NCBI GenBank assembly: GCA_013343275.1
Contig: CP046106.1
Coordinates: 496,001-560,000, forward strand
Direction: 5' to 3'
DNA length: 64,000 bases
Source: Candidatus Nanohaloarchaea archaeon
GTDB lineage: Archaea > Nanohalarchaeota > Nanosalinia > Nanosalinales > Nanosalinaceae
The notes under the pieces were generated by a model. That model had not been told where the DNA came from and did not search any database. It was given only the letters and a program-made list of their open reading frames with translations. The position numbers and the translations under genes were made by a program. This document shows, in pieces, positions 1 to 64,000 of this stretch (positions within the stretch are counted from its first letter, which is position 1; each line of letters starts with the position of its first letter).

Positions 1-1
1 T

Positions 2-1105
2 GTCTGCAAGTGCTCGCAGGAGGAAGGCCACGAATACCGTGAGAAAGGTGAGGCCTGCCCTCACAGAGATCAGAGCGAAGAGAAGAACATGGAACTATGG
101 CAGGGCATGAGAAACGGCGATATAGATGAGGGCGAAGCTACCCTTAAGATCAAGACCGATATGCAGCACAAGAACCCTGCGATAAGAGACTTCGTAGCCT
201 TCAGAATCATCGATGACGCAGAACACCCTATCACCGGTGACAAGTACCGGGTATGGCCTCTGCTGGACTTCCAGGGCGCGATCGAAGACCATGTAATGGG
301 CACGACCCATATTGTCCGAGGTAAGGAGCTGCGGGCATCGACAAAAAGACAGAAGTTTATCTACGACTACCTTGGCTGGGACTATCCTCACATCCAGTAC
401 TGGGGCAATGTAAAGATCTCGGGATTCGAAGCTCCTGTAAGCACTTCAACACTTACAGAGATGATGGAGAACGGCGAGCTTGATGGATGGGATGATCCAC
501 GTGCCCCGACACTTAGAGCGCTGCGGAAGAGAGGATTCCAGCCGGAGGCACTTCAGAACTTCTACATCGAGATGGGAGTCTCCGAGAAAGATATCGAGGC
601 CAGTACAGAAACACTGGAATCACACAACCGTAAAATTGTAGATGACGGGGCCGAGAGAAGGTTTTTCGTGGAGAATCCTGTAGAGCTGGAGATTTCAGGA
701 ATTCCAGAAGACATAGAACCTCACATGGCCCGCCACCCTGATCAGGACTGGGGAACGCGGAGCTTCGACCTTGAGAGAGATGACGGCACAGTTACAGTGC
801 TTGTAGAGGAGAACGACCTTGAAGACGGTTTCCTCAGGTTAAAAGGCCTCTGCAATATCGAAATCCAGGGAGAGACTGCAGAGTACCGAGAGGGAGACCA
901 TACCGAGGCGCTGGATAGAGATGCCAGCATAGTTCACTGGGTTCCAGCAAGTGCAGAAAAGGCCCGGGTTTTCATGCCGGACGGCAGAGAGATCGAAGGC
1001 CGTATAGAGCCTTCAGAGTACGAGAATGATACGGTCTACCAGTTCGAGAGGTTCGGTTTTGTTAGGTGCGAGGAAGAAGGAGAGTTCTACTTCGCCCACG
1101 AGTAA
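2..1105 (+). CDS. gltX: Glutamyl-tRNA synthetase, archaeal type (5' end outside window)
   Basis: Charges tRNA-Glu (and in many archaea tRNA-Gln) with glutamate. The frame is open from base 2, so the N-terminal HIGH half lies upstream of the window and only 367 codons are seen. Visible hallmarks are a Cys-rich insert (CKC, then CPHR) at the very start, the block GTTHIVRGKELRASTKRQ, the KMSKS-like VSTSTLTEM motif, the diagnostic GWDDPRAPTLRALRKRG block, and then a beta-barrel anticodon-binding region to the end. The usual Lys after the STS of the KMSKS-like motif is a Thr here. ATG at 89 lies well inside the conserved domain and is not the true start. Confidence 0.95.
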   Translation, partial: VCKCSQEEGHEYREKGEACPHRDQSEEKNMELWQGMRNGDIDEGEATLKIKTDMQHKNPAIRDFVAFRIIDDAEHPITGDKYRVWPLLDFQGAIEDHVMGTTHIVRGKELRASTKRQKFIYDYLGWDYPHIQYWGNVKISGFEAPVSTSTLTEMMENGELDGWDDPRAPTLRALRKRGFQPEALQNFYIEMGVSEKDIEASTETLESHNRKIVDDGAERRFFVENPVELEISGIPEDIEPHMARHPDQDWGTRSFDLERDDGTVTVLVEENDLEDGFLRLKGLCNIEIQGETAEYREGDHTEALDRDASIVHWVPASAEKARVFMPDGREIEGRIEPSEYENDTVYQFERFGFVRCEEEGEFYFAHE

Positions 1106-1217
1106 AAGAAGGCCTTTTGACTTGAAAGTAGTATCGGAGGAGAATACAACTTCTCCTCTACAGATTTACTTATTACCCTCCTTCCCTCATTAATGTTCAC
1201 GGGGGAGGTGGATAATT

Positions 1218-1361
1218 CTGAAGACCGAAGTCGACAGGTTAGGCCTCTGCGTTATCTGCGGAGATAGAGTCCACAGCCAGGAAGACTACCTGCAAGCATC
1301 CGAAGGCTACTGTCACCAGAGCTGCGTAAACAATACTCGTATAGTAGAAGCTGAGGCCTAA
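1218..1361 (+). CDS. Small zinc-ribbon protein, probable non-ATG start
   Basis: A 47-codon ORF not opening with ATG. It encodes a compact treble-clef-like pattern, CVICGD followed after about 20 residues by YCHQSC, which should bind one zinc. A strong Shine-Dalgarno sequence, GGAGGTG (1204-1210), precedes CTG at 1218; ATT at 1215 is the other candidate start. A TATA-like stretch near 1163-1173 fits a promoter. No conserved function is recognised. The clean Cys pattern and the good ribosome-binding site are the reasons for calling it; the odd start codon is the reason for doubt. Confidence 0.5.
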   Translation: MKTEVDRLGLCVICGDRVHSQEDYLQASEGYCHQSCVNNTRIVEAEA

Positions 1362-1423
1362 CAGCGAAGAAAAAACCACAAACACTTTCTTTTTCTTCTT
1401 TCTTAGACGGCCTTTGAAAAGTA

Positions 1424-1566
1424 TGGGAAAGCCGGGAATCGAACCCGGGACCTCTGCGTATCTCACAAACGAATTGTTTTATTTAATCATCAAGGCCTTC
1501 CGTCGGCCTCTCATTGCTCATAAAGTTGTTATGAGCGCAGCGCTCTAACCGCTGAGCTACTTTCCC
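1424..1566 (-). tRNA. tRNA-Met (CAT), elongator type, with 70-nt intron
   Basis: The minus strand folds as a standard tRNA: acceptor GGGAAAG/CTTTCCC with discriminator A, D arm GCTC/GAGC, anticodon stem CTGCG/CGCAG, T arm CCGGG/CCCGG with TTCGATT loop. The loop CTCATAA gives anticodon CAT (complement of 1531-1533). The gene is 143 nt; removing about complement(1460..1529), placed between positions 37 and 38, leaves a 73-nt mature tRNA. This is the usual archaeal intron site, cut by the splicing endonuclease at a bulge-helix-bulge. An Ile-CAU identity (lysidine/agmatidine type) cannot be fully excluded from the anticodon alone. Confidence 0.9.
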
Positions 1567-1668
1567 AAACTTTGAAGCGAAGTTTGATCACGCTCGGCTC
1601 CAAAGGAACCGACTTCAGAAAGTTCCTGAACGCCACCGTAGGTGGCTTCACGCGTGCCGCACTCCGCG
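1566..1668 (-). repeat. Hairpin-rich spacer between tRNA-Val and tRNA-Met
   Basis: The 113-base gap between the two tRNA genes is packed with small inverted repeats. In + coordinates: CAAACTT/AAGTTTG (1566-1572, 1580-1586); TCGGCTCC/GGAACCGA around AAA (1594-1612); GAAcGCCACC/GGTGGCTTC around GTA (1628-1649); weaker CGCG arms (1651-1668). The second hairpin has a C-A mismatch when read on the + strand but a G-U pair on the - strand, so it is better formed in the tRNA-Val to tRNA-Met transcript. It may be a processing spacer of a tRNA precursor; function is unknown. Confidence 0.6.
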
Positions 1669-1679
1669 TTAGGAGGCGA

Positions 1680-1753
1680 TGGGTTCGCCCGGATTCGAAC
1701 CGGGGATCTCCGCCATGTCAAGGCGGTGTCATAACCAGCTAGACCACGAACCC
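1680..1753 (-). tRNA. tRNA-Val (GAC)
   Basis: A 74-nt cloverleaf on the minus strand: acceptor GGGTTCG/CGAACCC with discriminator A, anticodon stem CCGCC/GGCGG with loop TTGACAT (anticodon GAC, complement of 1717-1719), T arm CCCGG/CCGGG with loop TTCGAAT. No intron. It lies 113 nt upstream of tRNA-Met on the same strand, so both may come from one precursor. CCA is not encoded. Confidence 0.95.
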
Positions 1754-1830
1754 TTAGACGGTTAATTGATGGTTGGGAGTGTACTTTTTTGAATCACTTG
1801 CAGTATTTTGGTTATTGTTTTTCTGGTTAG

Positions 1831-1840
1831 GCTTAAATAG
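1831..1840 (+). promoter_or_regulatory. TATA-like promoter of the small zinc-ribbon gene at 1879
   Basis: GCTTAAATAG is a typical archaeal TATA box. It lies about 30 bp before a GAGGTAAG Shine-Dalgarno-like stretch and 39 bp before the ATG at 1879. The rest of the 1754-1878 gap shows nothing else. Confidence 0.5.
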
Positions 1841-1878
1841 TTAGGAAGACCATTTCTGGGTAGAGGTAAGAACTGTCG

Positions 1879-2034
1879 ATGAGCGTGGAGTGTGAGAAGT
1901 GCGGTAACGATTTGCAGGTTAATCCTGTTGACAAACCGAACGTGGACTGGATGAAAGTTGTCTGCAGCGAATGTGGTCATGTAGAGAATATTTCGATGAT
2001 CCGGCTTTCTGCTACAGCAACTCAGGAGAGATAA
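1879..2034 (+). CDS. Small zinc-ribbon protein
   Basis: A 51-residue ORF with two CxxC knuckles, CEKCG near residue 5 and CSECG near residue 29, the pattern of a single rubredoxin-like zinc ribbon. The spacing of about 20 residues between knuckles fits one domain filling the protein. A GAGGTAAG site precedes the ATG by eight bases and a TATA-like box lies further upstream. No partner or function is recognised. Proteins of this kind in archaea are often accessory to RNA polymerase or the ribosome, but nothing here shows it. Confidence 0.65.
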   Translation: MSVECEKCGNDLQVNPVDKPNVDWMKVVCSECGHVENISMIRLSATATQER

Positions 2035-2118
2035 CAAAGTAAAAAATCTCTCCACCACCGATTTTCGGTTTTTCGAAGATGTTAAAAGTTCTCAGGCCTT
2101 ATTTTCTGGTAGATAGTT

Positions 2119-2652
2119 ATGGTAAATAAATGGCAAGATTACGAGACAGGGCCTGATGCGCCTGAAGAAATCTATGCAATTGTTGAAAATCCGACCGGAA
2201 CAAAGAACAAGTACGAATACGACAAGGAGAAGGAGTCTGTAGTTCTGGACAGAGTTCTTCACTCCGCAGTACATTATCCAGGAGACTACGGGTTCATCCC
2301 GCAGGCCTACTACGAGGACGGCGATCCAATGGACATCCTAGTCCTCACTACTCACGCCACCTTCCCTGGCTGTGTAATCGAGTGCAGGCCTATTGGAATC
2401 CTGTACATGGATGATGGAGGCGAGCAGGACGACAACATTATCGCAGTTCCAACCGAAGATCCAAGATGGGACGGCGTTGACAGCCTCGACGATCTATCCG
2501 ACCACAAGAAAGAGGAGATTGCAGAGTTCTTCAAGACCTACAAGAACCTCGAACCTAAGAAGCATGTCGAAATCGAGGGATGGGGCGGACAGGACGACGC
2601 ACACGACGCAATCAACCGCTCAATGGAACTCTACAGCGAAAAGTTTGAGTAA
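2119..2652 (+). CDS. ppa: Inorganic pyrophosphatase, family I
   Basis: Hydrolyses pyrophosphate to two phosphates in the cytoplasm, pulling tRNA charging and nucleic acid synthesis forward. The 177-residue length is normal for the hexameric soluble family. Key features are the N-terminal KYEYDKE substrate segment, the GDYGFIP block, the signature DGDPMDILV with its Mg-binding Asp residues, and the late EDPRWDGV segment. It is preceded by ordinary intergenic sequence and appears to be a single gene, ending before a convergent minus-strand gene at 2690. Confidence 0.96.
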   Translation: MVNKWQDYETGPDAPEEIYAIVENPTGTKNKYEYDKEKESVVLDRVLHSAVHYPGDYGFIPQAYYEDGDPMDILVLTTHATFPGCVIECRPIGILYMDDGGEQDDNIIAVPTEDPRWDGVDSLDDLSDHKKEEIAEFFKTYKNLEPKKHVEIEGWGGQDDAHDAINRSMELYSEKFE

Positions 2653-2689
2653 AAAATTCCCCGGAGGCCTGATAAAGAGGGCCTTCTCT

Positions 2690-3211
2690 TCATTTTCTAT
2701 TTCTTTCTACAAGTACTGCATTTCCTCCTGTTTCTCTGCGTATAGGAGTTACTTTTCCCGCAGTTTCAGTGCTTATATCCAGGGCCAGCTCTTCGACTTC
2801 GGGCAGTTCTCCTCCTGCATCTCTTTCTACTTCCGTCATTAGTGCTGCATCGAGGCCCTCATCTACCTTCCTTGCTATTGACTTGTAGTTCTCTACGGGA
2901 TTGTTTCTGGTGTTTTCCGGGTTGTATCTAAGCACTCCGGGCTTTGGAACCATCAACATTGCGGATTCGGTTCCGAGTTCGCCGCTGTAGTCCCACTCGA
3001 AAACGTTGGATTCTATATCATACTCAGGGCTTTCCTGTCCTGGAACTCCAAGCCAGTAAGGTTCTGACTCCACGCCTTGTTCCTCAAAGCTGTCTGCAGC
3101 ATCGTAAAGCCACTGATTTCTCTCAGTTTGCAGAGACTTGCCTGTAGCTACAACCGCTGTCGAACCATCTTCCTCCAGTCTTTCAGCAACATACTCATAC
3201 AGGCCCGTCAT
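2690..3211 (-). CDS. Uncharacterised protein downstream of ABC exporter
   Basis: A 173-residue acidic protein with no domain I recognise. ATG at 3211 (MTGLYEYVAERLEED) is preferred over a TTG at 3235, since the ORF between them has no ribosome-binding site or clear content. It has no membrane segments. The N-terminal part reads like an alpha/beta fold, with a hydrophobic strand STAVVATG. It follows the ABC permease gene by 46 bases and may be the last gene of that operon. The function is unknown. Confidence 0.6.
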   Translation of the reverse strand: MTGLYEYVAERLEEDGSTAVVATGKSLQTERNQWLYDAADSFEEQGVESEPYWLGVPGQESPEYDIESNVFEWDYSGELGTESAMLMVPKPGVLRYNPENTRNNPVENYKSIARKVDEGLDAALMTEVERDAGGELPEVEELALDISTETAGKVTPIRRETGGNAVLVERNRK

Positions 3212-3257
3212 ATTTTCGTTACCGCCGATCAACAACTTAACTGTTGTGGTGCGGTTT

Positions 3258-4070
3258 CTAGCTGCCGGTACTGGAGTAGTTGCTGAGGCCGTATTTCCAG
3301 AACCTGTAGGCCAGGAAGTAGAATACCGGGCCTACAAACGGCGTGACGAGTTTCCAGGTGTGGAAGCCTTCTTTTCCGAGCAGGAAGGATACAGGGAAGA
3401 ATGATGCGAAGGCTAGCGGTATCAGTGTGACGAGCAGGGCCTGTATCACTACGCCGAATATTCCTATAGGGTATTTTCTGAAGTTGCTGATGCGGAAGAT
3501 CAGCCAGATTGCGCTGCGGGAGGTACCTGTCCAGAATGCAGTGGTTGAGAACACCAGGTAGATCGAGGCCACTACAAGTATTCCGCTGACCATTGCAGAT
3601 GCCGCATAGACTAGTTCAACTAGGCCAAGGTTCAGGCCTATTTTTGTGCCTGCATAGATTACGAGCGCGAAGTTTGCGATTATCTTAGGCAGATTGTTGT
3701 CGTGGACATCGTCAGCATAGACTTGGAATAGCGGGTTCAGAGGCCTTAAGAGGAATCTGTCCATGTCTCCTGAGATTATGTAGTTTTCTCCAAGCCTTGT
3801 GATGTTGAACAGGAACATGTTCTGTATGAAGATTACCATTCCACCGAATCCGGAGAGGAAAAGCATTTCGTTGAACGTCCAGCCCTGCAAGGTCTCAATC
3901 TGTGTGAATACCAGTGTCAGGAAGGATATAGAGACTGCTACACTTACCGTCTGGCCTAGAGCTCCCAGCAGGAAATCTTTTTTGTATACAAGCCTGGATT
4001 TCCAGTACTGTACGAAGTACAGCCAGTAGATTCGGGCGTATTTCCTGAAAGTATCGATTTTGTTTCTCAC
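3258..4070 (-). CDS. ABC-2 type permease (COG3694 / DUF990-like)
   Basis: Membrane half of an ABC exporter, 270 residues with about six hydrophobic segments. The pattern near residues 70-115, including GEN-YIISGDMDRFLLRPLNP, is typical of the ABC-2 permease pair that travels with a COG4586 ATPase. It follows the partner permease by four bases and the ATPase lies before that, so the three make one transporter, probably a heterodimeric membrane part plus ATPase dimer. The substrate of this family is not established. Confidence 0.85.
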   Translation of the reverse strand: MRNKIDTFRKYARIYWLYFVQYWKSRLVYKKDFLLGALGQTVSVAVSISFLTLVFTQIETLQGWTFNEMLFLSGFGGMVIFIQNMFLFNITRLGENYIISGDMDRFLLRPLNPLFQVYADDVHDNNLPKIIANFALVIYAGTKIGLNLGLVELVYAASAMVSGILVVASIYLVFSTTAFWTGTSRSAIWLIFRISNFRKYPIGIFGVVIQALLVTLIPLAFASFFPVSFLLGKEGFHTWKLVTPFVGPVFYFLAYRFWKYGLSNYSSTGS

Positions 4071-4074
4071 CGTC

Positions 4075-4857
4075 TTAGCCTCCCTGCACCGTCAGTCTTT
4101 TCTTTGCTTTTCGCCAGAGAAGCTCTGCGAGAACGAACAGAACTACTATCCACGCTACCTGTAACCCCAGAACGCGGAGAGCGCTCTCCGCTGTACCCTG
4201 GTAGATAGAGATAGGGCCGTCTACCATCCACGGGAAGGGAGTGAGATAGAATAGCTGTCTGATTCCTTCCGGCACCAGGTACAGCGGGATCATTGCTCCG
4301 GATAGAAGGCCTGCCAGCATTGTTCTCATCATTCTGAGACTCCAGCCTACCTTCGTCCAGAAGACTAGCATCGATGTAGCATAGGAAAGTACGATAGCTA
4401 GGTTCAGAGTCAGGAACAGCGAGGCCAGGAATACTACGGCATCTGCCGGGCCTGGTATTCCCACGTTCAGGAAGGCTATACCTGCCAGTAGTGCCGGGAG
4501 ACCTCTGATAACCATTTTGAAGGATGATCGGCCTATTTCGTAGAAGTATAGCTGTGATCTCAGGGAGACAGGCTTTTTCAGTTCGTTGACTATTGTTCCT
4601 CTCCTGATCCTGTCGCCGACCCAGTTTTCCAGGTTGGCCGAGGTAGCGTTGTTTATCACACGGGCCAGCGCCACGTACGATATAATTGTGCTGAAAGGTA
4701 CTGCAAGTGTTCCTGAGGCCGCGATCGCCTTCCAGACATAGTAGAAAAGTACCAGCGAGATAAGAGTGGAGCCTATACCTGAGAGTGTGTTTGCCCTGTA
4801 CTGCAGGCCTTCTCTGAGACCTACTTTTGTGAAAGAGAGGTACTTGCCGAGTTTCAT
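4075..4857 (-). CDS. ABC-2 type permease (COG4587-like)
   Basis: Second membrane component of the exporter, 260 residues, about six membrane segments. The conserved first cytoplasmic loop is seen as WVGDRIRRGTIVNELKKPVSLRSQLYFYEIG, which is typical of this permease family. Its start abuts the stop of the ATPase gene and its stop is four bases from the next permease, so the genes are translated together. Substrate unknown. Confidence 0.85.
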   Translation of the reverse strand: MKLGKYLSFTKVGLREGLQYRANTLSGIGSTLISLVLFYYVWKAIAASGTLAVPFSTIISYVALARVINNATSANLENWVGDRIRRGTIVNELKKPVSLRSQLYFYEIGRSSFKMVIRGLPALLAGIAFLNVGIPGPADAVVFLASLFLTLNLAIVLSYATSMLVFWTKVGWSLRMMRTMLAGLLSGAMIPLYLVPEGIRQLFYLTPFPWMVDGPISIYQGTAESALRVLGLQVAWIVVLFVLAELLWRKAKKRLTVQGG

Positions 4858-5838
4858 CTACAGGCCCTCGTTGTACACCTTTTTCACTACAGTTTCTATA
4901 TCCGGCTCCCTGATCTGGAAGTCAAGCACATCGTAGTTATCGAGTACTTCTCTCATCAGGTCGCTGGCAGAGATTACCTCGCGGTCGAAAACTATCTCTA
5001 CATGGCCGTCATCCTGATTGATCTCCTTTATGCCTTCCAGTTCAAGCTCGACAGGCTCTGTACCTCTGGTATCCATAACCAGTCTCCTCGAGGTGAATCT
5101 GTTCACCAAGGTGTCCAGCTCTCCATCGTAGATCTTCTTCCCTTCATCCAGAACCACTATTCTATCACAGAGGTCCTCTATATCGCCGATATCGTGCGTT
5201 GTCAGCATTACAGTGATATCTTTCTCCCTGTTCATCTTCTTGATGAAGTCCCTGATCCTTTCCTTAACTGCAACATCTAGGCCGATAGTAGGCTCATCGA
5301 GATAGACAATTTTAGGATGGTGGAGGAAGGCTGCTGCCAGCTCGCACCTCATCTTCTGGCCCAGCGAAAGTTTCCGGACAGGCTGGTCCCAGAAATCGGA
5401 GAGCTGGAGAACCTCGTCGAACTCCTCTATACGGGCCTCGTAGTCCTCATCGCTGACCTCATAGATCTCTTTCAGGAGCTTGAAACTTTCTTTTACCGGC
5501 AGATCCCACCAGAGCTGTGTTTTCTGTCCGAACACCACTCCAATATTCATTGCGTTTTTCTTTCTATGTTTATGCGGATCTCTTCCGTCAACCTCAATTT
5601 GGCCGGAAGATGGCTCGAGAATACCTGTTAACATCTTTACAGTAGTGGATTTTCCAGCGCCGTTGGCCCCGATATACCCTATCATCTCGCCTTCCTCGAT
5701 CTCAAGGTTCAGATCCTCTACGGCGTGAACTTCCTCGTAGTCCCGGGAGAGAAAGCTTTTCAGATATCCTTTGATACCCTCTCCTCTCTGGTAGATTCGG
5801 AAAGTCTTGTTCAGGTTCTCGGCTTTGATTAAACTCAT
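4858..5838 (-). CDS. ABC transporter ATPase (COG4586-like)
   Basis: Energises the two ABC-2 permeases that follow. From ATG 5838 (MSLIKAENLNKTF) the 326-residue chain has Walker A GANGAGKST (57-65), Q-loop Gln105, signature LSLGQ (157-161, in place of LSGGQ), Walker B IVYLDEP (177-183), and switch His214, then a C-terminal domain ending near VVKKVYNEGL. An upstream in-frame ATG at 5877 would overlap the next gene and add residues unlike the family, so it is rejected. First gene of a four-gene minus-strand operon. Confidence 0.93.
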   Translation of the reverse strand: MSLIKAENLNKTFRIYQRGEGIKGYLKSFLSRDYEEVHAVEDLNLEIEEGEMIGYIGANGAGKSTTVKMLTGILEPSSGQIEVDGRDPHKHRKKNAMNIGVVFGQKTQLWWDLPVKESFKLLKEIYEVSDEDYEARIEEFDEVLQLSDFWDQPVRKLSLGQKMRCELAAAFLHHPKIVYLDEPTIGLDVAVKERIRDFIKKMNREKDITVMLTTHDIGDIEDLCDRIVVLDEGKKIYDGELDTLVNRFTSRRLVMDTRGTEPVELELEGIKEINQDDGHVEIVFDREVISASDLMREVLDNYDVLDFQIREPDIETVVKKVYNEGL

Positions 5839-5864
5839 AGAAAAGAAGTTTTCAGCACAATTTT

Positions 5865-6263
5865 TTAACTTCTCCACCAGGGCTCATATGTCTCGAGGTA
5901 TGAGGGTTCTCTAGGCAACTCGGCACCATCTATAGAAAAATAAACCGAGTAATCTCCGTCTGCTACTCTGAGGAATTGATCGCCATCCACTGTAACCAGC
6001 ATCTTTGACTCAGTTCGCGGACTCTCCTCATAAGGATCCATTCCGTAACTGTCAAGTATTGAAGTTGACAAATCCGGGGAAAGTTCTGCTCTTTCGAGAG
6101 GTCTGTAGCCCGAGAAATCGAAGAATAAATCTTCTTTCCGGAAACCTCTAGCAGGTAGTTGAGTCCTTGCCTCATCAATATCGGTCAGATGCACAAGCGA
6201 AACCTCATCTTTATCTAGAAAACTATGCGTCTTATTCCAACCTGATTCGCCAGCATCTGCCAT
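5865..6263 (-). CDS. Uncharacterised acidic protein
   Basis: A 132-residue soluble protein from ATG 6263 (MADAGESGWNKTHSFL). No recognised domain. The sequence has a strand-like segment LFFDFSGYRP and ends LETYEPWWRS. It is transcribed ahead of the ABC operon with a gap of only 26 bases, so it may share that transcript. Several other small orphan acidic proteins occur in this window (29,501; 30,358; 57,707); a shared phrase of the DLYFDF/DLFFDF kind is seen here and in the 29,501 protein, but it is too short to call homology. Confidence 0.55.
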   Translation of the reverse strand: MADAGESGWNKTHSFLDKDEVSLVHLTDIDEARTQLPARGFRKEDLFFDFSGYRPLERAELSPDLSTSILDSYGMDPYEESPRTESKMLVTVDGDQFLRVADGDYSVYFSIDGAELPREPSYLETYEPWWRS

Positions 6264-6339
6264 CAACAAAAAACCACCAAGCAAAACTTTTATCGATTAC
6301 TGAGAGAAATAAAGAAAGGAATACGTAAAGAGCCAAGGA

Positions 6340-7974
6340 CTATTCCTTCACCTTGACAGGCACTCCTTTCTCCTTCAAAAGCTCTACCTGGCGCTTGACG
6401 AAGTCTTCCTCATTAGATCCCTTTGTCGCAATCATGTAGACCTGTGCATCTCCAAAAGGCCTCATAACCCTTCCAGCCCTCTGAGTTGCCTGTCTACGGG
6501 AACCTCCCTGGCCCGACATGATGATTCCAACTTCTGTATCGGGTAGGTCAAGGCCTTCATCTCCGATCCTGGAGACAATGATCGTATTCATCTTGTCCTG
6601 ACGGAAGTCCTCAAAGTACTCCTCTCTGTCGTCAAAGTCAGTCTCACCGGAGATGAACGGTATATCGAACTTCTCAGAGATTTCCTCTCCCTGATCTATC
6701 CAGTCACAGAAGATAATCGTTTTCTCATCCTGATGCTCCTCCAGTAGATCCTCCAGCATAGGAATCTTCGCAGGGTTCTTAGAAGCCACTATTGCTTTCT
6801 TGATACCTGAGGCCTCCTCGTACTTGTGACGGTAGAAATCGGACTCCCATTCCACAAGGTTGATCTCTACATCCGGCTTGACAACGTAGCCTTCCGAGAA
6901 GAAACGGGCCCAGTCGCCGCCGATCTCCTGACCGATTAAAGCAAATATCTCCCGTTCCTTGGAGTCTTCCCTGACAGGGGAGGCCGATAGGCCTATCCTG
7001 CGGGTTGACTGTAGCGAAGCAGTCTTCCTGAACAGTTTGGATGGAATATGGTGTACTTCGTCGAAGATGATCAGGCCCCATTCCTTCTGGAATAGAGAGG
7101 TCTTCTCTCCAGCCATGTGGTATGTTGCGATCGTCACGTCCTTCATCTTCTTCTGATCTCCGTGGTACTGGCCGATCTGGTCCTCTGTCAGAGTTGTTTT
7201 GTCAAGTATTTCTCTTTTCCACTGGTTTACGAGCGATCTCTGCGGTACAAGTACCAGTGTCGGTGCGTCAACCTTCGCCATAAGGCCTATGCTGGTTACA
7301 GTCTTTCCTGATCCTGCAGGGTTGGCAAGTACTGCTGCTCTTTTCTCGTAGGCCTTTTCGACGTATTCTTCCTGGTAGTCACGTAGCTCTATTCCTTTGA
7401 GATCACAGCCAATTTTTTCGCTGGATTCCCGGAATTTTGAGTTGTCCTCTACCGGGTAGCCTTTCTTTAGAAGCGCTTTCTTGATCTCTGCGCGGGATTT
7501 AGCTCCCATCTGGATTCGGGACTTGGTGTCGGAGAGGTCGACGGAGAGATTCTGTCTTACTTTGTCGATTCCTCGGGCCCATTCCATTCGTTCCGGCTCT
7601 TCTGCTATGAGTACATGAGCCATTCGTTCGTGTTCGATCCGGAACATTTCCTGTTTTTCGTAGGTGCGCTCTACCCATTCGATGAAGTGCGGGTAGGATC
7701 CTACGAGTCGCGTGTATTTCTCCTTCATCTCCTCCAGCGAGAGATCGGAGTTCCAGACATCCATTTCCCTTACCTGGAACTTGTAGTGGTCTCCGGAGGA
7801 TGTTTCCATGTGTGAGATGGAAGATATTTCGCGTAATGTTTCCTCTGTAGGGTTTGAAAGTATAATTTCTCTCTGCGGTTCGAAGAAGACCACCTGATCT
7901 TCCTGCAGTTCATTTACTTTATCGATCAGTTCTTCCTTCGAAAGATCCTCTAGATCCGAATTTTCCTCTGACAT
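6340..7974 (-). CDS. SF2 DNA helicase, XPB/Rad25-like
   Basis: A 544-residue ATP-dependent helicase or translocase, likely for DNA repair or transcription-coupled DNA opening. The first 190 residues are a family-specific damage-recognition-like region. Motor motifs follow: LRDYQ (198-202), Walker A NPAGSGKT (218-225), DEVHH (305-309), motif III SASP (330-333), and the second RecA fold with RIGDEGLDLP and QRAGRVMRP near the C-terminus. ATG 7974 is directly divergent from the methylase at 8020. A separate XPD-like helicase lies at 27,663. Confidence 0.88.
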   Translation of the reverse strand: MSEENSDLEDLSKEELIDKVNELQEDQVVFFEPQREIILSNPTEETLREISSISHMETSSGDHYKFQVREMDVWNSDLSLEEMKEKYTRLVGSYPHFIEWVERTYEKQEMFRIEHERMAHVLIAEEPERMEWARGIDKVRQNLSVDLSDTKSRIQMGAKSRAEIKKALLKKGYPVEDNSKFRESSEKIGCDLKGIELRDYQEEYVEKAYEKRAAVLANPAGSGKTVTSIGLMAKVDAPTLVLVPQRSLVNQWKREILDKTTLTEDQIGQYHGDQKKMKDVTIATYHMAGEKTSLFQKEWGLIIFDEVHHIPSKLFRKTASLQSTRRIGLSASPVREDSKEREIFALIGQEIGGDWARFFSEGYVVKPDVEINLVEWESDFYRHKYEEASGIKKAIVASKNPAKIPMLEDLLEEHQDEKTIIFCDWIDQGEEISEKFDIPFISGETDFDDREEYFEDFRQDKMNTIIVSRIGDEGLDLPDTEVGIIMSGQGGSRRQATQRAGRVMRPFGDAQVYMIATKGSNEEDFVKRQVELLKEKGVPVKVKE

Positions 7975-7991
7975 ACCCGTGTGAAGGAATG

Positions 7992-8004
7992 TTAAATCTT
8001 AAAT
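7992..8004 (+). promoter_or_regulatory. TATA-like promoter for leaderless GTG-start methylase
   Basis: TTAAATCTTAAAT is centred about 22-26 bp before the GTG at 8020, the usual archaeal distance from TATA to the transcription start. The mRNA would begin at or next to the start codon, with no ribosome-binding site needed. The 45-base space also separates it from the divergent helicase gene. Confidence 0.5.
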
Positions 8005-8019
8005 CCCTAATCCTGTTGT

Positions 8020-8622
8020 GTGAAAACCGAGCTCAAGAAACAGCTTTCGAAAATAAGCGATTTCGAGAACCCTAGAATCAGTCTGGAGCAGTACCGCACC
8101 CCTCCAGCGCTTGCAGCCGATCTACTGCATACAGCATACATGCAGGGAGATATTGAAGGCCTTAAAGTAGCAGATCTAGGTGCAGGTACCGGAATGCTCA
8201 GTCTTGGAGCTGCACTTCTAGGAGCAGAAGTTGTAGCTGTTGAGAAAGAGGATGATGCTGTAAGAATACTGGAGGAGAACGCCAAAGATCTAGGCCTTGA
8301 AGTCGAGATAGTTCAGGAAGATATTGAGGAGTTCAATCAGGATGCTGATACTGTATTGATGAACCCTCCTTTTTCCCAGCACTCTGATATAGGCCTCAAG
8401 TTCTGGGAGAAGGCATTGGAGCACGGCGATACGGTTTACGGGATCAGTCCTCGAGGCCTGCGTGAACGTATAAAAGATTTTGTAGGAAATTCCAGTCATG
8501 AAGTACTGGCGGTAGAGGAGTTCAGTATCTCTTTGCCGCCGAGTTACGGCTTTCATACAGAGGAAAGCCATGAAACCGAGATAGACTTGATAATCACGAG
8601 GAGAACAGATAATGGAACTTGA
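8020..8622 (+). CDS. SAM-dependent RNA methylase (COG2263, METTL5-like)
   Basis: Class I methyltransferase, 200 residues. Features: EQYRTPPALAADLLH near residue 23, SAM-binding ADLGAGTGML (about 51-60), acidic loop AVEKEDD, and catalytic NPPF (about 114-117). The Asn-Pro-Pro-Phe motif is that of N6-adenine methylases; METTL5 and archaeal relatives modify small-subunit rRNA, so an rRNA m6A role is likely but inferred. The GTG start is set by a TATA box 25 bp upstream. Its end overlaps rpoL by 11 bases, showing co-transcription with RNA polymerase subunit L. Confidence 0.88.
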   Translation: MKTELKKQLSKISDFENPRISLEQYRTPPALAADLLHTAYMQGDIEGLKVADLGAGTGMLSLGAALLGAEVVAVEKEDDAVRILEENAKDLGLEVEIVQEDIEEFNQDADTVLMNPPFSQHSDIGLKFWEKALEHGDTVYGISPRGLRERIKDFVGNSSHEVLAVEEFSISLPPSYGFHTEESHETEIDLIITRRTDNGT

Positions 8623-8854
8623 AGCAGTAGAAAAAGGAGACCGGCTTATCGTAAACTTTCAGAAAAACCACACAGTCGCAAATCTTGTAAGGAAGGCAAT
8701 CTGGAAGAACGGCGGAGAAGCCGGTTACGACAAAGGACACCCACTGGGCGAAGACTCAAACCTTGTAATCGACGCAGACAACCCTCGCGAAGTACTCAAG
8801 GAAGGAATCGACACCGCTCAGGAATGGATGGAAGAGCTCGAAGACCAGGCCTAG
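8612..8854 (+). CDS. rpoL: RNA polymerase subunit L (Rpo11)
   Basis: An 80-residue subunit that pairs with Rpo3 in the assembly platform of archaeal RNA polymerase. The segment NFQKNHTVANLVRKAIWKNG is the family hallmark, with the HTVANLLR-type motif and the following long C-terminal helix LKEGIDTAQEWMEEL. Its start lies inside the methylase gene, so translation is coupled. A hairpin made of two AGGCCT palindromes follows the stop. Confidence 0.93.
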   Translation: MELEAVEKGDRLIVNFQKNHTVANLVRKAIWKNGGEAGYDKGHPLGEDSNLVIDADNPREVLKEGIDTAQEWMEELEDQA

Positions 8855-8867
8855 AGAAGGCCTTTCT
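8847..8867 (+). terminator. Possible terminator hairpin built from two AGGCCT sites
   Basis: AGGCCT (8847-8852) and AGGCCT (8858-8863) flank a five-base loop, overlapping the rpoL stop codon, and are followed by TTTCTTCT and then a T-rich run. A six-pair stem plus pyrimidines fits an archaeal terminator. The caveat is that AGGCCT is very common across this sequence, so the pair could arise without selection for termination. Confidence 0.4.
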
Positions 8868-8926
8868 TCTGGATAAATTTTTCTCAAGGGTTAACTCAAA
8901 AAAGAGGTCTCTCCAAGTTTTTCTTC

Positions 8927-9664
8927 ATGGATATCAGAAACCAGTACAGTTCTTTCAGGGATCAGGTCAAGGAGTTCGATGATATATACTTTATTTTCCT
9001 GGCTGTTCTCCTGGCATTCGGTACCCTTCAGACAACCGGAGCTGTTCTTGACACAGAGAAGCCTGTTGTTACCGTAGTTTCGCCATCCATGTGCCCGGAG
9101 CTACAGGTAGGAGACATCCTTTTCGTTAAAGGAGCTTCATACAGCAACATCCATGAAGGAGACATAATTGTATACAATGTCCCTGACAGAGTGGAATTCA
9201 CGGTAGGAGAGAGGAGGTATGTTCTGGAGCAGAATCAGAGCGGCACCCCATCAGTTGTTACTTCTATAGGCCGTTTCTCACTTCTCGGTGTCGATCCTGC
9301 ACGCGACAGAGACAACGACAGAGTTAGAATGTCGCTGAACGGAACCCAGCTGGAACCAATGTTTGAGGGCGAGAGCTACAGCATATCAGGCCGTAGCGTT
9401 GAGATCACATATGCTACAGATTTACCTCCTGGAGATATCCCTATCGTCCACAGAGTCGTGGAGAAAAATCCCTCCTATCTTGAAACTATGGGTGACGCCA
9501 ACACAGGGCAGCTCGAGTTTGAGAAGCATGTTGAGCCAGATCAGATTCACGGCAAGGTTTTCTTTGAAATTCCTCGTGTCGGCCTTGTAAAGCTCTGGAC
9601 TATGGACTTGCTGGGGTATGCTGGTGACAGGCCTTTCGTTATTGATAACACTCCTTCGTGCTAG
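8927..9664 (+). CDS. Signal peptidase I, archaeal/ER type, with large insertion
   Basis: Membrane protease that removes signal peptides from secreted proteins. A hydrophobic anchor spans about residues 19-40. The catalytic Ser is Ser54 in SPSM, the general base His175 in IVHRVV (the archaeal and ER type use His, not Lys), and the acidic residue is in MGDAN (Asp190). Between GDIIVY (79-83) and IVHRVV there are some 90 residues, far more than the short link usual in the family; this extra beta-rich stretch is the oddity. The 245-residue length reflects it. Confidence 0.9.
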   Translation: MDIRNQYSSFRDQVKEFDDIYFIFLAVLLAFGTLQTTGAVLDTEKPVVTVVSPSMCPELQVGDILFVKGASYSNIHEGDIIVYNVPDRVEFTVGERRYVLEQNQSGTPSVVTSIGRFSLLGVDPARDRDNDRVRMSLNGTQLEPMFEGESYSISGRSVEITYATDLPPGDIPIVHRVVEKNPSYLETMGDANTGQLEFEKHVEPDQIHGKVFFEIPRVGLVKLWTMDLLGYAGDRPFVIDNTPSC

Positions 9665-9668
9665 AAGT

Positions 9669-9680
9669 AGTTAATTTAAA
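9669..9680 (+). promoter_or_regulatory. TATA-like promoter of TFS gene
   Basis: GTTAATTTAAAG lies about 30 bp before the ATG at 9706 and just behind the stop of the signal peptidase gene. The spacing suggests a leaderless or nearly leaderless mRNA and helps choose 9706 as the start over an in-frame TTG-type codon at 9658. Confidence 0.45.
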
Positions 9681-9705
9681 GGTTGGTTGTTTAATCTATG
9701 GCAAT

Positions 9706-10041
9706 ATGGACTTCTGTGACGAATGTGGAGGAATGCTTGTATCCCAGAAGAAAGATGGGGAAACAGTAATGGAGTGCCGTGACTGCGGTCATGTTCAGGA
9801 CGTAGAGGGCGGTGACTACAAGGTAACTGAGGAGAAAGAAGACGATCCTATGAACCGTCTGAACGTTAATGAAGAGGGAGGCGACGAATCCACAAGGCCG
9901 ACTACGACAAAAGAATGCAAGAAGTGCGGTGAAGAGACAGAGCAGGAATGGTGGATGGAGCAGACACGTGCATCAGACGAGCCGGCCACACGTTTCTACA
10001 AGTGCCGTCAGTGCGGTAACGTGTACAAAGAATACGATTAA
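9706..10041 (+). CDS. tfs: Transcription factor S (TFIIS/RPB9-like)
   Basis: Stimulates RNA cleavage by stalled RNA polymerase. The 111-residue chain has two zinc ribbons: CDECG and CRDCG in the N-terminal one (residues 4-28), and CKKCG and CRQCG in the C-terminal one, with the highly conserved QTRASDEPATRFYKC; the acidic pair here appears as DE within that loop. A polar linker joins them. ATG 9706 begins MDFCDECG, the normal start; the longer frame upstream has no support. Stands alone, convergent with a coiled-coil gene two bases away. Confidence 0.95.
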   Translation: MDFCDECGGMLVSQKKDGETVMECRDCGHVQDVEGGDYKVTEEKEDDPMNRLNVNEEGGDESTRPTTTKECKKCGEETEQEWWMEQTRASDEPATRFYKCRQCGNVYKEYD

Positions 10042-10043
10042 AC

Positions 10044-10670
10044 CTATTCTTCCTCTATCTCTACATTTTCAGCATCTATTTCATCGACAACAGAGTTCAA
10101 AGAAGTTCTAAGCTTACTTAACTCTCTATTAATCTTCTCAGTCCTGTTCTCAAACTGTGACTTCTCAACCTTGCTCTCAAGATCCCACTCCTGTCGATTC
10201 GAGTCAAGGATAAACTCCTCCTCGATCTCGCTGACCTTGTCCTCCAGGCTATTTACCCTCTCAAAGATCTCTCTATCCTGATTATCAATTTTGCTCTCAA
10301 GCTTCGAAACGCGGTTCTCAAGCCTCTGAGAGTCAGCTTTCTGGTTATTTAATTTCTGCTTCAGAGAAGAAATTTCGCTCCTGACATCATCCTTACTATC
10401 GTTAAGCTGCCTGAGCTTCTTATTCTGTTTAGACTGGATCTTGCTAAGTCTGCGGAAAATCCTCTCCAAGTCGTTAAGATCCTGCTTGTTTTTCTCAACA
10501 TCAGCCTGAAGGCCTTCAGAGAAATTCTGCTGAAGAGAATTGAAACGTGACTCAAAATCCTGAAGTGCGTTATCCATCGCATTAACGTGCGACTGAAGAG
10601 ACTGAATCTGTTCCTCTAACTGTTCAGTATTTTCAGCTGCCTCCTCACCTTTCTGACCTAACAAGTCCAT
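10044..10670 (-). CDS. Coiled-coil protein of unknown function
   Basis: A 208-residue protein that is almost entirely heptad-repeat coiled coil, rich in Gln, Lys, Glu, Asn and Leu, from about residue 15 to 170. It has no membrane segment or signal peptide. The end is strongly acidic (DAENVEIEEE). The family is not recognisable because coiled coils attract unspecific similarity. It is convergent to TFS with a gap of two bases and lies before a small membrane-protein gene on the same strand. Confidence 0.7.
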   Translation of the reverse strand: MDLLGQKGEEAAENTEQLEEQIQSLQSHVNAMDNALQDFESRFNSLQQNFSEGLQADVEKNKQDLNDLERIFRRLSKIQSKQNKKLRQLNDSKDDVRSEISSLKQKLNNQKADSQRLENRVSKLESKIDNQDREIFERVNSLEDKVSEIEEEFILDSNRQEWDLESKVEKSQFENRTEKINRELSKLRTSLNSVVDEIDAENVEIEEE

Positions 10671-10702
10671 AACCAGTTTTTGAGTTTGCTGGTATTTAAT
10701 CC

Positions 10703-10954
10703 CTAGTGCCGATGCCTCCAGTCAATCAACAGAATCTCCGCACCAGCCACAAAAAAGGCAAAACTCGCAACCATCAGGCCCGCAAACAGCTGGTACTCTC
10801 CAGGCCTGTAGTTATAGATCCCGGTACTGACGCGGTAACCTAGGTACGCGAAAAGAGCCACGAACGAGAGAAATCCTGTCAGAACCAGGAACTCTCCAAG
10901 AGGCCTGTTGTACAGAACCTTGTCATGGAGTTTCTCGAGGTTTTCGCGCACCAT
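10703..10954 (-). CDS. Small two-helix membrane protein
   Basis: An 83-residue protein with two clear membrane segments, FLVLTGFLSFVALFAYLGY (about 22-40) and LFAGLMVASFAFFVAGAEIL (about 57-76), separated by a short polar loop with the motif YRPGEY. The ends are charged (DWRHRH). No family recognised. It is divergent from the OB-fold gene at 10,986, with 31 bases between them holding the shared promoter region. Confidence 0.65.
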   Translation of the reverse strand: MVRENLEKLHDKVLYNRPLGEFLVLTGFLSFVALFAYLGYRVSTGIYNYRPGEYQLFAGLMVASFAFFVAGAEILLIDWRHRH

Positions 10955-10985
10955 ATTGAAATAGTTTTATCTCGGCTTATTTATT

Positions 10986-11315
10986 ATGCCCGAGAATCAA
11001 AGACGAGCGCCGGCAAGGCCTAAAGATATCGAGGAGATCGACCCGCAAAAAGATATTAGAGTACGAGTCGTAGGAACAGTAATTTCAGTAGACGACGACT
11101 CTGTCACAATCGACGACAGCACCGGATCTGTAGAGGTATTCCTGGAAGACGAGGCCATGGAAGATCTTGAAGAACAGCAGAGAATTAGAGTGCTCGGCCG
11201 AGTACTGCCGACCCCTGACAGCTTTGAAATCCAGGGAGAGATCGTGCAGAGCTTCGAAGACGTCGACCCAGAAATCTACGACAGCGTTAAAAAAGTTGTT
11301 AACACTTCTGAGTAA
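10986..11315 (+). CDS. OB-fold nucleic-acid-binding protein
   Basis: A 109-residue protein with one OB-fold: IRVRVVGTVISVDDDSVTIDDSTGSVEVFLEDE (about 24-57) is the typical beta strand pattern of a tRNA_anti/RPA-type domain, followed by RIRVLGRVLPTPDSFEIQGEIV. A basic, Pro-rich N-terminal tail (RRAPARPKD) may touch nucleic acid. It ends 15 bases before the PCNA gene, so it probably acts in replication, for example as a small RPA-like partner; this is inference from place and fold. Confidence 0.8.
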   Translation: MPENQRRAPARPKDIEEIDPQKDIRVRVVGTVISVDDDSVTIDDSTGSVEVFLEDEAMEDLEEQQRIRVLGRVLPTPDSFEIQGEIVQSFEDVDPEIYDSVKKVVNTSE

Positions 11316-11330
11316 CATAGGTGAGGAGGG

Positions 11331-12083
11331 GTGTTTAAAGCAGAAATCGAAGATGTTGGACTTCTACAGGACTCAATGAAAACCATTTCAGACCTAATCA
11401 GTGAAGGCCTATTCCAGTTAAAGGATGACGGCATTCACCTGGTTGCAGCAGACCCTGCAATGGTAGGTCTGGTAGATTTCCACATCGAAAAAGACGTATT
11501 CGAAAACTACGAACTTGATGAAGAATCAAAAGTAGGCCTAAATCTAGAAAATCTATACTCAATTCTTCGAAGAGCAAACAGCGATGACACAATTACTCTC
11601 GAAGTAAAGGACGACGAATCCAAGTTTTACATCAACATGGAAGGCCGCAGCACGAGAAACTTCTCACTGCCGATCCTCAATCTTTCAGAGGACGACATTC
11701 CTTCCACAGACCAGCTTGACTTCACATTCGAAGGAGAACTCGAGACAAAAGTTCTCGAAAGCGCTATAAAAGACGCGATGGTCGTCTCAGACTCCGTAAC
11801 AGTAACGGCCTCAAAGGACAGCATCGAGATCTCGGCAGAAGGCGACCAGTCCGATGTAGACTTCAAGATTACAGAGGACTCAGAAGGAGTACTGGAGCTT
11901 TCAGGAGAAGAGGCCAACTCAATGTTCAGCCTCGATTACCTGTCAAAGATGATCGGCGCCAAGAAACTATCAGATACAGTCACAGTCAAGATGGCCGACG
12001 AATTCCCAGTCAGACTGGAGTTCGAGATCCCAGATGAGGCCAACCTGAGCTTCGTACTGGCACCACGCATAGAAGAAGATTAA
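11331..12083 (+). CDS. pcn: DNA sliding clamp PCNA
   Basis: Ring-shaped clamp that holds polymerases, ligase and repair factors on DNA. The 250-residue chain starts at GTG 11331 after a strong GTGAGGAGGGG site and has the family landmarks: MVGLVDFHIEKDVFENYEL (about 44-62), the interdomain link, and the C-terminal block FPVRLEFEIP...LSFVLAPRIEED. The last residues RIEED plus stop are copied twice downstream with synonymous changes (see the repeat entry). It follows the OB-fold gene in one operon. Confidence 0.95.
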   Translation: MFKAEIEDVGLLQDSMKTISDLISEGLFQLKDDGIHLVAADPAMVGLVDFHIEKDVFENYELDEESKVGLNLENLYSILRRANSDDTITLEVKDDESKFYINMEGRSTRNFSLPILNLSEDDIPSTDQLDFTFEGELETKVLESAIKDAMVVSDSVTVTASKDSIEISAEGDQSDVDFKITEDSEGVLELSGEEANSMFSLDYLSKMIGAKKLSDTVTVKMADEFPVRLEFEIPDEANLSFVLAPRIEED

Positions 12084-12215
12084 CTTCTTTCTATGCTTAA
12101 ACCAGAAGATCTCTGATCTTCGGATCCACGCATCGAGGAAGACTAAGGCTTCTCACGTGCTCTAAGAAGCATTATTGAATGCTTCGTCACGTATTGAAGA
12201 GGATTAAACCTCTTC
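12063..12215 (+). repeat. Hairpin array repeating the 3' end of the PCNA gene
   Basis: The sequence encoding RIEED-stop occurs three times: 12,063-12,083 (the real gene end), 12,126-12,146 and 12,187-12,207. The codons differ but the peptide does not: cgc-ata-gaa-gaa-gat-taa, cgc-atc-gag-gaa-gac-taa, cgt-att-gaa-gag-gat-taa. Between and within them are perfect hairpins: GAAGATC-tct-GATCTTC (12,105-12,121), GAAGCAT/ATGCTTC (12,166-12,185), GAAGAGG/CCTCTTC (12,196-12,215), and a longer one on the gene end itself (12,067-12,096, one bulge). The remaining bases to 12,265 are AT-rich with no gene. Confidence 0.75.
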
Positions 12216-12265
12216 CCACCTCTTATTTTTCCTAATTTTCTCATCTAAGTAAAAAGAAAGAAAAT

Positions 12266-12952
12266 TTATTTCTCTGATTCAGCGCCGAAGTAAACTACCG
12301 AATCTAGAGGCCCAGAGAAAGCATCCTGAACCCTCTCAACCACACCAGAGAACAGTTCGGAATCTGATTCCCTGTAGGCCCCGAAAGGTATCGGGAAATC
12401 ACTCTGGACATCATAATCAAGGCCTTCCAGCCATTCTTCAACTTCTTCATCGCTGTGAAGTGTACTGCCTTCCGGCATATCATCGTTCAGGTCAGCCATC
12501 CTGCCGTTGTATAGTTTTCTGGCGCTTGACTCGCTGAACACATCGAATACAAAACCTTCCTCTGCTACACGGTTCATCTCATCAATAACTTCTTCCTCAT
12601 CCCCTACAAGGTGGAAAAGCCTTGGAGCAACTATATAATCGAATGCATCGTCCTGATAAGGGAGTCTGTGAGCATCGACACGCACAGCATCTTCCACCCG
12701 GTTATTTGCGACTGCTGCCTGAAGAGGCTCCTGCTCTATATCCGCTGCAAAATTCTCGTAATCATCCAGATACTCTGAAAGCAGTGCAGGGCCTGAGCCT
12801 AGTTCAAGTATTTTATCTCCCTGTTGTGCGCCGAGGCCTTCAAGCATCTCCTCGAAGTTGTGGTTCTGTCTCTCGAGCACCTTCTTTCCGCCGGCGGAAG
12901 AGTACCTTCTCTCTACATAGGTTTCCGGGTCTCTGTATATTTCTTCAGGCAT
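12266..12952 (-). CDS. Class I SAM-dependent methyltransferase
   Basis: A 228-residue small-molecule-type methyltransferase. SAM-binding motif I is ILELGSGPALLSEYL (about residues 48-62), the acidic residue after strand 2 is in FAADIEQEPL, and motif IV is AFDYIVAPRLFHLV. Substrate is not evident; the fold resembles UbiE/Methyltransf_11 proteins. It is a single gene, convergent with the PCNA array and divergent from the primase gene. Confidence 0.8.
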   Translation of the reverse strand: MPEEIYRDPETYVERRYSSAGGKKVLERQNHNFEEMLEGLGAQQGDKILELGSGPALLSEYLDDYENFAADIEQEPLQAAVANNRVEDAVRVDAHRLPYQDDAFDYIVAPRLFHLVGDEEEVIDEMNRVAEEGFVFDVFSESSARKLYNGRMADLNDDMPEGSTLHSDEEVEEWLEGLDYDVQSDFPIPFGAYRESDSELFSGVVERVQDAFSGPLDSVVYFGAESEK

Positions 12953-13036
12953 AGAGACTGTTTACGCAGAAACTTTTTTATCTGAAATCTCGATGTGAGG
13001 CCGGGATTTTTACAGTTTCCTACCGCAATACTAACC

Positions 13037-14440
13037 ATGTCAGAGAAGGGGGGTGAGAAGAGGCCGCAGGACTGGAAGATACGCCAGTACTACGAACAGG
13101 AAGGCCTTAAGGAGAAGATTCTTGACATAGCTGAGTACCGCGAGATCGCTCCTACCTACCCAAACGGTTACGGTAAAAGGCCTGATGCCATCAACTTTCC
13201 AGGCGACTTCCAGGCCCTGGTTGAGGACGGTGCGGTCGCGTTCCATGCCTCTGTTGAGCGGTGGCGTAACCCTCTGCTGATCGACAATGTTTCTGACCTG
13301 GATCAGCTGCGTGAGGCCTGGGATCTGGTAATAGATATCGACTGCGACCACTCATTTGAACTTGCGAAAGATACTGCAGAACTTGTTCTCCGCGAACTGA
13401 AGGATCACGGTATCGAGAATATCAGTGTAAAATTCTCCGGTAACCGTGGATTCCATATCGGAGTCAGGGGGGAGGCCTTCCCTCAGGAGATCGACCAGCA
13501 GGAAATCTCCGATCTATACCCTCGGCTTCCGCGAGGAATAATTGATTACATCCGCGAGAACCTCAGAGATGAAATGGTAGAGCTAATCAAAGAATACGGC
13601 CTGGAGGAGAAGATGGAGACCGACAACGGCAGGAAGCCGTACAAGGTCTCCGATATAGAGAATGACTGGGGTCAGCGCCACCTTTTCAGAATGCCTTACT
13701 CTCTGCACGACGGTTCGTGGCTGGTATCACTGCCGATCGAAATCGACCATATACAGGACTTCGAGAAAGAAGAGGCCGAGATCGACAATGTTGAGTTCGA
13801 AACCGATTTCCTCGACGAGTATGAGGAGGGAGAGGCCACTAACCTTGCAGTACAGGCCATGGATTTCCTGGCCGAGCAGGAGGAAGAGCGGAGGGAAGAG
13901 ATCCAGAAGAAGCAGGATCGAGATTTTGAGAGGCCTGAAGATGCTATCCCCGAACAGCATTTCCCTCCTACGATAAAGAATATTCTGGAAGGCCTAGAAG
14001 ATGGCCGTAAGAGAGGTCTATTTATTCTGCTTAATTTCTACCGTACCGTTGGTTATTCATGGGAGGAGATAGAGTCTAAAATCTGGTCGTGGAATGAACG
14101 GAATAAGGAAGAGCTTGGTGAGACTTACGTGAAGTCACAGCTTCGATGGCACCGTGAGAGAAGCGAGGACGTCCCTCCCCCAAACTACGATTCAAACGGT
14201 TACTACAAGGATATGGGCGTCTATGAAGGAGATAACCTAGAGGAGCAGGTTTCCAACCCTGTAAGTTATGCTTTCCGGAAGGCCAACAGGCGCCAGAACA
14301 GTGAAGAAGATGAAGAGGAAAGCAATGAGAGCGATGAGGTTATGGAGTGTCCTTACTGCGGCAAGGAGTACAAATCCGAAGGTTATTACAAGAAGCACGT
14401 GGAGCAGTGCAACGAGGACCTAGAGGTAAAAAAGCTTTAG
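13037..14440 (+). CDS. priS: DNA primase: PriS catalytic domain fused to PriL C-terminal-like domain
   Basis: Makes RNA primers for DNA replication. From ATG 13037 the 467-residue chain has the archaeo-eukaryotic primase core: VIDIDCD with the metal Asp residues (98-104), SGNRGFHI (134-141), and the RHLFRMPYSLH block (214-224). A linker rich in Glu follows, then at 309-415 a domain matching the PriL C-terminal region (FPPTIKNILEG, GRKRGLFILLNF, PPPNYDSNGYYKDMGV), and last a C2HC zinc finger (Cys438, Cys441, His454, Cys458). At the places where related domains have Fe-S cysteines, Thr, Tyr and Val are found. Lies upstream of GINS. Confidence 0.9.
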   Translation: MSEKGGEKRPQDWKIRQYYEQEGLKEKILDIAEYREIAPTYPNGYGKRPDAINFPGDFQALVEDGAVAFHASVERWRNPLLIDNVSDLDQLREAWDLVIDIDCDHSFELAKDTAELVLRELKDHGIENISVKFSGNRGFHIGVRGEAFPQEIDQQEISDLYPRLPRGIIDYIRENLRDEMVELIKEYGLEEKMETDNGRKPYKVSDIENDWGQRHLFRMPYSLHDGSWLVSLPIEIDHIQDFEKEEAEIDNVEFETDFLDEYEEGEATNLAVQAMDFLAEQEEERREEIQKKQDRDFERPEDAIPEQHFPPTIKNILEGLEDGRKRGLFILLNFYRTVGYSWEEIESKIWSWNERNKEELGETYVKSQLRWHRERSEDVPPPNYDSNGYYKDMGVYEGDNLEEQVSNPVSYAFRKANRRQNSEEDEEESNESDEVMECPYCGKEYKSEGYYKKHVEQCNEDLEVKKL

Positions 14441-14458
14441 CAGGTGTAGAGTATATAG

Positions 14459-15139
14459 ATGTCAGAAAACGCGTTAACCTTCAGCGAACTTAGAAAGATA
14501 CAGAAAGAAGAGAAAAGAGAGGAAGACCTAACAGAGCTAGGAGAAGACTTCCTGTTACGAGTATCCAACTATCTGAGATCCAAAAAAGAGAAGTCAGGAG
14601 AAGGCCGCGAATACAAGAACGCCAAAAGAGTTTTCGAGAAAATTATATCGCTCAGAGAAGACAAAGTAGTTAAAAACGCCAAGATATCGGTCAAAACAGA
14701 AGATCTAAGTTCTGACGATCTCATGCTGCCAAGAGAAAAAGAACTCTACAGGCAGCTGAAGGAAGTATTCAACGACCACAGAAACAGGATTGACGAGATA
14801 GTGGATTCAAGCAGCGAGATAGAGGAACTAGAAACGCCGGAAACTCAGCCAGAGCCAGAAGCTACCGATGAGAGCCAGGAACAGGTGGACGGAGATACAG
14901 AAGAGGAAGAACCAGAAGTAGAGAACGACGAAGACAGTAGCGAGGAACAGGAAGGTGCTGAGAGCAGTGAAGAAGACGTAGAGGAAGGATATACCAAGGT
15001 AAAAATAACTTCAGAAGTTCCAGAGTTCATGGGAACCGATCTCGAAACCTACGGGCCTTTCGATGAAGGGGAAGAAGCCAGCCTACCGGAAGACAACGCA
15101 GAAATTCTCGTAAACCGCGGTAATGCCGAAGAACTGTAA
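14459..15139 (+). CDS. GINS replication complex subunit (Gins51-like)
   Basis: Part of the CMG-like replicative helicase assembly with MCM and the Cdc45/GAN protein. A 226-residue chain: helical A domain (1-115), a highly acidic linker (about 118-175), then the small B domain VKITSEVPEFMGTDLETYGPFDEGEEASLPEDNAEILVNRG at the C-terminus. The A-then-B order is that of Gins51. It begins 18 bases after the primase stop, a pairing seen in other archaea, and leads into the UMP kinase gene. Confidence 0.88.
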   Translation: MSENALTFSELRKIQKEEKREEDLTELGEDFLLRVSNYLRSKKEKSGEGREYKNAKRVFEKIISLREDKVVKNAKISVKTEDLSSDDLMLPREKELYRQLKEVFNDHRNRIDEIVDSSSEIEELETPETQPEPEATDESQEQVDGDTEEEEPEVENDEDSSEEQEGAESSEEDVEEGYTKVKITSEVPEFMGTDLETYGPFDEGEEASLPEDNAEILVNRGNAEEL

Positions 15140-15151
15140 TCTATACTAAAA

Positions 15152-15790
15152 ATGGTATCAAAAGTCTACGCTGTCAGCGGATCGTTAATAACAGAAAACC
15201 TTGACGAGCTAGGAGAACTAGCAGAGGCCCTAGAGAAGAACGAGGACCAGATACTTGTCGTTACAGGAGCTGGAGGCCTCAAAGAGTATATCTATTCTGC
15301 GGGAGAGTTCGGCAACCAGGGAGAACAGGATCTGGTTGGCATCGCGGCCACACGCCTGAATGCAAAGACCTTGATGACAGCAATGGAGGCCTACCCAGAT
15401 ACTCCTGAGACTGCCGAGGAGATCAGGACGGCGGCCTCTACCGAATTGAACGTTGTGATGGGAGGCCTTACTCCAGGCCACTCTACTGATGCTGTAGCTG
15501 CTATTGCTGCAGAGCTTCTGGAGGCCGAACTGTATATAGCCACCAGTATTGACGGAGTCTACAACAAGAATCCTGAGGCCGAGGATGCGAAGAAGCTTGA
15601 TGAGGTTACTCCGGAAGAGCTGAAAGGTATTATCGACGGGAACAACGAGGCCGGGCGTCACGAGTTGATCGATTCGACCGCTGTTGAGATAATCGAGCGT
15701 TCACGGACGGAGACCAAGATTTTTGAGGGAACATTCGAGAATATTGAGAGGCCTGGCAGTGCTGACGGCACCAGGATTGTTCATGAGTAG
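15152..15790 (+). CDS. pyrH: UMP kinase, archaeal type
   Basis: Phosphorylates UMP to UDP in pyrimidine synthesis. A 212-residue amino-acid-kinase fold: N-terminal strand MVSKVYAVSGSLI (the usual Gly-Gly of the phosphate loop is GSL), VVTGAGGLKEY (about 36-46), GGLTPGHSTDAVAA (about 106-119) which binds UMP, and SIDGVYNKNP (about 134-143) of the nucleotide site. Twelve bases after GINS, ahead of eL42, in a long plus-strand run of genes. Confidence 0.92.
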   Translation: MVSKVYAVSGSLITENLDELGELAEALEKNEDQILVVTGAGGLKEYIYSAGEFGNQGEQDLVGIAATRLNAKTLMTAMEAYPDTPETAEEIRTAASTELNVVMGGLTPGHSTDAVAAIAAELLEAELYIATSIDGVYNKNPEAEDAKKLDEVTPEELKGIIDGNNEAGRHELIDSTAVEIIERSRTETKIFEGTFENIERPGSADGTRIVHE

Positions 15791-15844
15791 TTTCAGGAGT
15801 GATGGTTCGGAGGCCTTTTAAAGTTTAATCTCGAGGGTTTTGGT

Positions 15845-16147
15845 ATGGTAAAGATTCCAAAAGAGCAGAGAAGGTACTGTCCTCACTGCGATAAGCATAC
15901 GGAGCAGACAGTGAAAGAAGTTACTAATCGCTCCACAAGCCAGATGAGCAAGAAGCACCGTAAGCGTCAGAGAAAGATCGATAACGGTTACGGATCATTC
16001 CCTTATGAGAATCCGGCGAATCGTAGCCGTGGTGGATCCAATCCTACTTCAGAGAAGAAGGATCTGCAGTTCAACTGCAAGGAATGCGGTAAATCCTGGA
16101 AACCTAGAAACGCTCTTCGAGCTGCGAAGTTCGAGATCGAACGGTGA
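15845..16147 (+). CDS. rpl44e: Ribosomal protein eL42 (L44e)
   Basis: Large-subunit protein near the tRNA exit site. The 100-residue chain has a zinc ribbon with CPHCDKHTEQTV (residues 12-15 knuckle) and CKECGKSW (near 79-82), and the conserved basic link RKRQRKIDNGYGSFPYENPANRSRGG. ATG 15845 follows a TATA-like TTTTAAAGT stretch. Its stop is followed by an 18-codon ORF and hairpins that precede eS27. Confidence 0.95.
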   Translation: MVKIPKEQRRYCPHCDKHTEQTVKEVTNRSTSQMSKKHRKRQRKIDNGYGSFPYENPANRSRGGSNPTSEKKDLQFNCKECGKSWKPRNALRAAKFEIER

Positions 16148-16154
16148 TTCAATA

Positions 16155-16211
16155 ATGACCGAAAATCAGAGATTTTCTGAGCAAGCAAAAAATCACAGAG
16201 GTGATTTTTGA
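16155..16211 (+). CDS. 18-codon upstream ORF of eS27
   Basis: MTENQRFSEQAKNHRGDF, with a Shine-Dalgarno GGTGATT (16,143-16,149) overlapping the eL42 stop and six bases before its ATG. Its TGA stop (16,209-16,211) directly abuts the eS27 ATG. It spans two perfect hairpins, so ribosomes moving through it would open them. It may be a leader peptide for translational coupling. Its peptide sequence matches nothing I know; the coding claim rests on the ribosome-binding site and position. Confidence 0.45.
   Translation: MTENQRFSEQAKNHRGDF
16159..16209 (+). promoter_or_regulatory. Twin hairpins, the second hiding the eS27 Shine-Dalgarno site
   Basis: First hairpin GAAAATC-aga-GATTTTC (16,161-16,177). 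Second hairpin AAAAATCAC-agag-GTGATTTTT (16,188-16,209), nine perfect pairs. Its 3' arm contains GGTGAT (16,200-16,205), the ribosome-binding site six bases before the eS27 ATG at 16,212. A folded mRNA would block eS27 translation unless the small ORF through it is being read or a protein or ion shifts the fold. Autogenous control by a ribosomal protein is the natural guess. Confidence 0.6.
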
Positions 16212-16385
16212 ATGGCAAGAAACTTTGTAAGAGTAAAATGCAGTGAATGTGGCAACGAACAGACAACTTTCTCCAGAGCATCTACAGAAGTAGAATGCCT
16301 GGTATGTGGAGAAGTTCTCGCGAAGCCAACCGGCGGAAAAGCCGAGTTCCCTGGCGAAGTAGTTCGAGAACTTTCAGTAGAATAA
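16212..16385 (+). CDS. rps27e: Ribosomal protein eS27
   Basis: A 57-residue zinc-ribbon protein of the small subunit. [37 protein letters not shown] is the family pattern, with knuckles at residues 9-12 and 28-31. It lies between eL42 and aIF2 alpha, the order conserved across archaea. Translation start at 16,212 is fixed by GGTGAT, which sits in a hairpin. Confidence 0.96.
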
Positions 16386-16471
16386 ATTTTCCCTTCTACT
16401 TACTCCCTATCCTAATTTTTACTTTCTAACAGTTCGATTCTCTTTTAAAAATCACTTATCATCATTTCTCT

Positions 16472-17227
16472 ATGCGCTGGTACAAAGACAAACCTGATGA
16501 AGGAGACTTCGTAGTAATAACCCTGACGGACGTAGACAAGAACTCTGCATACGCAGATCTGGACGAATACGAAGACCTGACAGGCCTGATCCACATCTCG
16601 GAAGTATCAAGATCCTGGATCCAGGACATCAGAAAAGAACTGAGCGAAGGCGAAAAGACAGTTGCACAGGTAGTAGATACCGAAGACGACAACATCAGCC
16701 TTTCCATCAAGAGAGTAAACGATAATCAGAAAAGAGAAAGCATGGCCCGATGGAAAAAAGAACAGAAGGCCGAAAGCTTTGTAGAAGAACTAGCCGACAA
16801 ACTAGACCGCGACAAAGAAGATTTATTCGACGAAGTAGTCTTCCCTATGCAACGCGAGTTCGGATCCAGCTTCCACGGCTTTGAAATCGCAGAGGCCCGC
16901 GAAGAAGAACTGCAGGAGCTTTTCGACGAAGAAGTAGTGGATGCCATCCAGGAAGTGGCCCGCGAGAATATTAATTTGAAGCAGGAGAAGCTTGAAGGAG
17001 AGCTGGAGATTGCCTTCGATCAGAGCGATGGAGTCGAGCGTTTGAAAGATGCTCTTTCCGAAGTTGAAGAAGGTGTCGAGATAAAGTATGTTTCCGCTCC
17101 AACGTACTCCATCACAGCTTGGGGCCGCACACAGGAGCTGGCGAAGAAGAGAATGGACGAGTCTGTTCGAACTATCCGAGAAAAAGCCGAGGACATGGAT
17201 GGAGAGTTCGAGTTCAACAGGGCATAG
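16472..17227 (+). CDS. eif2a: Translation initiation factor aIF2 alpha
   Basis: Subunit of aIF2, which brings initiator tRNA to the ribosome. The 251-residue chain has an N-terminal S1 domain (DFVVITLTDVDKNSAYADLDEY...LIHISEVSRSWIQDIRKEL, about 10-60, closing at LSIKRV), a helical middle, and the alpha/beta C-terminal domain (YVSAPTYSITAWGRTQELAKKRMDESV). It begins about 86 bases after eS27 behind a TTTTAAAAATC promoter-like stretch, and Nop10 follows four bases later. Confidence 0.95.
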   Translation: MRWYKDKPDEGDFVVITLTDVDKNSAYADLDEYEDLTGLIHISEVSRSWIQDIRKELSEGEKTVAQVVDTEDDNISLSIKRVNDNQKRESMARWKKEQKAESFVEELADKLDRDKEDLFDEVVFPMQREFGSSFHGFEIAEAREEELQELFDEEVVDAIQEVARENINLKQEKLEGELEIAFDQSDGVERLKDALSEVEEGVEIKYVSAPTYSITAWGRTQELAKKRMDESVRTIREKAEDMDGEFEFNRA

Positions 17228-17231
17228 TCCG

Positions 17232-17375
17232 ATGATTAAAAAGTGTCCGAACTGCAATTCTTACACGTTGAAGGACGAGCACTGCGGTGAAGAGACGGAG
17301 AGCGCAAGGCCTCCGAAGTTCTCATTTCCCGATAGTTACGGAGAGTACCGCAGAAAAATGAAGAAACAGTCCTGA
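17232..17375 (+). CDS. nop10: H/ACA RNP protein Nop10
   Basis: A 47-residue protein of the pseudouridylation guide complex, bridging Cbf5 and L7Ae. The N-terminal zinc ribbon is cut short: KKCPNCNSYTL has two Cys, and the second knuckle is DEHCGEET, so one of the four ligands is a His or missing. The C-terminal helix SARPPKFSFPDSYGEYRRKMK is highly diagnostic. It is four bases after aIF2 alpha, the standard archaeal order. Its partner L7Ae lies at 21,539. Confidence 0.93.
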   Translation: MIKKCPNCNSYTLKDEHCGEETESARPPKFSFPDSYGEYRRKMKKQS

Positions 17376-17395
17376 AACCAAAGGTGTACAAATTA

Positions 17396-18175
17396 ATGGG
17401 AAAGACTAAGATCCAGATGACTGCTGAACAGGAAACAGAAAACCCTCTATTTATCGAAGGGCTTGCAGGAGTAGGCCATATAGGCCGGAACAGCGTAAGC
17501 TATATTGCAGAGAAGATGGGTGCCAGAAAGATCGGCGAGATCTCATCATCACATTTCCCTCCTTATGCAATCGTCAGCGACGAGAAAACAGTACAGACTA
17601 TCAAGAACGAGATTTACGAGCTCGAGAGGGAAGATCAGCAGGATATTGTATTCCTTGAAGGAAACGCGCAGGCCAACAACCCTGAAGGCCATCACGAAGT
17701 AGCAGACAAAGTTATGGATCTCGTTGAACAGGTGGGCGCCACTGAGATCGTGACTGTAGGCGGCTACGGAACCGGAGATGTAGTTGAGGAACCCGATGTA
17801 ATGGGGGTAACTACTGAAGAAGAACTTCAGGAGAAGTACGGAGAATACGATATTACTTTCGAACACGATGTAGAACAGGTTGTCGGAGTATCAGGCCTTC
17901 TGCTCGGTCTTGCACAGGAAAGAGGTTATGAAGGAATATGTATACTTGGAGAGACTCCTGGCTTCCTCTTGAGCGATCCAAAATCCACCGAGACTGTTAT
18001 CAAGGTGATCGAGAGCATAATTGATGCAGATCTTGACTTCACAGACCTTGACGAAAAGGTTGAGGAGTCTCAGGAGATTCTTAAAAAGATTAGGAACCTG
18101 AAAGATAAACAGGGACAGGGCCAGGACCAGGATGGTCAAAAAGGACAGGCTCCTGACCTGGGATACATAGGTTGA
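17396..18175 (+). CDS. PAC2-family protein (proteasome assembly chaperone-like)
   Basis: A 259-residue homologue of PAC2 chaperones (COG2047), which in eukaryotes help build the 20S proteasome; the archaeal role is less certain. Typical segments are [23 protein letters not shown] near the start, [20 protein letters not shown], and [17 protein letters not shown] 17,396 is chosen because AAAGGTG lies nine bases upstream; GTG 17,384 would use up that site. The C-terminal tail is Gln-Gly-Asp rich ([11 protein letters not shown]), an unusual low-complexity end. It follows Nop10, as in many archaea. Confidence 0.88.
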
Positions 18176-18182
18176 TACACAA

Positions 18183-18347
18183 ATGAAAGACTACACAAGA
18201 TACGAGAAGGCCCGAATTCTGGGAGCAAGAAGCCTGCAGATAGCGATGGGCGCACCATCTTTCGTCGAATCCAGCGATAAAGAGAATCCGATAGACATAG
18301 CGAAGAAGGAGATGGAGGACGACAAGCTTCCGATCACAGTCAAATAG
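18183..18347 (+). CDS. rpoK: RNA polymerase subunit K (Rpo6)
   Basis: A 54-residue subunit that clamps Rpo1 in archaeal RNA polymerase. [22 protein letters not shown] is the omega/RPB6 signature, and [18 protein letters not shown] the C-terminal part. It starts seven bases after the PAC2 gene and is followed by a compact terminator and then enolase and uS2, the conserved archaeal gene order. Confidence 0.95.
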
Positions 18348-18364
18348 GGAATACCCTATTTTTT
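18345..18364 (+). terminator. Intrinsic-like terminator after rpoK
   Basis: TAGGG-aata-CCCTA followed by TTTTTT; the rpoK stop codon TAG is the first half of the stem. A stem with a T run fits the end of the long primase-to-rpoK transcript, with enolase starting a new one at 18,391. Confidence 0.55.
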
Positions 18365-18390
18365 ATTCCACTTTTCTCAATTAACTCTAC

Positions 18391-19512
18391 ATGGAACTCC
18401 GAAATATAGAGCTCAGAGAGATAATCGATTCAAGAACAAAACCTACCGTAGAGGCCGAAGTAAACAACTCTTACGGGAAAGCGCCTTCCGGAGCATCAAC
18501 CGGCACACACGAGGCCAAATGCTTCGTACCAGATCACCTGGAGCATGTAGAAGAACTTGTCCAGAAACTGGAAGGTCGCGACCTCTCACAGCAGGAGTTC
18601 GACCAGGAACTGCATAAAATCGATGGTACAGAAGACTTCTCGCGGCTAGGGGCTGCGGCTATAGCATCGAGCTTCGCATTCAAAAACGCCGACGGATTCG
18701 AAAACACAGAAAACTTTCCACTGCCGCTGAGCAACGTGATCGGCGGGGGAGAGCACGGAGGAAACACCAGTATCCAGGAGTTCCTAGTACTGCCTGTAAA
18801 CGCCGACACATTTCCAGAGGCCTTAGAGACCAACCGAAAAATCTATCAGGAGCTTAAAGAGCGGTACGCCTCGAAGATCAAGGGTATCAACGATGAAGGA
18901 GCATTAATCACATCTATGGATGATGAGGCTACACTAAAAGCGCTGAAGAAAGTTGCAGACAAGCATGAGGCCCGTATAGGCCTGGATATTGCAGCTTCAG
19001 AGTTCTACTCTGATGGAGAGTACAGAATGACCTCTCTGGGCGAGACTCATACTGCCGAGGAGCATCTGGATTTTGTTCAGATGTTGATCGATGAGTTTGA
19101 ACTAGTCTACGTTGAAGATCCTTTCGATCAGGAAGACTTCACCATGCACGCCAAGCTTACGCGCCAGAATCCAGAAGTCATGATCTGCGGTGACGACCTC
19201 TTTACCACTGATAAGGAGAGGCTGCAGCAGGGAATTGAACAGGACTCATGCAACTCTCTGATCGTCAAACCTAACCAGATCGGAACAGTAACCGATGCAA
19301 GAGAAACCGTGGAACTCGCCAAAGAAAACGACTATACCCCGGTAATCTCACACAGATCAGGAGAGACCTGCGACCACACGATCAGCGACCTGGCCCTGGA
19401 ATGGGAGTGCCCTGTAATCAAGGCCGGAATCGCAGACATAAGAATTGCAAAACTGAACAGGCTGCTCAGACTGTGGGACAAATCCGACAGACCAGAGATC
19501 AATATGGCCTGA
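18391..19512 (+). CDS. eno: Enolase (short form)
   Basis: Converts 2-phosphoglycerate to phosphoenolpyruvate. The 373-residue chain is 40-60 residues shorter than usual, from trimmed loops. Active-site landmarks remain: GASTGTHEA, NVIGGGEHGGN, IGLDIAASEFY (metal Asp), VEDPFDQ (metal Glu), CGDDLF (metal Asp), LIVKPNQIGT (catalytic Lys) and SHRSGET. The Pro in VKPNQIG, where Val is common, is unusual. It sits between rpoK and uS2, as in many archaea. Confidence 0.94.
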   Translation: MELRNIELREIIDSRTKPTVEAEVNNSYGKAPSGASTGTHEAKCFVPDHLEHVEELVQKLEGRDLSQQEFDQELHKIDGTEDFSRLGAAAIASSFAFKNADGFENTENFPLPLSNVIGGGEHGGNTSIQEFLVLPVNADTFPEALETNRKIYQELKERYASKIKGINDEGALITSMDDEATLKALKKVADKHEARIGLDIAASEFYSDGEYRMTSLGETHTAEEHLDFVQMLIDEFELVYVEDPFDQEDFTMHAKLTRQNPEVMICGDDLFTTDKERLQQGIEQDSCNSLIVKPNQIGTVTDARETVELAKENDYTPVISHRSGETCDHTISDLALEWECPVIKAGIADIRIAKLNRLLRLWDKSDRPEINMA

Positions 19513-19554
19513 ACAATCGAGCCGTATTTAATATTTGTCTTTAAATAGCCGTGT

Positions 19555-20184
19555 ATGAGCGAAGAGGAAAACATGCTGGTCGATCGAGAACAGTACCTTG
19601 CCAATGGAGTCCACATTGGAACCAAGGCCCAACACACATCAATGGACAAGTACATCTTCCACGTAAAGAAAAACCAGTTGGCAGTTCTCAACCTTGAAGA
19701 CACAGATAAACAGATAAGAAAAGTCGCAGAAGTACTTGAAGACTACGATCCAGAAGAAATACTAGTTGTAGGTCGTACAGAACAGGCCCGTACACCAATC
19801 AAGGCATTCAGCGAAGCAATCGGATCCGAACTTATCGACGGACGTTTCATGCCAGGAACACTGACAAATCCAGAGTCGGAGAACTTTGTGGAGCCTGAAA
19901 TCGTAGTAGTATCTAATCCTGAAGAAGATGCACAGGCTATTCAGGAAGCACAGGATACCAATATTCCTGTAGTAGCTATCGCAGACTCTGAGAACGAAAT
20001 TGGGGAAATAGACTACGTTATCCCTGCAAACAACAAGGCAGAGAACTCTCTAGGCCTTGTCTACTTCCTTCTAGCTCGAGAGATCGCTGAGAACAAGGGA
20101 GAAGAGTTCAACTACGAGGTTTCTGACTTCGGCGCAGAGATCAAGGAAGCCGAGCCAGAAGAAGGAGACTCGGAAGAAGAGTAG
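19555..20184 (+). CDS. rps2: Ribosomal protein uS2
   Basis: Small-subunit protein, 209 residues. Hallmarks are YLANGVHIGTKAQ near the start, the Arg-rich block VVGRTEQARTPIKAFSEAIG, GRFMPGTLTNP, and IPVVAIADSENEIGEIDYVIPANNKAENSLGLVYFLLA. The C-terminal tail is acidic (EAEPEEGDSEEE), as expected for a salt-in organism. A promoter-like TATTTAATATTTG precedes it by about 25 bases. Confidence 0.96.
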   Translation: MSEEENMLVDREQYLANGVHIGTKAQHTSMDKYIFHVKKNQLAVLNLEDTDKQIRKVAEVLEDYDPEEILVVGRTEQARTPIKAFSEAIGSELIDGRFMPGTLTNPESENFVEPEIVVVSNPEEDAQAIQEAQDTNIPVVAIADSENEIGEIDYVIPANNKAENSLGLVYFLLAREIAENKGEEFNYEVSDFGAEIKEAEPEEGDSEEE

Positions 20185-20331
20185 AATATCTTTTCTCCTG
20201 TCCTCGTCATCTCTTTTTCTATATTAACTGCAGGCCTCTAATTTCCGGTACGTAGTTCTTCTGTAACGCATTCTGATTGTATCTGTGACGGGTTTATTTA
20301 AACCGGCAGCGCGGTATAATACCATAGGGCT

Positions 20332-21192
20332 ATGTTTAATCTGGGCAACGATGATAAGGAGAAATTGAAGGAGAATATGGAGGAAATCAAAAACCTCGTT
20401 AACAATGAGGGTAACGACAGCGATCAGGACCAAGACCAGAAAAAGAGTCAGGCAGATAACGAAGGACAGCAGAAACCTGATTTCTCCGAAATGAACCAGG
20501 AAGCCGGACAAAAGCAGCAACAGGGTTTTTCAGGTCAGGCAAACAACCAGTCTCAGCAGCAGAACAGACAGCAAAACAGTACTAATTTCTCACAGCAGTC
20601 AGGCCAGTCTGACAGCAGCGCAGATGGCGAGAACCAGTTCCAGACCGGAGGTTCCAATGCATACAACCCATCAGAAGATAACTCCGGATTTCAGGATCAG
20701 AACAGTCAGAGATTCCAGGACAGCTCATCCGGTCAGACCCAGTCCAGCAACCAGCAGTTAAACAGCACCAGCTCAGATAACATGAGTCAGGACTTTGATG
20801 CAGAGCCAAACTCTAGAGACCGCAGCTCCCACGAAAACAATAATACTGATAGATCTATCTCGAACACGGAGAACAGCATAGATCAACAGAACCAGGGAAC
20901 CGATACCCAGACTGAGAGTACCGGTCAGAGATCAGCACCTCAATCAGCAGACTTCTCAAAAGGTAAAGAGGACTCGGAAACCATTTTTCTTACAGTAGAG
21001 CACTTCGACAAGCTGCAGGACCGGATAGAGGAAATGCGTTACCTTTCAAACGAGATCGAGGACGTAGTTGATCACCTTGAGGCCGGCGTTTCTGAAGACG
21101 AGAGAACAGAAGGTGAGGCCCAGCAGCTACTGGAAGATTTCAGCAGTAGGAGAGACCAGGTGGAGGACATTGTCTCCTCCCAGGAAGAATAA
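20332..21192 (+). CDS. Gln/Asn/Ser-rich low-complexity protein with C-terminal coiled coil
   Basis: A 286-residue protein. Residues 1-25 are helical and charged; about 28-205 is a disordered stretch dominated by Gln, Asn, Ser and Asp, with runs such as QQQNRQQNSTNFSQQ, like eukaryotic prion-like domains; about 210-280 is a predicted helical coiled coil (HFDKLQDRIEEMRYLSNEIEDVVDHLE). No signal peptide or membrane segment. No family recognised. The promoter region before it has GTTTATTTAAAC at 20,291-20,302. The following small coiled-coil gene may be co-transcribed. Confidence 0.8.
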   Translation: MFNLGNDDKEKLKENMEEIKNLVNNEGNDSDQDQDQKKSQADNEGQQKPDFSEMNQEAGQKQQQGFSGQANNQSQQQNRQQNSTNFSQQSGQSDSSADGENQFQTGGSNAYNPSEDNSGFQDQNSQRFQDSSSGQTQSSNQQLNSTSSDNMSQDFDAEPNSRDRSSHENNNTDRSISNTENSIDQQNQGTDTQTESTGQRSAPQSADFSKGKEDSETIFLTVEHFDKLQDRIEEMRYLSNEIEDVVDHLEAGVSEDERTEGEAQQLLEDFSSRRDQVEDIVSSQEE

Positions 21193-21218
21193 AAATTTCA
21201 GTCCTGACGTGATACTAT

Positions 21219-21449
21219 ATGGAAGATAGAGAGCAGATAGAGGCCTTACTGAGCGAGTACCGTGATGCGAACTCTCCTCTGGAAGAGGCAGAGTTTCTGA
21301 AAGATAAGCTTGTTGAGGCCCTGGAGGAAGCACCTTCCAGAACGGAGACTCAGAAGCATAACTTGAATCTTCTGATCCGGGATATTGAGGAGGAGCTTGA
21401 CTGGATTGAGAACGAGAAGCTGGCCGAATTCGATCCGGAGCAGCAGTAA
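21219..21449 (+). CDS. Small helical protein of unknown function
   Basis: A 76-residue, strongly acidic, all-helical protein (EQIEALLSEYRDANSPLEEAEFLKDKL, then NLLIRDIEEELDWIENEKL). It starts 26 bases after the Gln/Asn-rich protein and may form a complex with its coiled coil. It also resembles small cytosolic helical pairs in other archaea, but no specific family is recognised. Confidence 0.65.
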   Translation: MEDREQIEALLSEYRDANSPLEEAEFLKDKLVEALEEAPSRTETQKHNLNLLIRDIEEELDWIENEKLAEFDPEQQ

Positions 21450-21538
21450 ACTTGCTGAGGCCCGGGTATAAAAAAGTTCTCTTCTGTTTGTGTATTTACA
21501 ACCTTGATGAATTTCATTCATGGAGAGGTAATTCAAAA

Positions 21539-21916
21539 ATGACATACCAAAAATTCGAGCCGGAAGAAACTTTAGCTGAACAAACCTACGATGCAGTTGA
21601 GAAAGCTGCTGATACAGGTAAAGTCGTTAAAGGAACAAACGAAGTTACAAAAGCAATCGAAAGAAATAACGCAGATCTAGTTGTAATCGCTGGAAACGTT
21701 TCTCCAGAAGAAATTGTAATGCATCTGCCTGCACTAGCCGAGGAAAGAGACATTTCCTACACATTCGTACCTGACAAGGAAGAACTTGGACTTGCAGCAG
21801 GCCTCGAAGTGCAGACAGCAGCTACAGCAGTTGTAGACGCTGGCAGCGCAGAAGACGATGTAGAAGACATCGCAAACAAAGCACAAGAACTCCTCGAAGC
21901 AGAAGAGGAAGAATAA
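21539..21916 (+). CDS. rpl7ae: Ribosomal protein L7Ae (eL8)
   Basis: A 125-residue kink-turn-binding protein of the large subunit and of C/D and H/ACA guide RNPs. Family signature: VVKGTNEVTKAIERNNADLVVIAGNVSPEEIVMHLPALAEERDISYTFVP, with the RNA-contacting GTNEVTKAIE loop. ATG 21,539 is chosen because GGAGAGGT lies about ten bases before it and because the frame upstream is unrelated. First gene of the L7Ae-S28e-L24e cluster. Confidence 0.95.
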   Translation: MTYQKFEPEETLAEQTYDAVEKAADTGKVVKGTNEVTKAIERNNADLVVIAGNVSPEEIVMHLPALAEERDISYTFVPDKEELGLAAGLEVQTAATAVVDAGSAEDDVEDIANKAQELLEAEEEE

Positions 21917-21938
21917 ACCTTTCCCTCAGTGATCAAAA

Positions 21939-22115
21939 ATGGTAATGGCTAAAATCATCGAAGTAATCGGAGACCAGGGCCACAGAAGCGTACGGAAAGT
22001 ACGGTGCCGGGTAATCGAAGGAAATGAAGAAGGAAAGATCCTGGTAAGAAACGTCCGTGGGCCAATCCGAGAAGACGATGTAGTACACATCAAAGAGACA
22101 GAGATGGAGGGATAG
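21939..22115 (+). CDS. rps28e: Ribosomal protein eS28
   Basis: A 58-residue small-subunit protein. AKIIEVIGDQGHRSVRKVRCRVIEGNEEGKILVRNVRGPIREDDVV is the OB-fold signature, complete to the acidic end. Two ATGs, 21,939 and 21,945, are possible; the first keeps a six-base gap to an AGTGATC ribosome-binding site. It lies between L7Ae and L24e. Confidence 0.95.
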   Translation: MVMAKIIEVIGDQGHRSVRKVRCRVIEGNEEGKILVRNVRGPIREDDVVHIKETEMEG

Positions 22116-22118
22116 AAA

Positions 22119-22274
22119 ATGGCTGAATGTTACTACTGCGGCGACGAAGTACCTAAAGGACAGGGCAAGATGCTAATCCTTAACTCAGGTGAAAGACTGC
22201 ATTTCTGCTCCGGAAAGTGCGAGAAGAACTACAAGAACAACCGGAGCCACCAGTACCCTGACAAAGAGAACTAA
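22119..22274 (+). CDS. rpl24e: Ribosomal protein eL24
   Basis: A 51-residue zinc-finger protein: AECYYCGDEVPKGQGKM with the first CxxC, and LHFCSGKCEKNYKNNR with the second Cys pair. It starts three bases after the eS28 stop. In many archaea the next genes are ndk and infB; here a glycosidase gene comes first and no ndk is present. Confidence 0.95.
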   Translation: MAECYYCGDEVPKGQGKMLILNSGERLHFCSGKCEKNYKNNRSHQYPDKEN

Positions 22275-22322
22275 CCAAGTTCTCAAACATTTATTTTCCT
22301 TCTCTATTAATTTTCTGTATAG

Positions 22323-23600
22323 ATGACTAACTTCCGCGAATTCCCTGAAGACTTTTTCTGGGGTTCAGCAACAGCAGCACACCAAGTAGAGGGAGACAAT
22401 ACAAACGACTGGACCCGATGGGAGAAGCAGAACGCGGAGAAATTAGCCGACAACGCCAAGAGCAGATTTAACCCATACACAGATCTAGGTATGCCAACCC
22501 CAGAATGGCAGGAAATCAAAGACCAGGCATCCAGACCAGAAAACTATATCTCCGGAAAGGCCGCTGACCACCTCAACAGATACAAAAAAGACTTCCAGCT
22601 GGCCTCAAAACTTAACCACAACGCATACCGATTCTCAATCGAATGGTCTCGTATAGAACCCGAGGAAGGAGAGATAAACCCAGAAGCGATCGAACACTAC
22701 CATCAAGTTCTTGACGAGCTCGAGAAAAGAGGGATAGAGCCTTTCGTAACCTTGCATCACTTCACGAACCCACAGTGGTTCGCAGACAGAGGTGGATGGG
22801 CCTCCCGCCAAGCACATCAACGATGGCAGAACTTTCTCGATACCGTGGTAGAGGAGTTTGGAGACAGAGTGGACTACTGGATAACAGTAAACGAGCCGTT
22901 ACTATACTCTCTAGAGGCCTATCTTCTGGGCGGAAGACCTCCCAATAAACACAGCCCTGTAGCTTACCGCAGATCAGTTAAAAACCTGATAAAATTCCAT
23001 AAGCAGGCCTACAGAAAGATCAAGAGACAGGATGGTAATTCAAACGTAAGCTTCAGCACAAACAACGCTTATTTCGAGTCAGGAGGAGGTCCGTTGAACA
23101 CAGCTATTGCAAAAATAGGGAAAGAATGGTGGAACAACTATTTCATCAAAAAGGCTCTCCCTGAACTTGATTTCATAGCTCTCAACTTTTACTTCCGTAA
23201 CAGGATACACTACGGCTTCTTCAAGAACGAGTATAGAAAGAAGTCAGATATGGGCTGGGAGCTTTACCCACAAGGCATCTACAACGTGCTTCAAGACCTC
23301 AAAAAGTACAACCTACCTATAATAATCACCGAGAATGGCCTTGCTGACTCGGAGGACAGTAACCGAACCTGGTACCTGCAGAAAATCCTAAAACACATCC
23401 ATAGGGCCAGAGAAGACAACGCACCTGTAGCAGGATACCTCCACTGGTCCCTGCTTGACAACTTCGAATGGGATTTCGGATTCTGGCCTCGATTCGGACT
23501 GATAGAAGTTGAATACGACACATACGAGAGAACCGTACGCGGCAGCGCAGAAAAGTACGCTGAAATTATAGATCAAAACGGGTTATACAGCAACGAGTAG
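22323..23600 (+). CDS. GH1 beta-glycosidase
   Basis: Hydrolyses beta-linked sugars (beta-glucosidase, beta-galactosidase or related). The 425-residue TIM barrel has FFWGSATAAHQVEG at the start, acid/base Glu191 in VNEP, nucleophile Glu337 in ITENGL, and the substrate loop LHWSLLDNFEW. No signal peptide, so cytoplasmic. Exact substrate cannot be read. It is wedged between eL24 and aIF5B, a place normally held by translation genes or ndk, which suggests acquisition by transfer. It still carries a few AGGCCT sites, so it is not very recent. Confidence 0.93.
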   Translation: MTNFREFPEDFFWGSATAAHQVEGDNTNDWTRWEKQNAEKLADNAKSRFNPYTDLGMPTPEWQEIKDQASRPENYISGKAADHLNRYKKDFQLASKLNHNAYRFSIEWSRIEPEEGEINPEAIEHYHQVLDELEKRGIEPFVTLHHFTNPQWFADRGGWASRQAHQRWQNFLDTVVEEFGDRVDYWITVNEPLLYSLEAYLLGGRPPNKHSPVAYRRSVKNLIKFHKQAYRKIKRQDGNSNVSFSTNNAYFESGGGPLNTAIAKIGKEWWNNYFIKKALPELDFIALNFYFRNRIHYGFFKNEYRKKSDMGWELYPQGIYNVLQDLKKYNLPIIITENGLADSEDSNRTWYLQKILKHIHRAREDNAPVAGYLHWSLLDNFEWDFGFWPRFGLIEVEYDTYERTVRGSAEKYAEIIDQNGLYSNE

Positions 23601-23660
23601 AACCCCTGAATCGCCTAACTTATAAAAATTCATCGAGACTCTGGTATGTAGTGAAAAACA

Positions 23661-25418
23661 ATGCCTCGCCAGCCAATTCTATCCGTACTCGGACACGTAG
23701 ACTCAGGTAAAACAACACTTCTAGACGACATCAGAGAATCAAAGATATGCGAAGGCGAGGCCGGCGGCATCACACAGATGATCGGGGCCACCGAAGTACC
23801 TATCGAAACACTCGAAGACGTATGCGGAGGCCTACTAGACCAGCTCGAAGCAGACATCACAATTCCCGGCCTTTTATTCATTGACACACCAGGTCACGCA
23901 GCATTCTCATCGCTCCGAAAACGCGGGGGATCAATCAGCGACATCGCAGTAGTAGTAATTGATATAGAAGACGGTGTGCAGCCACAGACAGAAGAGGCCC
24001 TGGAAATACTGCAGGAAACCAATACACCATTTGTAGTAGCTCTAAACAAGATAGATAAGCTAAACGGATGGAGAAGCGAGAAAGAACTCTTCACCCAGAA
24101 CATTCAGCTTCAGCAGGACCACGTACAGCAACAGCTAGATGAAAAAATATACGAACTGATGGGCGAACTCAACGAGTACGATGTAGTAGCCGACAGATTC
24201 GACCGAGTCGACAACTTCCAGCAGAAAGCCGCAATGGTACCTATCTCCGCGAAGACCGGAGAAGGAATCCCTGAACTACTGATGGTGATCGCAGGCCTCA
24301 GCCAGAACTACCTGGCCGACGAACTAGAAATACACGAAGGAATGGGCCGCGGCACAGTACTTGAAGTATCACAGGAGAAAGGTCTTGGTACAACCATCGA
24401 TGTAATCCATTACGACGGCGTGATTAACAAATCGGATAAACTGGTGTACGGGACTGCCGGAGGTGTAAAAGTTACTGATATCCGAGCTCTACTTGAGCCA
24501 AGGCCTCTACAGGAAATCCGTGAAGACAAACAGTACAACGAAGTTGAGTCCGTCCATCCAGCATCAGGTGTGAAGATCTCGGGCAAGGACCTGGAAGGTA
24601 TAATAGCAGGAGCTCCGATCCGAGCCTGCAGCGAAGAAGAACTTGGAGAGGCCAAGCAGGAGGTAGAGGACGAGCTGGAAGCCGTAGAGTTCGAGACCAA
24701 GACACACGGCGTTGTAGTCAAGGCAGATTCCCTGGGCTCCCTAGAAGCTCTGATGCGTGTGGTGGAGGAAAGCGATATAATGGTGCAGAAAGCTGAAGTA
24801 GGCCCTATCAACAAGGGAGACGTTGTTGATGTGCAGAACGAGGAGGAAGAGAATCAGGCTATCTTCGCATTCAACACCGGAATGACTGATCAGGGAGAGA
24901 CTGCGGTCAAAGACAAGGATATCAAGGTTTTCCAGAGCGACGTAATCTACGAGATAATAGACAGCTACACAGAATGGAAAGAAGAACTTGAGAGAGAAAG
25001 AAGAGAGGAGGCCCTATCGAATACTTCAAGACCTGCAAAGATACGTATCATGCCAGACCACGTATTCCGCAGCTCTAACCCTGCAGTAGTAGGGGTAGAG
25101 GTAGTTGAAGGGGTGCTCTCAACTGGCAGCAGCCTGATGGACGAAGAAGGCGACAGCATCGGCCGCGTAAAGAGCATACAGGAACAGCAGGAATCCATTG
25201 ACGAAGCCCATAAAGGAGATGAAGTTGCGGTATCGATCACAAACGCTACAGTGGGCCGGAACATCGAAGAAGGCGACATCCTGTACTCAGATATAACAGG
25301 TGAGGACTACCGGAAGCTTCAGGAACTTGAAGACCTGACAACCGCCGGCGAAGATAAAGTACTGGAAGATATCGTCGAGTTAAAGGACAGGAAGGACCCT
25401 CACTGGAAACTCGGATAA
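23661..25418 (+). CDS. infB: Translation initiation factor aIF5B
   Basis: GTPase that joins the ribosomal subunits at initiation. The 585-residue chain has G1 GHVDSGKT (11-18), G3 DTPGHAAF, G4 NKIDK, and G5-like SAKTGEGIPEL, then domain II (GRGTVLEV...GTTIDVIHYDG), domain III with VKADSLGSLEAL, and domain IV. No intein interrupts it. Starts at ATG 23,661 after a promoter-like CTTATAAAAATTC (about 23,619). Confidence 0.95.
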   Translation: MPRQPILSVLGHVDSGKTTLLDDIRESKICEGEAGGITQMIGATEVPIETLEDVCGGLLDQLEADITIPGLLFIDTPGHAAFSSLRKRGGSISDIAVVVIDIEDGVQPQTEEALEILQETNTPFVVALNKIDKLNGWRSEKELFTQNIQLQQDHVQQQLDEKIYELMGELNEYDVVADRFDRVDNFQQKAAMVPISAKTGEGIPELLMVIAGLSQNYLADELEIHEGMGRGTVLEVSQEKGLGTTIDVIHYDGVINKSDKLVYGTAGGVKVTDIRALLEPRPLQEIREDKQYNEVESVHPASGVKISGKDLEGIIAGAPIRACSEEELGEAKQEVEDELEAVEFETKTHGVVVKADSLGSLEALMRVVEESDIMVQKAEVGPINKGDVVDVQNEEEENQAIFAFNTGMTDQGETAVKDKDIKVFQSDVIYEIIDSYTEWKEELERERREEALSNTSRPAKIRIMPDHVFRSSNPAVVGVEVVEGVLSTGSSLMDEEGDSIGRVKSIQEQQESIDEAHKGDEVAVSITNATVGRNIEEGDILYSDITGEDYRKLQELEDLTTAGEDKVLEDIVELKDRKDPHWKLG

Positions 25419-25452
25419 CACGCTAATATTTCTTGAGGCCCAAACATGGTAC

Positions 25453-26631
25453 ATGGGATACGGCAAACTCGCAAAAGGAATAAGTGAAGACGAGGCCCGA
25501 CGAAAGCTGGAGAAAGTGATGCCCAGCCAGGAGAGAAAGAAGAAATTCCACGGGGCCTCCCCGCCAAGCGTTTTCATCGGATCACACAACTATCCCAAGG
25601 TCAACACCGGTATCCTCTCACCACAGCACGTCGGCAGCTCGGAGATGATGGACTCGCCAGACAACTGGTACAGCGAGAACTACTCGATAGAGAAGATAGC
25701 CTCGTTGAGAACTTCTCTGGTCAACTCGAAAAAACAGCTGAAAGTACAGAACACCGACAACTTCGTAGACAATACCAGAGAGATCGCGATGGCCTCAGAT
25801 CCCGTTGACATCGAGGTAGAACTAGATAAAAAACCTGGCGCATCGATCAGCGGAGGCCGTGTCAAACCTGTTTCTGCCAGCGGCGACATCAAAGAGTTCC
25901 TGCTGGGAGAGAATCCCTCAGTTGAGAAACAGGTGGAGAAAAAGTTCTACGACACTGATGTGAAGGCCGAAACCGCGGTAGAAGAGTTGACAGATAAAGG
26001 AATCGATGTATACAAGATCCAGCAATCGCTTTCAACCGGGATGCTGGGCCAGGAAGACAACAGGAAACTTGTGCCTACGCGCTGGGGCATCACAGCTTCT
26101 GACGACATGGTATCGAAGAAGATCCGTTCGCAGGTGAAAAACTACCAGGAGCTGGGCGAAATCCGTTACTTCAATAACGAATACGTTGGGAACGATTTCC
26201 ACATTTTTCTGATTCCTGGTCGCTGGGAGTACGAGCTTATAGAGCTGAAAAGGCCTGGATCTGTCTGGAACGCTGCGGAAAACACCTATATTGCTCAGAA
26301 CTACGAGCCTTTCCAGGGCCGAACACAGTACGCCGATGAGACAGCAGGCGCCTTCTACGCTGCAAGGCTTGGTGCTCTAGAGTACCTCAACAGTATAAAC
26401 CGTCAGGCCAAAGTACTGATACTAAGAGATGTCAGCCCCGAGTACTGGGCGCCTCTAGGAGTCTGGGTGATCCGCGAAACCGTCCGAAACGGCTTCGATG
26501 AGTACCGAGAGATAGACTCCTTCCAGCAGGTCAAAAAGATGATTGGAAGCGAGTTCAAATTCCTGTACCACCGACTGAAGAACAAAAGCAAGATGCTTGG
26601 CTCCCGGCAGGCCTCCCTCTCAAACTTCTAA
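25453..26631 (+). CDS. nreA: DNA repair protein NreA-like with PCNA-binding-like tail
   Basis: A 392-residue archaeal Nre-family protein (DUF650/DUF651) linked to repair of DNA damage. Family stretches: FHGASPPSVFIGSHNYPKVNTGILSP near residue 33, DPVDIEV, LVPTRWGITASDD near 212, and WEYELIELKRPGSVWN. The last residues, RQASLSNF, give Q-x-x-L-x-x-F, a near-match to the PIP box that the haloarchaeal NreA uses to bind PCNA, though the second aromatic residue is missing. It follows aIF5B by 34 bases. Confidence 0.87.
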   Translation: MGYGKLAKGISEDEARRKLEKVMPSQERKKKFHGASPPSVFIGSHNYPKVNTGILSPQHVGSSEMMDSPDNWYSENYSIEKIASLRTSLVNSKKQLKVQNTDNFVDNTREIAMASDPVDIEVELDKKPGASISGGRVKPVSASGDIKEFLLGENPSVEKQVEKKFYDTDVKAETAVEELTDKGIDVYKIQQSLSTGMLGQEDNRKLVPTRWGITASDDMVSKKIRSQVKNYQELGEIRYFNNEYVGNDFHIFLIPGRWEYELIELKRPGSVWNAAENTYIAQNYEPFQGRTQYADETAGAFYAARLGALEYLNSINRQAKVLILRDVSPEYWAPLGVWVIRETVRNGFDEYREIDSFQQVKKMIGSEFKFLYHRLKNKSKMLGSRQASLSNF

Positions 26632-26640
26632 AAGCAGTAT

Positions 26641-27579
26641 CTACTCTTTCTCCACGTTTTCAGCCTGTGTAAGATCGTTGTAGACCAGTAAGCTATAGTA
26701 CCTGAAGAATGTTACTGCTGGACCGTTCAGGAAGTAAACTATCCCTCCTACCCAGATCAATAGCCCTATAAGCACTGCTACCAGAGCCAGAGGCTTGAAA
26801 ATAAGATACATCACAAACGCCAACAGGCCTACAGGTATTATCAGCAGTAAGACAAAGAGTAACGAGGCCGTACCTATTGCTATCTGAACCATAAGTCCTA
26901 TGACCATTTTAACTACGAAGTAGAGGCCTAGCTGTCTCCACTCATCGATGGCTACTTGGTAGAGATCTCTCCAGGATGCGATAACTCCCTGCTCCTTCTC
27001 TATCATGAATAACGGGATGAAGTCAGCTGTAAACTGGAAGAAAACCACCGCTGCAATCACAAACACTACTGCAAGCGGCAAAGTGACGATAAGCGATAGC
27101 GGTGTTATTGCCAGAGGCAGTACAAGTAATCCTGCCGCTGCGATAAATGCAATTATTACGGCGATTTCAAAGGTAAATAGATGGAGCCCGTTGAATAAAT
27201 GCTTTCTGAAGTTCTCTCTAATACGGATTTCGTCGTCGAGAAGGGATTGATAGTATACAAAGCTGAATACTGCTTTCAAAAGACCGAAGACCAGGCCTAT
27301 ACCTATAGCAGCTGCCAGAGCAATTAAGATAATGGCCGCTGTGCTGAATCCATAGATACCGGACTGGCCAATATCAGATCCGGAAATTATATCCTGACCT
27401 GCGTCAAAATCATCTGAGTCAGAGAAACTGCCTCCAGGAGATGCACCGGGAAAAGCCACTCCGCCGACAAAGAAGGCCATAACTGCGATCTTAGCCCATA
27501 GCTTCCAGTCAAAAGGTAGCAGAAGCTCTCGAGTTCTTTTCGCTGCCTCCTCGATCTCCTGGAGCGCATACCATGCCAT
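26641..27579 (-). CDS. Polytopic membrane protein, unknown function
   Basis: A 312-residue protein with about six long hydrophobic segments (e.g. AVIIAFIAAAGLLVLPLAITPL, LLFVLLLIIPVGLLAFVMYLIF). An amphipathic N-terminal helix (ALQEIEEAAKRTRELLLPFDWKLW) is followed by a Gly/Ser/Asp-rich external loop (GASPGGSFSDSDDFDAG). It resembles DUF7544-type proteins of haloarchaea in layout, but I do not claim a specific family. Convergent with NreA, divergent from XPD. Confidence 0.7.
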   Translation of the reverse strand: MAWYALQEIEEAAKRTRELLLPFDWKLWAKIAVMAFFVGGVAFPGASPGGSFSDSDDFDAGQDIISGSDIGQSGIYGFSTAAIILIALAAAIGIGLVFGLLKAVFSFVYYQSLLDDEIRIRENFRKHLFNGLHLFTFEIAVIIAFIAAAGLLVLPLAITPLSLIVTLPLAVVFVIAAVVFFQFTADFIPLFMIEKEQGVIASWRDLYQVAIDEWRQLGLYFVVKMVIGLMVQIAIGTASLLFVLLLIIPVGLLAFVMYLIFKPLALVAVLIGLLIWVGGIVYFLNGPAVTFFRYYSLLVYNDLTQAENVEKE

Positions 27580-27662
27580 GTTAGAACTAATAGGTAGACT
27601 ATGTTAAAACATTTTCTGCTGGCTGAAAGCCCTTAAATCAGTCAGCATCCCTCCAGTAATAC

Positions 27663-29504
27663 ATGGATCTTTTCCCATTCGAGCAAGTAAGGGACCGCCA
27701 GGACGAACTGGTAGAGGCCTCGGAACAGGCACTTGAAGATGAAAGCAATCTCGTAGCCCACGCACCGACGGGCCTCGGAAAGACAGCAGCAACAGTAACA
27801 CCTGCAATCGAGAAAGCACGCGAACAGGACAAGAAAGTATTCTTCCTCACACCACGGCACAGCCAGCACCAGATAGCGCTCGAAACAGTAAGAAAAATGA
27901 ACGAAAGGCACGGAGAAAATATAATTTCAGTAGACCTCATCGGGAAAGACCATCTATGTGAGGCCGACATCTCTACACGCGGAGGAGAAGGCCCGGACTG
28001 CCCACGCCACGACAACACCTTCAAAGACAACCATGAACTAACGACCCAGGCCCAGAGAAAACTGAAAGAGGTCAAACACCAGAATCTTTCAGCTGGAGAG
28101 ATGAAACAGGCCTGCGATAAAGTATGTGCCTACTCTCTTTCAATGCAACTGGCAGCTGACGCCGACCTGGTAATTGCAGACTACTTCCACATCTTCCATC
28201 CCGGAGTCCGCGAGGCCGTACTTGAAAACGCAGATATCAACCTGGAGGACTGTATACTTATCGTAGACGAGGCCCACAACATGCCTTCTCGGACCCGTTC
28301 GCTGTTTACATACTCTCTTTCGATGCCGAATATCAAGCGTGCGATCACAGAGGCAGAGACATTCGGCTACTACTCGGAACAGGAGAACCTTGACCAGTTG
28401 AAACGTGTTGTTTCGCGGATGGCAAACGAAAAGCTCTCCCAGACCGAACAGGACTCTACAATGAAGAAAGACGACCTGGTCGATAGCATCGACAACTTCC
28501 ACGACTACGAGGATATGGTCAAGGATATGGAGAATGTCGCAGAAGAAGTCGAGGAGGAACAGGAACGTAGCTACTGCGCGCAGATCGCAGAGTTCCTCAG
28601 GGCCTGGGAAGAAGGAGAAGACAACGGCTTCGTCCGCGTCATCAAAAGAGAGTACTCTCAGGGCAGTCAGACACTGAAAATCAAGTACTCATGTCTGGAT
28701 CCACAGATCTCAAGCAAGAAACCTCTGAACAAGGCCCACTCCTCGATCCTGATGTCAGCAACACTGACACCTCAGGAGATGTACGTACAGCTACTGGGCC
28801 TGGAAGAAGATAAGACTGAGACTAGAGCTTTTAAGTCGCCGTTCCCGGAGGAGAACGAGCTGGATCTTGTTATACCTACGTTGACAACAAAGTACGAGGA
28901 GCGAGGAGACTCTATGTGGCAGAAATACGCATGGTATCTGTCCAAATCCTTTGAGGCAGTTGACGGCAACTGTGGGGTTTTCTTCCCGAGCTACGCCATG
29001 ATGAACAAGGTCAAACCTCTGATAGAGGAGCACAGCGACAGGAAAATATTTATCGAGGAGAGGAAAGCAGACAAGGATGAGAAGCAGGACCTTCTGGACA
29101 AGTTCGCGGACAGGAAAGAAGCCGGCGACTCCGTGCTTCTTGGAGTAGCAGCAGGATCTTTCGGAGAAGGAGTGGACTTCCCGGGCGAAGTCCTGAAAGC
29201 AGTTTTTATAGTAGGCCTTCCATTGCAGCGGCCTGACCTTGAGACCAAGGAGCTGATAGATTTCTACGACGAGAAATTCGGAAAAGGATGGGACTATGGA
29301 TACAGCTATCCCGCCATGAACCGGGCGATACAGGCCGCAGGAAGATGTATACGTTCCTCAACAGACGAAGGCGTGATCGTTTACATGGATGAGCGGTATG
29401 AGTGGAGTAACTACCGGAAGGTCTTCCCTGACGACAAGAAACTTGTATCAACACGCGCACCATGGAAAGAGATAAACGAATTCTTCAGCAAAAACAGAAA
29501 CTAG
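27663..29504 (+). CDS. XPD/Rad3-like DNA helicase with Fe-S cluster
   Basis: 5'-3' helicase of nucleotide excision repair type, 613 residues. Walker A APTGLGKT (34-41), DEAHN box (in VDEAHNMPSR, near 206), four Cys at 99, 113, 151 and 155 for a 4Fe-4S cluster, and motif VI QAAGRCIRS. All four cluster Cys are present, so it depends on the Suf genes nearby. Its stop overlaps a convergent gene by CTAG (29,501-29,504). Confidence 0.92.
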   Translation: MDLFPFEQVRDRQDELVEASEQALEDESNLVAHAPTGLGKTAATVTPAIEKAREQDKKVFFLTPRHSQHQIALETVRKMNERHGENIISVDLIGKDHLCEADISTRGGEGPDCPRHDNTFKDNHELTTQAQRKLKEVKHQNLSAGEMKQACDKVCAYSLSMQLAADADLVIADYFHIFHPGVREAVLENADINLEDCILIVDEAHNMPSRTRSLFTYSLSMPNIKRAITEAETFGYYSEQENLDQLKRVVSRMANEKLSQTEQDSTMKKDDLVDSIDNFHDYEDMVKDMENVAEEVEEEQERSYCAQIAEFLRAWEEGEDNGFVRVIKREYSQGSQTLKIKYSCLDPQISSKKPLNKAHSSILMSATLTPQEMYVQLLGLEEDKTETRAFKSPFPEENELDLVIPTLTTKYEERGDSMWQKYAWYLSKSFEAVDGNCGVFFPSYAMMNKVKPLIEEHSDRKIFIEERKADKDEKQDLLDKFADRKEAGDSVLLGVAAGSFGEGVDFPGEVLKAVFIVGLPLQRPDLETKELIDFYDEKFGKGWDYGYSYPAMNRAIQAAGRCIRSSTDEGVIVYMDERYEWSNYRKVFPDDKKLVSTRAPWKEINEFFSKNRN

Positions 29505-29887
29505 AAAGGTGCGGAAAACTCCATCTCATAGACAGTAAGGCCAGCAACATCTTTCTCCCTTAACTCTGTATCAATAGCTTCATCAAGACTCTGCATAACC
29601 TCAGGCCATCTATCGCCCTCAAACTGGAAAACAGCTCTACGAGAAGTCCCGGAAAGAATTTCTTGGTCGCTGTTGACCGGTCCAGCGAGACTGAAATCAA
29701 AGTAAAGATCATCCAGCTCGTATTCATAACCAGACTCAATCTCGGATCTATCAGAATTCAGAACTCTGTATTCAGGCCTTCCATCCAGAGAATCCAGGAT
29801 ATACTCGTTTACAGCTGCGGCCATCTCATCGATATCATTTCTCCACAGCTCCTCCACCGAGTACTTCGTGTCAACAACCTGGGTCAT
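29501..29887 (-). CDS. Uncharacterised acidic protein
   Basis: A 128-residue protein with alternating strand and helix stretches (YRVLNSDRSEIESGYEYELDDLYFDFSLAGP; WPEVMQSLDEAIDTELRE). It has no known domain. Stop codon shared with the XPD gene in CTAG. ATG 29,887 is divergent from the RibL-like gene at 29,969. Confidence 0.55.
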   Translation of the reverse strand: MTQVVDTKYSVEELWRNDIDEMAAAVNEYILDSLDGRPEYRVLNSDRSEIESGYEYELDDLYFDFSLAGPVNSDQEILSGTSRRAVFQFEGDRWPEVMQSLDEAIDTELREKDVAGLTVYEMEFSAPF

Positions 29888-29968
29888 ACAAAGAGAATAA
29901 CCGCAAAAAGATTAAACACCTCGCAAAAACTTGAAGCTGTAATAAATCTATCCTGACAAAGAACAAAC

Positions 29969-30361
29969 ATGACGAAAGTAATGGCCCAGGGAACATTCGA
30001 CATCCTCCATCCAGGCCACCTGCACTACCTGCAGAAATCAGCAGAGCTAGGAGAAAACCTGGTAGTAGTAATAGCAAGAGACTCACGCGTAGAAGACAAA
30101 GGCCTGCATTTCACCGAAGAGGAGAGGAGGGAGATGGTTAACGCCCTGAAACCTGTAGACAAGGCCATTCTTGGAAGCGAAGGAGATATCTACTCCACTG
30201 TACAGCAAGTCGATCCCGATACAATAACACTTGGCTACGACCAGGATCACAGCGAGGAAGAAGTCAGAGAAATGGCAGAAAAAGCTACAGGCCACGAAGT
30301 AAAAGTTAAAAGAATTTCAGGCCTTGAAGATTACTCCTCCAGCAACATCAGGGACTCCTAG
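29969..30361 (+). CDS. ribL: FAD synthase-like cytidylyltransferase family protein
   Basis: A 130-residue Rossmann nucleotidyltransferase: GTFDILHPGHLHYLQ with the HxGH catalytic motif near residue 14, VVVIARDSRVEDKG, and EERREMVNALKPVDKAILGSE. The ISGLEDYSSSNIR end matches the ISSTxI-type motif. Archaeal relatives include RibL (FAD synthase) and glycerol-3-phosphate cytidylyltransferase; the IARD and short length fit RibL best. Stop overlaps the next gene in CTAG. Confidence 0.85.
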   Translation: MTKVMAQGTFDILHPGHLHYLQKSAELGENLVVVIARDSRVEDKGLHFTEEERREMVNALKPVDKAILGSEGDIYSTVQQVDPDTITLGYDQDHSEEEVREMAEKATGHEVKVKRISGLEDYSSSNIRDS

Positions 30362-30708
30362 AAACTCTCGACTTCCCTGTATATAGCCTTGTAGATCGCT
30401 TCAGTGAAATTCTCATACTCTTCAGATCTTTCCTCTGGCCTTATCGTGAAACCTGTTCCATAATTTTCTGAGAGAACAGGAGCAACTTCGAAACCTAATA
30501 TCTTATCCTGAAGATCTCTATTTTCAAGTACGTAACCAGTATATCCTTCCGAAAGAGACTCTGTCTTCTCCAGGCCTGTATTAAGGCCTTCTATTTCACC
30601 GTAGATATCCGCTGCTTCTTCCAAGATTTCTTCTATCCAGAATTCTTCGCTACCCTCCAAATGAGAGGTCTCCAGCATCTGGCCATAAGTACTTTCCTCT
30701 ACTGACAT
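30358..30708 (-). CDS. Uncharacterised acidic protein
   Basis: A 116-residue protein, mostly helical at the ends with a beta-rich centre (YTGYVLENRDLQDKILGFEVAPVLSENYGTGFTI). No domain recognised. It is a convergent partner of the RibL-like gene, sharing CTAG at 30,358-30,361. Confidence 0.55.
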   Translation of the reverse strand: MSVEESTYGQMLETSHLEGSEEFWIEEILEEAADIYGEIEGLNTGLEKTESLSEGYTGYVLENRDLQDKILGFEVAPVLSENYGTGFTIRPEERSEEYENFTEAIYKAIYREVESF

Positions 30709-30785
30709 TTTCGGCAGTTATACACATCAAGAAGGCTGCATTTAAAATATCAGGATTTAAAGATTTAGGCCCACCTAACTTTACT

Positions 30786-32186
30786 ATGAGCGAAGAGGAA
30801 ATCCAGAAGAACCAGGAGAAATTCGACCACATAACAGACGCAGAAATCAGCTACGACTCCGGAAAAGGCCTTTCAGAGGAAACAGTCCGGAAGATCTCCG
30901 AGGAGAAAGATGAGCCAGAATGGATGCTGAAAAAGCGTTTACAGGCCTACGACCACTTCAAGAGGAGGCCTATGCCAGACTGGGGTCCAGACCTTTCCGA
31001 TCTTGATTTCTCCGAGATCACTCCTTTCATGGTTGCAGAAGGAGACCAAGCTGACTCATGGGAAGACGTACCTGACGAAATCAAAGATACTTTCGACAAG
31101 CTCGGCATTCCTGAGGCCGAGAAAGAAGCACTTTCCGGCGTTGGAGCTCAGTACGAGTCCGAAGTTGTCTACCAGAATATGAAAGAGGAATGGGAGGAGA
31201 AAGGCGTTATCTTCTGCGACATGGACGAAGCAGTCCAGGAACACGAAGATCTAGTTAAAGAATACTTCATGAACAAATGTGTCCCACCGCAAGACAATAA
31301 ATTTGCGGCCCTACACGGCGCAGTATGGTCAGGAGGATCATTCGTCTACGTTCCAGAAGGCGTAGAAGTCGAGATACCGGTACAGGCCTACTTCAGGATG
31401 AACTCCAAAGGAATGGGGCAGTTCGAACATACTTTGATCATCGCGGAGAAGAACTCTAAGGTTCACTATATTGAAGGATGTTCCGCGCCGCAATATACCA
31501 GAAACAATCTACACTCCGGCTGTGTGGAGGTTTTCGTAGGTGAAGATGCTCACGTGCAGTACTCGACCGTCCAGAACTGGTCCAAGAACACGTACAATCT
31601 GAACACGAAAAGAGCAAAGGTCCAGTCCAACGGAACCATGGAATGGGTCTCCGGAAGTATGGGATCGAAAGTCACGATGCTTTACCCTTCCAGCCATCTA
31701 AACGGAGAAGGTGCACGCGCAAACCACATCTCCATCGCATATGCCGGAGATGACCAGGATATCGATACAGGTGCCAAAGTAGTACACAATGCGGAAAACA
31801 CCAAATCGACGATCGAATCCAAGTCTATCTCACAGGGAAGCGGGAGAACAAACTATAGAGGCCTTGTAAGAGTGTCTGAAGGAGCATCAGGCTCAAAAAC
31901 AAGTATCGAATGTGACGCACTGATGTTCGACGAAGAAGCAACCTCCGATACAGAACCATACATAGAACTGAAGGAAGACGACGTAGAAGTCGCCCACGAA
32001 GCTACAGTCGGAAAGATCGGCGACGAAGAGATCCATTACATGATGTCGAGAGGAATCGAGGAAGAGGAGGCCAAGGAGATGATCGTGAGAGGATTCATCG
32101 AACCTATCGCAAAAGAACTACCTCTTGAATACGCAGTCGAGTTGAACAGGTTAATTCAACTCGAAATGGAGGGCTCTCTAGGCTAG
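30786..32186 (+). CDS. sufB: Fe-S assembly scaffold protein SufB
   Basis: Core scaffold on which Fe-S clusters are built. The 466-residue chain has the Suf core: LHGAVWSGGSFVYVPEGVEVEIPVQAYFRMNS, HYIEGCSAPQYTRNNLHSGCVEVFV with the conserved Cys, and the C-terminal beta-helix (SRGIEEEEAKEMIVRGFIEP). The Cys-Glu pair in SIECDALMF is the cluster assembly site. SufD follows directly; SufS, SufU and SufC are at 41.7-44.4 kb. Confidence 0.95.
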   Translation: MSEEEIQKNQEKFDHITDAEISYDSGKGLSEETVRKISEEKDEPEWMLKKRLQAYDHFKRRPMPDWGPDLSDLDFSEITPFMVAEGDQADSWEDVPDEIKDTFDKLGIPEAEKEALSGVGAQYESEVVYQNMKEEWEEKGVIFCDMDEAVQEHEDLVKEYFMNKCVPPQDNKFAALHGAVWSGGSFVYVPEGVEVEIPVQAYFRMNSKGMGQFEHTLIIAEKNSKVHYIEGCSAPQYTRNNLHSGCVEVFVGEDAHVQYSTVQNWSKNTYNLNTKRAKVQSNGTMEWVSGSMGSKVTMLYPSSHLNGEGARANHISIAYAGDDQDIDTGAKVVHNAENTKSTIESKSISQGSGRTNYRGLVRVSEGASGSKTSIECDALMFDEEATSDTEPYIELKEDDVEVAHEATVGKIGDEEIHYMMSRGIEEEEAKEMIVRGFIEPIAKELPLEYAVELNRLIQLEMEGSLG

Positions 32187-32195
32187 GTGATAACA

Positions 32196-33272
32196 GTGAA
32201 ATTAGAAAAAGTAAGAAAAGACGCTTCAGAGAAGATCGAAGAACTGGATAACCCGGAATCCATCAGAACACCCGGCAGAACATGGACCAGATATCCAGAA
32301 GTTTCACCGGAAGAAAGCGAGGTAGAACCCGGAATTGAGACAGAAGGAGAAGTAAAAGTTCTTCAGGGCGGAAAAGCAGTAAGTGAAGCGGGAGAAAAAC
32401 TTTTTGATGCAGTAAAATTCGATGAAGACAAACTTACAGCAGTTCATGCCGCCAATCTAAACTCTGTAATCTACATCAGGTCTGAAGGAGAGGCAGAAGT
32501 AAAGATAACTTACGAAGACGAAGCCGATACATTCGCACACGTCGTAGTAGACGCAGAGAAAAACTCGGAACTAACTTTAACTGAAGAATTCAGGAATAAA
32601 GGCCTTCTCACATCGATCAACGAAGTATACGTTGGAGAAAACGCCACAGTAAATTACGGCGCAGTAGAGGCCTCGGATTCCGAACTAACTTACTCTAGAA
32701 GAAAGGCTGTCGTCGGAGATTACGGAACCATAAACTGGTTGAACTCTCAGTTTACTGGAGATCTAAAGAGGACGAAGATAGAAACAGTTCTGAAAGGCGA
32801 CGGCTCGGAGACTGAAAAATTAGCTGTCTGGTATCCGACAGGCGAACAGCACAACGACATCTCAATGCATGCCTACCATTACGGAGAGAATACACGGTGT
32901 CAGATGGACTCTCGTGCAGTAGTAGACGACGAAGCACGTTCAGTTTACGAAGGCCTTCAGCACGTCGGCGATCGCGCAGACGAGACCCAGAGCTTCCAGG
33001 ACGAATCAGTTCTTATGCTGAGCGACAAATGTGAAGTCGATGCCTCGCCAAAACTGATGATCAACGATCCTAACGTAGAGGCCTCACACGCAGCAAGCGC
33101 CGGAAATCTTCCGGAAAAGGAGCTGCATTATCTAAAGTCTAGAGGCCTTACAGAGGATCAGGCCCGGAGACTGATCGTTAAAGGTTACTTTGAGCCTGTA
33201 ATTGGAGACATTTCGCTTCCAGAGTTGAAGGAAAGTATCCGTGAGGAAGTAACGAAGAAACTGGCCAAATAA
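32196..33272 (+). CDS. sufD: Fe-S assembly protein SufD
   Basis: Pairs with SufB and SufC in the SufBC2D complex. From GTG 32,196 (MKLEKVRKDA), which has AGGTGAT four bases upstream, 358 residues; an in-frame GTG at 32,187 directly behind the SufB stop is the alternative but would use the ribosome-binding site. The SufD core beta-helix is seen in NSVIYIRSEG...AHVVVDAEKNSELTL and the C-terminal LKSRGLTEDQARRLIVKGYFEPVI; SufD His and Ser residues replace the SufB Cys. Immediately follows sufB. Confidence 0.93.
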   Translation: MKLEKVRKDASEKIEELDNPESIRTPGRTWTRYPEVSPEESEVEPGIETEGEVKVLQGGKAVSEAGEKLFDAVKFDEDKLTAVHAANLNSVIYIRSEGEAEVKITYEDEADTFAHVVVDAEKNSELTLTEEFRNKGLLTSINEVYVGENATVNYGAVEASDSELTYSRRKAVVGDYGTINWLNSQFTGDLKRTKIETVLKGDGSETEKLAVWYPTGEQHNDISMHAYHYGENTRCQMDSRAVVDDEARSVYEGLQHVGDRADETQSFQDESVLMLSDKCEVDASPKLMINDPNVEASHAASAGNLPEKELHYLKSRGLTEDQARRLIVKGYFEPVIGDISLPELKESIREEVTKKLAK

Positions 33273-33337
33273 AAGGCCTTTAACTTCTATCTTTGGTTTT
33301 TTGTAAAATTTCTTCTAGAGATTTGGAGTAAAGTATG

Positions 33338-33372
33338 CTTTACATTTTTAAATGTCAAGGGCACTTTACATT
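33338..33372 (+). promoter_or_regulatory. Promoter with palindromes and direct repeats before DUF2178-like operon
   Basis: GTAAAG-tatg-CTTTAC (33,328-33,343), the palindrome ACATTT-tt-AAATGT (33,342-33,355, over the TATA-like TTTTTAAAT), and two copies of CTTTACATT (33,338-33,346 and 33,364-33,372), 26 bases apart. The ATG is at 33,392. These look like operator sites, perhaps for the XRE regulator encoded at 34,651. No gene lies in 33,273-33,391. Confidence 0.5.
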
Positions 33373-33391
33373 CTGTGATCAGGTGTTTACA

Positions 33392-33802
33392 ATGAAACTA
33401 CAGGACTACGGCCTGATGTCTTTCAGGGCCTCGGCAATCTACTTCATGATTATCCAGGGATTCGGATTCCTGCTCAGACTAAATTATTCAGCCTTCCAGC
33501 TTTTCGGAGTCTCGACTATAGGCGTGATACTGTTCAATATCTGGGCCTTGATCGACTCCCACTACGATCTGCCTCGGCGTTTCTCAGGCTGTGGCGCACA
33601 CGGCCTCATGGACGAACGGGAGATGGAAGTAGCAACAACATCCGCAGCATACGGATTTATAGCCTCGATCTTCGCAGCATCGATCAATCAAGGACAAATC
33701 TATGCATTAACACAGAACCAGATCGCCCAGATCGGATTCGCAGCATTCCTCACACTATTCCTCGGAAAAACAGCTCACCAGAGATTCGGAGGAAAAATCT
33801 AG
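33392..33802 (+). CDS. Small membrane protein, DUF2178-like
   Basis: A 136-residue protein with four hydrophobic segments (AIYFMIIQGFGFLLRL, FGVSTIGVILFNIWALI, TSAAYGFIASIFAASI, IGFAAFLTLFLG). It has the DEREMEV motif before the third segment; the two following genes have DERN and DERK at the same place, so the three are paralogues. ATG 33,392 is chosen (MKLQDYGLMSF) over an upstream frame with no fit. It shares its last base with the next gene's GTG start and likely belongs to a membrane-protein/XRE regulator cassette. Confidence 0.75.
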   Translation: MKLQDYGLMSFRASAIYFMIIQGFGFLLRLNYSAFQLFGVSTIGVILFNIWALIDSHYDLPRRFSGCGAHGLMDEREMEVATTSAAYGFIASIFAASINQGQIYALTQNQIAQIGFAAFLTLFLGKTAHQRFGGKI

Positions 33803-34242
33803 TGAACCTGAGAGATAAAGGCCTGATATCTGTAAAACACAACTTCCTGATCTTTATCGCAGCATTGACAGGCCAGATAATCGCTGAACAATACTTTATA
33901 GCGCCGGAAAGCGGTGTCAGCATAGTAACAGCTCTGGCAGCAGTAATCGGGTTCAACATCGGAAACATAATTATGAAAAAGGCCTCCTCAGGCCAGCAGT
34001 ACGATGAGAGGAACTACAGAAACCTGGATGAAGGCCTTGCATGAGGATTCATCGTCGCGGCCTCGATGCTCGGCGTGGATCTCGCCACAGGTTTTTCCTG
34101 GAGTAAACCGGAGATTCTGATTGTATCAGCGTCGGTTGCAGTCCTTGTAATGATCTGCAGGAACTTCCGGCAGACAGAAGGCCTCTGGAAGAAATTCATT
34201 AACGGCTGGAAGCAAAGAATAAGAGGTGAAGCCAGTGAATAG
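33802..34242 (+). pseudogene. DUF2178-like membrane protein gene interrupted by in-frame TGA
   Basis: From GTG 33,802 the frame runs 80 codons to TGA at 34,042-34,044 and then stays open for another 65 codons to TAG at 34,240. The part after the TGA continues the family: GFIVAASMLGVDLATGF is the third membrane segment. Without gaps, the three paralogues align as SAAYGF, GLA-stop-GF, AMAWAF, so the TGA falls where others have Tyr or Trp. A change from TGG is one base. It may be a fresh nonsense mutation, a sequencing error, or readthrough; TGA is a normal stop elsewhere in the window. Confidence 0.75.
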
Positions 34243-34624
34243 AGAAGGCCTTTTACCAGCGCGGATGACGGCGATGTGGTTTACGGTTACCGCGGTATGG
34301 CTGTCGATAATGAACGGAGAGCACAGTCTCGGCCTTGAGCTGGTACATCTTTTCGGCGGGAGCCTTCTTGTAGCTGTACTCGTAAATATCTGGAACATTC
34401 GCAGAGAACAGCCTGTTATGGATGAACGGAAGCAACGGCTGGTGACGAACGCGATGGCGTGGGCCTTTGTGGTTATTGCTGTCGGTTTGCTGGTGGCTTC
34501 CAAGATGGCGAACCAGCCTTTTGATGCGATGACGGATCTGCTGGAGTTCGGTTTCTGGACCTGGCTGATCGTGATATCGGGAACGATGCTCTGGCAGAAG
34601 TACGGGCGGAGTGAAGGCCTGTAA
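34235..34624 (+). CDS. Small membrane protein, DUF2178-like
   Basis: A 129-residue paralogue of the two genes before it, four membrane segments and the motif VMDERKQRLVTNAMAWAFVV. GTG 34,235 is preferred over GTG 34,226 because AGGTGA lies just upstream of it; the start overlaps the stop of the preceding frame by eight bases, so translation is coupled if ribosomes reach that stop. This would need passage of the in-frame TGA or reinitiation. Confidence 0.75.
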   Translation: MNREGLLPARMTAMWFTVTAVWLSIMNGEHSLGLELVHLFGGSLLVAVLVNIWNIRREQPVMDERKQRLVTNAMAWAFVVIAVGLLVASKMANQPFDAMTDLLEFGFWTWLIVISGTMLWQKYGRSEGL

Positions 34625-34650
34625 ATACTTTCGCCTTCAAAGTGAGTGTT

Positions 34651-34863
34651 ATGGGAATTAAAAATCAACTGAAAGAGTACAGGGCAGAACAGGATATTAC
34701 ACAGGCCCAGCTGGCAGAACAGGTGAATGTTTCCCGGCAGACAATCAACGCGATCGAGACCGGGAAGTACGATCCGAGCCTGGAACTGGCCCTGAAGATC
34801 GCCGATTTTTTCGATACTGAAGTAGAGAGGATTTTCTCTCTAGCACAAAGAACCAAAGATTGA
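34651..34863 (+). CDS. XRE-family transcriptional regulator
   Basis: A 70-residue single-domain Cro/C1-type repressor: YRAEQDITQAQLAEQVNVSRQTINAIETGKYDPSLELALKIADFFD is the helix-turn-helix. Start ATG 34,651 (MGIKNQLKEYRA); a GTG nine bases upstream is the alternative. This YozG-like type often sits beside small membrane proteins of the DUF2178 or SdpI kind, as here, and probably represses this cluster. It may bind the palindromes at 33.34 kb. Confidence 0.9.
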   Translation: MGIKNQLKEYRAEQDITQAQLAEQVNVSRQTINAIETGKYDPSLELALKIADFFDTEVERIFSLAQRTKD

Positions 34864-34889
34864 AATCTAGAGGCGAGAAAAACTTTTTC

Positions 34890-35528
34890 ATGAACTTGGA
34901 AAAGCAGGATTACGGTGCAGTGATTCTAGGCCTTTTGATGGCTGCTGTAACGGTTTACGGCTGGTTACATCTACCAGATCAGATAGCAGTGCATTTCAAT
35001 GCTTCTGGAGAACCGGATCGAATCACCGATAAATTTCTGGGCCTGATCCTTCTGCCTGTAATGTTTTCCGGCTTCTACGTACTGTTCAAGCTGTTGCCGG
35101 GTATCGATCCGCTGGGAGAAAATATTCAGAAGTTCAAAGGCCAGTACAGAACTGTAATAGTAGCTGTTCTCGGATTCCTGACATATATCCAGGCCATGAT
35201 AGTTTTCTGGAATCTGGGCTACTCTTTCAGCATCAGTCAGGCCCTGGCGCCTGCTATAGCAGTACTTTACTACGTCATGGGAGATGTGATCAGTGAGGCC
35301 CGTCAGAACTGGTTTATCGGCATCAGAACGCCGTGGACTCTCAGCGATGAAGAGGTATGGAACCAGACTCACGAGAGATGCGGGCCTCTGTTCAAGATCG
35401 CTGCCGCGATAACTCTCATCGCGGTAGCTCTTCCGGATTACTTCCTGATACTTGCAGTAGCTCCAGCGCTTGCAGCCTCGCTCTATGCAACTTTCTATTC
35501 CTACAGAGAGTACCGGAGAGAAAATTAG
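34890..35528 (+). CDS. SdpI/DUF1648-family membrane protein
   Basis: A 212-residue protein with about six membrane segments. The DUF1648 signature is HLPDQIAVHFNASGEPDRITDK (about 27-48), and the SdpI signature is FIGIRTPWTLSDEEVWNQTHERCG (about 145-168). In Bacillus, SdpI gives immunity to the toxin SdpC and inactivates its repressor. In archaea this family often travels with XRE or ArsR regulators. ATG 34,890 (MNLEKQDYG) is chosen over TTG 34,860. A signal-sensing role with the XRE protein is inferred. Confidence 0.88.
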   Translation: MNLEKQDYGAVILGLLMAAVTVYGWLHLPDQIAVHFNASGEPDRITDKFLGLILLPVMFSGFYVLFKLLPGIDPLGENIQKFKGQYRTVIVAVLGFLTYIQAMIVFWNLGYSFSISQALAPAIAVLYYVMGDVISEARQNWFIGIRTPWTLSDEEVWNQTHERCGPLFKIAAAITLIAVALPDYFLILAVAPALAASLYATFYSYREYRREN

Positions 35529-35536
35529 AAGTCTGT

Positions 35537-35932
35537 CTATAGATCGTCGATCAAGTTTCCCAGGGCCTCATCGCCGTACTTGTTTTCGTATATCTTCAGG
35601 TAGCCTAGAATCAGGTCTTCAAAGTTCTCGCGGTGTTCTTCCGCGTCCATATCATTTGCGATCTCTTCAAGGCCTTTCTCGGTCAGCCTGAAGTACTTCC
35701 TGTCGCTGTCTTCAAGACCTCTGTCCTTAACTTCTTTCTCATCCAGCTTTTCGAGAAGGCCTTCGTCCTCAAGTCGCTGAATCAATGGGTATATTGTTCC
35801 ATAGCTGGGGCTCCAGTAGCCTTCCGTCACATCTTCTATTCCTGATACAACGCCGTACCCGTAATTTGGGCCGTTCTCGAACTGCTTGAGCACGCTGTAC
35901 CTCAAGATGTGGCTTGGAAGCTTCTTACCCAT
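35537..35932 (-). CDS. PadR-family transcriptional regulator
   Basis: A 131-residue winged-helix repressor: LRYSVLKQFENGPNYGYGVVSGI, then SPSYGTIYPLIQRLEDEGLLEK, and the beta-wing DRKYFRLTEKGLEEI. ATG 35,932 (MGKKLPSHILRY) is chosen since the TATA box is near 35,996-36,003 and a palindrome lies between; ATGs at 35,980 and 35,995 would overlap that operator. It is divergent from the MATE exporter gene, the classic layout of a PadR that represses itself and an exporter. Confidence 0.88.
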   Translation of the reverse strand: MGKKLPSHILRYSVLKQFENGPNYGYGVVSGIEDVTEGYWSPSYGTIYPLIQRLEDEGLLEKLDEKEVKDRGLEDSDRKYFRLTEKGLEEIANDMDAEEHRENFEDLILGYLKIYENKYGDEALGNLIDDL

Positions 35933-35971
35933 GAACCTTGTATAGTCTCGAATCTTTTTGTCAGTTACGAT

Positions 35972-35985
35972 TCGAAACATTTCGA
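35972..35985. promoter_or_regulatory. Candidate PadR operator in the padR-MATE divergent promoter
   Basis: TCGAAA-ca-TTTCGA, with six-base arms, within a stretch with two copies of CGATTCGA (35,968-35,975 and 35,982-35,990). The site lies between the TATA-like TTTTTAAAT (35,996-36,004) shared by the divergent genes and the PadR start. Binding here would block PadR transcription and probably also MATE. Confidence 0.6.
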
Positions 35986-36026
35986 TTCGATACATGTTTT
36001 TAAATTTTCCAGCAGAATCTTCAACC

Positions 36027-37535
36027 ATGGTTCTCGCTAAAATCACTGATTTAATCAGCAGCAAGTTCAAATCCCAGGAAGAACTCGATCTACTGAACGG
36101 GCCGGTAGGCAAGAACCTTTTCTACCTCTCGCTGCCGGTCATAATGATCAACCTGTTACAGACAGCCTACAACCTGGCAGATACTTTCTGGCTGGGCCAG
36201 TACAGCAACAACGCACTTGAAGCCATCACCTACGCTTTTCCACTGGTCTTCTTCCTGATATCCCTTGGAATGGGCCTTGCAGTAGCAGGCAGCGTCCTGG
36301 TCGCGCAGTACGAAGGATCAGGTAACAAAAAGAAGAGGAATTACGCTGCATCGCAAACCATCGCATTCAGCGCACTGGCCTCCGTTATCATTGGAGGTAT
36401 AGGATACTTCTTCATACCAGACATCGTAGGCCTTCTTGGAGCTTCAGGCCCTGTAGCAGCCTCTGCAGCACAGTACCTGGAAGTTATCTCGCTAGGCCTG
36501 TTCTCGATGTTCGGCTTCCTGGTCTTCCAGTCTCTGATGAGAGGTTATGGAGACACAGTTACGCCTATGCTCCTGATGCTCGGAACGGTCATACTGAACA
36601 TTATAATCGACCCTATCTTCATCTTCGGCTGGGGTCCAGTACCTGAAATGGGTGTAAAAGGTGCTGCTCTTGCAACAGTGCTTGCAAGAACACTTTCACT
36701 AGCTATAGGAGTAGGAATACTGTTTACCGGCCGCAAAGGGATAGAGATCTCGCTCAGCCAGATGCACCCGGACCTGAATTTCTTCAAGAAGATGATGGCG
36801 ATCGGAATACCGGCCTCGGCAGAGGGAACCGGTAGATCTCTTTCTGTCAACGCGCTTGTAGCAGTAGTTGGTACAGTATTTGCAGGATCGGTCGTAGCAG
36901 GCTACGGTATCGCGGTAAGAATATTTTCTATGGTCTTCCTCCCTGCAGCAGCTGTAGGCAGAGGGGTTGAATCCATGACCGGTCAGAATATCGGAGCAGA
37001 GAACTACGATCGTGCAGCAGAGACAGCAAGATTTGGAGCCAAGTGGACCTTCCTTATACTCTCACTGCTCGGCGTAATCACATTTGTATTCGCAAAACCT
37101 ATCTCCTCAGTATTCACCACCGATCCAGAGATTGCAGCAGTCGGCGCCGAGTTCCTACGTTACGTATCATTCAGCTTCGGGTTCATCGGCGTTCTCAGAA
37201 GCTACAACGGAAGTCTCAGAGGCGCAGGAAAGACAGCTACCGCAGCAGTAATCTCTATAGCAACCCTAGGCCTTATCAGGCTTCCAATAGCCTACTTCGG
37301 AGCAATCAACATCGGAACAAGAGGAGTGTGGGCCGCGTTCTTCATCTCCAATGTCGCAGGAGCCGGAATCGCATACCTGTGGTACCAGAGAGGAACCTGG
37401 AGACAGAGAATAACAGAGGAAGAGAAAGCAAAAGGAGAAGTATCAGAGGAGACAGGCGGTACAGGAGGATCTATTACAGAGTCAGTCAGCAAGAAAATTG
37501 CAGGACTAATCCCCGGCCTCTCCAGCAGAAGTTAG
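36027..37535 (+). CDS. MATE-family multidrug/Na+ exporter
   Basis: A 502-residue transporter with twelve membrane segments, two MatE repeats: first at GPVGKNLFYLSLPVIMINLLQTAYNLADTFWLGQY, second near LNFFKKMMAIGIPASAEGTGRSL. It would pump out drugs or metabolites in exchange for Na+ or H+. ATG 36,027 is about 25 bases after the TATA-like element and gives a leaderless mRNA. Divergent from its probable repressor PadR; its stop overlaps the TetR gene stop by four bases. Confidence 0.93.
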   Translation: MVLAKITDLISSKFKSQEELDLLNGPVGKNLFYLSLPVIMINLLQTAYNLADTFWLGQYSNNALEAITYAFPLVFFLISLGMGLAVAGSVLVAQYEGSGNKKKRNYAASQTIAFSALASVIIGGIGYFFIPDIVGLLGASGPVAASAAQYLEVISLGLFSMFGFLVFQSLMRGYGDTVTPMLLMLGTVILNIIIDPIFIFGWGPVPEMGVKGAALATVLARTLSLAIGVGILFTGRKGIEISLSQMHPDLNFFKKMMAIGIPASAEGTGRSLSVNALVAVVGTVFAGSVVAGYGIAVRIFSMVFLPAAAVGRGVESMTGQNIGAENYDRAAETARFGAKWTFLILSLLGVITFVFAKPISSVFTTDPEIAAVGAEFLRYVSFSFGFIGVLRSYNGSLRGAGKTATAAVISIATLGLIRLPIAYFGAINIGTRGVWAAFFISNVAGAGIAYLWYQRGTWRQRITEEEKAKGEVSEETGGTGGSITESVSKKIAGLIPGLSSRS

Positions 37536-38104
37536 CCGGAGTCTGAGAACGAACAGCACTGATCGTCCAGAAATGCAGATATAGTATCTTTCATATCCTC
37601 TTTCAACTCTTTCAAGCCTTCTCTATCACCTGAAGCTACTTTCCGGCTTATACTGCCTTCGATCATTGAGAGAAATATTTCTGCAGCTACTTCAGAATTT
37701 TCCGCACCGGCCTCACTCATTATCTCCGATACGTTTTCGAGAAAAATCCTGTCTGCTTCCTGGAATTTTTCCTGAAACTTTTCGTTGTGCTGGGCCTGGA
37801 CACGTAGCTCCTGGAAGGCCTTCTGGAACTCCCACTGCTCCTCACTTTCAATCCCCAGAGCTTTATCCAGTATTCCATCAATCCTGGCCTCCGGAGAATC
37901 GTTTTCATACTCAAAATCCGCCTTCTCCATCAGAAAGTCCAGGAAGGAAAGCATCAGATCCCCTTTATCATCAAAATGGTAATAGATCAGGGATTTGCCT
38001 TTATCCGACTCATCCGCAATCTTCTGAATAGAGAGATCTGCGTAGCCGTGCTTGCATAAGGCCTTGAATGTAGCATCCATGATCTCTTCTTTTGAGTCGC
38101 TCAT
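37532..38104 (-). CDS. TetR-family transcriptional regulator
   Basis: A 190-residue repressor. N-terminal helix-turn-helix: IMDATFKALCKHGYADLSIQKIADESDKGKSLIYYHFDDKGDLML (about 8-52). The C-terminal region is helical and acidic, ending in DDQCCSFSDSG. Divergent from the RND/CARDB operon with two inverted repeats between them. The stop shares TTAG with the MATE gene. Confidence 0.92.
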   Translation of the reverse strand: MSDSKEEIMDATFKALCKHGYADLSIQKIADESDKGKSLIYYHFDDKGDLMLSFLDFLMEKADFEYENDSPEARIDGILDKALGIESEEQWEFQKAFQELRVQAQHNEKFQEKFQEADRIFLENVSEIMSEAGAENSEVAAEIFLSMIEGSISRKVASGDREGLKELKEDMKDTISAFLDDQCCSFSDSG

Positions 38105-38122
38105 CTCTATCTTTCCACGGTG

Positions 38123-38166
38123 ACTGAATGTTCGTTCAGTTTCTTAAGTCTACGGATCTTAAGAAA
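38123..38166. promoter_or_regulatory. Two operator-like inverted repeats between TetR and RND genes
   Basis: ACTGAA-tgttcg-TTCAGT (38,123-38,140) and TTTCTTAAG / CTTAAGAAA (38,140-38,148 and 38,158-38,166; perfect nine-base arms, nine-base centre). The second covers TATA-like TTCTTAAG elements on both strands, so a bound TetR would shut both promoters. Spacing to ATG 38,176 and to the TetR ATG at 38,104 fits the two promoters. Confidence 0.6.
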
Positions 38167-38175
38167 TGAATAGTG

Positions 38176-39279
38176 ATGGAAAACCCTCTGAATCTGCTGG
38201 CCAGAGCGCATCTCGAGCATACCGACAAGATTATCGCGTTCTGCCTGTTACTGACAGTTATACTTTCCCTCGGGCTCCCTCAGATCCAGTTACAGACCAA
38301 TTTCCAGGAAAGCCTACCTGACAGCCTCCCTCCGATAAAGGCCCAGGAGAAGGTTGAGGCCAACTTCGGCAGCAGTAACTCTATTATAGTGCTTTTCCAG
38401 ACGAACGAGAAGAAGCTGGAGGAGAATTTCGTGACCGATGTCCGTGATCCACGTATGATCCGGACTCTGAACTTTCTGGAGCAGGAGCTGCAGAACGAAC
38501 CGTCTATTGCCTCGGTTAACTCGATGGCCTCGCTTTTCGAGGAGAACCCTGACTTGAAGAAGGAAGTGAAGAGAGTTCTTTCTCAGACCGAGGCCAGTTT
38601 CACGAACCGGGACTATACTGCGACCACGATGTTTATCCAGCTCAGCAACGATATGACAGAGGAAAACGTGCGTGAGGCCACTCGGACAATCAGGGAGAAC
38701 ATAGAGCAGTCGCCCAGATATCCGGGAATAAGTATCCAGATAACAGGGACGCCAGTCATGAGGAACGTGCTGTCAGATGTACTGATAACAGATACTGTTA
38801 CAATTATTGCAGTGGCCTCAGCACTGATATGGGTGCTGCTAGCTGCGGTAAGAGGGCCTGTATACGGAACTGCTACTTTTGCACCTCTCTTCATAGGCCT
38901 TCTGTGGGCGCTGGGCGCAATGGGGCTTCTGGGGATACCTATGACGATCGCCACTATCGCGATTGGATCGATGCTGCTGGGTCTCGGAGTCGAGTACGGT
39001 TCCTTCATATCAGAGAGGATCGTGGAGGAAACCAGCGAGCAGGGACTGGAGGACGGAATAATGACCGCCGTACCGAACACCGGTAAGGCGGTCCTCGGTT
39101 CCTCAACTACCGATCTTGTAGGCTTCCTGGCATTGCTGCTGGCCTCGATCTCCTTCATGAGGGATCTGGGGCTGACACTTGCACTGGGAGAGGGATTGAC
39201 ACTGGCCGCAGCGCTCCTTCTGACACCAGCCCTTATCGTAAAATACGAGAGATGGAAACAGGAAGGTGACGGAGAATGA
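38176..39279 (+). CDS. RND-superfamily transporter, first half (MMPL/HAE3-like)
   Basis: A 367-residue half-size RND protein: one membrane segment near residues 17-38, an external domain (LQTNFQESLPDSLPPIKAQEKVEANFG ... PRYPGISIQITGTP), then five segments from about 197 to 360. Normal RND pumps are about twice as long with two such units; here the second unit is a separate gene overlapping by ATGA (39,276-39,279). The HAE3 group in archaea often moves hydrophobic molecules. Start ATG 38,176; GTG 38,173 is the alternative. Confidence 0.88.
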   Translation: MENPLNLLARAHLEHTDKIIAFCLLLTVILSLGLPQIQLQTNFQESLPDSLPPIKAQEKVEANFGSSNSIIVLFQTNEKKLEENFVTDVRDPRMIRTLNFLEQELQNEPSIASVNSMASLFEENPDLKKEVKRVLSQTEASFTNRDYTATTMFIQLSNDMTEENVREATRTIRENIEQSPRYPGISIQITGTPVMRNVLSDVLITDTVTIIAVASALIWVLLAAVRGPVYGTATFAPLFIGLLWALGAMGLLGIPMTIATIAIGSMLLGLGVEYGSFISERIVEETSEQGLEDGIMTAVPNTGKAVLGSSTTDLVGFLALLLASISFMRDLGLTLALGEGLTLAAALLLTPALIVKYERWKQEGDGE

Positions 39280-40475
39280 ACGGAAAAGTAGATAGAGCAC
39301 TTGAAAAATACTCCGATACTATCGAAAGCAGGCCTCTAACAGTTCTTGCAGTAGCAGTCATGGCAACCGCTGTACTGGCCTCCGGAGCTTCCAAAGTTCA
39401 GACAGAGCAGATGAGTCAGGAAGACCTGCTGCCGGATTCAATGCCTACCATGGAGGCCTTCAGCGTGATAAGCTCCGAGTTCTCGACAGCTTCAGGAACC
39501 AGTTACACAATACTTATTGAGACCGCACCACAGTACCCTAACTCGACAGAGATAAGAGATCTCCGGCAACCGGAGGCCCTGAGATTTATGAAGGCTGTCT
39601 CCGATGATCTAAGCTCCAGAGATAAGATCAGTTCAGTATCCGGGCCTTCAGATCTGTTCCGAGGAAGTATTCCGTCCAGCAAGACCAGGGTTGACCAGGC
39701 CTTCAGAACTCTGGGCGAAGCGAGATGGAGCAACTACGTCTCCAGCGACTACACTGCAGCAATTATGCGTGTGGATACTGTTGAGATGTCGACATCTGAG
39801 CAGATGCAGCTGGCAAATCAGATAAGACAGACCGTCAGATCACACGAGAAACCTGCAGGTCTGGATATAAGCTATACAGGTCAGCCATTTATCGACAAGG
39901 CCTTCCAGCAGCAGACGCAGAAAACTATGAGTATAACAGGAGCTGCGGCCCTCCTGGGAGTGATTCTGGTAGTGGTTCTTCTTTTCCGGTCGCTTTTCTA
40001 CGGATTTACCTCTCTGCTCACACTGGTATTTGGAGTCACAGCAGGTTTCGGTATCTTCGGCTGGCTGGGCCTTAATATGAGTCCTGCAACATCCGGTGCA
40101 ATCACAATGGGTATCGGAGTCGCGATAGACTTCGGAATCCAGCCAATATCACGGTACATAGAGGAAAGAGAGAACTTTGGGATAGAGAAATCTCTGGAGG
40201 AAACTATCAAAGGCATTGTAACACCGATGACAGTGGGCCTCATCGCTGCAAACATCGGTTTCCTGTCGCTCAACGTTGGCAGAGTTACATTCCTCTCAGA
40301 TCTTGGAACATTGCTTACATTGACGACTACAATGGCCTACGTTGCGGCATTCACAGTTATTCCTTCCTCGCTCGTAATTTACGATCGCTACTTCACCAGA
40401 AACGGGACTTCAGGCTTTACTTTATCTAAAATTACCGGAAATTCGGAAAACAGTACTAAAGGTGAATCACAATAA
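39276..40475 (+). CDS. RND-superfamily transporter, second half (MMPL/HAE3-like)
   Basis: A 399-residue half-size RND protein, with the first segment at about 20-36, an external domain (DLLPDSMPTMEAFSVISSEF...), and five C-terminal segments (ITGAAALLGVILVVVLLF onward). The DLLPDSMPTMEAF phrase mirrors SLPDSLPPIKAQE of the first half, so the two arose from one duplicated unit. Probably pairs with the preceding half in one complex. Followed by a CARDB-domain surface protein. Confidence 0.88.
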   Translation: MNGKVDRALEKYSDTIESRPLTVLAVAVMATAVLASGASKVQTEQMSQEDLLPDSMPTMEAFSVISSEFSTASGTSYTILIETAPQYPNSTEIRDLRQPEALRFMKAVSDDLSSRDKISSVSGPSDLFRGSIPSSKTRVDQAFRTLGEARWSNYVSSDYTAAIMRVDTVEMSTSEQMQLANQIRQTVRSHEKPAGLDISYTGQPFIDKAFQQQTQKTMSITGAAALLGVILVVVLLFRSLFYGFTSLLTLVFGVTAGFGIFGWLGLNMSPATSGAITMGIGVAIDFGIQPISRYIEERENFGIEKSLEETIKGIVTPMTVGLIAANIGFLSLNVGRVTFLSDLGTLLTLTTTMAYVAAFTVIPSSLVIYDRYFTRNGTSGFTLSKITGNSENSTKGESQ

Positions 40476-40476
40476 A

Positions 40477-41676
40477 ATGAAAACGAAAGCACTAGCTTTA
40501 ATCACGGCTGCTGCGCTTCTCATGGGCGGAGCTGCAGCACAGACTCAAGACAGCCCACAACTCAATGCAATTCTGATTAACACAGATCCTGCTCCTGTAC
40601 AGTCAGGAGAAGACGCAGAGATAACTTTCAAGATACGGAACAGCGGCGGCGCTACTGCTGAAGACGTAGAGGTTGGATTAGTTGACTCCTTCCCTTTCCA
40701 GCTTAAACCAGACAGGAAGAGGACCTACAGCATCGGAGATATAGGGCCTAGCGATGGAATACAGCTTCCGACGTACGAGGTCCTTGTAGCGGAGAATGCT
40801 CCGGACGGCTCGAACAAGCTGAAGCTGCGGATTTCCCGGGGAGATCTTTCCTACACCGAGACGATCCCTATCCAGGTGCAGAGCCAGGATATAGAGCTTA
40901 ATCTGGCCAATCTGCAGACAGTTCCAACGCAGCTGACACCAGGAACGGAGAACGCAAAAATGGTTGTGGAAGTAGTTAACAACGGTGAGAAAACCGCTGA
41001 AAACGTGGTAGTTGATGTAGGCCTTCCTGAAAGCTTCCAGAAGACCTCCAGCTTCTCTACCCGGCAGGCAATCGGAAATCTGGGTCCTGGACAGGTGAAG
41101 AAGGCGGAGTTCACGTTCGATATACAGAAAACGGCAGAGAAAGGAACTGTAAGGATCCCTACAAACATCACCTACACGACAGGAGAATCAAACAACAGGA
41201 TAACGGAGAGCGCCAACTTCAGATTCCACCTGGCCGGCAAACCACAGTTCAAGGTAGTGGATGTAGAAAGCAACTTGAAGACTGGTGGTACAGGTCAGCT
41301 AAGGATTACAGTGAAGAACACTGGTTCAGAACAGGCCTCTTCAAGCCGTATCAGGGTTCTGGACTCATCTGATCTTCCTTTCAGCTATGATTCTGCAAGC
41401 CATTACATTGGGACACTTGAGCCAGACCAGAATGGGACTGTTGTGTTCGATGTTACAGCAGGGCCAGATGCTGTGGCGAAGAACTACCTGCTTGACTTCG
41501 AGATCCGGGGCGTCAAAGACACCCAGACATATGTAGAGAGCACGACAGTCAAAGTCGACATCGCAGAAGGAGACAGAGATTCAGGCCTTCCTCTCCCGAT
41601 TATAGCAGCTGCACTACTAGCAGCCGCCGGCGCATACATCTTCCGGGAGAAAATTGCAGAGACCCTCAGCAGGTAA
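40477..41676 (+). CDS. Secreted CARDB/NEW3-type surface protein (COG1361-like)
   Basis: A 399-residue protein with an N-terminal signal peptide (LALITAAALLMGGAAAQ), three immunoglobulin-like repeats of about 115 residues each with the pattern DAEITFKIRNSGGATAEDVEVGL, AKMVVEVVNNGEKTAENVVVDVGL, GQLRITVKNTGSEQASSSRIRVL, and a C-terminal membrane anchor (LPLPIIAAALLAAAGAYIF) with a short basic tail. ATG 40,477 begins one base after the RND stop (TAAAATG). Proteins of this type are encoded with RND pumps and TetR regulators in haloarchaea and methanogens; it may be the outer part of the pump or link it to the S-layer. Confidence 0.85.
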   Translation: MKTKALALITAAALLMGGAAAQTQDSPQLNAILINTDPAPVQSGEDAEITFKIRNSGGATAEDVEVGLVDSFPFQLKPDRKRTYSIGDIGPSDGIQLPTYEVLVAENAPDGSNKLKLRISRGDLSYTETIPIQVQSQDIELNLANLQTVPTQLTPGTENAKMVVEVVNNGEKTAENVVVDVGLPESFQKTSSFSTRQAIGNLGPGQVKKAEFTFDIQKTAEKGTVRIPTNITYTTGESNNRITESANFRFHLAGKPQFKVVDVESNLKTGGTGQLRITVKNTGSEQASSSRIRVLDSSDLPFSYDSASHYIGTLEPDQNGTVVFDVTAGPDAVAKNYLLDFEIRGVKDTQTYVESTTVKVDIAEGDRDSGLPLPIIAAALLAAAGAYIFREKIAETLSR

Positions 41677-41755
41677 AAACCCAGGCCTCTATTTCCCTTT
41701 TTTCTTCAAATTTTTCTGGCTGCATCTAAAAAGATTCGCGGCGTAAAAACCAAGT

Positions 41756-42940
41756 ATGAACCCGGAGAAAATCAGGAAGGACTTCCCAATTTTCCAGGAA
41801 AGATCTGAACTCAGCTATCTTGACAATGCTGCAACCACGCAGAAACCAGAGGTAGTGACGCAGACGGTAAAGAATTTCTACGAGAAGAAGAACGCCAATG
41901 TTGGGCGAGGACTCTACGATCTCTCCCATGAGGCAACTGAGGCATACAGAGAGGCCCGTATAAAGGTCGCGGACTTCATAAATGCGTCAACGCCTGACGA
42001 AATAGTTTTCGTACGGAACACAACTGAGGCCTACAACCTTGTAGCCGAATCACTCGACTTCATGGGAGACATAGTTGTGGGAGAGATGGCACACCACAGC
42101 GAGCAGCTGCCTCTGAGAAAGAACGCGAACAGACACGGTAAAGAGGTGAAATACATAGAAACAGAAAACGGAAAGCTAAGTGTGGAATCCGCAGAGAAGC
42201 TTATAGACCATGAGACAGGCCTTGTATCTATATCTCACATGTCGAACGTGTTCGGAGCAGAGAACCCGGTAGATGAGATAATCGAGATCGCCAAGGCCCA
42301 CAATGCTATCGTTCTCCTGGACGGCGCCCAGTCAGTACCAAGAATGCCTGTAGACGTAAAGGAGCTGGACGTAGATCTCATGGCTTTCTCAGGACATAAA
42401 ATGCTTGGCCCAACCGGTATCGGCGTACTGTACGGTAAGAAACATGTGCTTGAAAGCATGGAGCCATACCAGGTAGGGGGAGGAATGATCAAGTCAGTAA
42501 GCAAGGAGTCCGCAAGCTGGGAGGACCCTCCAGAAAAATTCGAGGCTGGAACCCCGAACGTGGCAGGCGCAGTAGGCCTCGGTGCTGCGGTAGACTACCT
42601 CAATCAGCTGGACATGGAAGAGGTAAAGCAGCATGACATCGAATTAACCAGTAAAATGATTGAAGGCCTGGAAGAGATTGAAGGTATCGAGGTTCTTTCT
42701 CCTGAAGGATCAAGCCTGGTATCTTTCACAGCTGACTGGGCGCATCCGCATGACGTCGCAGAGGTTTTGAACCAGCATGAAGTCGCTGTGAGGGCCGGCC
42801 ACCACTGCGCACAGCCGCAGATGGAGGAACTTGACATCAATGGCAGTACCCGGGCATCACCATACATCTACAATACGGAAGAAGACGTGGAAAAATTCCT
42901 GGAAGGCGTTAAAGAAGCTAGAGAGGTCTTCAAGAGGTAG
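41756..42940 (+). CDS. sufS: Cysteine desulfurase SufS
   Basis: PLP enzyme that takes sulfur from cysteine for Fe-S assembly. The 394-residue chain has YLDNAATTQKP, SISHMSNVFG, PLP-binding Lys215 in SGHKMLGPTG, and catalytic Cys351 in RAGHHCAQP. The group II (SufS/CsdA) type is fixed by the active-site loop. It leads the sufS-sufU gene pair; sufC follows. Confidence 0.95.
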   Translation: MNPEKIRKDFPIFQERSELSYLDNAATTQKPEVVTQTVKNFYEKKNANVGRGLYDLSHEATEAYREARIKVADFINASTPDEIVFVRNTTEAYNLVAESLDFMGDIVVGEMAHHSEQLPLRKNANRHGKEVKYIETENGKLSVESAEKLIDHETGLVSISHMSNVFGAENPVDEIIEIAKAHNAIVLLDGAQSVPRMPVDVKELDVDLMAFSGHKMLGPTGIGVLYGKKHVLESMEPYQVGGGMIKSVSKESASWEDPPEKFEAGTPNVAGAVGLGAAVDYLNQLDMEEVKQHDIELTSKMIEGLEEIEGIEVLSPEGSSLVSFTADWAHPHDVAEVLNQHEVAVRAGHHCAQPQMEELDINGSTRASPYIYNTEEDVEKFLEGVKEAREVFKR

Positions 42941-42947
42941 CCAGATA

Positions 42948-43298
42948 ATGTACAGAGAAGAAATCTTAGACCACTACAAGAGGCCGCGTAACGAAGGCTC
43001 TCTGGAGACAGAGTACGAGGCCGAAGGAGATAATTCCAGCTGCGGCGATCATACCCATGTCTACCTGGATGTAGAGTACGGAGAAGTCAAGGATATGAAG
43101 CATGAGACCGATGGCTGCGCGATCTGTACTTCCGCCACCTCAATTCTATCCGAGGAAATAAGCGGGATGAGCATTGAAGAAGTCGAACAGCTTGACAGAG
43201 ACTGGATGATTGATACTCTCGATATAGAGGTATCTCCTATGAGAGTAAAATGCGCAATGCTGGGCCTGAAAACAGCTCAGAAAGCGCTTGAAAAGTAA
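42948..43298 (+). CDS. sufU: Fe-S assembly sulfur-transfer protein SufU
   Basis: A 116-residue zinc-containing sulfurtransferase that accepts sulfur from SufS. HYKRPRNEG is the family start; Cys-Gly-Asp (SSCGDHT), Cys in GCAICTSAT and VKCAMLGLKT provide the ligands and active Cys. It starts eight bases after SufS. Typical of Gram-positive bacteria and several archaea with SufS. Confidence 0.93.
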   Translation: MYREEILDHYKRPRNEGSLETEYEAEGDNSSCGDHTHVYLDVEYGEVKDMKHETDGCAICTSATSILSEEISGMSIEEVEQLDRDWMIDTLDIEVSPMRVKCAMLGLKTAQKALEK

Positions 43299-43301
43299 AA
43301 A

Positions 43302-43556
43302 TTATTTCTCTACGGCCAGCACGTATCTCTCGCCGCCGTCAACAACACTACTACTGCGGGCCTTCAGCTCCCGACCCAGATCATGGAACTCATCGGCAAT
43401 ATCATCTTCTGCTTCCAGCTCAAGATATACGAAGTCTTCATCCTCAAATATTCTGTCCTGCAGATCGTAGTCACTCCACATACTATCGTACTCTATGGCT
43501 TCTTCAACAATTTTCTCTTTACTACCTGCTTCTTCAGCGTATTCGTTTGTAAGCAC
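43302..43556 (-). CDS. Uncharacterised acidic protein
   Basis: An 84-residue protein from GTG 43,556 (MLTNEYAEEAG), preceded by CGAGGAGA at good distance; the longer frame from TTG 43,592 lacks such a site. No recognised domain; strand-helix pattern with a very acidic centre (RIFEDEDFVYLELEAEDDIADEFHDLG). Placed inside the Suf gene group but on the other strand, convergent with SufU. Confidence 0.5.
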   Translation of the reverse strand: MLTNEYAEEAGSKEKIVEEAIEYDSMWSDYDLQDRIFEDEDFVYLELEAEDDIADEFHDLGRELKARSSSVVDGGERYVLAVEK

Positions 43557-43656
43557 AAAATTTCTCCTCGAGAAATATGTGATGGCAGGCAAATTACTTA
43601 TATGGATAGGCTGGAGGAGGATCGGCCTTAAGAAATTTTAGGCCTACCTAATCTGT

Positions 43657-44412
43657 ATGAGTCTAGAAGTCAAAAATTTGGAAGTATCTGTAGAGGAAGA
43701 AGAAATTGTCAGAGGAGTATCCCTGGAGATAGAGCCAGGAGAAATCCACGCGATCATGGGGCCTAACGGCTCAGGAAAGTCTACTCTATGTAAATCCCTG
43801 ATGGGTAACCCTACATACTCCATTGATGGAGGAGAAATCCTGGTTGATGGAGAAGATGTAACCGATGAGGAAACAGATGAGAGAGCACGTGAAGGCCTTT
43901 TCCTCGGATTCCAGTACCCGGCAGAGATATCAGGTATCTCCGTCGCAGAGTTCCTGAAAGAAGCAATCGACGCCCGCAGAGAGGAAGAAGGTAAAGACGC
44001 AATGCCTCAGAGCGAGTTCAATGAGCTTCTCCGTGAAAAGCTGGATCTCCTGGACATGGACGAAGAGTATGCTCGCCGATACCTGAACGAAGGATTTTCC
44101 GGTGGGGAGAAGAAGCGGAATGAGATCCTGCAGATGGCAGTGCTCGAGCCGAAGTACGCAATCCTTGACGAGATCGATTCAGGCCTCGATATCGACGCGC
44201 TGAAGGTAGTTGCGAAAGGTATCAACAAGCTAGCGGATGAGGACCAGGGCATCCTGATGATCACACACTACCAGAGAATCCTTGACTACGTCGAACCCGA
44301 CAGAGTTCACGTCATGGTCGACGGAAAAATAGTCGAATCAGGCGGAGCAGAACTAGCCGAGAAACTTGAAGAAGAGGGCTACGACTGGGCTAAAGAGCAA
44401 ATGGAAGAATAG
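43657..44412 (+). CDS. sufC: Fe-S assembly ATPase SufC
   Basis: ABC-type ATPase that drives the SufBCD scaffold. The 251-residue chain has Walker A GPNGSGKST (35-43), signature FSGGEKKR (about 148-155), Walker B AILDEIDSGLD, and switch His in MITHYQR. The IDSGLD form is diagnostic for SufC. It is separate from sufBD by 10 kb. Upstream TTAAGAAATTTTA is promoter-like. Confidence 0.96.
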   Translation: MSLEVKNLEVSVEEEEIVRGVSLEIEPGEIHAIMGPNGSGKSTLCKSLMGNPTYSIDGGEILVDGEDVTDEETDERAREGLFLGFQYPAEISGISVAEFLKEAIDARREEEGKDAMPQSEFNELLREKLDLLDMDEEYARRYLNEGFSGGEKKRNEILQMAVLEPKYAILDEIDSGLDIDALKVVAKGINKLADEDQGILMITHYQRILDYVEPDRVHVMVDGKIVESGGAELAEKLEEEGYDWAKEQMEE

Positions 44413-44414
44413 TT

Positions 44415-45065
44415 CTATTTCTTCCTCATTTTCAGGAAAAGATGATCTTTCTCGTAAGGTTCAAGCCTTACTTCATCTAAAACATCAAAACTCTCCTTCA
44501 ATTTCTCTCTAGCCTCTTCAAAGACCTCTTCCGGATCTCTGGATGAGGAAATTGACTGAGCCTTTATAGCGATAAGGCCTACTCCATTTTCTTTGAGGAA
44601 TTTCTCTGCGTTCTTGTTGAAGATTTCAGGTTGATCTCTCTGAGAGATATCCTGGAATACAACATCTACTTCCGGCACCAAATCTTCGTAGTCCTCAGGC
44701 TTCCTTGCGTCTGCTATTATTGGTGCAATATTCTCACGGCTATCTGCTACCTTAACCAGATCTCTACCAACGGTTTCTGAGTACTCAACTGCAAAGACGA
44801 AGCCTTCCTCCAGAATATCGGAGAAATGTGATACAGTAGTTCCCGAAGCGGCACCAAGATAGAGTACATCATCACTCTGAGATAGGTCTAGGTCTATACC
44901 ATTCTTTACTGCTGCTGCAACTTTTGACCTGTTTGCATGCCAGGCCCTGTACTCTACACCATCAATCTCCTGCAGAGACTCTCCATAGACTTTCTCACCA
45001 GGAACCTGATTCTTAGTATACAGATTATCGTTTTGTGAGAAGATTCCAGGCTGTATTTCCTCCAT
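44415..45065 (-). CDS. flpA: Fibrillarin
   Basis: RNA 2'-O-methyltransferase of C/D box guide RNPs. The 216-residue protein has GVEYRAWHANRSKVAAAVKNG near residue 36, SAM site VLYLGAASGTTVSHFSDIL (67-85), VFAVEYSE, and KAQSISSSRDPEEVF. It follows the Nop5 gene by two bases, the standard archaeal pair. Confidence 0.95.
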   Translation of the reverse strand: MEEIQPGIFSQNDNLYTKNQVPGEKVYGESLQEIDGVEYRAWHANRSKVAAAVKNGIDLDLSQSDDVLYLGAASGTTVSHFSDILEEGFVFAVEYSETVGRDLVKVADSRENIAPIIADARKPEDYEDLVPEVDVVFQDISQRDQPEIFNKNAEKFLKENGVGLIAIKAQSISSSRDPEEVFEEAREKLKESFDVLDEVRLEPYEKDHLFLKMRKK

Positions 45066-45067
45066 AT

Positions 45068-45838
45068 CTACTCGGCCTCTTTCAGTTCTTCATACTTTTC
45101 GCGGGCCTTCTCCCTGTACTCCGATCCTTTCTCTTTGTCGCTGTACTGGTCGACTCGTGCAGCCATAGCTGCTTTGTTAGCCAGGAAACGGGCCATCTTC
45201 CCGCGTTTATCTTCTGGCAAAGTGTTGACGTATTCGTGCTCGAAGATTATTCCATGCTTCGGCGGAGTTCCCTCTCCTCTCAGATACCGGAACAATGCCT
45301 TCTCGGCGCCGAGCATCTGGATTGTGGAAGCAGGTTTCTTCGCCAGTTCTTCAAGGCCTCCCGCCAGCGACATCAGCCTTGCAGCCAGAAGAGGGCCTAG
45401 AAGAGTGGAAATATTGGACGCGTTCTGCTTCATGGCCTCTTCGACGTAGTCCTCCAGCTCGTCCATCGTTTCCTGCTTGTTCTTCAGCATTTCGAACGAT
45501 TTCTCCAGCATCTCCAGGTCTTCCTCCTGCAAGGCCTTTCCTGTAGATTCCTCTGCCAGAGATTCGAATCCCTTGACCTCTTCTCTCTTCAGGCCTCCTT
45601 TCGACAGTATCTTCAGGATATGTTCGTCTTCAGAAAGCTCGTTCATCAATTCGGGAAAGTAAATCGAGTACCAGTCCTTGAATCTCTCGAACTCGTCCTG
45701 AAAGCTTCCATTGGCTTCATCCAGCATTTTTACGGCCTTGATAACTAGCTGGTCTTTATCTGCTTCCTCCCGCAGCTGCGACTTCGCTCTCTCCAGAGCC
45801 TTTTCTCTCTTATCGTTTTTATCTGTCAACCTGGTCAC
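45068..45838 (-). CDS. nop5: Nop5-like C/D RNP core protein lacking its N-terminal domain
   Basis: Platform protein of C/D guide RNPs. The 256-residue chain starts (GTG 45,838; TTG 45,829 possible) directly at the coiled-coil region (DQLVIKAVKMLDEANGSF...WYSIYFPELMNEL), continues through the coiled coil and the RNA-L7Ae-binding Nop domain (LLGPLLAARLMSLAGGLEELAKKPASTIQMLGAEKALFRYL), and ends in a charged tail. Usual Nop5 has about 110-120 more N-terminal residues, the fibrillarin-binding domain. The preceding gene does not encode it. First bases overlap that gene. Confidence 0.9.
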   Translation of the reverse strand: MTRLTDKNDKREKALERAKSQLREEADKDQLVIKAVKMLDEANGSFQDEFERFKDWYSIYFPELMNELSEDEHILKILSKGGLKREEVKGFESLAEESTGKALQEEDLEMLEKSFEMLKNKQETMDELEDYVEEAMKQNASNISTLLGPLLAARLMSLAGGLEELAKKPASTIQMLGAEKALFRYLRGEGTPPKHGIIFEHEYVNTLPEDKRGKMARFLANKAAMAARVDQYSDKEKGSEYREKAREKYEELKEAE

Positions 45839-46226
45839 CTAGGCCCATTATTCTGAGCTGCATTTCAACTGCTCGCGGACTTCTATCCAGTTCCTCGGCT
45901 ATCTCGTCAACTGTTTTAGCCTGGTAATTCTGTAGAATGAATTTTTCCTCGGTACTGGAGAAGCTGCCATGGTCTTCTCTCTGGAAATCTTTCTCTCCTT
46001 TCAGAAACTCCTCCATTTCCTCGTTATCCATACTTGTACGGTTCTGAGCCAGGAACTCCAGCTCTTCACTGCTCCAGTTAGTATTTTTGGAGTTGGCCTC
46101 CGACTCAAGTTTTTCATCGAACTCATTCGACTTATCCAGTTCGAAGCCTTCAGAGCCTCCGAACTCTTCCTTAAGCATATCGCGAGTTGAATCAACCAGT
46201 TGATCCTCAAAGTTTTCCTCTTCCAT
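45819..46226 (-). CDS. Protein with SANT/Myb-like helix-turn-helix region
   Basis: A 135-residue protein from ATG 46,226 (MEEENFEDQL). The centre (NTNWSSEELEFLAQNRTSMDNEEMEEFL) and C-terminus (SFSSTEEKFILQNYQAKTVDEIAEELDRSPRAVEMQLRIMGL) look like two SANT/GcrA-type helix-turn-helix units. Probably binds DNA, RNA or a partner; the second unit is the better one. It overlaps the Nop5 start and is likely in the same transcript, suggesting a link to RNA modification or its regulation. Confidence 0.6.
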   Translation of the reverse strand: MEEENFEDQLVDSTRDMLKEEFGGSEGFELDKSNEFDEKLESEANSKNTNWSSEELEFLAQNRTSMDNEEMEEFLKGEKDFQREDHGSFSSTEEKFILQNYQAKTVDEIAEELDRSPRAVEMQLRIMGLGDQVDR

Positions 46227-46336
46227 AACAAGGTACTGTCCTCTAAAGTTTGAAAACCTTACCGCAAGGCCAACCTCACAAAACATCGAGGTATTTAAGA
46301 AAATAACCGAATAAACCTAGCATACAGTTCCAACGT

Positions 46337-46408
46337 GCGGTGTTGGTCCAGTGGCTAAGACCCCGGCCTTCCAAGCCGGTGACCCGGGTTCAAATCCCGG
46401 ACGCCGCA
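46337..46408 (+). tRNA. tRNA-Gly (TCC)
   Basis: A 72-nt cloverleaf: acceptor GCGGTGT/ACGCCGC with one G-U pair, discriminator A, D arm with TTGGTCC, anticodon stem CCGGC/GCCGG and loop CTTCCAA (anticodon TCC, 46,370-46,372), T arm CCGGG/CCCGG with loop TTCAAAT. A TATA-like TATTTAAGAAA lies about 45 bases upstream. CCA is not encoded. Its 3' end is copied downstream. Confidence 0.95.
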
Positions 46409-46549
46409 AATTTCTCTGGAATTTGCTTGATTAAGAAAATCTCCTGATTTTCGGACGCCGCAAAACTTCTGAAAGTTTTATCATCATAAGCCATGCACTG
46501 CATGGCTTCCGGATTTAGCAGAAGATTTCTAATCTTCGGCACCGCATCC
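46398..46549 (+). repeat. Hairpin array repeating the 3' end of tRNA-Gly
   Basis: CGGACGCCGCAAA (46,398-46,410, the tRNA end) recurs exactly at 46,452-46,464; CGGCACCGCA (46,537-46,546) is a weaker third copy. Five perfect hairpins fill the gaps: GCAAATT/AATTTGC (46,406-46,426), GAAAATC/GATTTTC (46,435-46,452), AAAACTT/AAGTTTT (46,462-46,479), AAGCCATGC/GCATGGCTT (46,488-46,508), GAAGATT-tct-AATCTTC (46,521-46,537). No ORF of note. The stretch 46,550-46,642 has only a promoter for the next gene. Confidence 0.75.
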
Positions 46550-46610
46550 AGAAACATTTCCTTTGCTACTCTAACTTTCGATAGGAAGTTCATGTAGGTT
46601 CCAGAGTTTA

Positions 46611-46620
46611 TTCTTAAAAC
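46611..46620 (+). promoter_or_regulatory. TATA-like promoter of phosphatase-superfamily gene
   Basis: TTCTTAAAAC lies about 27 bp before ATG 46,643, the distance expected for a leaderless archaeal mRNA. No ribosome-binding site is seen at the start. Confidence 0.45.
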
Positions 46621-46642
46621 TGAGCGGTCAAAATCTAGGTGT

Positions 46643-47542
46643 ATGAAGGATCAGAACCCTCTAGATGAGGACTGGGATTACCTGATTATCCTGGACGCAT
46701 GCAGATACGACTTCTTCGAGCAAGTTTACAGCGACTACCTGAAAGGAAAACTTGAGAAAAGAAAGAGCGTGGCCTCTTCAACACCTGAGTGGGCAGCAAA
46801 AACATTTACAGGCCAGCACGATTTAACGTATTTCTCCTCCAATCCTTTCATCAATGGAGCAGGCCTTCCACTGAACGATATCGAATGGGGTTCAAGCTGC
46901 GGCTACGAGTGGAACGGAGAAGAGCACATAACAGATATCGTGGACGTATGGCACGAGGCCTGGGATGACGAGCTAGGTACGGTTACTCCTGAAGGCATGA
47001 ACGAAGTTGTGCTCGATAATCTTGATAGAACAGAAGATACTGAACGAACTATTATCCACTATATGCAGCCCCACGCACCTTATATCACGAAAGGTAGAGG
47101 CCGTAAAGTGGAGAAGATCAGGAAAAGCTTCAAGGAGGCTAAAGAGGCCGGTGAAGAAAATGATAACGAAGAAAGCGGCGTCCTCTCTACTGTAGGAGAT
47201 GTTGTAAGGCCTAAGTTCGAGGATATAGTTGAGGACAGCACTCTGGCGATGAAACTGGGCATGTGGGTCGAGCTTGACCCTTCAAGCCTTCTATCCGTAG
47301 GCCGTAACGGTACACGGGAAACACTGGAGGAGTACTACGAGGAGAACCTGCGGCTGGCTATGGAGCAGGTCGTAGAGCTGGTTCAGGAGCTCGACGGCAA
47401 AGTGGTTGTCACCTCTGATCATGGAGAGGCCTTTGGCGAGCAGGGGGTCTGGGAGCACCATATCGAGACACATATCCCTGCATTGATCGAGGTTCCGTGG
47501 CTGGAAGTTGAAGGAGTTAAAGAGGATCATCCAGAGCAATGA
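46643..47542 (+). CDS. Alkaline phosphatase/sulfatase-superfamily hydrolase
   Basis: A 299-residue metal-dependent hydrolase. N-terminal LIILDACRYDFF with metal Asp18 and probable nucleophile Cys20 (as in sulfatases without maturation, this would be a Cys), IIHYMQPHAPYI, and the late metal site VVTSDHGEAFGE. Haloarchaeal relatives occur near glycosylation and sulfation genes. The substrate cannot be told. Overlaps the Nudix gene start by four bases. Confidence 0.82.
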   Translation: MKDQNPLDEDWDYLIILDACRYDFFEQVYSDYLKGKLEKRKSVASSTPEWAAKTFTGQHDLTYFSSNPFINGAGLPLNDIEWGSSCGYEWNGEEHITDIVDVWHEAWDDELGTVTPEGMNEVVLDNLDRTEDTERTIIHYMQPHAPYITKGRGRKVEKIRKSFKEAKEAGEENDNEESGVLSTVGDVVRPKFEDIVEDSTLAMKLGMWVELDPSSLLSVGRNGTRETLEEYYEENLRLAMEQVVELVQELDGKVVVTSDHGEAFGEQGVWEHHIETHIPALIEVPWLEVEGVKEDHPEQ

Positions 47543-48066
47543 TTACTGTTCCTGAGGCCGATTACTGTCCTGTCTGCGGCACCGAGCTCGGCGATAAAGA
47601 AGTTGAAGGCCGCAAAAGGCTTTTCTGCAGCAGCTGCGATCAGGTAATCTGGAGAAATCCGAAGCCGGCGGCAGGTGTACTTCTGCAGAAAGATTCCGGT
47701 GAGATACTGTTGGTTAAGCGAGGTAACTGGCCTAACATCGGCACATGGAGCATTCCTGCAGGATTTATTGAGCAGGATGAACGGCCTGTGAAGGCTGCTG
47801 CGCGCGAGCTCGGGGAGGAGACTTCGCTGGAAGTTGATACAGATGACCTGGAGCTTGTCGGCGACTTGATGGTTCAGCATCCTGACGGCAAGTATGTGAT
47901 CGTCATAACCTTTTCCACCGATATCTCCAGCATTAAGGGAGAGCTTTCTGCAGGAGATGATGCACAGGAGGCCCGTTTCTGGAATCTGGAGGATATCCAA
48001 AGCTCTGAAGAGGAGCTTGAGTCAGAGGCCCTTGAGAGTTTTCTGCAGGAGAATTCGCGAGATTGA
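47539..48066 (+). CDS. Nudix hydrolase with N-terminal zinc ribbon
   Basis: A 175-residue protein. Zinc ribbon CPVCGTEL...FCSSCDQV (about 10-36) then Nudix fold. The Nudix box is GFIEQDERPVKAAARELGEETSL, complete in G-x5-E-x7-R-E-x2-E-E, though the final conserved Gly is absent (EETSL). The zinc-ribbon form resembles NudC-type NADH pyrophosphatases and archaeal relatives. Overlaps the upstream gene in ATGA and is likely co-transcribed with the peptidase that follows. Confidence 0.9.
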   Translation: MITVPEADYCPVCGTELGDKEVEGRKRLFCSSCDQVIWRNPKPAAGVLLQKDSGEILLVKRGNWPNIGTWSIPAGFIEQDERPVKAAARELGEETSLEVDTDDLELVGDLMVQHPDGKYVIVITFSTDISSIKGELSAGDDAQEARFWNLEDIQSSEEELESEALESFLQENSRD

Positions 48067-48098
48067 TTTTTTATCTCTTCAGATTCCCTGATATAGTT

Positions 48099-49874
48099 AT
48101 GACAGTTAGAGAGAGGGATGAGATCTCGGACGAGTACAAATGGGATGTCGAAAAAGTTTACAGTTCTGTAGATGAATGGGAGAAAGACTTTGAGAAAGCG
48201 AAAAACTTAATTGAAGACCTGAAGGAGTACGAAGGACGGGTTATGAGCAGCCCTGAGGAGTTCTCCAAGTTTATGGATGATTACTCCGAGGCCAAGATCC
48301 TTGTCAGCAGGCTTTCTTCCTATGCAAGCATGAGAAGAGACGAAGATACCCGCAGGGAGGAGTTCCAGTCCCTTGCTGCCAAAGCAAGCTCTCTTTCCAG
48401 TAAGCTGTCATCAGATACAAGTTTTGTTGAGATAGAGATACAGAATGCTTCGGAGGAGGAGTACCGCGAGATAGTTGAGGACAGTGAGACGGAGGAATAC
48501 TCTCACTTCCTTGAGAAGATCAGGGACAGAAAAGACCATACGAGATCTAAAGAGATCGAGCAGATTCTTTCAAACCTGGGAGAAGTCCTATCCAGTCCGA
48601 GCGATATCTACTCTACATTCACCAATGCAGACCTGAGCTTCCCCTCTGTAGAGAAAGACGGCGAGGAAGTAGAGATAACACAGTCAAACTTCACCAAACT
48701 ACTGAAAAACAGTGACAGAGGCCTAAGAAAAGAGGTCTACCAGAAGTTCTACGATAGATTTAATGAGTTCGATAATACTGTTGCACAGAGCCTGGACAAG
48801 GAGGCCCGTACCAACTCCAAGTTCGCCGATATAAGAGACTACAGTTCGTCGCTTGAATCAGCTCTCGACAGCAAGAACATACCTGTAGATGTCTTCAACA
48901 GTCTAGTGGATACTGTCAACTCGAACCTCGGGACTCTTCACCGCCACCAGGATCTGAAGAGAGATGTCCTAGGTGTTGACGAGCTAAAGATGTGGGACGT
49001 CTACATGCCGATGGCAGACTCCGATACAGAGATAAGTTACGAGGAGGCCAAGGGACACATTTTGAATGCTCTGGAGCCTCTGGGCGATGAGTACGTTGAG
49101 GTAGCTCGTAGAGGCTTGGAATCCGGCTGGGTTGATGTCTACGAGAACAAAGGAAAGCGGCCAGGCGGGTACAGCGGAGGCTCTTACGACACCGATCCTT
49201 ACATCTTGATGAATTTCCAGAACGATATCCAGTCGATGTACACGCTGGCCCACGAACTCGGTCACTCAATGCACTCCTACTTCGCCGAGGAAGAGCAACC
49301 TTACATCTACAGCAACTACGGTATCTTCCTAGCAGAAATCGCCTCAAAAGTAAACGAACAGCTTCTTACAGAATATCTGTTGAACGAAGTCGAAGATGAC
49401 GCTCTGAAGAAGCATGTACTTGATTACCAGCTCGAAAACTTCCGCAGCACCTTATTCAGACAGACCATGTTCGCTGAGTTCGAGAAAGAGATACATGAAT
49501 CTGTTGAAGAAGGTGAGGTACTGACCTCCGGCCAGTTAAACGAGAAGTACGGCGAGATAAAGCAGAAATACTATCAGAACGCCGATATAGATGACAGAAT
49601 CAAGAGGGAGTGGATGAGAATACCTCACTTCTACTACAACTTCTATGTCTTCCAGTATGCTACAGGTATTTCTATAGCGACCTATATCCGCGAGGAAGTT
49701 ATCGAGAACGGCCGTAAAGACGATTATATAGAGATTCTGAAGTCTGGCGGTAGAGAGTTCCCGCTGGAGACTCTAGATTTGATGGATATAGATCCAGACA
49801 GTGAGACATTTAGCGAGGCCATTGACCAGTACAGAGAGTATCTTGATAAGGCCGAGGAACTGTTTCAGAGCTAG
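48099..49874 (+). CDS. pepF: Oligoendopeptidase F-like peptidase (M3B)
   Basis: Zinc peptidase that cleaves oligopeptides in the cytoplasm. From ATG 48,099 (MTVRERDEISDEYKWDVEKVY) 591 residues. The active site is HELGHSMH (His385, Glu386, His389), with the third ligand in IFLAEIASKVNEQLL. The N-terminal helical region and GGYSGGSYDTDPYILMNF substrate loop are typical for the M3B group. Confidence 0.93.
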   Translation: MTVRERDEISDEYKWDVEKVYSSVDEWEKDFEKAKNLIEDLKEYEGRVMSSPEEFSKFMDDYSEAKILVSRLSSYASMRRDEDTRREEFQSLAAKASSLSSKLSSDTSFVEIEIQNASEEEYREIVEDSETEEYSHFLEKIRDRKDHTRSKEIEQILSNLGEVLSSPSDIYSTFTNADLSFPSVEKDGEEVEITQSNFTKLLKNSDRGLRKEVYQKFYDRFNEFDNTVAQSLDKEARTNSKFADIRDYSSSLESALDSKNIPVDVFNSLVDTVNSNLGTLHRHQDLKRDVLGVDELKMWDVYMPMADSDTEISYEEAKGHILNALEPLGDEYVEVARRGLESGWVDVYENKGKRPGGYSGGSYDTDPYILMNFQNDIQSMYTLAHELGHSMHSYFAEEEQPYIYSNYGIFLAEIASKVNEQLLTEYLLNEVEDDALKKHVLDYQLENFRSTLFRQTMFAEFEKEIHESVEEGEVLTSGQLNEKYGEIKQKYYQNADIDDRIKREWMRIPHFYYNFYVFQYATGISIATYIREEVIENGRKDDYIEILKSGGREFPLETLDLMDIDPDSETFSEAIDQYREYLDKAEELFQS

Positions 49875-49919
49875 CTCTAGCCCCCAAGAATTTTATCATT
49901 ATTCATTTACTTTCTATCT

Positions 49920-50885
49920 ATGAAGTTCGACGATCCTGTTTACGGCGAGCAGACTGTAGAAAACGAAGTTCTCAAAGCGCTTATCAAGTCTGAGCCGGTC
50001 CAGAGATTGAAGGACGTGCATCAGGCAGGCCCTCAGCCATTCTTCACTGATAAAGAGCCTGTTACAAGGTTTGAGCATTCTCTGGGAGTTATGTTCCTGC
50101 TGAGAGAGCACGGTGCAAGCCTGGAGGAGCAGATTGCAGGCCTGCTGCATGATGTGCCACATACTGCGTTCTCTCACGTAGTTGATTTCATGTACGACAC
50201 CGAGGACCACGATTATCACGAGGATTTCCTTGAAGAGGTGATCTATGAGTCAAATATTCCTGAGATTCTGGAGATGCACGATCTGGATATAGATTACATA
50301 CTGGATGAGTCGAACTTCAAGCTGCTGGAGCGGGATATGCCTGATCTCTGTGCTGACAGGATAGATTACTTCCTGCGGGACAGCAAAGTTGTAGGCGGTA
50401 AAGATATTCAAGGACTGCTAGAGGGCCTTACTGTAGAAGACAACAAGTTCGTGCTGGAGGACGAAGGCGTAGGCGAAAGATTTGCCCGAAGATTTATCCA
50501 GGCCGACAGGCAGTGGTGGGCTGAACCAAAAGAGGTCGCTATCAATGAAATATTTGCGCAGGCCCTCCGCAGAGCTATGGATATAGATCTGATCGACGAG
50601 GAAGACCTGTTCAAGACTGATGAAGAGGTCCTTGAGATCTTAAGAGAATCTGACGATGAGAAAATCCAGGAGAAGCTGGAAACTCTGGATGAAGGTTTTG
50701 AAGTAGAGCTTGACTGGGATGACTACGACTTCCTTGTGGAGACAAAGGCCCGCTTCGTCGATCCAGAAGTGAAGGAGAACGGCGAGTTAACCAGAGTAAC
50801 CAATGTCTCCCGCGAGATAGGCCATATGATTGAAGAACATAAGGAGGAAGTTGAGGAAGGCTATCACATCAAGATCAAAGACTAG
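49920..50885 (+). CDS. HD-domain phosphohydrolase (COG1078/SAMHD1-like)
   Basis: A 321-residue metal-dependent phosphohydrolase. HD motif set: RFEHSLGVMFLL, LLHDVPHTAFSHVVDF (the paired HD), and LCADRIDYFLRD with the last Asp. COG1078 proteins resemble SAMHD1 and may act on dNTPs or other phosphates; substrate is unproven here. It shares CTAG with the convergent SufT-like gene. Confidence 0.9.
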   Translation: MKFDDPVYGEQTVENEVLKALIKSEPVQRLKDVHQAGPQPFFTDKEPVTRFEHSLGVMFLLREHGASLEEQIAGLLHDVPHTAFSHVVDFMYDTEDHDYHEDFLEEVIYESNIPEILEMHDLDIDYILDESNFKLLERDMPDLCADRIDYFLRDSKVVGGKDIQGLLEGLTVEDNKFVLEDEGVGERFARRFIQADRQWWAEPKEVAINEIFAQALRRAMDIDLIDEEDLFKTDEEVLEILRESDDEKIQEKLETLDEGFEVELDWDDYDFLVETKARFVDPEVKENGELTRVTNVSREIGHMIEEHKEEVEEGYHIKIKD

Positions 50886-51208
50886 AAACCTTGCATCCCG
50901 GGAAGATGGCCTAGCTCGTCCTGAGCTTCATCACTCATTTTTTCAGGACTCCAGCGCGGTTCAAAGGTAAGTTCAACTTCGATATCTCTTTCATTTACTT
51001 CCTCTATCTTACCTACCTCTCTTTTCACCATTTCATCGAACACGCCATGAAGAGGGCACCCTGGTGTGGTCAAGGTCATCAGTATATCTACTTCTCCTTC
51101 TTCAGTAGTATCTATCTCGTAGATAAGGCCGAGATCCACTATATTGATATCCAGCTCCGGATCCATTACTTCTTTCAGCTGTTCCCTAACTCTTTCTTCC
51201 GTTACCAT
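50882..51208 (-). CDS. sufT: MIP18/SufT-family Fe-S carrier protein
   Basis: A 108-residue protein of DUF59 type: REQLKEVMDPELDINIVDLGLIYEI, TLTTPGCPLHGVFDEMVKREV (with the conserved Cys), and FEPRWSPEKMSDEAQDELG. It helps deliver Fe-S clusters to target proteins. The motif order is that of SufT/MIP18. Its own gene stands apart from the other Suf genes. Stop overlaps the HD gene stop in CTAG. Confidence 0.92.
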   Translation of the reverse strand: MVTEERVREQLKEVMDPELDINIVDLGLIYEIDTTEEGEVDILMTLTTPGCPLHGVFDEMVKREVGKIEEVNERDIEVELTFEPRWSPEKMSDEAQDELGHLPGMQGF

Positions 51209-51254
51209 CTTTACAGTTGTGTAAAGGGCCTGCGAATTTTATAAGGTAAACTTT

Positions 51255-51683
51255 TTAGATCAGGTTGTCCGCAGTCGCTGCACCTATGACTGAGAAAACT
51301 GAGATCATTGATACCAGTTTCAGCAGATGTAGAGAATTCTGTGCGAAGACCTCTTCAGCTGCAGTAATGCTGAGAAGGAAAAGCACGGTACCGAAGGAGA
51401 CAGTCATCAGTGAGATGTACCGGACCGTTACACCCATGAACTGTCTCTCACTATCCCAATCCCTATCGCGTTTAGCAACGTAGAGAATTCCATGACCCAG
51501 GAAAAGAGTAACCAGGATGCTTAGAGATGTCTGGAACAGGGATGTAGCTGCGGCCATCCTCCAGACCTCTTGGGTGAAGAGAAACGGAGCTGTCAGTATT
51601 GCGCTGCCTGTCACCTGCTGGAAGAAGTCATCGGCTCCGAAAGGATAGCCTTCCTCGGCCTTCAGAAGTATCTCTCTTATCAT
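51255..51683 (-). CDS. Integral membrane protein (DUF2391-like)
   Basis: A 142-residue protein with about four membrane segments (SAILTAPFLFTQEVW, LSILVTLFLGHGILYV, ISLMTVSFGTVLFLLSI, LVSMISVFSVIGAATA). ATG 51,683 makes an ATGA overlap with the DUF2070 gene's stop, better than GTG 51,692. Family assigned on layout and the YPFGADDFFQQVTGSAILTAPF stretch; function unknown. Confidence 0.75.
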   Translation of the reverse strand: MIREILLKAEEGYPFGADDFFQQVTGSAILTAPFLFTQEVWRMAAATSLFQTSLSILVTLFLGHGILYVAKRDRDWDSERQFMGVTVRYISLMTVSFGTVLFLLSITAAEEVFAQNSLHLLKLVSMISVFSVIGAATADNLI

Positions 51684-53326
51684 ATCAACCACAGCACCAT
51701 CAGCACGTACATACTGATCAAGGCTAGTGGAAGCAGCCGGATCATTATATTTATGCTGTAGATAAGGCCTTGGTAATCCGACTGTAAAAGCTTTACTCCT
51801 TCAGCCTTCCCAGTTCCCAGGCCTATACCTGCTTCTCCCAGAGTCTCTTTTGCCCTTGCAATACTTTCTCTGAGTCTGTTCTCATCTACACGGCTGCCTT
51901 TAGCCATTTCATGGATGCTCGCATGAGTGTCAGTAGTGAAGAAAACTGCTTCATCAAAATCCTCATTAATACTTTCATGCAGCTCCTGCAGTCTCTCAGT
52001 AGATCCATTACCTTCTATACCATATACAAGCGTTCTCTGACCGTCAACCTCTTCAACCCAGGTAAACACCGGTATATCGCCTGTTAAATCGGTGTCGAAA
52101 CCAGCATTATACTCTGAAACCTCCTGATCTTCGAGTTCGGAAACGAAGTCCTTGAGCATCCTCCTTAACTCCTCGGCCTTCGCTGTATCAGACCATACAA
52201 CCTGACTTGTCTCTTCATCGATGTGATTATGCAAGTCAACCACTAGAGTAGAGTCAAGATCGACACAGTCTCTCACAACAGACATTTCATAGTCATCGTA
52301 ATCCGGAATCTGCATGAAAACCAGGTTCTTACCATCAAACCTTCTGCCATAAAGCGTACCCAAGCTGTAATCTTTCTTGATCATCTTCGAGGCCTCGTCA
52401 TACATCTCCGGTCTCTCAACCTCATCCAGTATCTTTTCAGCATCGTCAGGATCCGCCATATCGGCCTCATGGTTGGAAGGGACGTGCATGAAGAACCCAT
52501 TTCCAACACCCTGATTCAGCTTCTCGATCACAGTAGTAGAGAGCTCTCCACCACCAAAAGCGCCGAGAGGACCAGGATGCACCCATGGAACACCTATAGT
52601 AGCTTTTCCTTCCTCGTTCTCTATCTGAAGAGTATGTACTTCCGGGTTAGCAGGATAGCCAAGATCTAGAGCCTGCTGTTTTTTCTGGAGAAGGCCAGAG
52701 GTAAGGTTGAAGGCCGAGACGTTTGATACGTTGCTTCCAACCAGATACTGTATTACGTGAAGCAGTAATCCGAGGACCAGGCCTGTAAAGAGTAGTACTC
52801 CCAGGTTTGAGGCGTAGTCCCACCATCTGAACTGCAGGAACGGCGACAGGTAGTGGTTGCCGACGAGTAGAACTATCAAGGGCTGGATCAAACTTACGAG
52901 AACAATCTTCTTGAGATGCTTCGAACCTAAAGTTAGTGTCAGTACGAGAGTGTTAACCAGGAAAAGCGTTATCAGGCCCAGCCATACGATTCTCCAGGCG
53001 TTTACGCTGCTGTTGGCGCCTGTAAGTATCATTCCAAACACGAATGTGAAGAACTGGTTAGCTGCTACCAGGAAGTACCCCCAGTGTCTTGGATAGTCGG
53101 GGAGCACCAGCGTGTATATCTCTCCTGCAACCAGGGCAGGCAGAATAAACAGCATTACCGCCAGGTAGAAAACCATGCTTGGCTCTATAGGTATTGCAGT
53201 AAACTTTGAGAACCCTAGATACATGAGGGAAGAGTAGAGAAAACTCAGAAAGGTCATCGCGATCAGGCTAGTTCTGACCTCAGGGATTCTGAAAATTATC
53301 CATTCAAAAGACTCCACGTTATCCAT
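51680..53326 (-). CDS. DUF2070-family membrane protein
   Basis: A 548-residue protein with seven or so N-terminal membrane segments (to about residue 205), a large soluble domain (QIENEEGKATIGVPWVHPGPLGAFGGGELSTTVIEKL, VPSNHEADMADPDDAEKI, LVVDLHNHIDE, FTTDTHASIHEMAKGSRVDE), and one or two C-terminal segments. The His-rich motifs recall a metal-dependent phosphatase-like fold. Function unknown. The start, ATGGATAA (53,326-53,319), overlaps the glycosyltransferase stop by eight bases. In one operon with the flanking genes. Confidence 0.85.
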   Translation of the reverse strand: MDNVESFEWIIFRIPEVRTSLIAMTFLSFLYSSLMYLGFSKFTAIPIEPSMVFYLAVMLFILPALVAGEIYTLVLPDYPRHWGYFLVAANQFFTFVFGMILTGANSSVNAWRIVWLGLITLFLVNTLVLTLTLGSKHLKKIVLVSLIQPLIVLLVGNHYLSPFLQFRWWDYASNLGVLLFTGLVLGLLLHVIQYLVGSNVSNVSAFNLTSGLLQKKQQALDLGYPANPEVHTLQIENEEGKATIGVPWVHPGPLGAFGGGELSTTVIEKLNQGVGNGFFMHVPSNHEADMADPDDAEKILDEVERPEMYDEASKMIKKDYSLGTLYGRRFDGKNLVFMQIPDYDDYEMSVVRDCVDLDSTLVVDLHNHIDEETSQVVWSDTAKAEELRRMLKDFVSELEDQEVSEYNAGFDTDLTGDIPVFTWVEEVDGQRTLVYGIEGNGSTERLQELHESINEDFDEAVFFTTDTHASIHEMAKGSRVDENRLRESIARAKETLGEAGIGLGTGKAEGVKLLQSDYQGLIYSINIMIRLLPLALISMYVLMVLWLI

Positions 53327-54380
53327 TCCCATCTTCTTCATCTAACCTCCGGTAAATATCTTCAAGCTGCTCTATAGTAGTTGCAAGAGAGTATCTCTCA
53401 ACAGCCTCTCTACATCTATAATTACTGTTCAAAGCCTTACTAATAGCCTTGGCCATACTTTCCTCATCATCCAGGTCAAATCTTTCGCCATTCTCCTCTC
53501 CTATAGTTTCATCGAAAGGCGGATTGTCAGCAGCTACAACCGGCGTACCGCACGCATTGGCCTCCAGAGGAGAAAGACCTAAAGTATCTCCAGTAGAGGC
53601 CGTTACAAACGCATCAAGCCCGGAATAGAAACCAGGCAGATCCTCTCTATCGAGGAAGTCATGGAAGTAAACATTTTCCCCAGCCTTCTCCACCAGTTGC
53701 TCTTTCTGAGGGCCTTCACCCACTATAACCACCGATCCATCGAACTCTTCAGCAAACTCAACAGTCCTGTCAACATTCTTTTCTGGACTTAAACGACCTG
53801 AATAACCTATTACAGGCCTCTCGACATCCATCTCATCTATTATACTTTCATCTTGGGGCTGGAAAAACTGCATGTCGAGGCCTACAGGTAGCTTCAGGAA
53901 ATCTATATCACGGTTTATTCGGCTGGTGGATGCTGTAACCACATCGAACCGGCGCAGAAAATAGGTCTCCATTCTGCGGTAAATTGCTTTCGCCACTTTC
54001 AGTACCGCTCTGTTCTGCACAGCGTTCTGGAAGTATTCTTCTATAGGTGTGTGGTGTGTGTAGATCGCAGGAATGCTGTTCATCTTGGCGTAAACCATGC
54101 CAGACCATCCAAGAGAGGCCGGGCCGTGACAGTGAACTATATCCAGGTCAGGTAGACTGGAAGGCCTTACAGGGATCGGAATCCTGTAACCCTGGTAGAA
54201 AGGATTGGAGAAAGAATGTATCGGTATCTCGTTTTCCGAAGGCTCATACTCCGGAGAGTAAGGATAGAAAATATAGACCTCATGGCCTCGCTCCTCGAGA
54301 CGTTCCTTCCAGGCCTTCAAAGTGTACGTTACACCATCCAGACCCGGGAAATAGCTTTCTGTGAAAAAGCCTATCTTCAT
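53319..54380 (-). CDS. Glycosyltransferase, GT4 family
   Basis: A 353-residue retaining glycosyltransferase of the GT-B fold: N-terminal GFFTESYFPGLDGVTYTLKAWKERLEERGHEV, acceptor region HCHGPASLG and IYTHHTPIEEYF, donor site IGYSGRLSPEKNVD, and TASTGDTLGLSPLEANACGTPVVA with the EX7E pattern. It resembles enzymes that make glycolipids such as diglycosyl-diacylglycerol. The sugar is not evident. A second GT4 lies at 54,468 on the same strand. Confidence 0.92.
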   Translation of the reverse strand: MKIGFFTESYFPGLDGVTYTLKAWKERLEERGHEVYIFYPYSPEYEPSENEIPIHSFSNPFYQGYRIPIPVRPSSLPDLDIVHCHGPASLGWSGMVYAKMNSIPAIYTHHTPIEEYFQNAVQNRAVLKVAKAIYRRMETYFLRRFDVVTASTSRINRDIDFLKLPVGLDMQFFQPQDESIIDEMDVERPVIGYSGRLSPEKNVDRTVEFAEEFDGSVVIVGEGPQKEQLVEKAGENVYFHDFLDREDLPGFYSGLDAFVTASTGDTLGLSPLEANACGTPVVAADNPPFDETIGEENGERFDLDDEESMAKAISKALNSNYRCREAVERYSLATTIEQLEDIYRRLDEEDGNG

Positions 54381-54467
54381 CCTGTAAACGAAGATTAAGC
54401 ATTCAGTATTTTAAACCGTCCACCTTTAAACCGCAGACAGAAACAGGTAAAACACAGTAAAGATCTT

Positions 54468-55466
54468 TTACAGTAGCTCTCTGTACGTTTCCGCGAGCTG
54501 GTCTGCTACTGCATCGATCTCGAACTCTCTGCTTTTCTCCTCCGCGTTCTCTCCAATCCTTTCCATTGTATCTCCGGACATAACTTCCTCCAGAACCGTG
54601 ACAAAATCTTTTTCGGACTTCAGACAGTTCTCACCGTGTTCCAGCCACTGAAAGGTTTCGATATCTCTTACTACAGGAGGCTTTCCGCAGGCCATCGCCT
54701 CAAGCAAGGCCATCCCTTCGTTTTCGTTCTTTGTAGGGAAGAAAAAGATATCTCCTGCAGCATAGGCTCCCCTGATATCCTCTACGTACCCTGTGAAAGT
54801 ACAGTTTTCCGGTGCGGATTCGACCAGTTTCTTTGTGTCTCTACTCTGTAGCAGAGAGTCGATGAACCCGTCTTCTCCGCTTGGATTGAGGAACCCGAAC
54901 CATACAAAGTCTGTATCTGGCATCTGCCTGGCTGTCTCGATGAAGCTTTCGAGGCCTTTCCTCTTGATAACGTGGCCTACCATGAAGACTACCGGAGGCT
55001 CCAGATCGTATTTCTCCAGGTATTCATCTCTGAGTTGTTGGTGACCTTCCAGCATTTCCGGATCGAACCCGTTGCTGATTACTTTTTTCGGTGCATCAGT
55101 GTACTCCTCGATAACTTCCTTATTGTGCTCGGAGGGACAGATTACCAAGTCTGCTAGAGAGTAGGCGTATTTGAGATAAGGCTTCATGGGCCTTGCAATT
55201 ATATTGGAGAACGCGAAGCTTTCGCGGAAATCCTCTGCTGTCTGATGTGCATGGATTACCACAGGAATATCTTTTTTTCGGGCCTTCCTGGCATAGTAAA
55301 TAGACTTTGGGCCCATATTGTTGAGGTGGAGGATGTCGGCCTCGAGGTCAGGTTCCGTGGTGTATTCGATTCCTTTTCTGTCCATGATCTTTCTCTGGTT
55401 CTTCACGGACTGCTTGTGGCCCCCAGTGATCATTTCCTCCCATTCGAAGTAGTGGCTGACCTTCAT
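54468..55466 (-). CDS. Glycosyltransferase, GT4 family
   Basis: A 332-residue GT-B enzyme: HYFEWEEMITGGHKQSVKNQRKIM, VIHAHQTAEDF, ICPSEHNKEVIEEYT, FMVGHVIKRKGLESFIE donor site, and PTKNENEGMALLEAMACGKPPVV with EX7E. Likely in lipid or protein glycosylation with its neighbour. ATG 55,466 is divergent from the RNase P protein gene. Confidence 0.92.
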   Translation of the reverse strand: MKVSHYFEWEEMITGGHKQSVKNQRKIMDRKGIEYTTEPDLEADILHLNNMGPKSIYYARKARKKDIPVVIHAHQTAEDFRESFAFSNIIARPMKPYLKYAYSLADLVICPSEHNKEVIEEYTDAPKKVISNGFDPEMLEGHQQLRDEYLEKYDLEPPVVFMVGHVIKRKGLESFIETARQMPDTDFVWFGFLNPSGEDGFIDSLLQSRDTKKLVESAPENCTFTGYVEDIRGAYAAGDIFFFPTKNENEGMALLEAMACGKPPVVRDIETFQWLEHGENCLKSEKDFVTVLEEVMSGDTMERIGENAEEKSREFEIDAVADQLAETYRELL

Positions 55467-55470
55467 CTGC

Positions 55471-55484
55471 TTAACTTAAAAACT
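55471..55484 (+). promoter_or_regulatory. TATA-like promoter for leaderless RNase P protein gene
   Basis: TTAACTTAAAAAC is centred about 27 bp before the GTG at 55,506. It justifies a GTG start without a ribosome-binding site. Confidence 0.45.
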
Positions 55485-55505
55485 GTTAGCTAAACTTATG
55501 AAACT

Positions 55506-55790
55506 GTGTCGAAGACTATCGCAGAGGAACGGATTGAACGGCTTTTCCAGCTTGCAGAGAAGAGAATTGGCCGTGAAGATGAGCTAGCGGATAGATACGT
55601 GGAGCTGGCCCGGAAGATAGGTATGAAGGAAGAGGTCTCGATACCTTCAGATCTGCGGAAAAAGTTCTGCAGTAACTGTTACAGCTATCTGAAGCCAGGC
55701 TATAACTGCGAGATAAAGTTAAACTCAGATAAGAAAAAGGTAGAGTACAAATGCAGAGAATGCGGAAACATCGATAGATATGGCTACTAA
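55506..55790 (+). CDS. rnp4: RNase P protein component 4 (Rpp21/Rpr2)
   Basis: A 94-residue protein of the tRNA 5'-processing enzyme. ERIERLFQLAEKRIGREDELADRYVELARKIGMK is the N-terminal helix pair, and FCSNCYSYL and CRECGNIDRY give the four-Cys zinc site. Typical length. The stop overlaps the flippase-like gene by 11 bases. Confidence 0.93.
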   Translation: MSKTIAEERIERLFQLAEKRIGREDELADRYVELARKIGMKEEVSIPSDLRKKFCSNCYSYLKPGYNCEIKLNSDKKKVEYKCRECGNIDRYGY

Positions 55791-56787
55791 AAAACAGATC
55801 GCATGGTTCGGAGTATCAACAGCAATAATCGCAGCCCTGATTTTCTTCGCCGACGCAAGCAAGTTTATAGATGCAGTCCAACAGGCCAACGGATACTACC
55901 TCATCGCTGCACTGGTACTGGGAATAGCGCCCTTCTTCATATTCACATATACATGGCATAGCTTCCTGAACAAGATGGGTGCAGACACCTCCTACCTGGA
56001 GACCTACAAACTGTTCATGGCAGGTAACTTCATGAACTCTGTAACACCTCTAGGCCAGTTCGGCGGAGAACCATTCATGGCCTACGTAATAAAAAAGAAT
56101 ACGGATCTCACGTACGAGGAAGGGTTCTCAGCAGTACTTTCCTCCGACATAATAAACGCAGTCCCTATATTCACATTCATATTCGGAGGCGCAGCATTCC
56201 TGCTGCTTTTCGGATCACTAAACGACATAATACTTCAAACACTCTACGCATCAGTAATAATCATCCTGATAGGAGGTACTCTGGCCTACCTTCTCTGGTT
56301 CAAGTCAGGAACTCTGGAAAAAAAGATAATCAAAGGGTTAAGGAGAATTACCGACACAGTAGGCCGTGGGAAGGTCCGTGTAGATAGCATTGAGAAGAAA
56401 ATGGTTAACGTGCAGAAAGCATTCAACAGAATTGGTGAAGAGCCAAGACACCTGCTTAAAACCGCAATAATAGCCCATACATACTTCATAATCCAGGTTT
56501 TCTGCCTCTACCTGATCCTGGCATCACTTGGTTACTACCCCGACTTCACCCCGCTCTACTTTATACTTCCTCTGGCCTCGCTATCCAACTTCTCACCAAC
56601 CCCTGGAGGATCCGGTGCATACGAGGCCGCGCTTGCAACCATTATCACCGTAATGCCCGCTGCCATATTCCCTCAAATTCCTTTCGCTACTGCCCTGGTA
56701 GCAGGAATACTTTTCAGACTCTGTACATACTGGCCAGGCCTCATAATCGGTTACGGAGCACTTGTAAGCATAGGTGGAGCAGAATGA
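55780..56787 (+). CDS. Flippase-like membrane protein (LPG synthase TM/UPF0104 family)
   Basis: A 335-residue protein with about eight membrane segments. Family landmarks: NFMNSVTPLGQFGGEPFMAYVI near residue 82, and LSNFSPTPGGSGAYEAAL near 265, the two conserved proline-glycine blocks of the LPG_synthase_TM (AglD-like) family. Role in lipid or lipid-linked sugar transfer is likely given the neighbouring glycosyltransferases. ATGGCTACTAA overlaps the previous stop. Confidence 0.9.
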   Translation: MATKKQIAWFGVSTAIIAALIFFADASKFIDAVQQANGYYLIAALVLGIAPFFIFTYTWHSFLNKMGADTSYLETYKLFMAGNFMNSVTPLGQFGGEPFMAYVIKKNTDLTYEEGFSAVLSSDIINAVPIFTFIFGGAAFLLLFGSLNDIILQTLYASVIIILIGGTLAYLLWFKSGTLEKKIIKGLRRITDTVGRGKVRVDSIEKKMVNVQKAFNRIGEEPRHLLKTAIIAHTYFIIQVFCLYLILASLGYYPDFTPLYFILPLASLSNFSPTPGGSGAYEAALATIITVMPAAIFPQIPFATALVAGILFRLCTYWPGLIIGYGALVSIGGAE

Positions 56788-57710
56788 CCTATCTCTACCT
56801 TCTCGCAGGAGAAAACCTCGAACTGGCAGAGGCAGAACTCAGAGGATTTCTCAGGAGCCAGGGTATAGAGGAAGAACTACAGCGAGAAGGCAGGATAGCG
56901 GAGACAGAATCGCACCCCGACCGGTTAAAGAGGCTGGCTCTGACACATGAAATAGCAGAGAAAATAGCCGAGATAGACTTGGAAAATATCGAAGTAGACT
57001 ACAGGCCTGAGAACTCCTTCGCAGTAAGGGTAGAGAACCTGAGAGAGGAGAACGTTGAGAGCAAGGATCTGGAAAGAGAGATAGGCCAGGAGCTGAAGAC
57101 CGAAAGTAACAGTGTAGACCTGGAAGATCCTGGAGAGATAATAAAGGCCTACGTCACCGAAGATGGAATCTTGTTAGGCAGGATAGTAGAGGATATTGAC
57201 AGAGGACTTTTCCAGAAGAGAGTCAACCAGGAAAGGCCTTTCTCATCTCCTATCTCTCTGGATCCTGTGCTTGCGAGGACGATGGTTAATCTTTCGGAGG
57301 TTTCAGCCGGAGAAAGACTTCTTGACCCTTTCTGCGGGACAGGAGGCATACTTATCGAGGCCGGTCTCTGCGGTGTCGATGTTTACGGCCTTGATATACA
57401 GGAGGAAATGGTAGACGGAGCTAAGGAGAACTTGAGAGAGTACGGAATCCTGAGCTACAGCATCCTTCAGGGAGATGTAGATAATGCAGAGGAAATCTTC
57501 AATGGGAGTTTTGACGCAGTTGTTACAGATCTCCCGTACGGAAAGGCCTCCAAGAAGCCTGAAGATGCTATAGATAGCTTCATCAATTTACTGGAAGAGT
57601 TCGATGGCAAGGCAGTTTTCATGTACAATGAAGAGGAGGTAGGACCTTACTCGGCGGACTACGAAATCTATGTCCACAAATCTCTTACGCGCTACCTGTA
57701 CGTAGTCTAG
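56784..57710 (+). CDS. tRNA (guanine-10) N2-methyltransferase (Trm-G10/Trm11-like)
   Basis: A 308-residue enzyme: N-terminal THUMP-like domain (to about 150), then FQKRVNQERPFSSPISLDPVLARTMVNLS, SAM site LLDPFCGTGGILIEAGL, and catalytic TDLPYGKAS. Methylates G10 (m2G or m2,2G) of tRNA in archaea. THUMP region is shorter and more diverged than usual. Starts with ATGA overlap. Shares CTAG with the convergent gene. Confidence 0.9.
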   Translation: MTYLYLLAGENLELAEAELRGFLRSQGIEEELQREGRIAETESHPDRLKRLALTHEIAEKIAEIDLENIEVDYRPENSFAVRVENLREENVESKDLEREIGQELKTESNSVDLEDPGEIIKAYVTEDGILLGRIVEDIDRGLFQKRVNQERPFSSPISLDPVLARTMVNLSEVSAGERLLDPFCGTGGILIEAGLCGVDVYGLDIQEEMVDGAKENLREYGILSYSILQGDVDNAEEIFNGSFDAVVTDLPYGKASKKPEDAIDSFINLLEEFDGKAVFMYNEEEVGPYSADYEIYVHKSLTRYLYVV

Positions 57711-58060
57711 TAATCGAGTTCGGAGGCAGTCCCACCTACTTCGATTACATCCTGCCAGTTAACCCCGATTTTGTCAGAGCTGAATGCGGAGGAAACGTTT
57801 TCTACATCTTCAACTCTGATATTTTCCGGCAGGTCTTCATCATCGTAGTTCTCAGAGATATGATCAAGAGCATCGAGATGTGAGGAATCTGCGTACTCCT
57901 CGCTCAGATCAAGAGTGTAATCAAGATCATCCCAGCCATAGGAGATCTCTACTACCCCTCTACGTCTGTCAGCATCGAAAACCACCAGAGAACGGCCCTG
58001 CTGCATAGAATTCAGTTCATCGTATTGATCCGGTTCCAGCTCATGAAAACTTTCTCCCAT
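57707..58060 (-). CDS. Uncharacterised acidic protein
   Basis: A 117-residue acidic protein: beta-rich centre (RSLVVFDADRRRGVVEISYGWDDLDYTLDL) and helical end (IRVEDVENVSSAF). No domain recognised. ATG 58,060 is divergent from RNase Z. Shares CTAG with the tRNA methyltransferase. Confidence 0.55.
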   Translation of the reverse strand: MGESFHELEPDQYDELNSMQQGRSLVVFDADRRRGVVEISYGWDDLDYTLDLSEEYADSSHLDALDHISENYDDEDLPENIRVEDVENVSSAFSSDKIGVNWQDVIEVGGTASELDY

Positions 58061-58110
58061 AGGGTTGTTGTCACGGAGCAGTTATATCAATCTTTCGGCT
58101 CTGCCGCTCC

Positions 58111-58120
58111 GATTTAAAAC
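58111..58120 (+). promoter_or_regulatory. TATA-like promoter of RNase Z
   Basis: GATTTAAAAC lies about 27 bp before ATG 58,143, consistent with a leaderless mRNA, and shows that the longer upstream frame from 58,065 is not translated. Confidence 0.45.
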
Positions 58121-58142
58121 TCTACAGAAAAAGTACACTGTT

Positions 58143-59051
58143 ATGGACATATGGACGGTCGGCACCTCTAGCGCAGTACCTACGCGCGAAAGAGGGCTCG
58201 CAGCAAACCTGATCAACTACAAAGGAGAAAGAATACTATTCGACTGCGGAGAAGGCACACAGAGAACCCTGATGTCAGAAAAACTAGGCCTCATGAAAAT
58301 CAACAAAATATTCATATCACACTGGCATGCCGACCACTTCTCCGGCCTCCTCGGACTAATACAGACAATGGAGATGGAAGGCCGGGAAAAACCGCTATAC
58401 ATCTACGGCCCACCAAGAACAGAGGAGTTCACCGACAGAATCCTCGACACAGGCTACTTCAACAGAAGCTATGACATATTCGTTGAAGACCTGGTAGAAG
58501 GCGACAACATCGTTGGTGAAGGCTACGAAGTAAGGCCTTTCGAGGTAGAGCATGGAATCAACGCGTTCGGATTTGTATTCAAGGAAGAAGACCAGAGAAA
58601 AGTAAACAAGAACAAGATGCAGGAACTAGGCCTCGAACAGTCACCTAAAATCGGCAAGCTGAAGGAGGGAGAGACAGTAGAGCTGGAAGGCAAAGAGGTT
58701 CAGCCTGAAGAGATAATTGAAGACATGCCTGGAAGAAAAGTTGTCTACTCCGGCGACACCGCTAAATGCCAGAACATGATAGACCATGCAGAAAACGCAG
58801 ATCTCCTGATACACGAGGCAACCTGCCTGCACGAGATTATCGACAAGAGAGAGGGACATACCTCTGCAAAACAGGCCGCAGAAATAGCAGACGAAGCAGA
58901 CGTTGAGAAACTGGTACTGACACATCTATCACGGAGATATAGAAACAACTCCGAAGAGCTACGGGAAGAGGCCCAGGAAGTATTCAGCAATACTGAAGTT
59001 GCTGAAGACGGAGAAAAATTCGAGGTAAAACCTCATAGGCCTGAAAAATAA
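58143..59051 (+). CDS. rnz: Ribonuclease Z (tRNA 3' processing)
   Basis: A 302-residue metallo-beta-lactamase-fold endonuclease that trims tRNA 3' ends. GTSSAVPTRERG near residue 8, SHWHADHFSGL (metal motif HxHxDH), VYSGDT near 201, and LTHLSRRYR. The exosite insert PLYIYGPP is present. It matters here because tRNA genes in the window do not encode CCA, so RNase Z and CCA addition are required. Confidence 0.94.
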   Translation: MDIWTVGTSSAVPTRERGLAANLINYKGERILFDCGEGTQRTLMSEKLGLMKINKIFISHWHADHFSGLLGLIQTMEMEGREKPLYIYGPPRTEEFTDRILDTGYFNRSYDIFVEDLVEGDNIVGEGYEVRPFEVEHGINAFGFVFKEEDQRKVNKNKMQELGLEQSPKIGKLKEGETVELEGKEVQPEEIIEDMPGRKVVYSGDTAKCQNMIDHAENADLLIHEATCLHEIIDKREGHTSAKQAAEIADEADVEKLVLTHLSRRYRNNSEELREEAQEVFSNTEVAEDGEKFEVKPHRPEK

Positions 59052-59717
59052 CTATAAATCGAATCCTGCGCGTCGAAGAACATCTAATGAGTCCTGAGGC
59101 TGGACTCCAAGTTCTTTAACCCTGTCTCTTAACCTGGCCTCATCGATATCAAACATTCCTGCATCAGACATTTTCTCAAGGTCGTAGAAAGTACCAGGCT
59201 TTTTCTCCAGGCGGAAAACCCCTTCAGAATCCCGCTCCAGCAAGTTAGGATCAGCCACCTTCGTATAGACAGCATCCTCCGGCTGTGGGATTGAAACCTC
59301 AAAACCTTCAAAATCAATTCTGCGGGCCTCATCCACGACCTCTCTGTAACCTGGTATAGGCCCATCCTCTACAATATGAACATCAGGTCGAACCCCGTTA
59401 TAGTACTCATTGTCATGCAGGGCCTGTAAAGCAGAGTTCCGGTCGCGTACAAGGTCATCTATATCATCAGTAGACCGGTGCTCGAACTCTCTCCGAACAC
59501 TGCTCATCCCTCCTACAGCATAGGCCTCTAACTGAGTTCCTATACCGCCGATAACAGCATAGTCAACATCTTCATCCTCCAGATATCGGGAACTATCTCT
59601 AAGGCCTTCCTGCATACACTCATCCAGAATGTTGCCTTTACAGCTGGAATGGGAGGCCCTGTTCTTTATCTCGTCAAGCCTCTCAAGCTCATCATCAATA
59701 CTGAAATCTGATGCCAC
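59052..59717 (-). CDS. Nucleotidyltransferase-fold protein (AbiEii/MNT-like)
   Basis: A 221-residue protein. DYAVIGGIGTQLEAYAVGG followed by HRSTDDIDDLVRD is the G-G...T-x-D-I-D pattern of the minimal nucleotidyltransferase fold found in type IV toxin AbiEii and MNT antitoxins. The later region (SIPQPEDAVYTKVADPNLLER) fits. GTG start at 59,717. No partner toxin or antitoxin gene is adjacent, so a toxin-antitoxin role is not assured. The stop codons of this gene and RNase Z abut with no gap. Confidence 0.75.
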   Translation of the reverse strand: MASDFSIDDELERLDEIKNRASHSSCKGNILDECMQEGLRDSSRYLEDEDVDYAVIGGIGTQLEAYAVGGMSSVRREFEHRSTDDIDDLVRDRNSALQALHDNEYYNGVRPDVHIVEDGPIPGYREVVDEARRIDFEGFEVSIPQPEDAVYTKVADPNLLERDSEGVFRLEKKPGTFYDLEKMSDAGMFDIDEARLRDRVKELGVQPQDSLDVLRRAGFDL

Positions 59718-59742
59718 AGATCAATAACAAAATCCAGAATTT

Positions 59743-60276
59743 TTATTCATTTCCATCTACCTCGCGAGTAAGCTTCTGATCCTCACTCGGCTCAACCTCG
59801 ATCCCGGCACCTTCAAAATCTTCTTTTATCTGGTCCTCCTGAATCCGGTCCATGAAAACTGCGAGGGCCGCAATCTCGCTGTGAGGCTGATTACCTACAG
59901 AAATATTGTAGTCGACACGAGTGTAAACCCATCTCGGTACCTTCTCAGCACCTACAACGACAAGAAGATCGCCGGCCTCATCGAACTCTTCTTTAAGGCC
60001 TTCAATTTTCTCGCTAATCTTCTCGCCGTACATAGTCAGATGCACGGAAAGGCCTTCAAAACCACGTATAACTTTTTTCCAGTCCTCAGTGTATTCAATT
60101 TCTACATCTCCGCCCCAGCGATCGATTATATCTCTCTGGGACTCCAGAATACTAGTATCTTTCTCACCAGAATAGACTATTCTGTCAGCTCCCCACTGCC
60201 GGGCAGTAAGGCCTACATGAGTGGAAATTCTGTCATCTCTTCCTCTGCGGTGGCCTAGCCTGAGAACTGTTATCAT
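59743..60276 (-). CDS. trm56: tRNA (cytidine-56) 2'-O-methyltransferase Trm56
   Basis: A 177-residue SPOUT-type methyltransferase specific to archaea: LRLGHRRGRDDRISTHVGLTARQWGADRIVYSG near the start, HLTMYGEKI, LLVVVGAEKVPRWVYTRVDYNISVGNQPHSEIAALAVFMDRI with the knotted SAM site. Modifies the T-loop. ATG 60,276. Confidence 0.94.
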   Translation of the reverse strand: MITVLRLGHRRGRDDRISTHVGLTARQWGADRIVYSGEKDTSILESQRDIIDRWGGDVEIEYTEDWKKVIRGFEGLSVHLTMYGEKISEKIEGLKEEFDEAGDLLVVVGAEKVPRWVYTRVDYNISVGNQPHSEIAALAVFMDRIQEDQIKEDFEGAGIEVEPSEDQKLTREVDGNE

Positions 60277-60331
60277 AACCTTGAATTGCTGGGATAGATT
60301 ATTAAGAGCTGAGCCCAGAAACTTTTCTACA

Positions 60332-60388
60332 ATGAAGGGTGGACGTTTTACCTTCGGCCCACATGTTTCGCAACCAAGCCAGCTTTAA
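60332..60388 (+). CDS. Possible 18-codon leader ORF before thrS
   Basis: MKGGRFTFGPHVSQPSQL, between trm56 and thrS, with TATA-like GATTATTAAG about 30 bases upstream and thus possibly leaderless. The 166-base gap 60,277-60,442 also holds an inverted repeat (CAGCT/AGCTG, 60,380-60,397) just after this ORF and TCTATAAAATTAG (60,409-60,421), the likely thrS promoter. Weak evidence: no homologue known, no ribosome-binding site. A chance ORF is quite possible. Confidence 0.25.
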   Translation: MKGGRFTFGPHVSQPSQL

Positions 60389-60442
60389 CTTTAGCTGTCA
60401 AAACCTTTTCTATAAAATTAGAAACTTTGCAGGAGATTCTCA

Positions 60443-62368
60443 ATGAGTATTGAAGTAGAACTACCAGACGGCTCGACACTAGAAGTAGACGAAAACGCAA
60501 CAGTAGAAGACGTGGCCTACGAGATAGGTACAGGCCTCGGAGACGACACAGTCGCAGGAAAGATCAACGGCGAACTAGTCGCAAAAGAGGAAAAAGTCAG
60601 CGACGGCGACGAAATAGAGATCGTAACTCCGCAGAGCGACGAATACATCGATGTGCTCAGACACTCCGCCGCACACGTATTCGCACAGGCCCTGAAAAGA
60701 ATCTACGGCGACGAAGTAAAACTTACAATCGGGCCGTGGACAGATGAAGGATTCTACTACGATATCAAAGGAGTTGATCTGGATCAGGAGGACTTCGAGG
60801 AAATAGAGGAAGAGATGCAAAATATAGTAGATGAGGATCTCGATATCGAACGTGAAATGCTGCCCCGAGAAGAAGCAGAGGAGTTCTTCGAAGACAATAG
60901 ATTCAAGCAGGAGATTCTTGAAGAGGAGGCATCTGAAGGAGAGAAGGTCTCATTCTACAAACAGGGAGAGTTCAAGGATTTGTGTAAAGGCCCTCACGTA
61001 GAATCTACTGGCGAAGTCGAGGCCTTCAAGCTGCTGGAGATCGCAGGCGCCTACTGGCGTGGAAACGAGGAAAACGAGATGCTGACACGTGTCTACGGAA
61101 CTGCCTTCCCTTCAGAGGAAGAACTTGAGGATTTCCTGGAGAAGAAGAAAGAGGCCGAGAAACGTGATCACCGGAGGATCGGCGAGGAAATGGACTTGTT
61201 CTCCGTACCTGAGCACGCTCCTGGCTGCCCTCACTATCACCGTGCCGGCATGAAGATCAGGAGAGAGCTGGAAGAATATATAAGAACGAAGAACAAGGAG
61301 CTGGGCTACGAGGAAGTCTGGACTCCAGAGCTGAACAAGGCAGATCTCTGGAAGAAGACAGGCCACTACGAGGCCTTCAAAGAGGACGGCGAAATGTTTG
61401 CATGGGAGCAGGACGACACGGAGTATGGCCTGAAGCCTATGAACTGTGCGAACCACTCCCACATCTTCGACTCCGGAAAGAGAAGTTACAAGGAGCTTCC
61501 TATCAAGCTTTCCGAGTTCGGGACAGTTTACAGGAACGAACAGTCCGGAGAGCTTTCAGGCCTTCTACGCGTTCGCGGCTTCACACAGGACGACGGCCAC
61601 GCATATATCCGGAAGGATCAGATTGAGGAGGAGATCAGGAAGCATCTCGAGATAATTATAGAGATGTACGACGAGTTCGGCTTCGACACACACTTTATAC
61701 TGGAGACAAAGCCGGAAAAGGCTCAGGGACCGGATGAGCTATGGGATGAGGCCGAAAGCTCTCTTAAGAACGCGTTGAACCAGACCGTAGACGACTTCGA
61801 GATCAAACCTGAGGAAGGTGCTTTCTACGGGCCGAAGATCGGTGTTGAAGTAGAGGACGCGATCGGACGTGAATGGCAGCTTGGAACCGTTCAGCTCGAC
61901 TTCGTGATCCCACGTAACTACGGTCTGAAGTACGTAGGAGAGGACAACGAGGAGCACTACCCAGTAATGATCCACAGGGCAATCCTTGGATCTATCGAAC
62001 GGTTCATGGGGGTTATGATCGAGCACTTCGCGGGCGACTTCCCGACATGGCTGGCGCCTGAACAGGTCAGAATCCTGCCAGTAACCGACGACAATATGGA
62101 GTACGCGGAGAAGATCAAGGAAGAACTCTCGGATTTCAGGGTAGAGATCGAGGACCGCAGCTGGACGGTAGGCAAGAAGATTCAGGCCGCACACGACGAC
62201 AACGTACCTTACATGCTGATCCTGGGCGACGACGAGGAAGAAGCAGGAGAAATATCGGTTAGAGACCGTGAGGAAAACGAGGATCGCGGGTTCTCAGTTG
62301 AAGAATTCAGAGAAGCCCTCAGAGAAGAAGTTGAGGAGAAAAAACTGGAGCCCGACTTCCTCCAGTAA
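60443..62368 (+). CDS. thrS: Threonyl-tRNA synthetase, bacterial/eukaryotic type with TGS and SAD editing domains
   Basis: Charges tRNA-Thr and edits mischarged Ser. The 641-residue chain starts with a TGS domain (1-62), then the SAD editing domain with HSAAH (His74, His78) and DLCKGPHV, class II catalytic core (motif 2 FGTVYRNEQSGELSGLLRVRGFTQDDGH, motif 3 region HRAILGSIERF), and anticodon domain. Most archaea carry a different N-terminal editing domain related to D-Tyr deacylase. AGGAGATT lies before the ATG. Confidence 0.95.
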   Translation: MSIEVELPDGSTLEVDENATVEDVAYEIGTGLGDDTVAGKINGELVAKEEKVSDGDEIEIVTPQSDEYIDVLRHSAAHVFAQALKRIYGDEVKLTIGPWTDEGFYYDIKGVDLDQEDFEEIEEEMQNIVDEDLDIEREMLPREEAEEFFEDNRFKQEILEEEASEGEKVSFYKQGEFKDLCKGPHVESTGEVEAFKLLEIAGAYWRGNEENEMLTRVYGTAFPSEEELEDFLEKKKEAEKRDHRRIGEEMDLFSVPEHAPGCPHYHRAGMKIRRELEEYIRTKNKELGYEEVWTPELNKADLWKKTGHYEAFKEDGEMFAWEQDDTEYGLKPMNCANHSHIFDSGKRSYKELPIKLSEFGTVYRNEQSGELSGLLRVRGFTQDDGHAYIRKDQIEEEIRKHLEIIIEMYDEFGFDTHFILETKPEKAQGPDELWDEAESSLKNALNQTVDDFEIKPEEGAFYGPKIGVEVEDAIGREWQLGTVQLDFVIPRNYGLKYVGEDNEEHYPVMIHRAILGSIERFMGVMIEHFAGDFPTWLAPEQVRILPVTDDNMEYAEKIKEELSDFRVEIEDRSWTVGKKIQAAHDDNVPYMLILGDDEEEAGEISVRDREENEDRGFSVEEFREALREEVEEKKLEPDFLQ

Positions 62369-62441
62369 AGGTCTTCCTCTCACTTTTTTCCTATTTTCGC
62401 TTTTTGAACAAAGTTAAATTTCTGGCACACAATTCCTGTAC

Positions 62442-63551
62442 ATGAAACAAGGACAGTTGGAGAAGTTTGCAGAGATACTTGTCGAGAGATCAGCGGAAAT
62501 TGAAGAAGGAGACAACGTATATCTGGCAGCTTATTCTACAGAGGTGCTTCCTCTGTTTGACGAGGTAAGAAGATACATTATTGAAAAAGGAGCTTATCCT
62601 CACGAGCATCTGATCTACGATTCTCAGCTTGGAAGGGCTGGAATGGATTACCAGTGGCTGAAGCATGCATCTGATGAACAGCTATCACATATCTCCGAGG
62701 CCAAGAGAAAGGAGCTCGAGGAGATGGATGCATACATCAATATAGGAGGCCGTAGAAACGAGAACGAGTTAAATAATATTGACTCAGAGAAAATTTCGAC
62801 CCGGAAGAGAAATACTAAGGCTCTGGCTGACATGAGGCGGGAGATGAAATGGGCCTTGACACGCTACCCTACACATGGAATGGCGCAGAAGGCCTCAATG
62901 TCGACAGAGAGTTTCAGAGACTTCATGTTTGAGGCTATCGACATCGACTGGGAGAAGCTTGAGGAGAAGAATGCGGAGATTAAGGAGAGGTTTGACCAGG
63001 CCGATAAGGTAAGAGTAGTATCGGAAGGTACTGATCTGGAGTTCAGTCTTGAGAACCGGACCGGGATGACCGGTGAGGGGAAACATAACTTGCCTGACGG
63101 AGAGGTATTCTACGCACCGGTGAAGGAGTCTGTCGAAGGAGAGATAGAGTTTACGTATCCTGGCAGAAAGCAGGGTAACGAAGTGAAAAATGTCTACCTG
63201 AAGCTGGAAAACGGCAGAGTGGTTGATTTCAGCGCCTCTAAAAACGAAGAGTTTCTCCGAGAACAGATCAGAACTGATGAAGGCTCAAGATACTTCGGAG
63301 AGTTCGGAATAGGAACTAACTGGAAGATAGACCAGTTCACCAACGAAATGGGATTAGACGAGAAAATTGGTGGCACAGTCCACTTTGCACTGGGAAGCGG
63401 ATTCAAGGGAAGCATGCCGGAAGGAGAAGAACCTAACGACTCTGCCATCCACTGGGACATCGTAAAAGACCTCAGAAAGCCAGAAGGCGATGGAGGAAAA
63501 ATCTATCTCGATGGAGAAGTCGTGATGAAAGACGGAGACTGGATGCTGTGA
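62442..63551 (+). CDS. M29-family aminopeptidase
   Basis: A 369-residue metal-dependent aminopeptidase (AmpS/AmpT type): N-terminal FAEILVERSAEIEEGDNVYLAAY, then metal-ligand motifs NLPDGEVFYAP, FGEFGIGTN, GGTVHFALGSGF, and SAIHWDIVKDL. The ligands (Glu, Glu, His, His, Asp) are all in place. Cytoplasmic, single gene between thrS and eS19. Confidence 0.92.
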   Translation: MKQGQLEKFAEILVERSAEIEEGDNVYLAAYSTEVLPLFDEVRRYIIEKGAYPHEHLIYDSQLGRAGMDYQWLKHASDEQLSHISEAKRKELEEMDAYINIGGRRNENELNNIDSEKISTRKRNTKALADMRREMKWALTRYPTHGMAQKASMSTESFRDFMFEAIDIDWEKLEEKNAEIKERFDQADKVRVVSEGTDLEFSLENRTGMTGEGKHNLPDGEVFYAPVKESVEGEIEFTYPGRKQGNEVKNVYLKLENGRVVDFSASKNEEFLREQIRTDEGSRYFGEFGIGTNWKIDQFTNEMGLDEKIGGTVHFALGSGFKGSMPEGEEPNDSAIHWDIVKDLRKPEGDGGKIYLDGEVVMKDGDWML

Positions 63552-63610
63552 AAGAAGAGCAGATATTCGCGCCGGTTTGATTTAAAAGTTTTTGAACATC
63601 GGTGTAATGT

Positions 63611-64000
63611 ATGACTACAGTATACGATGTAAAAGCGGAGCCTCTGATCATGGAAGTAGCAGAGGAACTCGAAGACGACTTCGAGGCCCCAGAATGGAGT
63701 AATTTCGTTAAAACAGGACAGCACAAGGATCGCACACCAGACCAAGACAACTGGTTCCACATCAGATCCGCAGCAATCCTGAGAAAGATCTACACAGACG
63801 GCCCGCTAGGAGTCTCCAGACTTCGAACCATCTACGGAGGAAAGAAGAACAACGGACACGGCCCTGAGCACCACGGAAAGGCTTCAGGAAATATTATCCG
63901 TACTGCACTTCAGAAACTTGAAGAAGCAGGCTACGTAGAGACAGAGGAAGGAGAAGGCCGCAAGATCACGGAGAAAGGTAAAAGCTTCCTCGACAACAAG
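63611..64000 (+). CDS. rps19e: Ribosomal protein eS19 (3' end outside window)
   Basis: 130 codons are visible; the frame is open to the last base. Small-subunit protein: [49 protein letters not shown] is diagnostic, then [31 protein letters not shown] 63,611 follows GATTTAAAAGTT (63,579-63,590), a TATA box at the right distance. Confidence 0.95.

Follow-up and report, generated by a model that had tools for sequence, protein, structure and literature searches.

Hairpin-forming inserts that seem to re-end the PCNA gene and other genes in Nanohaloarchaea

In the small genome of a salt-lake nanohaloarchaeon, two short hairpin-forming DNA inserts seem to have landed one after the other at the 3′ end of the gene for the sliding clamp PCNA, each supplying the gene with a differently spelled but equivalent ending and pushing the previous ending downstream. 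Inserts of the same kind sit at the ends of tRNA and other genes in this group, which points to a previously unrecognized mobile DNA. The starting observation, that the peptide RIEED-stop is encoded three times in succession at the end of PCNA, is correct. Of the two explanations initially offered for it, successive replacement of the gene end by integrated elements carrying a recoded 3′ end, or selection on RNA hairpins whose arms are the gene end, the former is largely borne out and the latter holds for the anatomy only, so that the original prediction is supported in part.

The end of PCNA is encoded three times

The window analyzed is a stretch of 64,000 nucleotides (positions 496001–560000) of a 915,886-bp single-contig genome (Candidatus Nanohaloarchaea archaeon, CP046106.1; hereafter G000). 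It was compared with one genome of the same genus, the sister species G001, and with 17 other genomes of the family, which include Nanohaloarchaea archaeon SG9 (G008, CP012986.1). The features of the PCNA locus, and of a second site of the same kind in the window, are as follows.

11331–12083 (+): PCNA gene, GTG start, 250 aa (profile matches PCNA_N, 2.5e-19, and PCNA_C, 4.8e-15)
12063–12083 (+): copy 1, the current gene end, PRIEED-stop, CCACGCATAGAAGAAGATTAA
12067–12096 (+): hairpin 1 of unit A; the 5′ arm is the gene end, with the stop codon in the loop
12084–12125 (+): interior of unit A (42 bp), in our interpretation the newest insert; absent in G001; most like the ppiC unit of G001
12105–12121 (+): hairpin 2 of unit A, GAAGATC-TCT-GATCTTC, followed by GGAT and copy 2
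12126–12146 (+): copy 2, interpreted as a displaced earlier gene end, PRIEED-stop, CCACGCATCGAGGAAGACTAA; by position equals the current gene end of G001
12147–12186 (+): interior of unit B (40 bp), interpreted as the older insert, shared with G001 and SG9
12166–12185 (+): hairpin 2 of unit B, GAAGCATT-ATTG-AATGCTTC, followed by G and copy 3
12187–12207 (+): copy 3, interpreted as the oldest displaced gene end, SRIEED-stop, TCACGTATTGAAGAGGATTAA
12196–12215 (+): last hairpin (GAAGAGG/CCTCTTC) followed by a T-rich stretch; possible terminator
46399–46408 (+): 3′ end of tRNA-Gly(TCC), copy 1 of the second site
46435–46452 (+): hairpin 2 at the tRNA-Gly site, GAAAATCTCCTGATTTTC
46453–46462 (+): second copy of the tRNA-Gly 3′ end, GGACGCCGCA
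46463–46546 (+): second tandem unit at tRNA-Gly, comprising hairpins, GAAGATTTCTAATCTTC-GG, then a third, diverged end copy CACCGCA

The spacings between the PCNA copies are 63 and 61 bp, so only the first two share a frame. RIEED-stop itself begins at 12066, position 12063 being the start of the preceding Pro codon, which is Ser in copy 3. Every difference within RIEED-stop lies at a third codon position and is synonymous. Whether other gene ends show the same pattern had been posed in advance as a check, and of the 1,027 called gene ends in the genome, PCNA is the only one whose whole 7-codon end recurs within 300 bp (18/21 nt), whereas matching gene ends to the flanks of other genes gives about 0.017 cases per genome at 18/21. 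Comparison with related genomes, likewise asked for at the outset, showed the same arrangement, with two copies, after PCNA in G001 and in SG9, with a conserved spacer ATGCTCTAAGAAGCAT-loop-ATGCTTCG, and in none of the other 16 genomes of the family. A class I methyltransferase gene (12266–12952, minus strand) lies convergent between PCNA and the primase small subunit in G000 and G001, and is lacking from the 20-kb stretches around PCNA in most other family genomes.

It had been argued beforehand that neutral copies of a noncoding tail should not keep the peptide, and this holds up in simulation. When a gene copy restricted to synonymous changes and a free downstream copy were allowed to diverge up to the observed number of differences, the downstream copy kept the peptide with probability 0.02 (copies 1/2 and 1/3), 0.0005 (copies 2/3), 0.005 (G001), and 0.085 (SG9). 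Duplication followed by drift is therefore a poor account. Selection on the distal peptide alone fares no better, since with only the three orthologous distal copies the excess of third-position changes is not significant (hand estimate about 0.09), and a coding role for the distal copies is not shown either. Import of a long PCNA tract by ordinary homologous recombination was also considered, but synonymous divergence along PCNA and its neighbors gave no clear breakpoint at the gene end.

Anatomy of the units

The downstream copies are the repeats of two consecutive units of ~60 bp, each consisting of the gene end, a first hairpin that uses the gene end, a linker ending in A, a hairpin of the form GAAR...YTTC, a G, and then the next gene end. 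Each copy is the 5′ arm of a hairpin with the stop codon in its loop, and the 191-nt region folds far better than shuffled sequences (z = −5.3, 0 of 200 shuffles as stable). Compensatory changes were seen at three of 24 pairs. A search of positions 11300–13100 against Rfam covariance models returned nothing near a gathering score, and patterns built on the conserved spacer and the recoded ends gave no match in viral contigs.

Related units at tRNA and other gene termini

A covariance model of the PCNA unit gave strong matches only at PCNA, but its weak matches lay at tRNA 3′ ends and beside an integrase gene, with the same order of parts. G000, G001 (whole genome), and part of G008 were then scanned, without using annotation, for 12-bp direct repeats 40–110 bp apart with a GARR...TTC-G hairpin abutting the second copy. 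Strict repeats (11 of 12 or better) gave seven hits in G000, all within 25 bp of a gene terminus (background 9.8% in the binomial comparison) and six of them at a tRNA terminus (background 0.46%): tRNA-Gly(TCC) 3′, tRNA-Gly(GCC) 3′, tRNA-Cys 5′, tRNA-Lys 5′, tRNA-Tyr 5′, tRNA-Pro 5′, and the junction before a prephenate-dehydrogenase-like gene (tyrA). The reversed-sequence control gave none. Looser repeats added PCNA in G000 and, in G001, ppiC, PCNA, and tRNA-Leu, beside the strict hits of G001 at tRNA-Glu and tRNA-Ser; at this setting 15 of 16 hits in the three genomes lie within 25 bp of a gene terminus, although the reversed-sequence control also gave 3 and 4 hits. Family membership outside G000 and G001 was sampled rather than counted. 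Reading outward from the gene body, the order is always copy 1, hairpin 1, hairpin 2, copy 2.

One such site lies in the window itself, where tRNA-Gly(TCC) (46336–46409) is followed, up to 46546, by two tandem hairpin units and two more copies of its 3′ end (GGACGCCGCA and the diverged CACCGCA), the same anatomy as at PCNA. Elsewhere in the window (1500–1753, minus strand), tRNA-Val(GAC) is followed by a run of several hairpins up to an intron-containing tRNA-Met, and G001 has a diverged version of the same run. At the junction before the prephenate-dehydrogenase-like gene (L105, about 16565–16650; G000 C1:676565–676650), the upstream gene end RGDFE-stop is duplicated around a small GTG-started ORF, and an 82% identical 73-nt block sits between uL18 and uS5 in the genome G012 (L146:9034–9106). 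Two other repeated gene ends were noted. At G000 C1:912683 (L117, minus strand), a 24-bp gene end, TTTTTACCCTACTAAATTACC.TTA, is tandemly repeated 33 bp downstream without the hairpin anatomy, and at about G008 C1:502053 (L121), the gene end RSMYHG-stop recurs as RSMYSG-stop 133 bp on, closing a small ORF whose ATGGCTGA start overlaps the first stop.

Inferred mobility and recoded ends

Units at different genes resemble each other well above shuffled sequences: tRNA-Gly(GCC) of G000 and tRNA-Glu of G001 score 70, two tRNA loci of SG9 score 59, tyrA of G000 and the uL18/uS5 junction of G012 score 48, and PCNA unit A and ppiC of G001 score 38, against a shuffle maximum of 29 in 4,200. The pair of PCNA units A and B is not in that list; unit A is nearer to the ppiC unit of another species than to unit B next to it, so it is not a tandem copy of B. 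Some orthologous sites are empty. G001 lacks the units at tRNA-Lys 5′, tRNA-Tyr 5′, and tRNA-Gly(GCC) 3′, with flanking sequence that continues as in G000 at the first two, and it lacks PCNA unit A. The spread is patchy: G000, G001, and SG9 do not form a clade in trees from PCNA or from ten linked proteins, which speaks against vertical inheritance from an exclusive common ancestor, so unit B was either lost several times or exchanged.

A recoded end is found in ppiC of G001, which encodes a PPIase with a Rotamase domain. The gene ends ATCAAGAAAACCGAGGAAAGATAA, and 64 bp on the same peptide is encoded as ATTAAGAAGACAGAAGAGCGATAG. The G000 ortholog ends ATCAAGAAGACAGAAGAGCGCTGA, sharing 17 consecutive nucleotides with the distal copy. 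The distal copy is therefore the displaced native end, while the proximal one is recoded at seven sites, all synonymous, an outcome that duplication followed by drift reached in 0 of 20,000 simulations. This test rests on one locus. For PCNA, the order follows from position and not from codons. Whether other strains use a downstream copy as the real end was among the checks proposed beforehand, and copy 2 proves to be continuous with the sequence that follows the gene end in G001, so copy 1 with unit A was added upstream of it.

We consider it more likely than not that two short hairpin-pair inserts landed successively at PCNA, each bringing a synonymously recoded end on its gene side and displacing the previous end, so that the protein stayed intact. 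In this view unit B is older, and unit A is newer and found only here. The analysis demonstrates the anatomy, its recurrence at gene termini, near-identical units at different genes, empty sites, and a native displaced end at ppiC; what we infer from these is that movement is att-like recombination between an incoming gene-end copy and the resident one, probably by a tyrosine recombinase acting in trans. Neither the enzyme nor the circulating form was identified, and no circle or autonomous element with these ends was found. Tyrosine recombinases are encoded in all three genomes, but the PF00589 hits lie far from PCNA, and no large element with hairpin 2 beside a displaced tRNA end turned up. 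One unit in G001 does lie next to a tyrosine recombinase gene (PF00589, 2e-12), but there it marks the far end of an apparent 28-kb island (G001 C1:205046–233541; L129, L128, L127) between tRNA-Gly(TCC), whose 3′ end reads ACACCGCA, and a displaced GACGCCGCA end, and the unit lies on the chromosomal side. The inserts are only about 40 bp plus the copied end, with no integrase next to them, so no large integrative element is seen. The arms of unit B are conserved between G001 and SG9 while the loops have diverged, although synonymous sites are near saturation (four-fold sites between G000 and SG9 differ at 55%), which suggests a retained function beyond mobility, or repeated exchange. A retained role in 3′-end formation is possible and not excluded by the insertion history.

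Alternative explanations

An explanation purely in terms of RNA structure, in which the PCNA end is a terminator or 3′-processing hairpin, further hairpins were added by local duplication and kept by selection on pairing, and the peptide is kept only because the hairpin arm is the gene end, appears unlikely to us. It draws on the stability of the fold, the compensatory changes, the conserved arms with diverged loops, and the T-rich stretch after the last hairpin; transcript ends were not examined. However, the same anatomy at tRNA 5′ ends, read outward on the opposite strand, cannot be explained by RNA 3′-end function, nor does this reading explain the likeness of units at unrelated genes or the foreign/native pattern of the ends. 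Moreover, in copy 3 of G000 and G001 the RI codons are unpaired in the consensus fold yet conserved, and few genes in this genome have a strong stop-in-loop stem.

We regard as equally unlikely a transposon-like insertion with a long (12–26 bp) target-site duplication of the gene terminus, its copies identical at birth and later diverging, by a Cas1-type or other unknown transposase. Each site's repeats match its own target, as in the same unit with tRNA-Gly repeats in G000 and tRNA-Glu repeats in G001, and at tRNA sites, where the two copies are nearly identical, a plain target-site duplication fits as well as a carried copy. Yet divergence after duplication should break the peptide in the neutral copy, the distal ppiC copy is native while the proximal one is recoded, no Cas1 was detected in G000 or G001, and the units have no terminal inverted repeats. 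Least likely is tandem duplication or replication slippage of the gene end and its hairpin with gene conversion between copies. The 61–63 bp period, the two to three copies in different species, and the greater closeness of the two SG9 copies to each other than to those of G001 would suit it, but it is weakened by the resemblance of unit A to the ppiC unit rather than to unit B and by the recurrence of the motif at unrelated gene ends.

Relation to known systems

The closest parallel is with tyrosine-recombinase integrative elements that use the 3′, or rarely 5′, ends of tRNA or coding genes as att sites, documented for archaeal integrated elements including one that replaces the stop codon (PMC6563490). 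In NitEve-E2 of Nitrososphaera, the gene terminus is the target, the direct repeats are short (13 bp), and the element restores the reading frame with its own sequence and stop codon; arrays can form at one site (PMC6563490). The units described here share direct repeats made of the gene terminus, empty sites in a relative, and, at the single locus ppiC, a recoded end on the element side with the native end displaced. They differ in being short (37–77 bp) and without genes, in carrying a fixed hairpin pair, in occurring at many different tRNA and coding genes in one genome, and in having no integrase gene within the element. Phage 21 and e14 at Escherichia coli icd likewise replace the end of a conserved gene with a synonymous version and displace the old end, but these are whole prophages, and this parallel was not tested here.

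Casposons target gene 3′ ends, including that of EF-2, and tRNA ends, with direct repeats of median 15 nt and tandem insertions, but are multi-gene elements with Cas1 and terminal inverted repeats (PMC4046053). In the units at most 3 of 8 terminal bases match, and Cas1, undetected in G000 and G001, is present in SG9 and in the genome G010. The integron attC core site GTTRRRY with its inverse core occurs in none of 21 units. REP and MITE-type short palindromic repeats are also short, gene-free, hairpin-forming, mobile by inference, and outside coding sequence, but long target-matched direct repeats and strict placement at gene termini are not part of those families; a RAYT/Y1 transposase was not sought in the genome.

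Implications

A bolder possibility, which we hold only tentatively, is a new class of gene-free mobile DNA of 40–60 bp with two hairpins that inserts only at gene termini (tRNA 5′ and 3′ ends, starts and stops of coding genes), preserves the gene by supplying a recoded terminus, is perhaps recombined as folded single strands by a host or phage recombinase, and is exchanged between Nanohaloarchaea species.

Restoration of a gene end with a synonymous copy is known from large integrative elements. Here it appears at the scale of about 60 bp, at essential genes such as the sliding clamp and tRNAs, and several times per genome of under 1 Mb. Gene-end repeats of this kind would be a cheap marker for finding such elements in other genomes. 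If confirmed, this would give DPANN archaea a mobile DNA that rewrites gene ends without harm, and displaced ends that record the order of past insertions.

What the first reader, a model, noticed from the sequence alone, without database searches (positions are those of the whole stretch)
46398..46549. tRNA-Gly 3' end repeated in a hairpin array built like the one behind PCNA
Seen directly: CGGACGCCGCAAA at the tRNA end recurs exactly 54 bases on, with a weaker third copy at 46,537, separated by five perfect hairpins with 3-7 base loops. The same plan (gene end, two hairpins, gene-end copy, more hairpins, third copy) occurs behind a protein gene, PCNA. tRNA 3' ends are classic integration sites, so tandem att remnants are one reading; a mobile hairpin element making target duplications is another.
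Basis: partly seen in the sequence, partly recalled or inferred. Interest (0 to 1): 0.78.

Follow-up and report, generated by a model that had tools for sequence, protein, structure and literature searches.

The report
Mobile hairpin inserts restoring gene ends
In tiny salt-loving archaea, very short gene-less hairpin sequences insert at the ends of tRNA genes and a few protein genes, and each insertion leaves the gene whole by duplicating its last 13-26 letters; these inserts come and go between close relatives and we found no published description of them.

Summary
Read outward from a gene, the recurring anatomy is: true gene end (D'), an inverted imperfect copy of that end (I), a short perfect hairpin (h, usually GAA...TTC), then a direct copy of the gene end (D). 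The window holds such arrays behind tRNA-Gly (46398-46546) and PCNA (12063-12215). In 464 kb of this Nanohaloarchaeota genome a direct-repeat/hairpin scan found 8 cases, 6 of them at gene ends, against 0.15 expected. All 6 lie at tRNA 3' ends, tRNA 5' ends or PCNA. In ten Nanohaloarchaeota genomes 31 of 166 sampled tRNAs carry a unit, against 0 of 39 in other archaea. A few DPANN genomes outside the phylum also have them. One relative carries an identical unit at two different tRNA-Ser genes. Y1 transposase and Cas1 are absent here. Conventional integrase islands use the same D as their core but lack I-h. Best reading: mobile hairpin cassettes that insert at gene ends and restore the gene, perhaps moving as a folded single strand. 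The mobility is well supported. The chemistry is inferred.

The parts
46336..46409 (+). tRNA-Gly (TCC); host gene of the array
   Evidence: ARAGORN; Rfam RF00005
46398..46410 (+). D': true gene end, first copy
46415..46425 (+). I: inverted imperfect copy of the T-arm (TCTGGAATTTG against CAAATCCCGGA); also inside hairpin 46406-46426
   Evidence: sequence; complementarity test (p=0.038 for this unit)
46435..46452 (.). h: perfect hairpin GAAAATC-TCCT-GATTTTC abutting D
46452..46464 (+). D: second, exact copy of the tRNA end
46462..46479 (.). hairpin AAAACTT-CTGA-AAGTTTT; first part of a conserved 'cap' block followed by ATCATCAT
   Evidence: also at G000:376351, G000:600448 and G001:204995
46488..46508 (.). 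hairpin AAGCCATGC-ACT-GCATGGCTT, second part of the cap block
46507..46519 (+). I of the second unit (TTCCGGATTTAGC)
   Evidence: sequence
46521..46537 (.). h of the second unit, GAAGATT-TCT-AATCTTC
46537..46546 (+). D: third, degenerate copy CGGCACCGCA
   Evidence: sequence
11331..12083 (+). PCNA gene (250 aa)
12063..12083 (+). D' of PCNA: last 21 bases, ending exactly at TAA
12084..12096 (+). I: CTTCTTTCTATGC, inverted copy of GCATAGAAGAAG
   Evidence: sequence; fold
12105..12121 (.). h: GAAGATC-TCT-GATCTTC
12126..12146 (+). D: second PCNA end; this unit is absent in G001 and G003
12149..12160 (+). I of the older PCNA unit
12166..12185 (.). h of the older unit, GAAGCATTATTGAATGCTTC; shared with G001 and G003
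12188..12207 (+). D: third PCNA end CACGTATTGAAGAGGATTAA

Best explanation
These are very short (about 54-130 bp), gene-less, mobile hairpin cassettes that insert at the ends of genes, mostly tRNA genes, and leave the gene intact by duplicating its end. Shown here: each unit reads, outward from the gene, D' - I - h - D. D stops at the gene boundary. Units are present or absent between congeners with the flanks preserved. New units lie next to the gene and older ones are pushed outward. The same hairpins recur at different tRNAs in different genera. Inferred: the cassette moves as a folded single strand in which I pairs with D to make a short duplex copy of the target, capped by h. Strand exchange or annealing at D joins it to the gene end, supplied in trans by a tyrosine recombinase or by general recombination. 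Precise loss can occur by D' x D recombination.
For: Empty sites against the congener G001: Ser-GCT 3' (G001 only; the flank after D matches the G000 flank directly after the tRNA); Gly-GCC 3' (G000 only; the third D relic still carries the flank seen after the tRNA in G001); Tyr 5' and Lys-CTT 5' (G000 only; D sits at the promoter-proximal position of the original tRNA start); Glu-CTC 3' (G001 only). PCNA unit A is G000-specific while the older unit is shared by G001 and G003. One identical unit sits at two non-allelic tRNA-Ser genes in G006, and a near-identical array sits at two tRNA-Ser genes in G009. D ends within -2 to +3 nt of the gene end in 25 of 27 tRNA units, exactly at TAA in PCNA and at ATG in a G009 protein gene. 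PCNA gene-end copies differ only at third codon positions. I is real: complementarity to D has Fisher p=3.6e-13 against 0.22 for the flank beyond D. Folded as a one-unit circle, I pairs with D (Wilcoxon p=2e-7). I is partly locus-specific (permutation 0/5000). The I-h-D pattern gave 18 hits in 6 Nanohaloarchaeota genomes, 0 in 12 other archaea, 0 in reversed controls. D coincides with the att core of a real integrase island.
Against: No excised form, circle or single strand was seen, and no dedicated enzyme is linked to the units. G020, G023 and G024 have units but no detected Phage_integrase match (draft genomes). About a third of tRNA 3' units have an I no more complementary to their own D than to other tRNAs. 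Identical units at two tRNA-Ser genes could be gene conversion. The older PCNA unit is better conserved across three genomes than its flank, which hints at a function. Reused h with locus-matched I and D is not simple for a cassette carrying a fixed attachment site.
Confidence: 0.5

Rival explanations
1. Attachment-site remnants: conventional tyrosine-integrase islands inserted at the gene ends, then lost their interior, leaving tandem att copies; the hairpins are leftover arm sites.
For: D is the core of a 28.4-kb integrase island in G001 at the same tRNA-Gly. tRNA 3' and 5' ends are usual archaeal targets (PMC3293823). D stops at the gene boundary, as att sites do.
Against: The units are uniformly tiny, have h against the distal D, and carry a matched I; random deletions would not give this. 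The G001 island attR has no I-h. No integrase fragments lie between the copies. h is identical across tRNAs and genera. Distant D copies (>300 bp) were rare in the sampled stretches: 3, none preceded by I-h.
Confidence: 0.13
2. Functional structures: the units are selected RNA or DNA elements at gene ends (3'-end or leader structures, processing or replication roles), maintained vertically with turnover; D tracks the gene by selection or conversion.
For: The older PCNA unit (CTCTAAGAAGCAT...ATGCTTCG) is conserved in G000, G001 and G003 while the flank is not. Units at orthologous tRNA-Cys (G000, G001) and tRNA-Lys 5' (G000, G003) differ, yet each D matches its own tRNA. Hairpins at the tRNA-Gly array differ between G000 and G001 but stay perfect.
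Against: Most tRNAs have no unit, and congeners differ in which tRNAs have one. The same outward anatomy at 5' and 3' ends is hard to explain for a transcript signal. No Rfam family matches the hairpin arrays.
Confidence: 0.15
3. Mutational by-product: fold-back (template-switch) synthesis at gene ends makes inverted and direct copies; no mobile element is involved.
For: D', I and D are direct-inverted-direct copies of one sequence, the signature of two template switches; I is partly locus-specific.
Against: h is not derived from the flanks and recurs exactly at unrelated tRNAs in different genera. Units lie at gene boundaries rather than at random. A whole unit is duplicated at a second tRNA-Ser.
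Confidence: 0.12
4. DNA transposition of a non-autonomous palindromic element (MITE-like) by an unidentified transposase, with a 13-26 bp target-site duplication.
For: Direct copies flank the insert, and there are clean empty sites.
Against: No common terminal inverted repeats were seen. The duplication varies in length and stops at gene boundaries. Y1_Tnp is absent in all 28 genomes and Cas1 absent in G000. Almost no units lie away from gene ends.
Confidence: 0.1

Closest known systems
Repetitive / double hairpin-forming elements of mitochondrial genomes (PMC2800124)
   Same: Short, gene-less, perfect hairpins, single or in tandem, that change by complementary substitutions and appear mobile; no enzyme known
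   Different: Those elements sit in intergenic and gene regions, and the Allomyces ones lack flanking duplications; here the gene end is duplicated directly and in inverted form, and the hosts are archaea
Integron cassettes with attC sites, and filamentous-phage attP sites used as folded single strands
   Same: Inverted imperfect arms (I, D) around a variable hairpin tip; tandem arrays grow at one fixed end; gene-proximal insertion
   Different: No ORF, no GTTRRRY core, D is identical to the host gene end, no IntI shown; the single-strand step is untested
Archaeal tRNA-targeting integrative elements (SSV / pNOB8 types, PMC8371274, PMC3293823)
   Same: tRNA 3' or 5' end duplicated, gene reconstituted, same D core as the G001 island
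   Different: Insert is 54-130 bp with no integrase; it has I and h
Archaeal BHB tRNA introns, which transpose between tRNAs
   Same: Introns in these genomes carry the same GAAAATC...GATTTTC-type hairpins
   Different: Units lie outside the mature gene, at 5' and 3' ends and at protein genes, with a duplicated end
REP / IS200-IS605 and casposon elements
   Same: Palindromic repeats; casposons target tRNA 3' ends with duplications (from memory)
   Different: No Y1 transposase in 28 genomes, no Cas1 in G000

Membership tests
Integron cassette array | attC-like imperfect palindrome with a variable tip | tested here: met
   I-h-D pairing above shuffles
Integron cassette array | GTTRRRY core sites | tested here: not met
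   D inner ends read GTTCAAATC at tRNAs and are unrelated at 5' ends and PCNA
Integron cassette array | IntI-type integrase in cis | tested here: inconclusive
   G000 has two PF00589 matches, neither in the window nor next to these arrays; the IntI-specific domain was not tested
Tyrosine-integrase island remnant | Gene end duplicated and gene reconstituted | tested here: met
Tyrosine-integrase island remnant | Integrase gene or fragments between the repeats | tested here: not met
   54-130 bp inserts of hairpins only
IS200/IS605 or REP-RAYT | Y1 (HUH) transposase in the genome | tested here: not met
   0 of 28 genomes
Casposon / Cas1-mediated insertion | Cas1 in the genome | tested here: not met
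   Only G003 and G006 of 28; absent in G000
MITE | Shared terminal inverted repeats and fixed-length target duplication | tested here: not met
   D length 13-30 and tied to the gene boundary; insert termini differ between loci
Mitochondrial-type hairpin elements (RHE/DHE) | Repeated, mobile short hairpins without coding capacity | tested here: met
Mitochondrial-type hairpin elements (RHE/DHE) | No flanking duplication (Allomyces type) | tested here: not met
   D duplicates in every unit
BHB intron | Lies within the gene | tested here: not met
   Units lie outside the mature tRNA
BHB intron | Removed from the RNA by splicing | not testable with these tools
   No transcript data

The most novel reading that the evidence does not exclude
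A new class of minimal integrating element in DPANN archaea: a gene-less hairpin that moves as a folded single-stranded molecule, whose inverted arm pairs with the end of a gene, and which always restores that end, so it can sit in essential genes; the same hairpins also populate tRNA introns.
Probability: 0.3. Interest if true: 0.9.

Novelty: new variant of a known kind. Interest (0 to 1): 0.74.

Why it matters
If right, this is among the smallest known mobile DNAs with a gene-preserving insertion rule. It acts on essential genes (tRNAs, PCNA) in organisms with genomes of about 1 Mb. It gives a natural, datable series of insertions for studying how archaeal tRNA genes become interrupted, and it may link flanking hairpins to the unusually many tRNA introns of these archaea. 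It is testable: congeners with empty and filled sites are available, at least one of them from a culture consortium.

Tried and rejected
Two-tier hairpin scan without the direct copy: not above shuffles in G000, so the duplication is the discriminating feature. Larger cassettes bounded by D (more than 300 bp apart): only 3 distant copies in all sampled loci, none preceded by I-h. Phage and plasmid collections: no match to the array. Viral contigs: the h+T-arm pattern gave 11 hits, none at a tRNA; the I-h-D pattern gave 12 hits, of which one (L374) shows the anatomy after a tRNA-like 3' end. Bacterial hits of the pattern scan are chance: only 4 of 118 loci, all judged DPANN, have a true gene-end copy. 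Control archaea gave two hits, both tandem whole tRNA genes. Box C/D or terminator readings: no Rfam support, and the symmetry at 5' and 3' ends argues against terminators. Splicing out of the unit as a BHB intron was considered and rejected: h abuts the would-be 3' site, and protein genes and leaders carry units too. The whole genome was not available as a file, so G000 was sampled (464 of 916 kb, chosen to cover the tRNA regions).

Full report
Observation. The repeat and hairpins are as described. CGGACGCCGCAAA lies at the end of tRNA-Gly-TCC (46398-46410) and, exact, at 46452-46464. A degenerate copy CGGCACCGCA lies at 46537-46546. Five perfect hairpins lie at 46406-46537. PCNA (11331-12083, Pfam-confirmed) ends in CCACGCATAGAAGAAGATTAA, and copies lie at 12126-12146 and 12188-12207 with hairpins between.

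Where it is. The window is 496001-560000 of a closed 915,886-bp genome. G001 (1,046,959 bp) is the same genus and matches the length published for Ca. Nanohalovita haloferacivicina BNXNv; G006 (948,351 bp) matches Ca. Nanohalococcus occultus SVXNc (PMC10266531). So the window is Nanohaloarchaeota (inference from genome lengths).

Chance. Hairpins alone are not enriched. Direct repeats flanking a perfect hairpin are: 8 in 464 kb against 0.15 in shuffles. Six of the 8 are gene ends (PCNA; tRNA-Gly-TCC and Gly-GCC 3'; tRNA-Lys-CTT, Tyr and Cys 5'); the other two are coding repeats. The sampled stretches were chosen to cover the tRNA genes.

Anatomy. From the gene outward, at 3' and 5' ends alike: D' (gene end) - often a small hairpin (h1) - I (inverted imperfect copy of D) - h (perfect hairpin, mostly GAAR...YTTC) - D (direct copy). 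Example, G009 tRNA-Lys: TTCAAATCCCGTTGGGCCCA | TATCAAAGATATGC TTTCTCC CGGGATTTGA TTGCA GAAGAACTTGCTTCTTC GAA | TTCAAATCCCGTTGGGCCCA. The PCNA case: GCATAGAAGAAGATTAA | CTTCTTTCTATGC TTAAACCA GAAGATCTCTGATCTTC GGAT | CCACGCATCGAGGAAGACTAA. A G009 protein gene has the mirror-image unit at its start, D beginning exactly at ATG.

I is real. The stretch between D' and h is complementary to D above shuffles (Fisher p=3.6e-13), while the flank beyond D is not (p=0.22). In a circular one-unit fold with DNA energies, I pairs with D more than shuffled sequence does (mean 0.58 against 0.34, Wilcoxon p=2e-7). In tRNA 3' units I fits its own D better than the D of other tRNAs (permutation 0/5000), though about a third of units show only the universal T-arm match.

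Boundary rule. D identity stops within -2 to +3 nt of the gene end in 25 of 27 tRNA units, exactly at the stop codon in PCNA and at the start codon in the G009 gene. A random target-site duplication would overshoot. The PCNA ends in G000 (three copies), G001 and G003 differ only at third codon positions, so each copy has been under coding selection at some time. Together these suggest that the insert supplies or rebuilds a complete gene end (inference).

Mobility. Comparing G000 and G001: Ser-GCT 3' and Glu-CTC 3' units only in G001; Lys-CTT 5', Tyr 5' and Gly-GCC 3' units only in G000, with flanks preserved. The degenerate Pro-TGG 5' array is also G000-only. PCNA unit A is only in G000; the older, outer unit is shared with G001 and G003. 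So new units are added next to the gene. tRNA-Cys is occupied in both but with different hairpins, D matching each own tRNA. G006 has one identical unit at two tRNA-Ser genes 475 kb apart, identity ending at the D edge; G009 has a near-identical array of about 128 bp at two tRNA-Ser genes. Gene conversion between isoacceptor genes remains possible for these two. G020 has tandem near-perfect repeats of a unit behind tRNA-Leu and tRNA-Gly; the tRNA-Gly one lies at a contig end. Identical h sequences recur at different tRNAs in different genera.

Distribution. 31 of 166 sampled tRNAs in ten Nanohaloarchaeota genomes carry a unit; in the four broadly sampled ones, 5/41, 3/37, 6/31 and 11/34. Some stretches of the other six were chosen because a search with the window had hit there, so their share is biased upward. 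Control archaea: 0/39 once two tandem whole-tRNA cases are set aside. The pattern GGATTTGAN{8,36}TTCAAATCC gives 18 hits in 6 Nanohaloarchaeota genomes, none in 12 other archaea and none reversed. An h-specific pattern gave 10 hits in 28 phylum genomes, none reversed, and hits in 4 of 371 genomes of the phylum around a Nanoarchaeota MAG, three of which show the anatomy. A scan of one genome per species, cut off at 118 loci, gave true cases only in loci judged DPANN.

Relation to integrases. In G001 a ~28.4-kb island lies between tRNA-Gly and a D copy at 205,092, with a 544-aa PF00589 recombinase at that edge; beyond D the array continues with hairpins different from those in the window but equally perfect. 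So D is an att core for real islands, but the island has no I-h. Y1 transposases are absent in 28 genomes; Cas1 is present only in G003 and G006. PF00589 is found in 14 of 28 genomes, with two matches in G000.

Introns. 19 of 34 sampled G009 tRNAs have introns, many of one family (CCTCAAGTTCTC...GAGAACGAGGAC plus GAAAATC-type hairpin); a second family (GGTTACGCTC...CACGCAA) occurs both in introns and in tRNA flanks. The same hairpin stock thus appears to feed introns and flanking units (inference).

Mechanism. Best reading: a small mobile hairpin cassette that inserts at gene ends and restores them. The I-D arm with a hairpin tip resembles folded single-strand sites (integron attC, filamentous-phage attP; general knowledge, papers located but not read in full), so a folded single-stranded intermediate joined at D is the proposed step, marked inferred. 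What stays odd: h is shared across loci while I and D match the locus, and the older PCNA unit is well conserved, which leaves room for a function or for target-templated copying.

Literature. Searches found no description of this structure; the library is limited to open-licence papers. The nearest are mitochondrial hairpin elements (PMC2800124), the Caldiarchaeum tRNA-Thr disruption model (PMC3293823) and archaeal integrases (PMC8371274).

Noticed in passing
G001:C1:205092-233468 (loci L096-L098): 28.4-kb island at tRNA-Gly with tyrosine integrase, MCM/Toprim protein, two P-type ATPases and a pyridine nucleotide-disulphide oxidoreductase; absent in the window genome
   Followed up: partly
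window 46462-46508; G000:376351, 600448; L041, L330: A conserved block (hairpin AACTT..AAGTT + GATCATCA + hairpin AAGCC..GGCTT) lies outward of tRNA 5' and 3' ends, oriented away from the gene
   Followed up: partly
L110, L166, L169-L173, L180-L182 (G009); L150-L165 (G003): Very many tRNA introns belonging to two or three sequence families shared by different tRNAs, carrying the same GAAAATC..GATTTTC hairpins as the flanking units
   Followed up: partly
L173:9240-9329 (G009): Unit at the start of a protein gene (94-aa ORF), D beginning exactly at ATG
   Followed up: partly
window 1424-1753: tRNA-Met with a 70-nt intron next to tRNA-Val; hairpin CAAACTTTGAAGCGAAGTTTG and GATCA abut the tRNA-Met 5' end
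   Followed up: no
window 16161-16209: Two perfect hairpins between two small genes, with a possible weak gene-end copy (GGTGATT..AATG)
   Followed up: no
L374 (IMG/VR 3300009285_002298): Putative viral contig with D'-I-h-D behind a tRNA-like 3' end
   Followed up: no
G000:C1:123260-124510: Second tyrosine recombinase gene directly downstream of a tRNA gene (anticodon GAT, probably Ile); possible integrated element, right end not found
   Followed up: no
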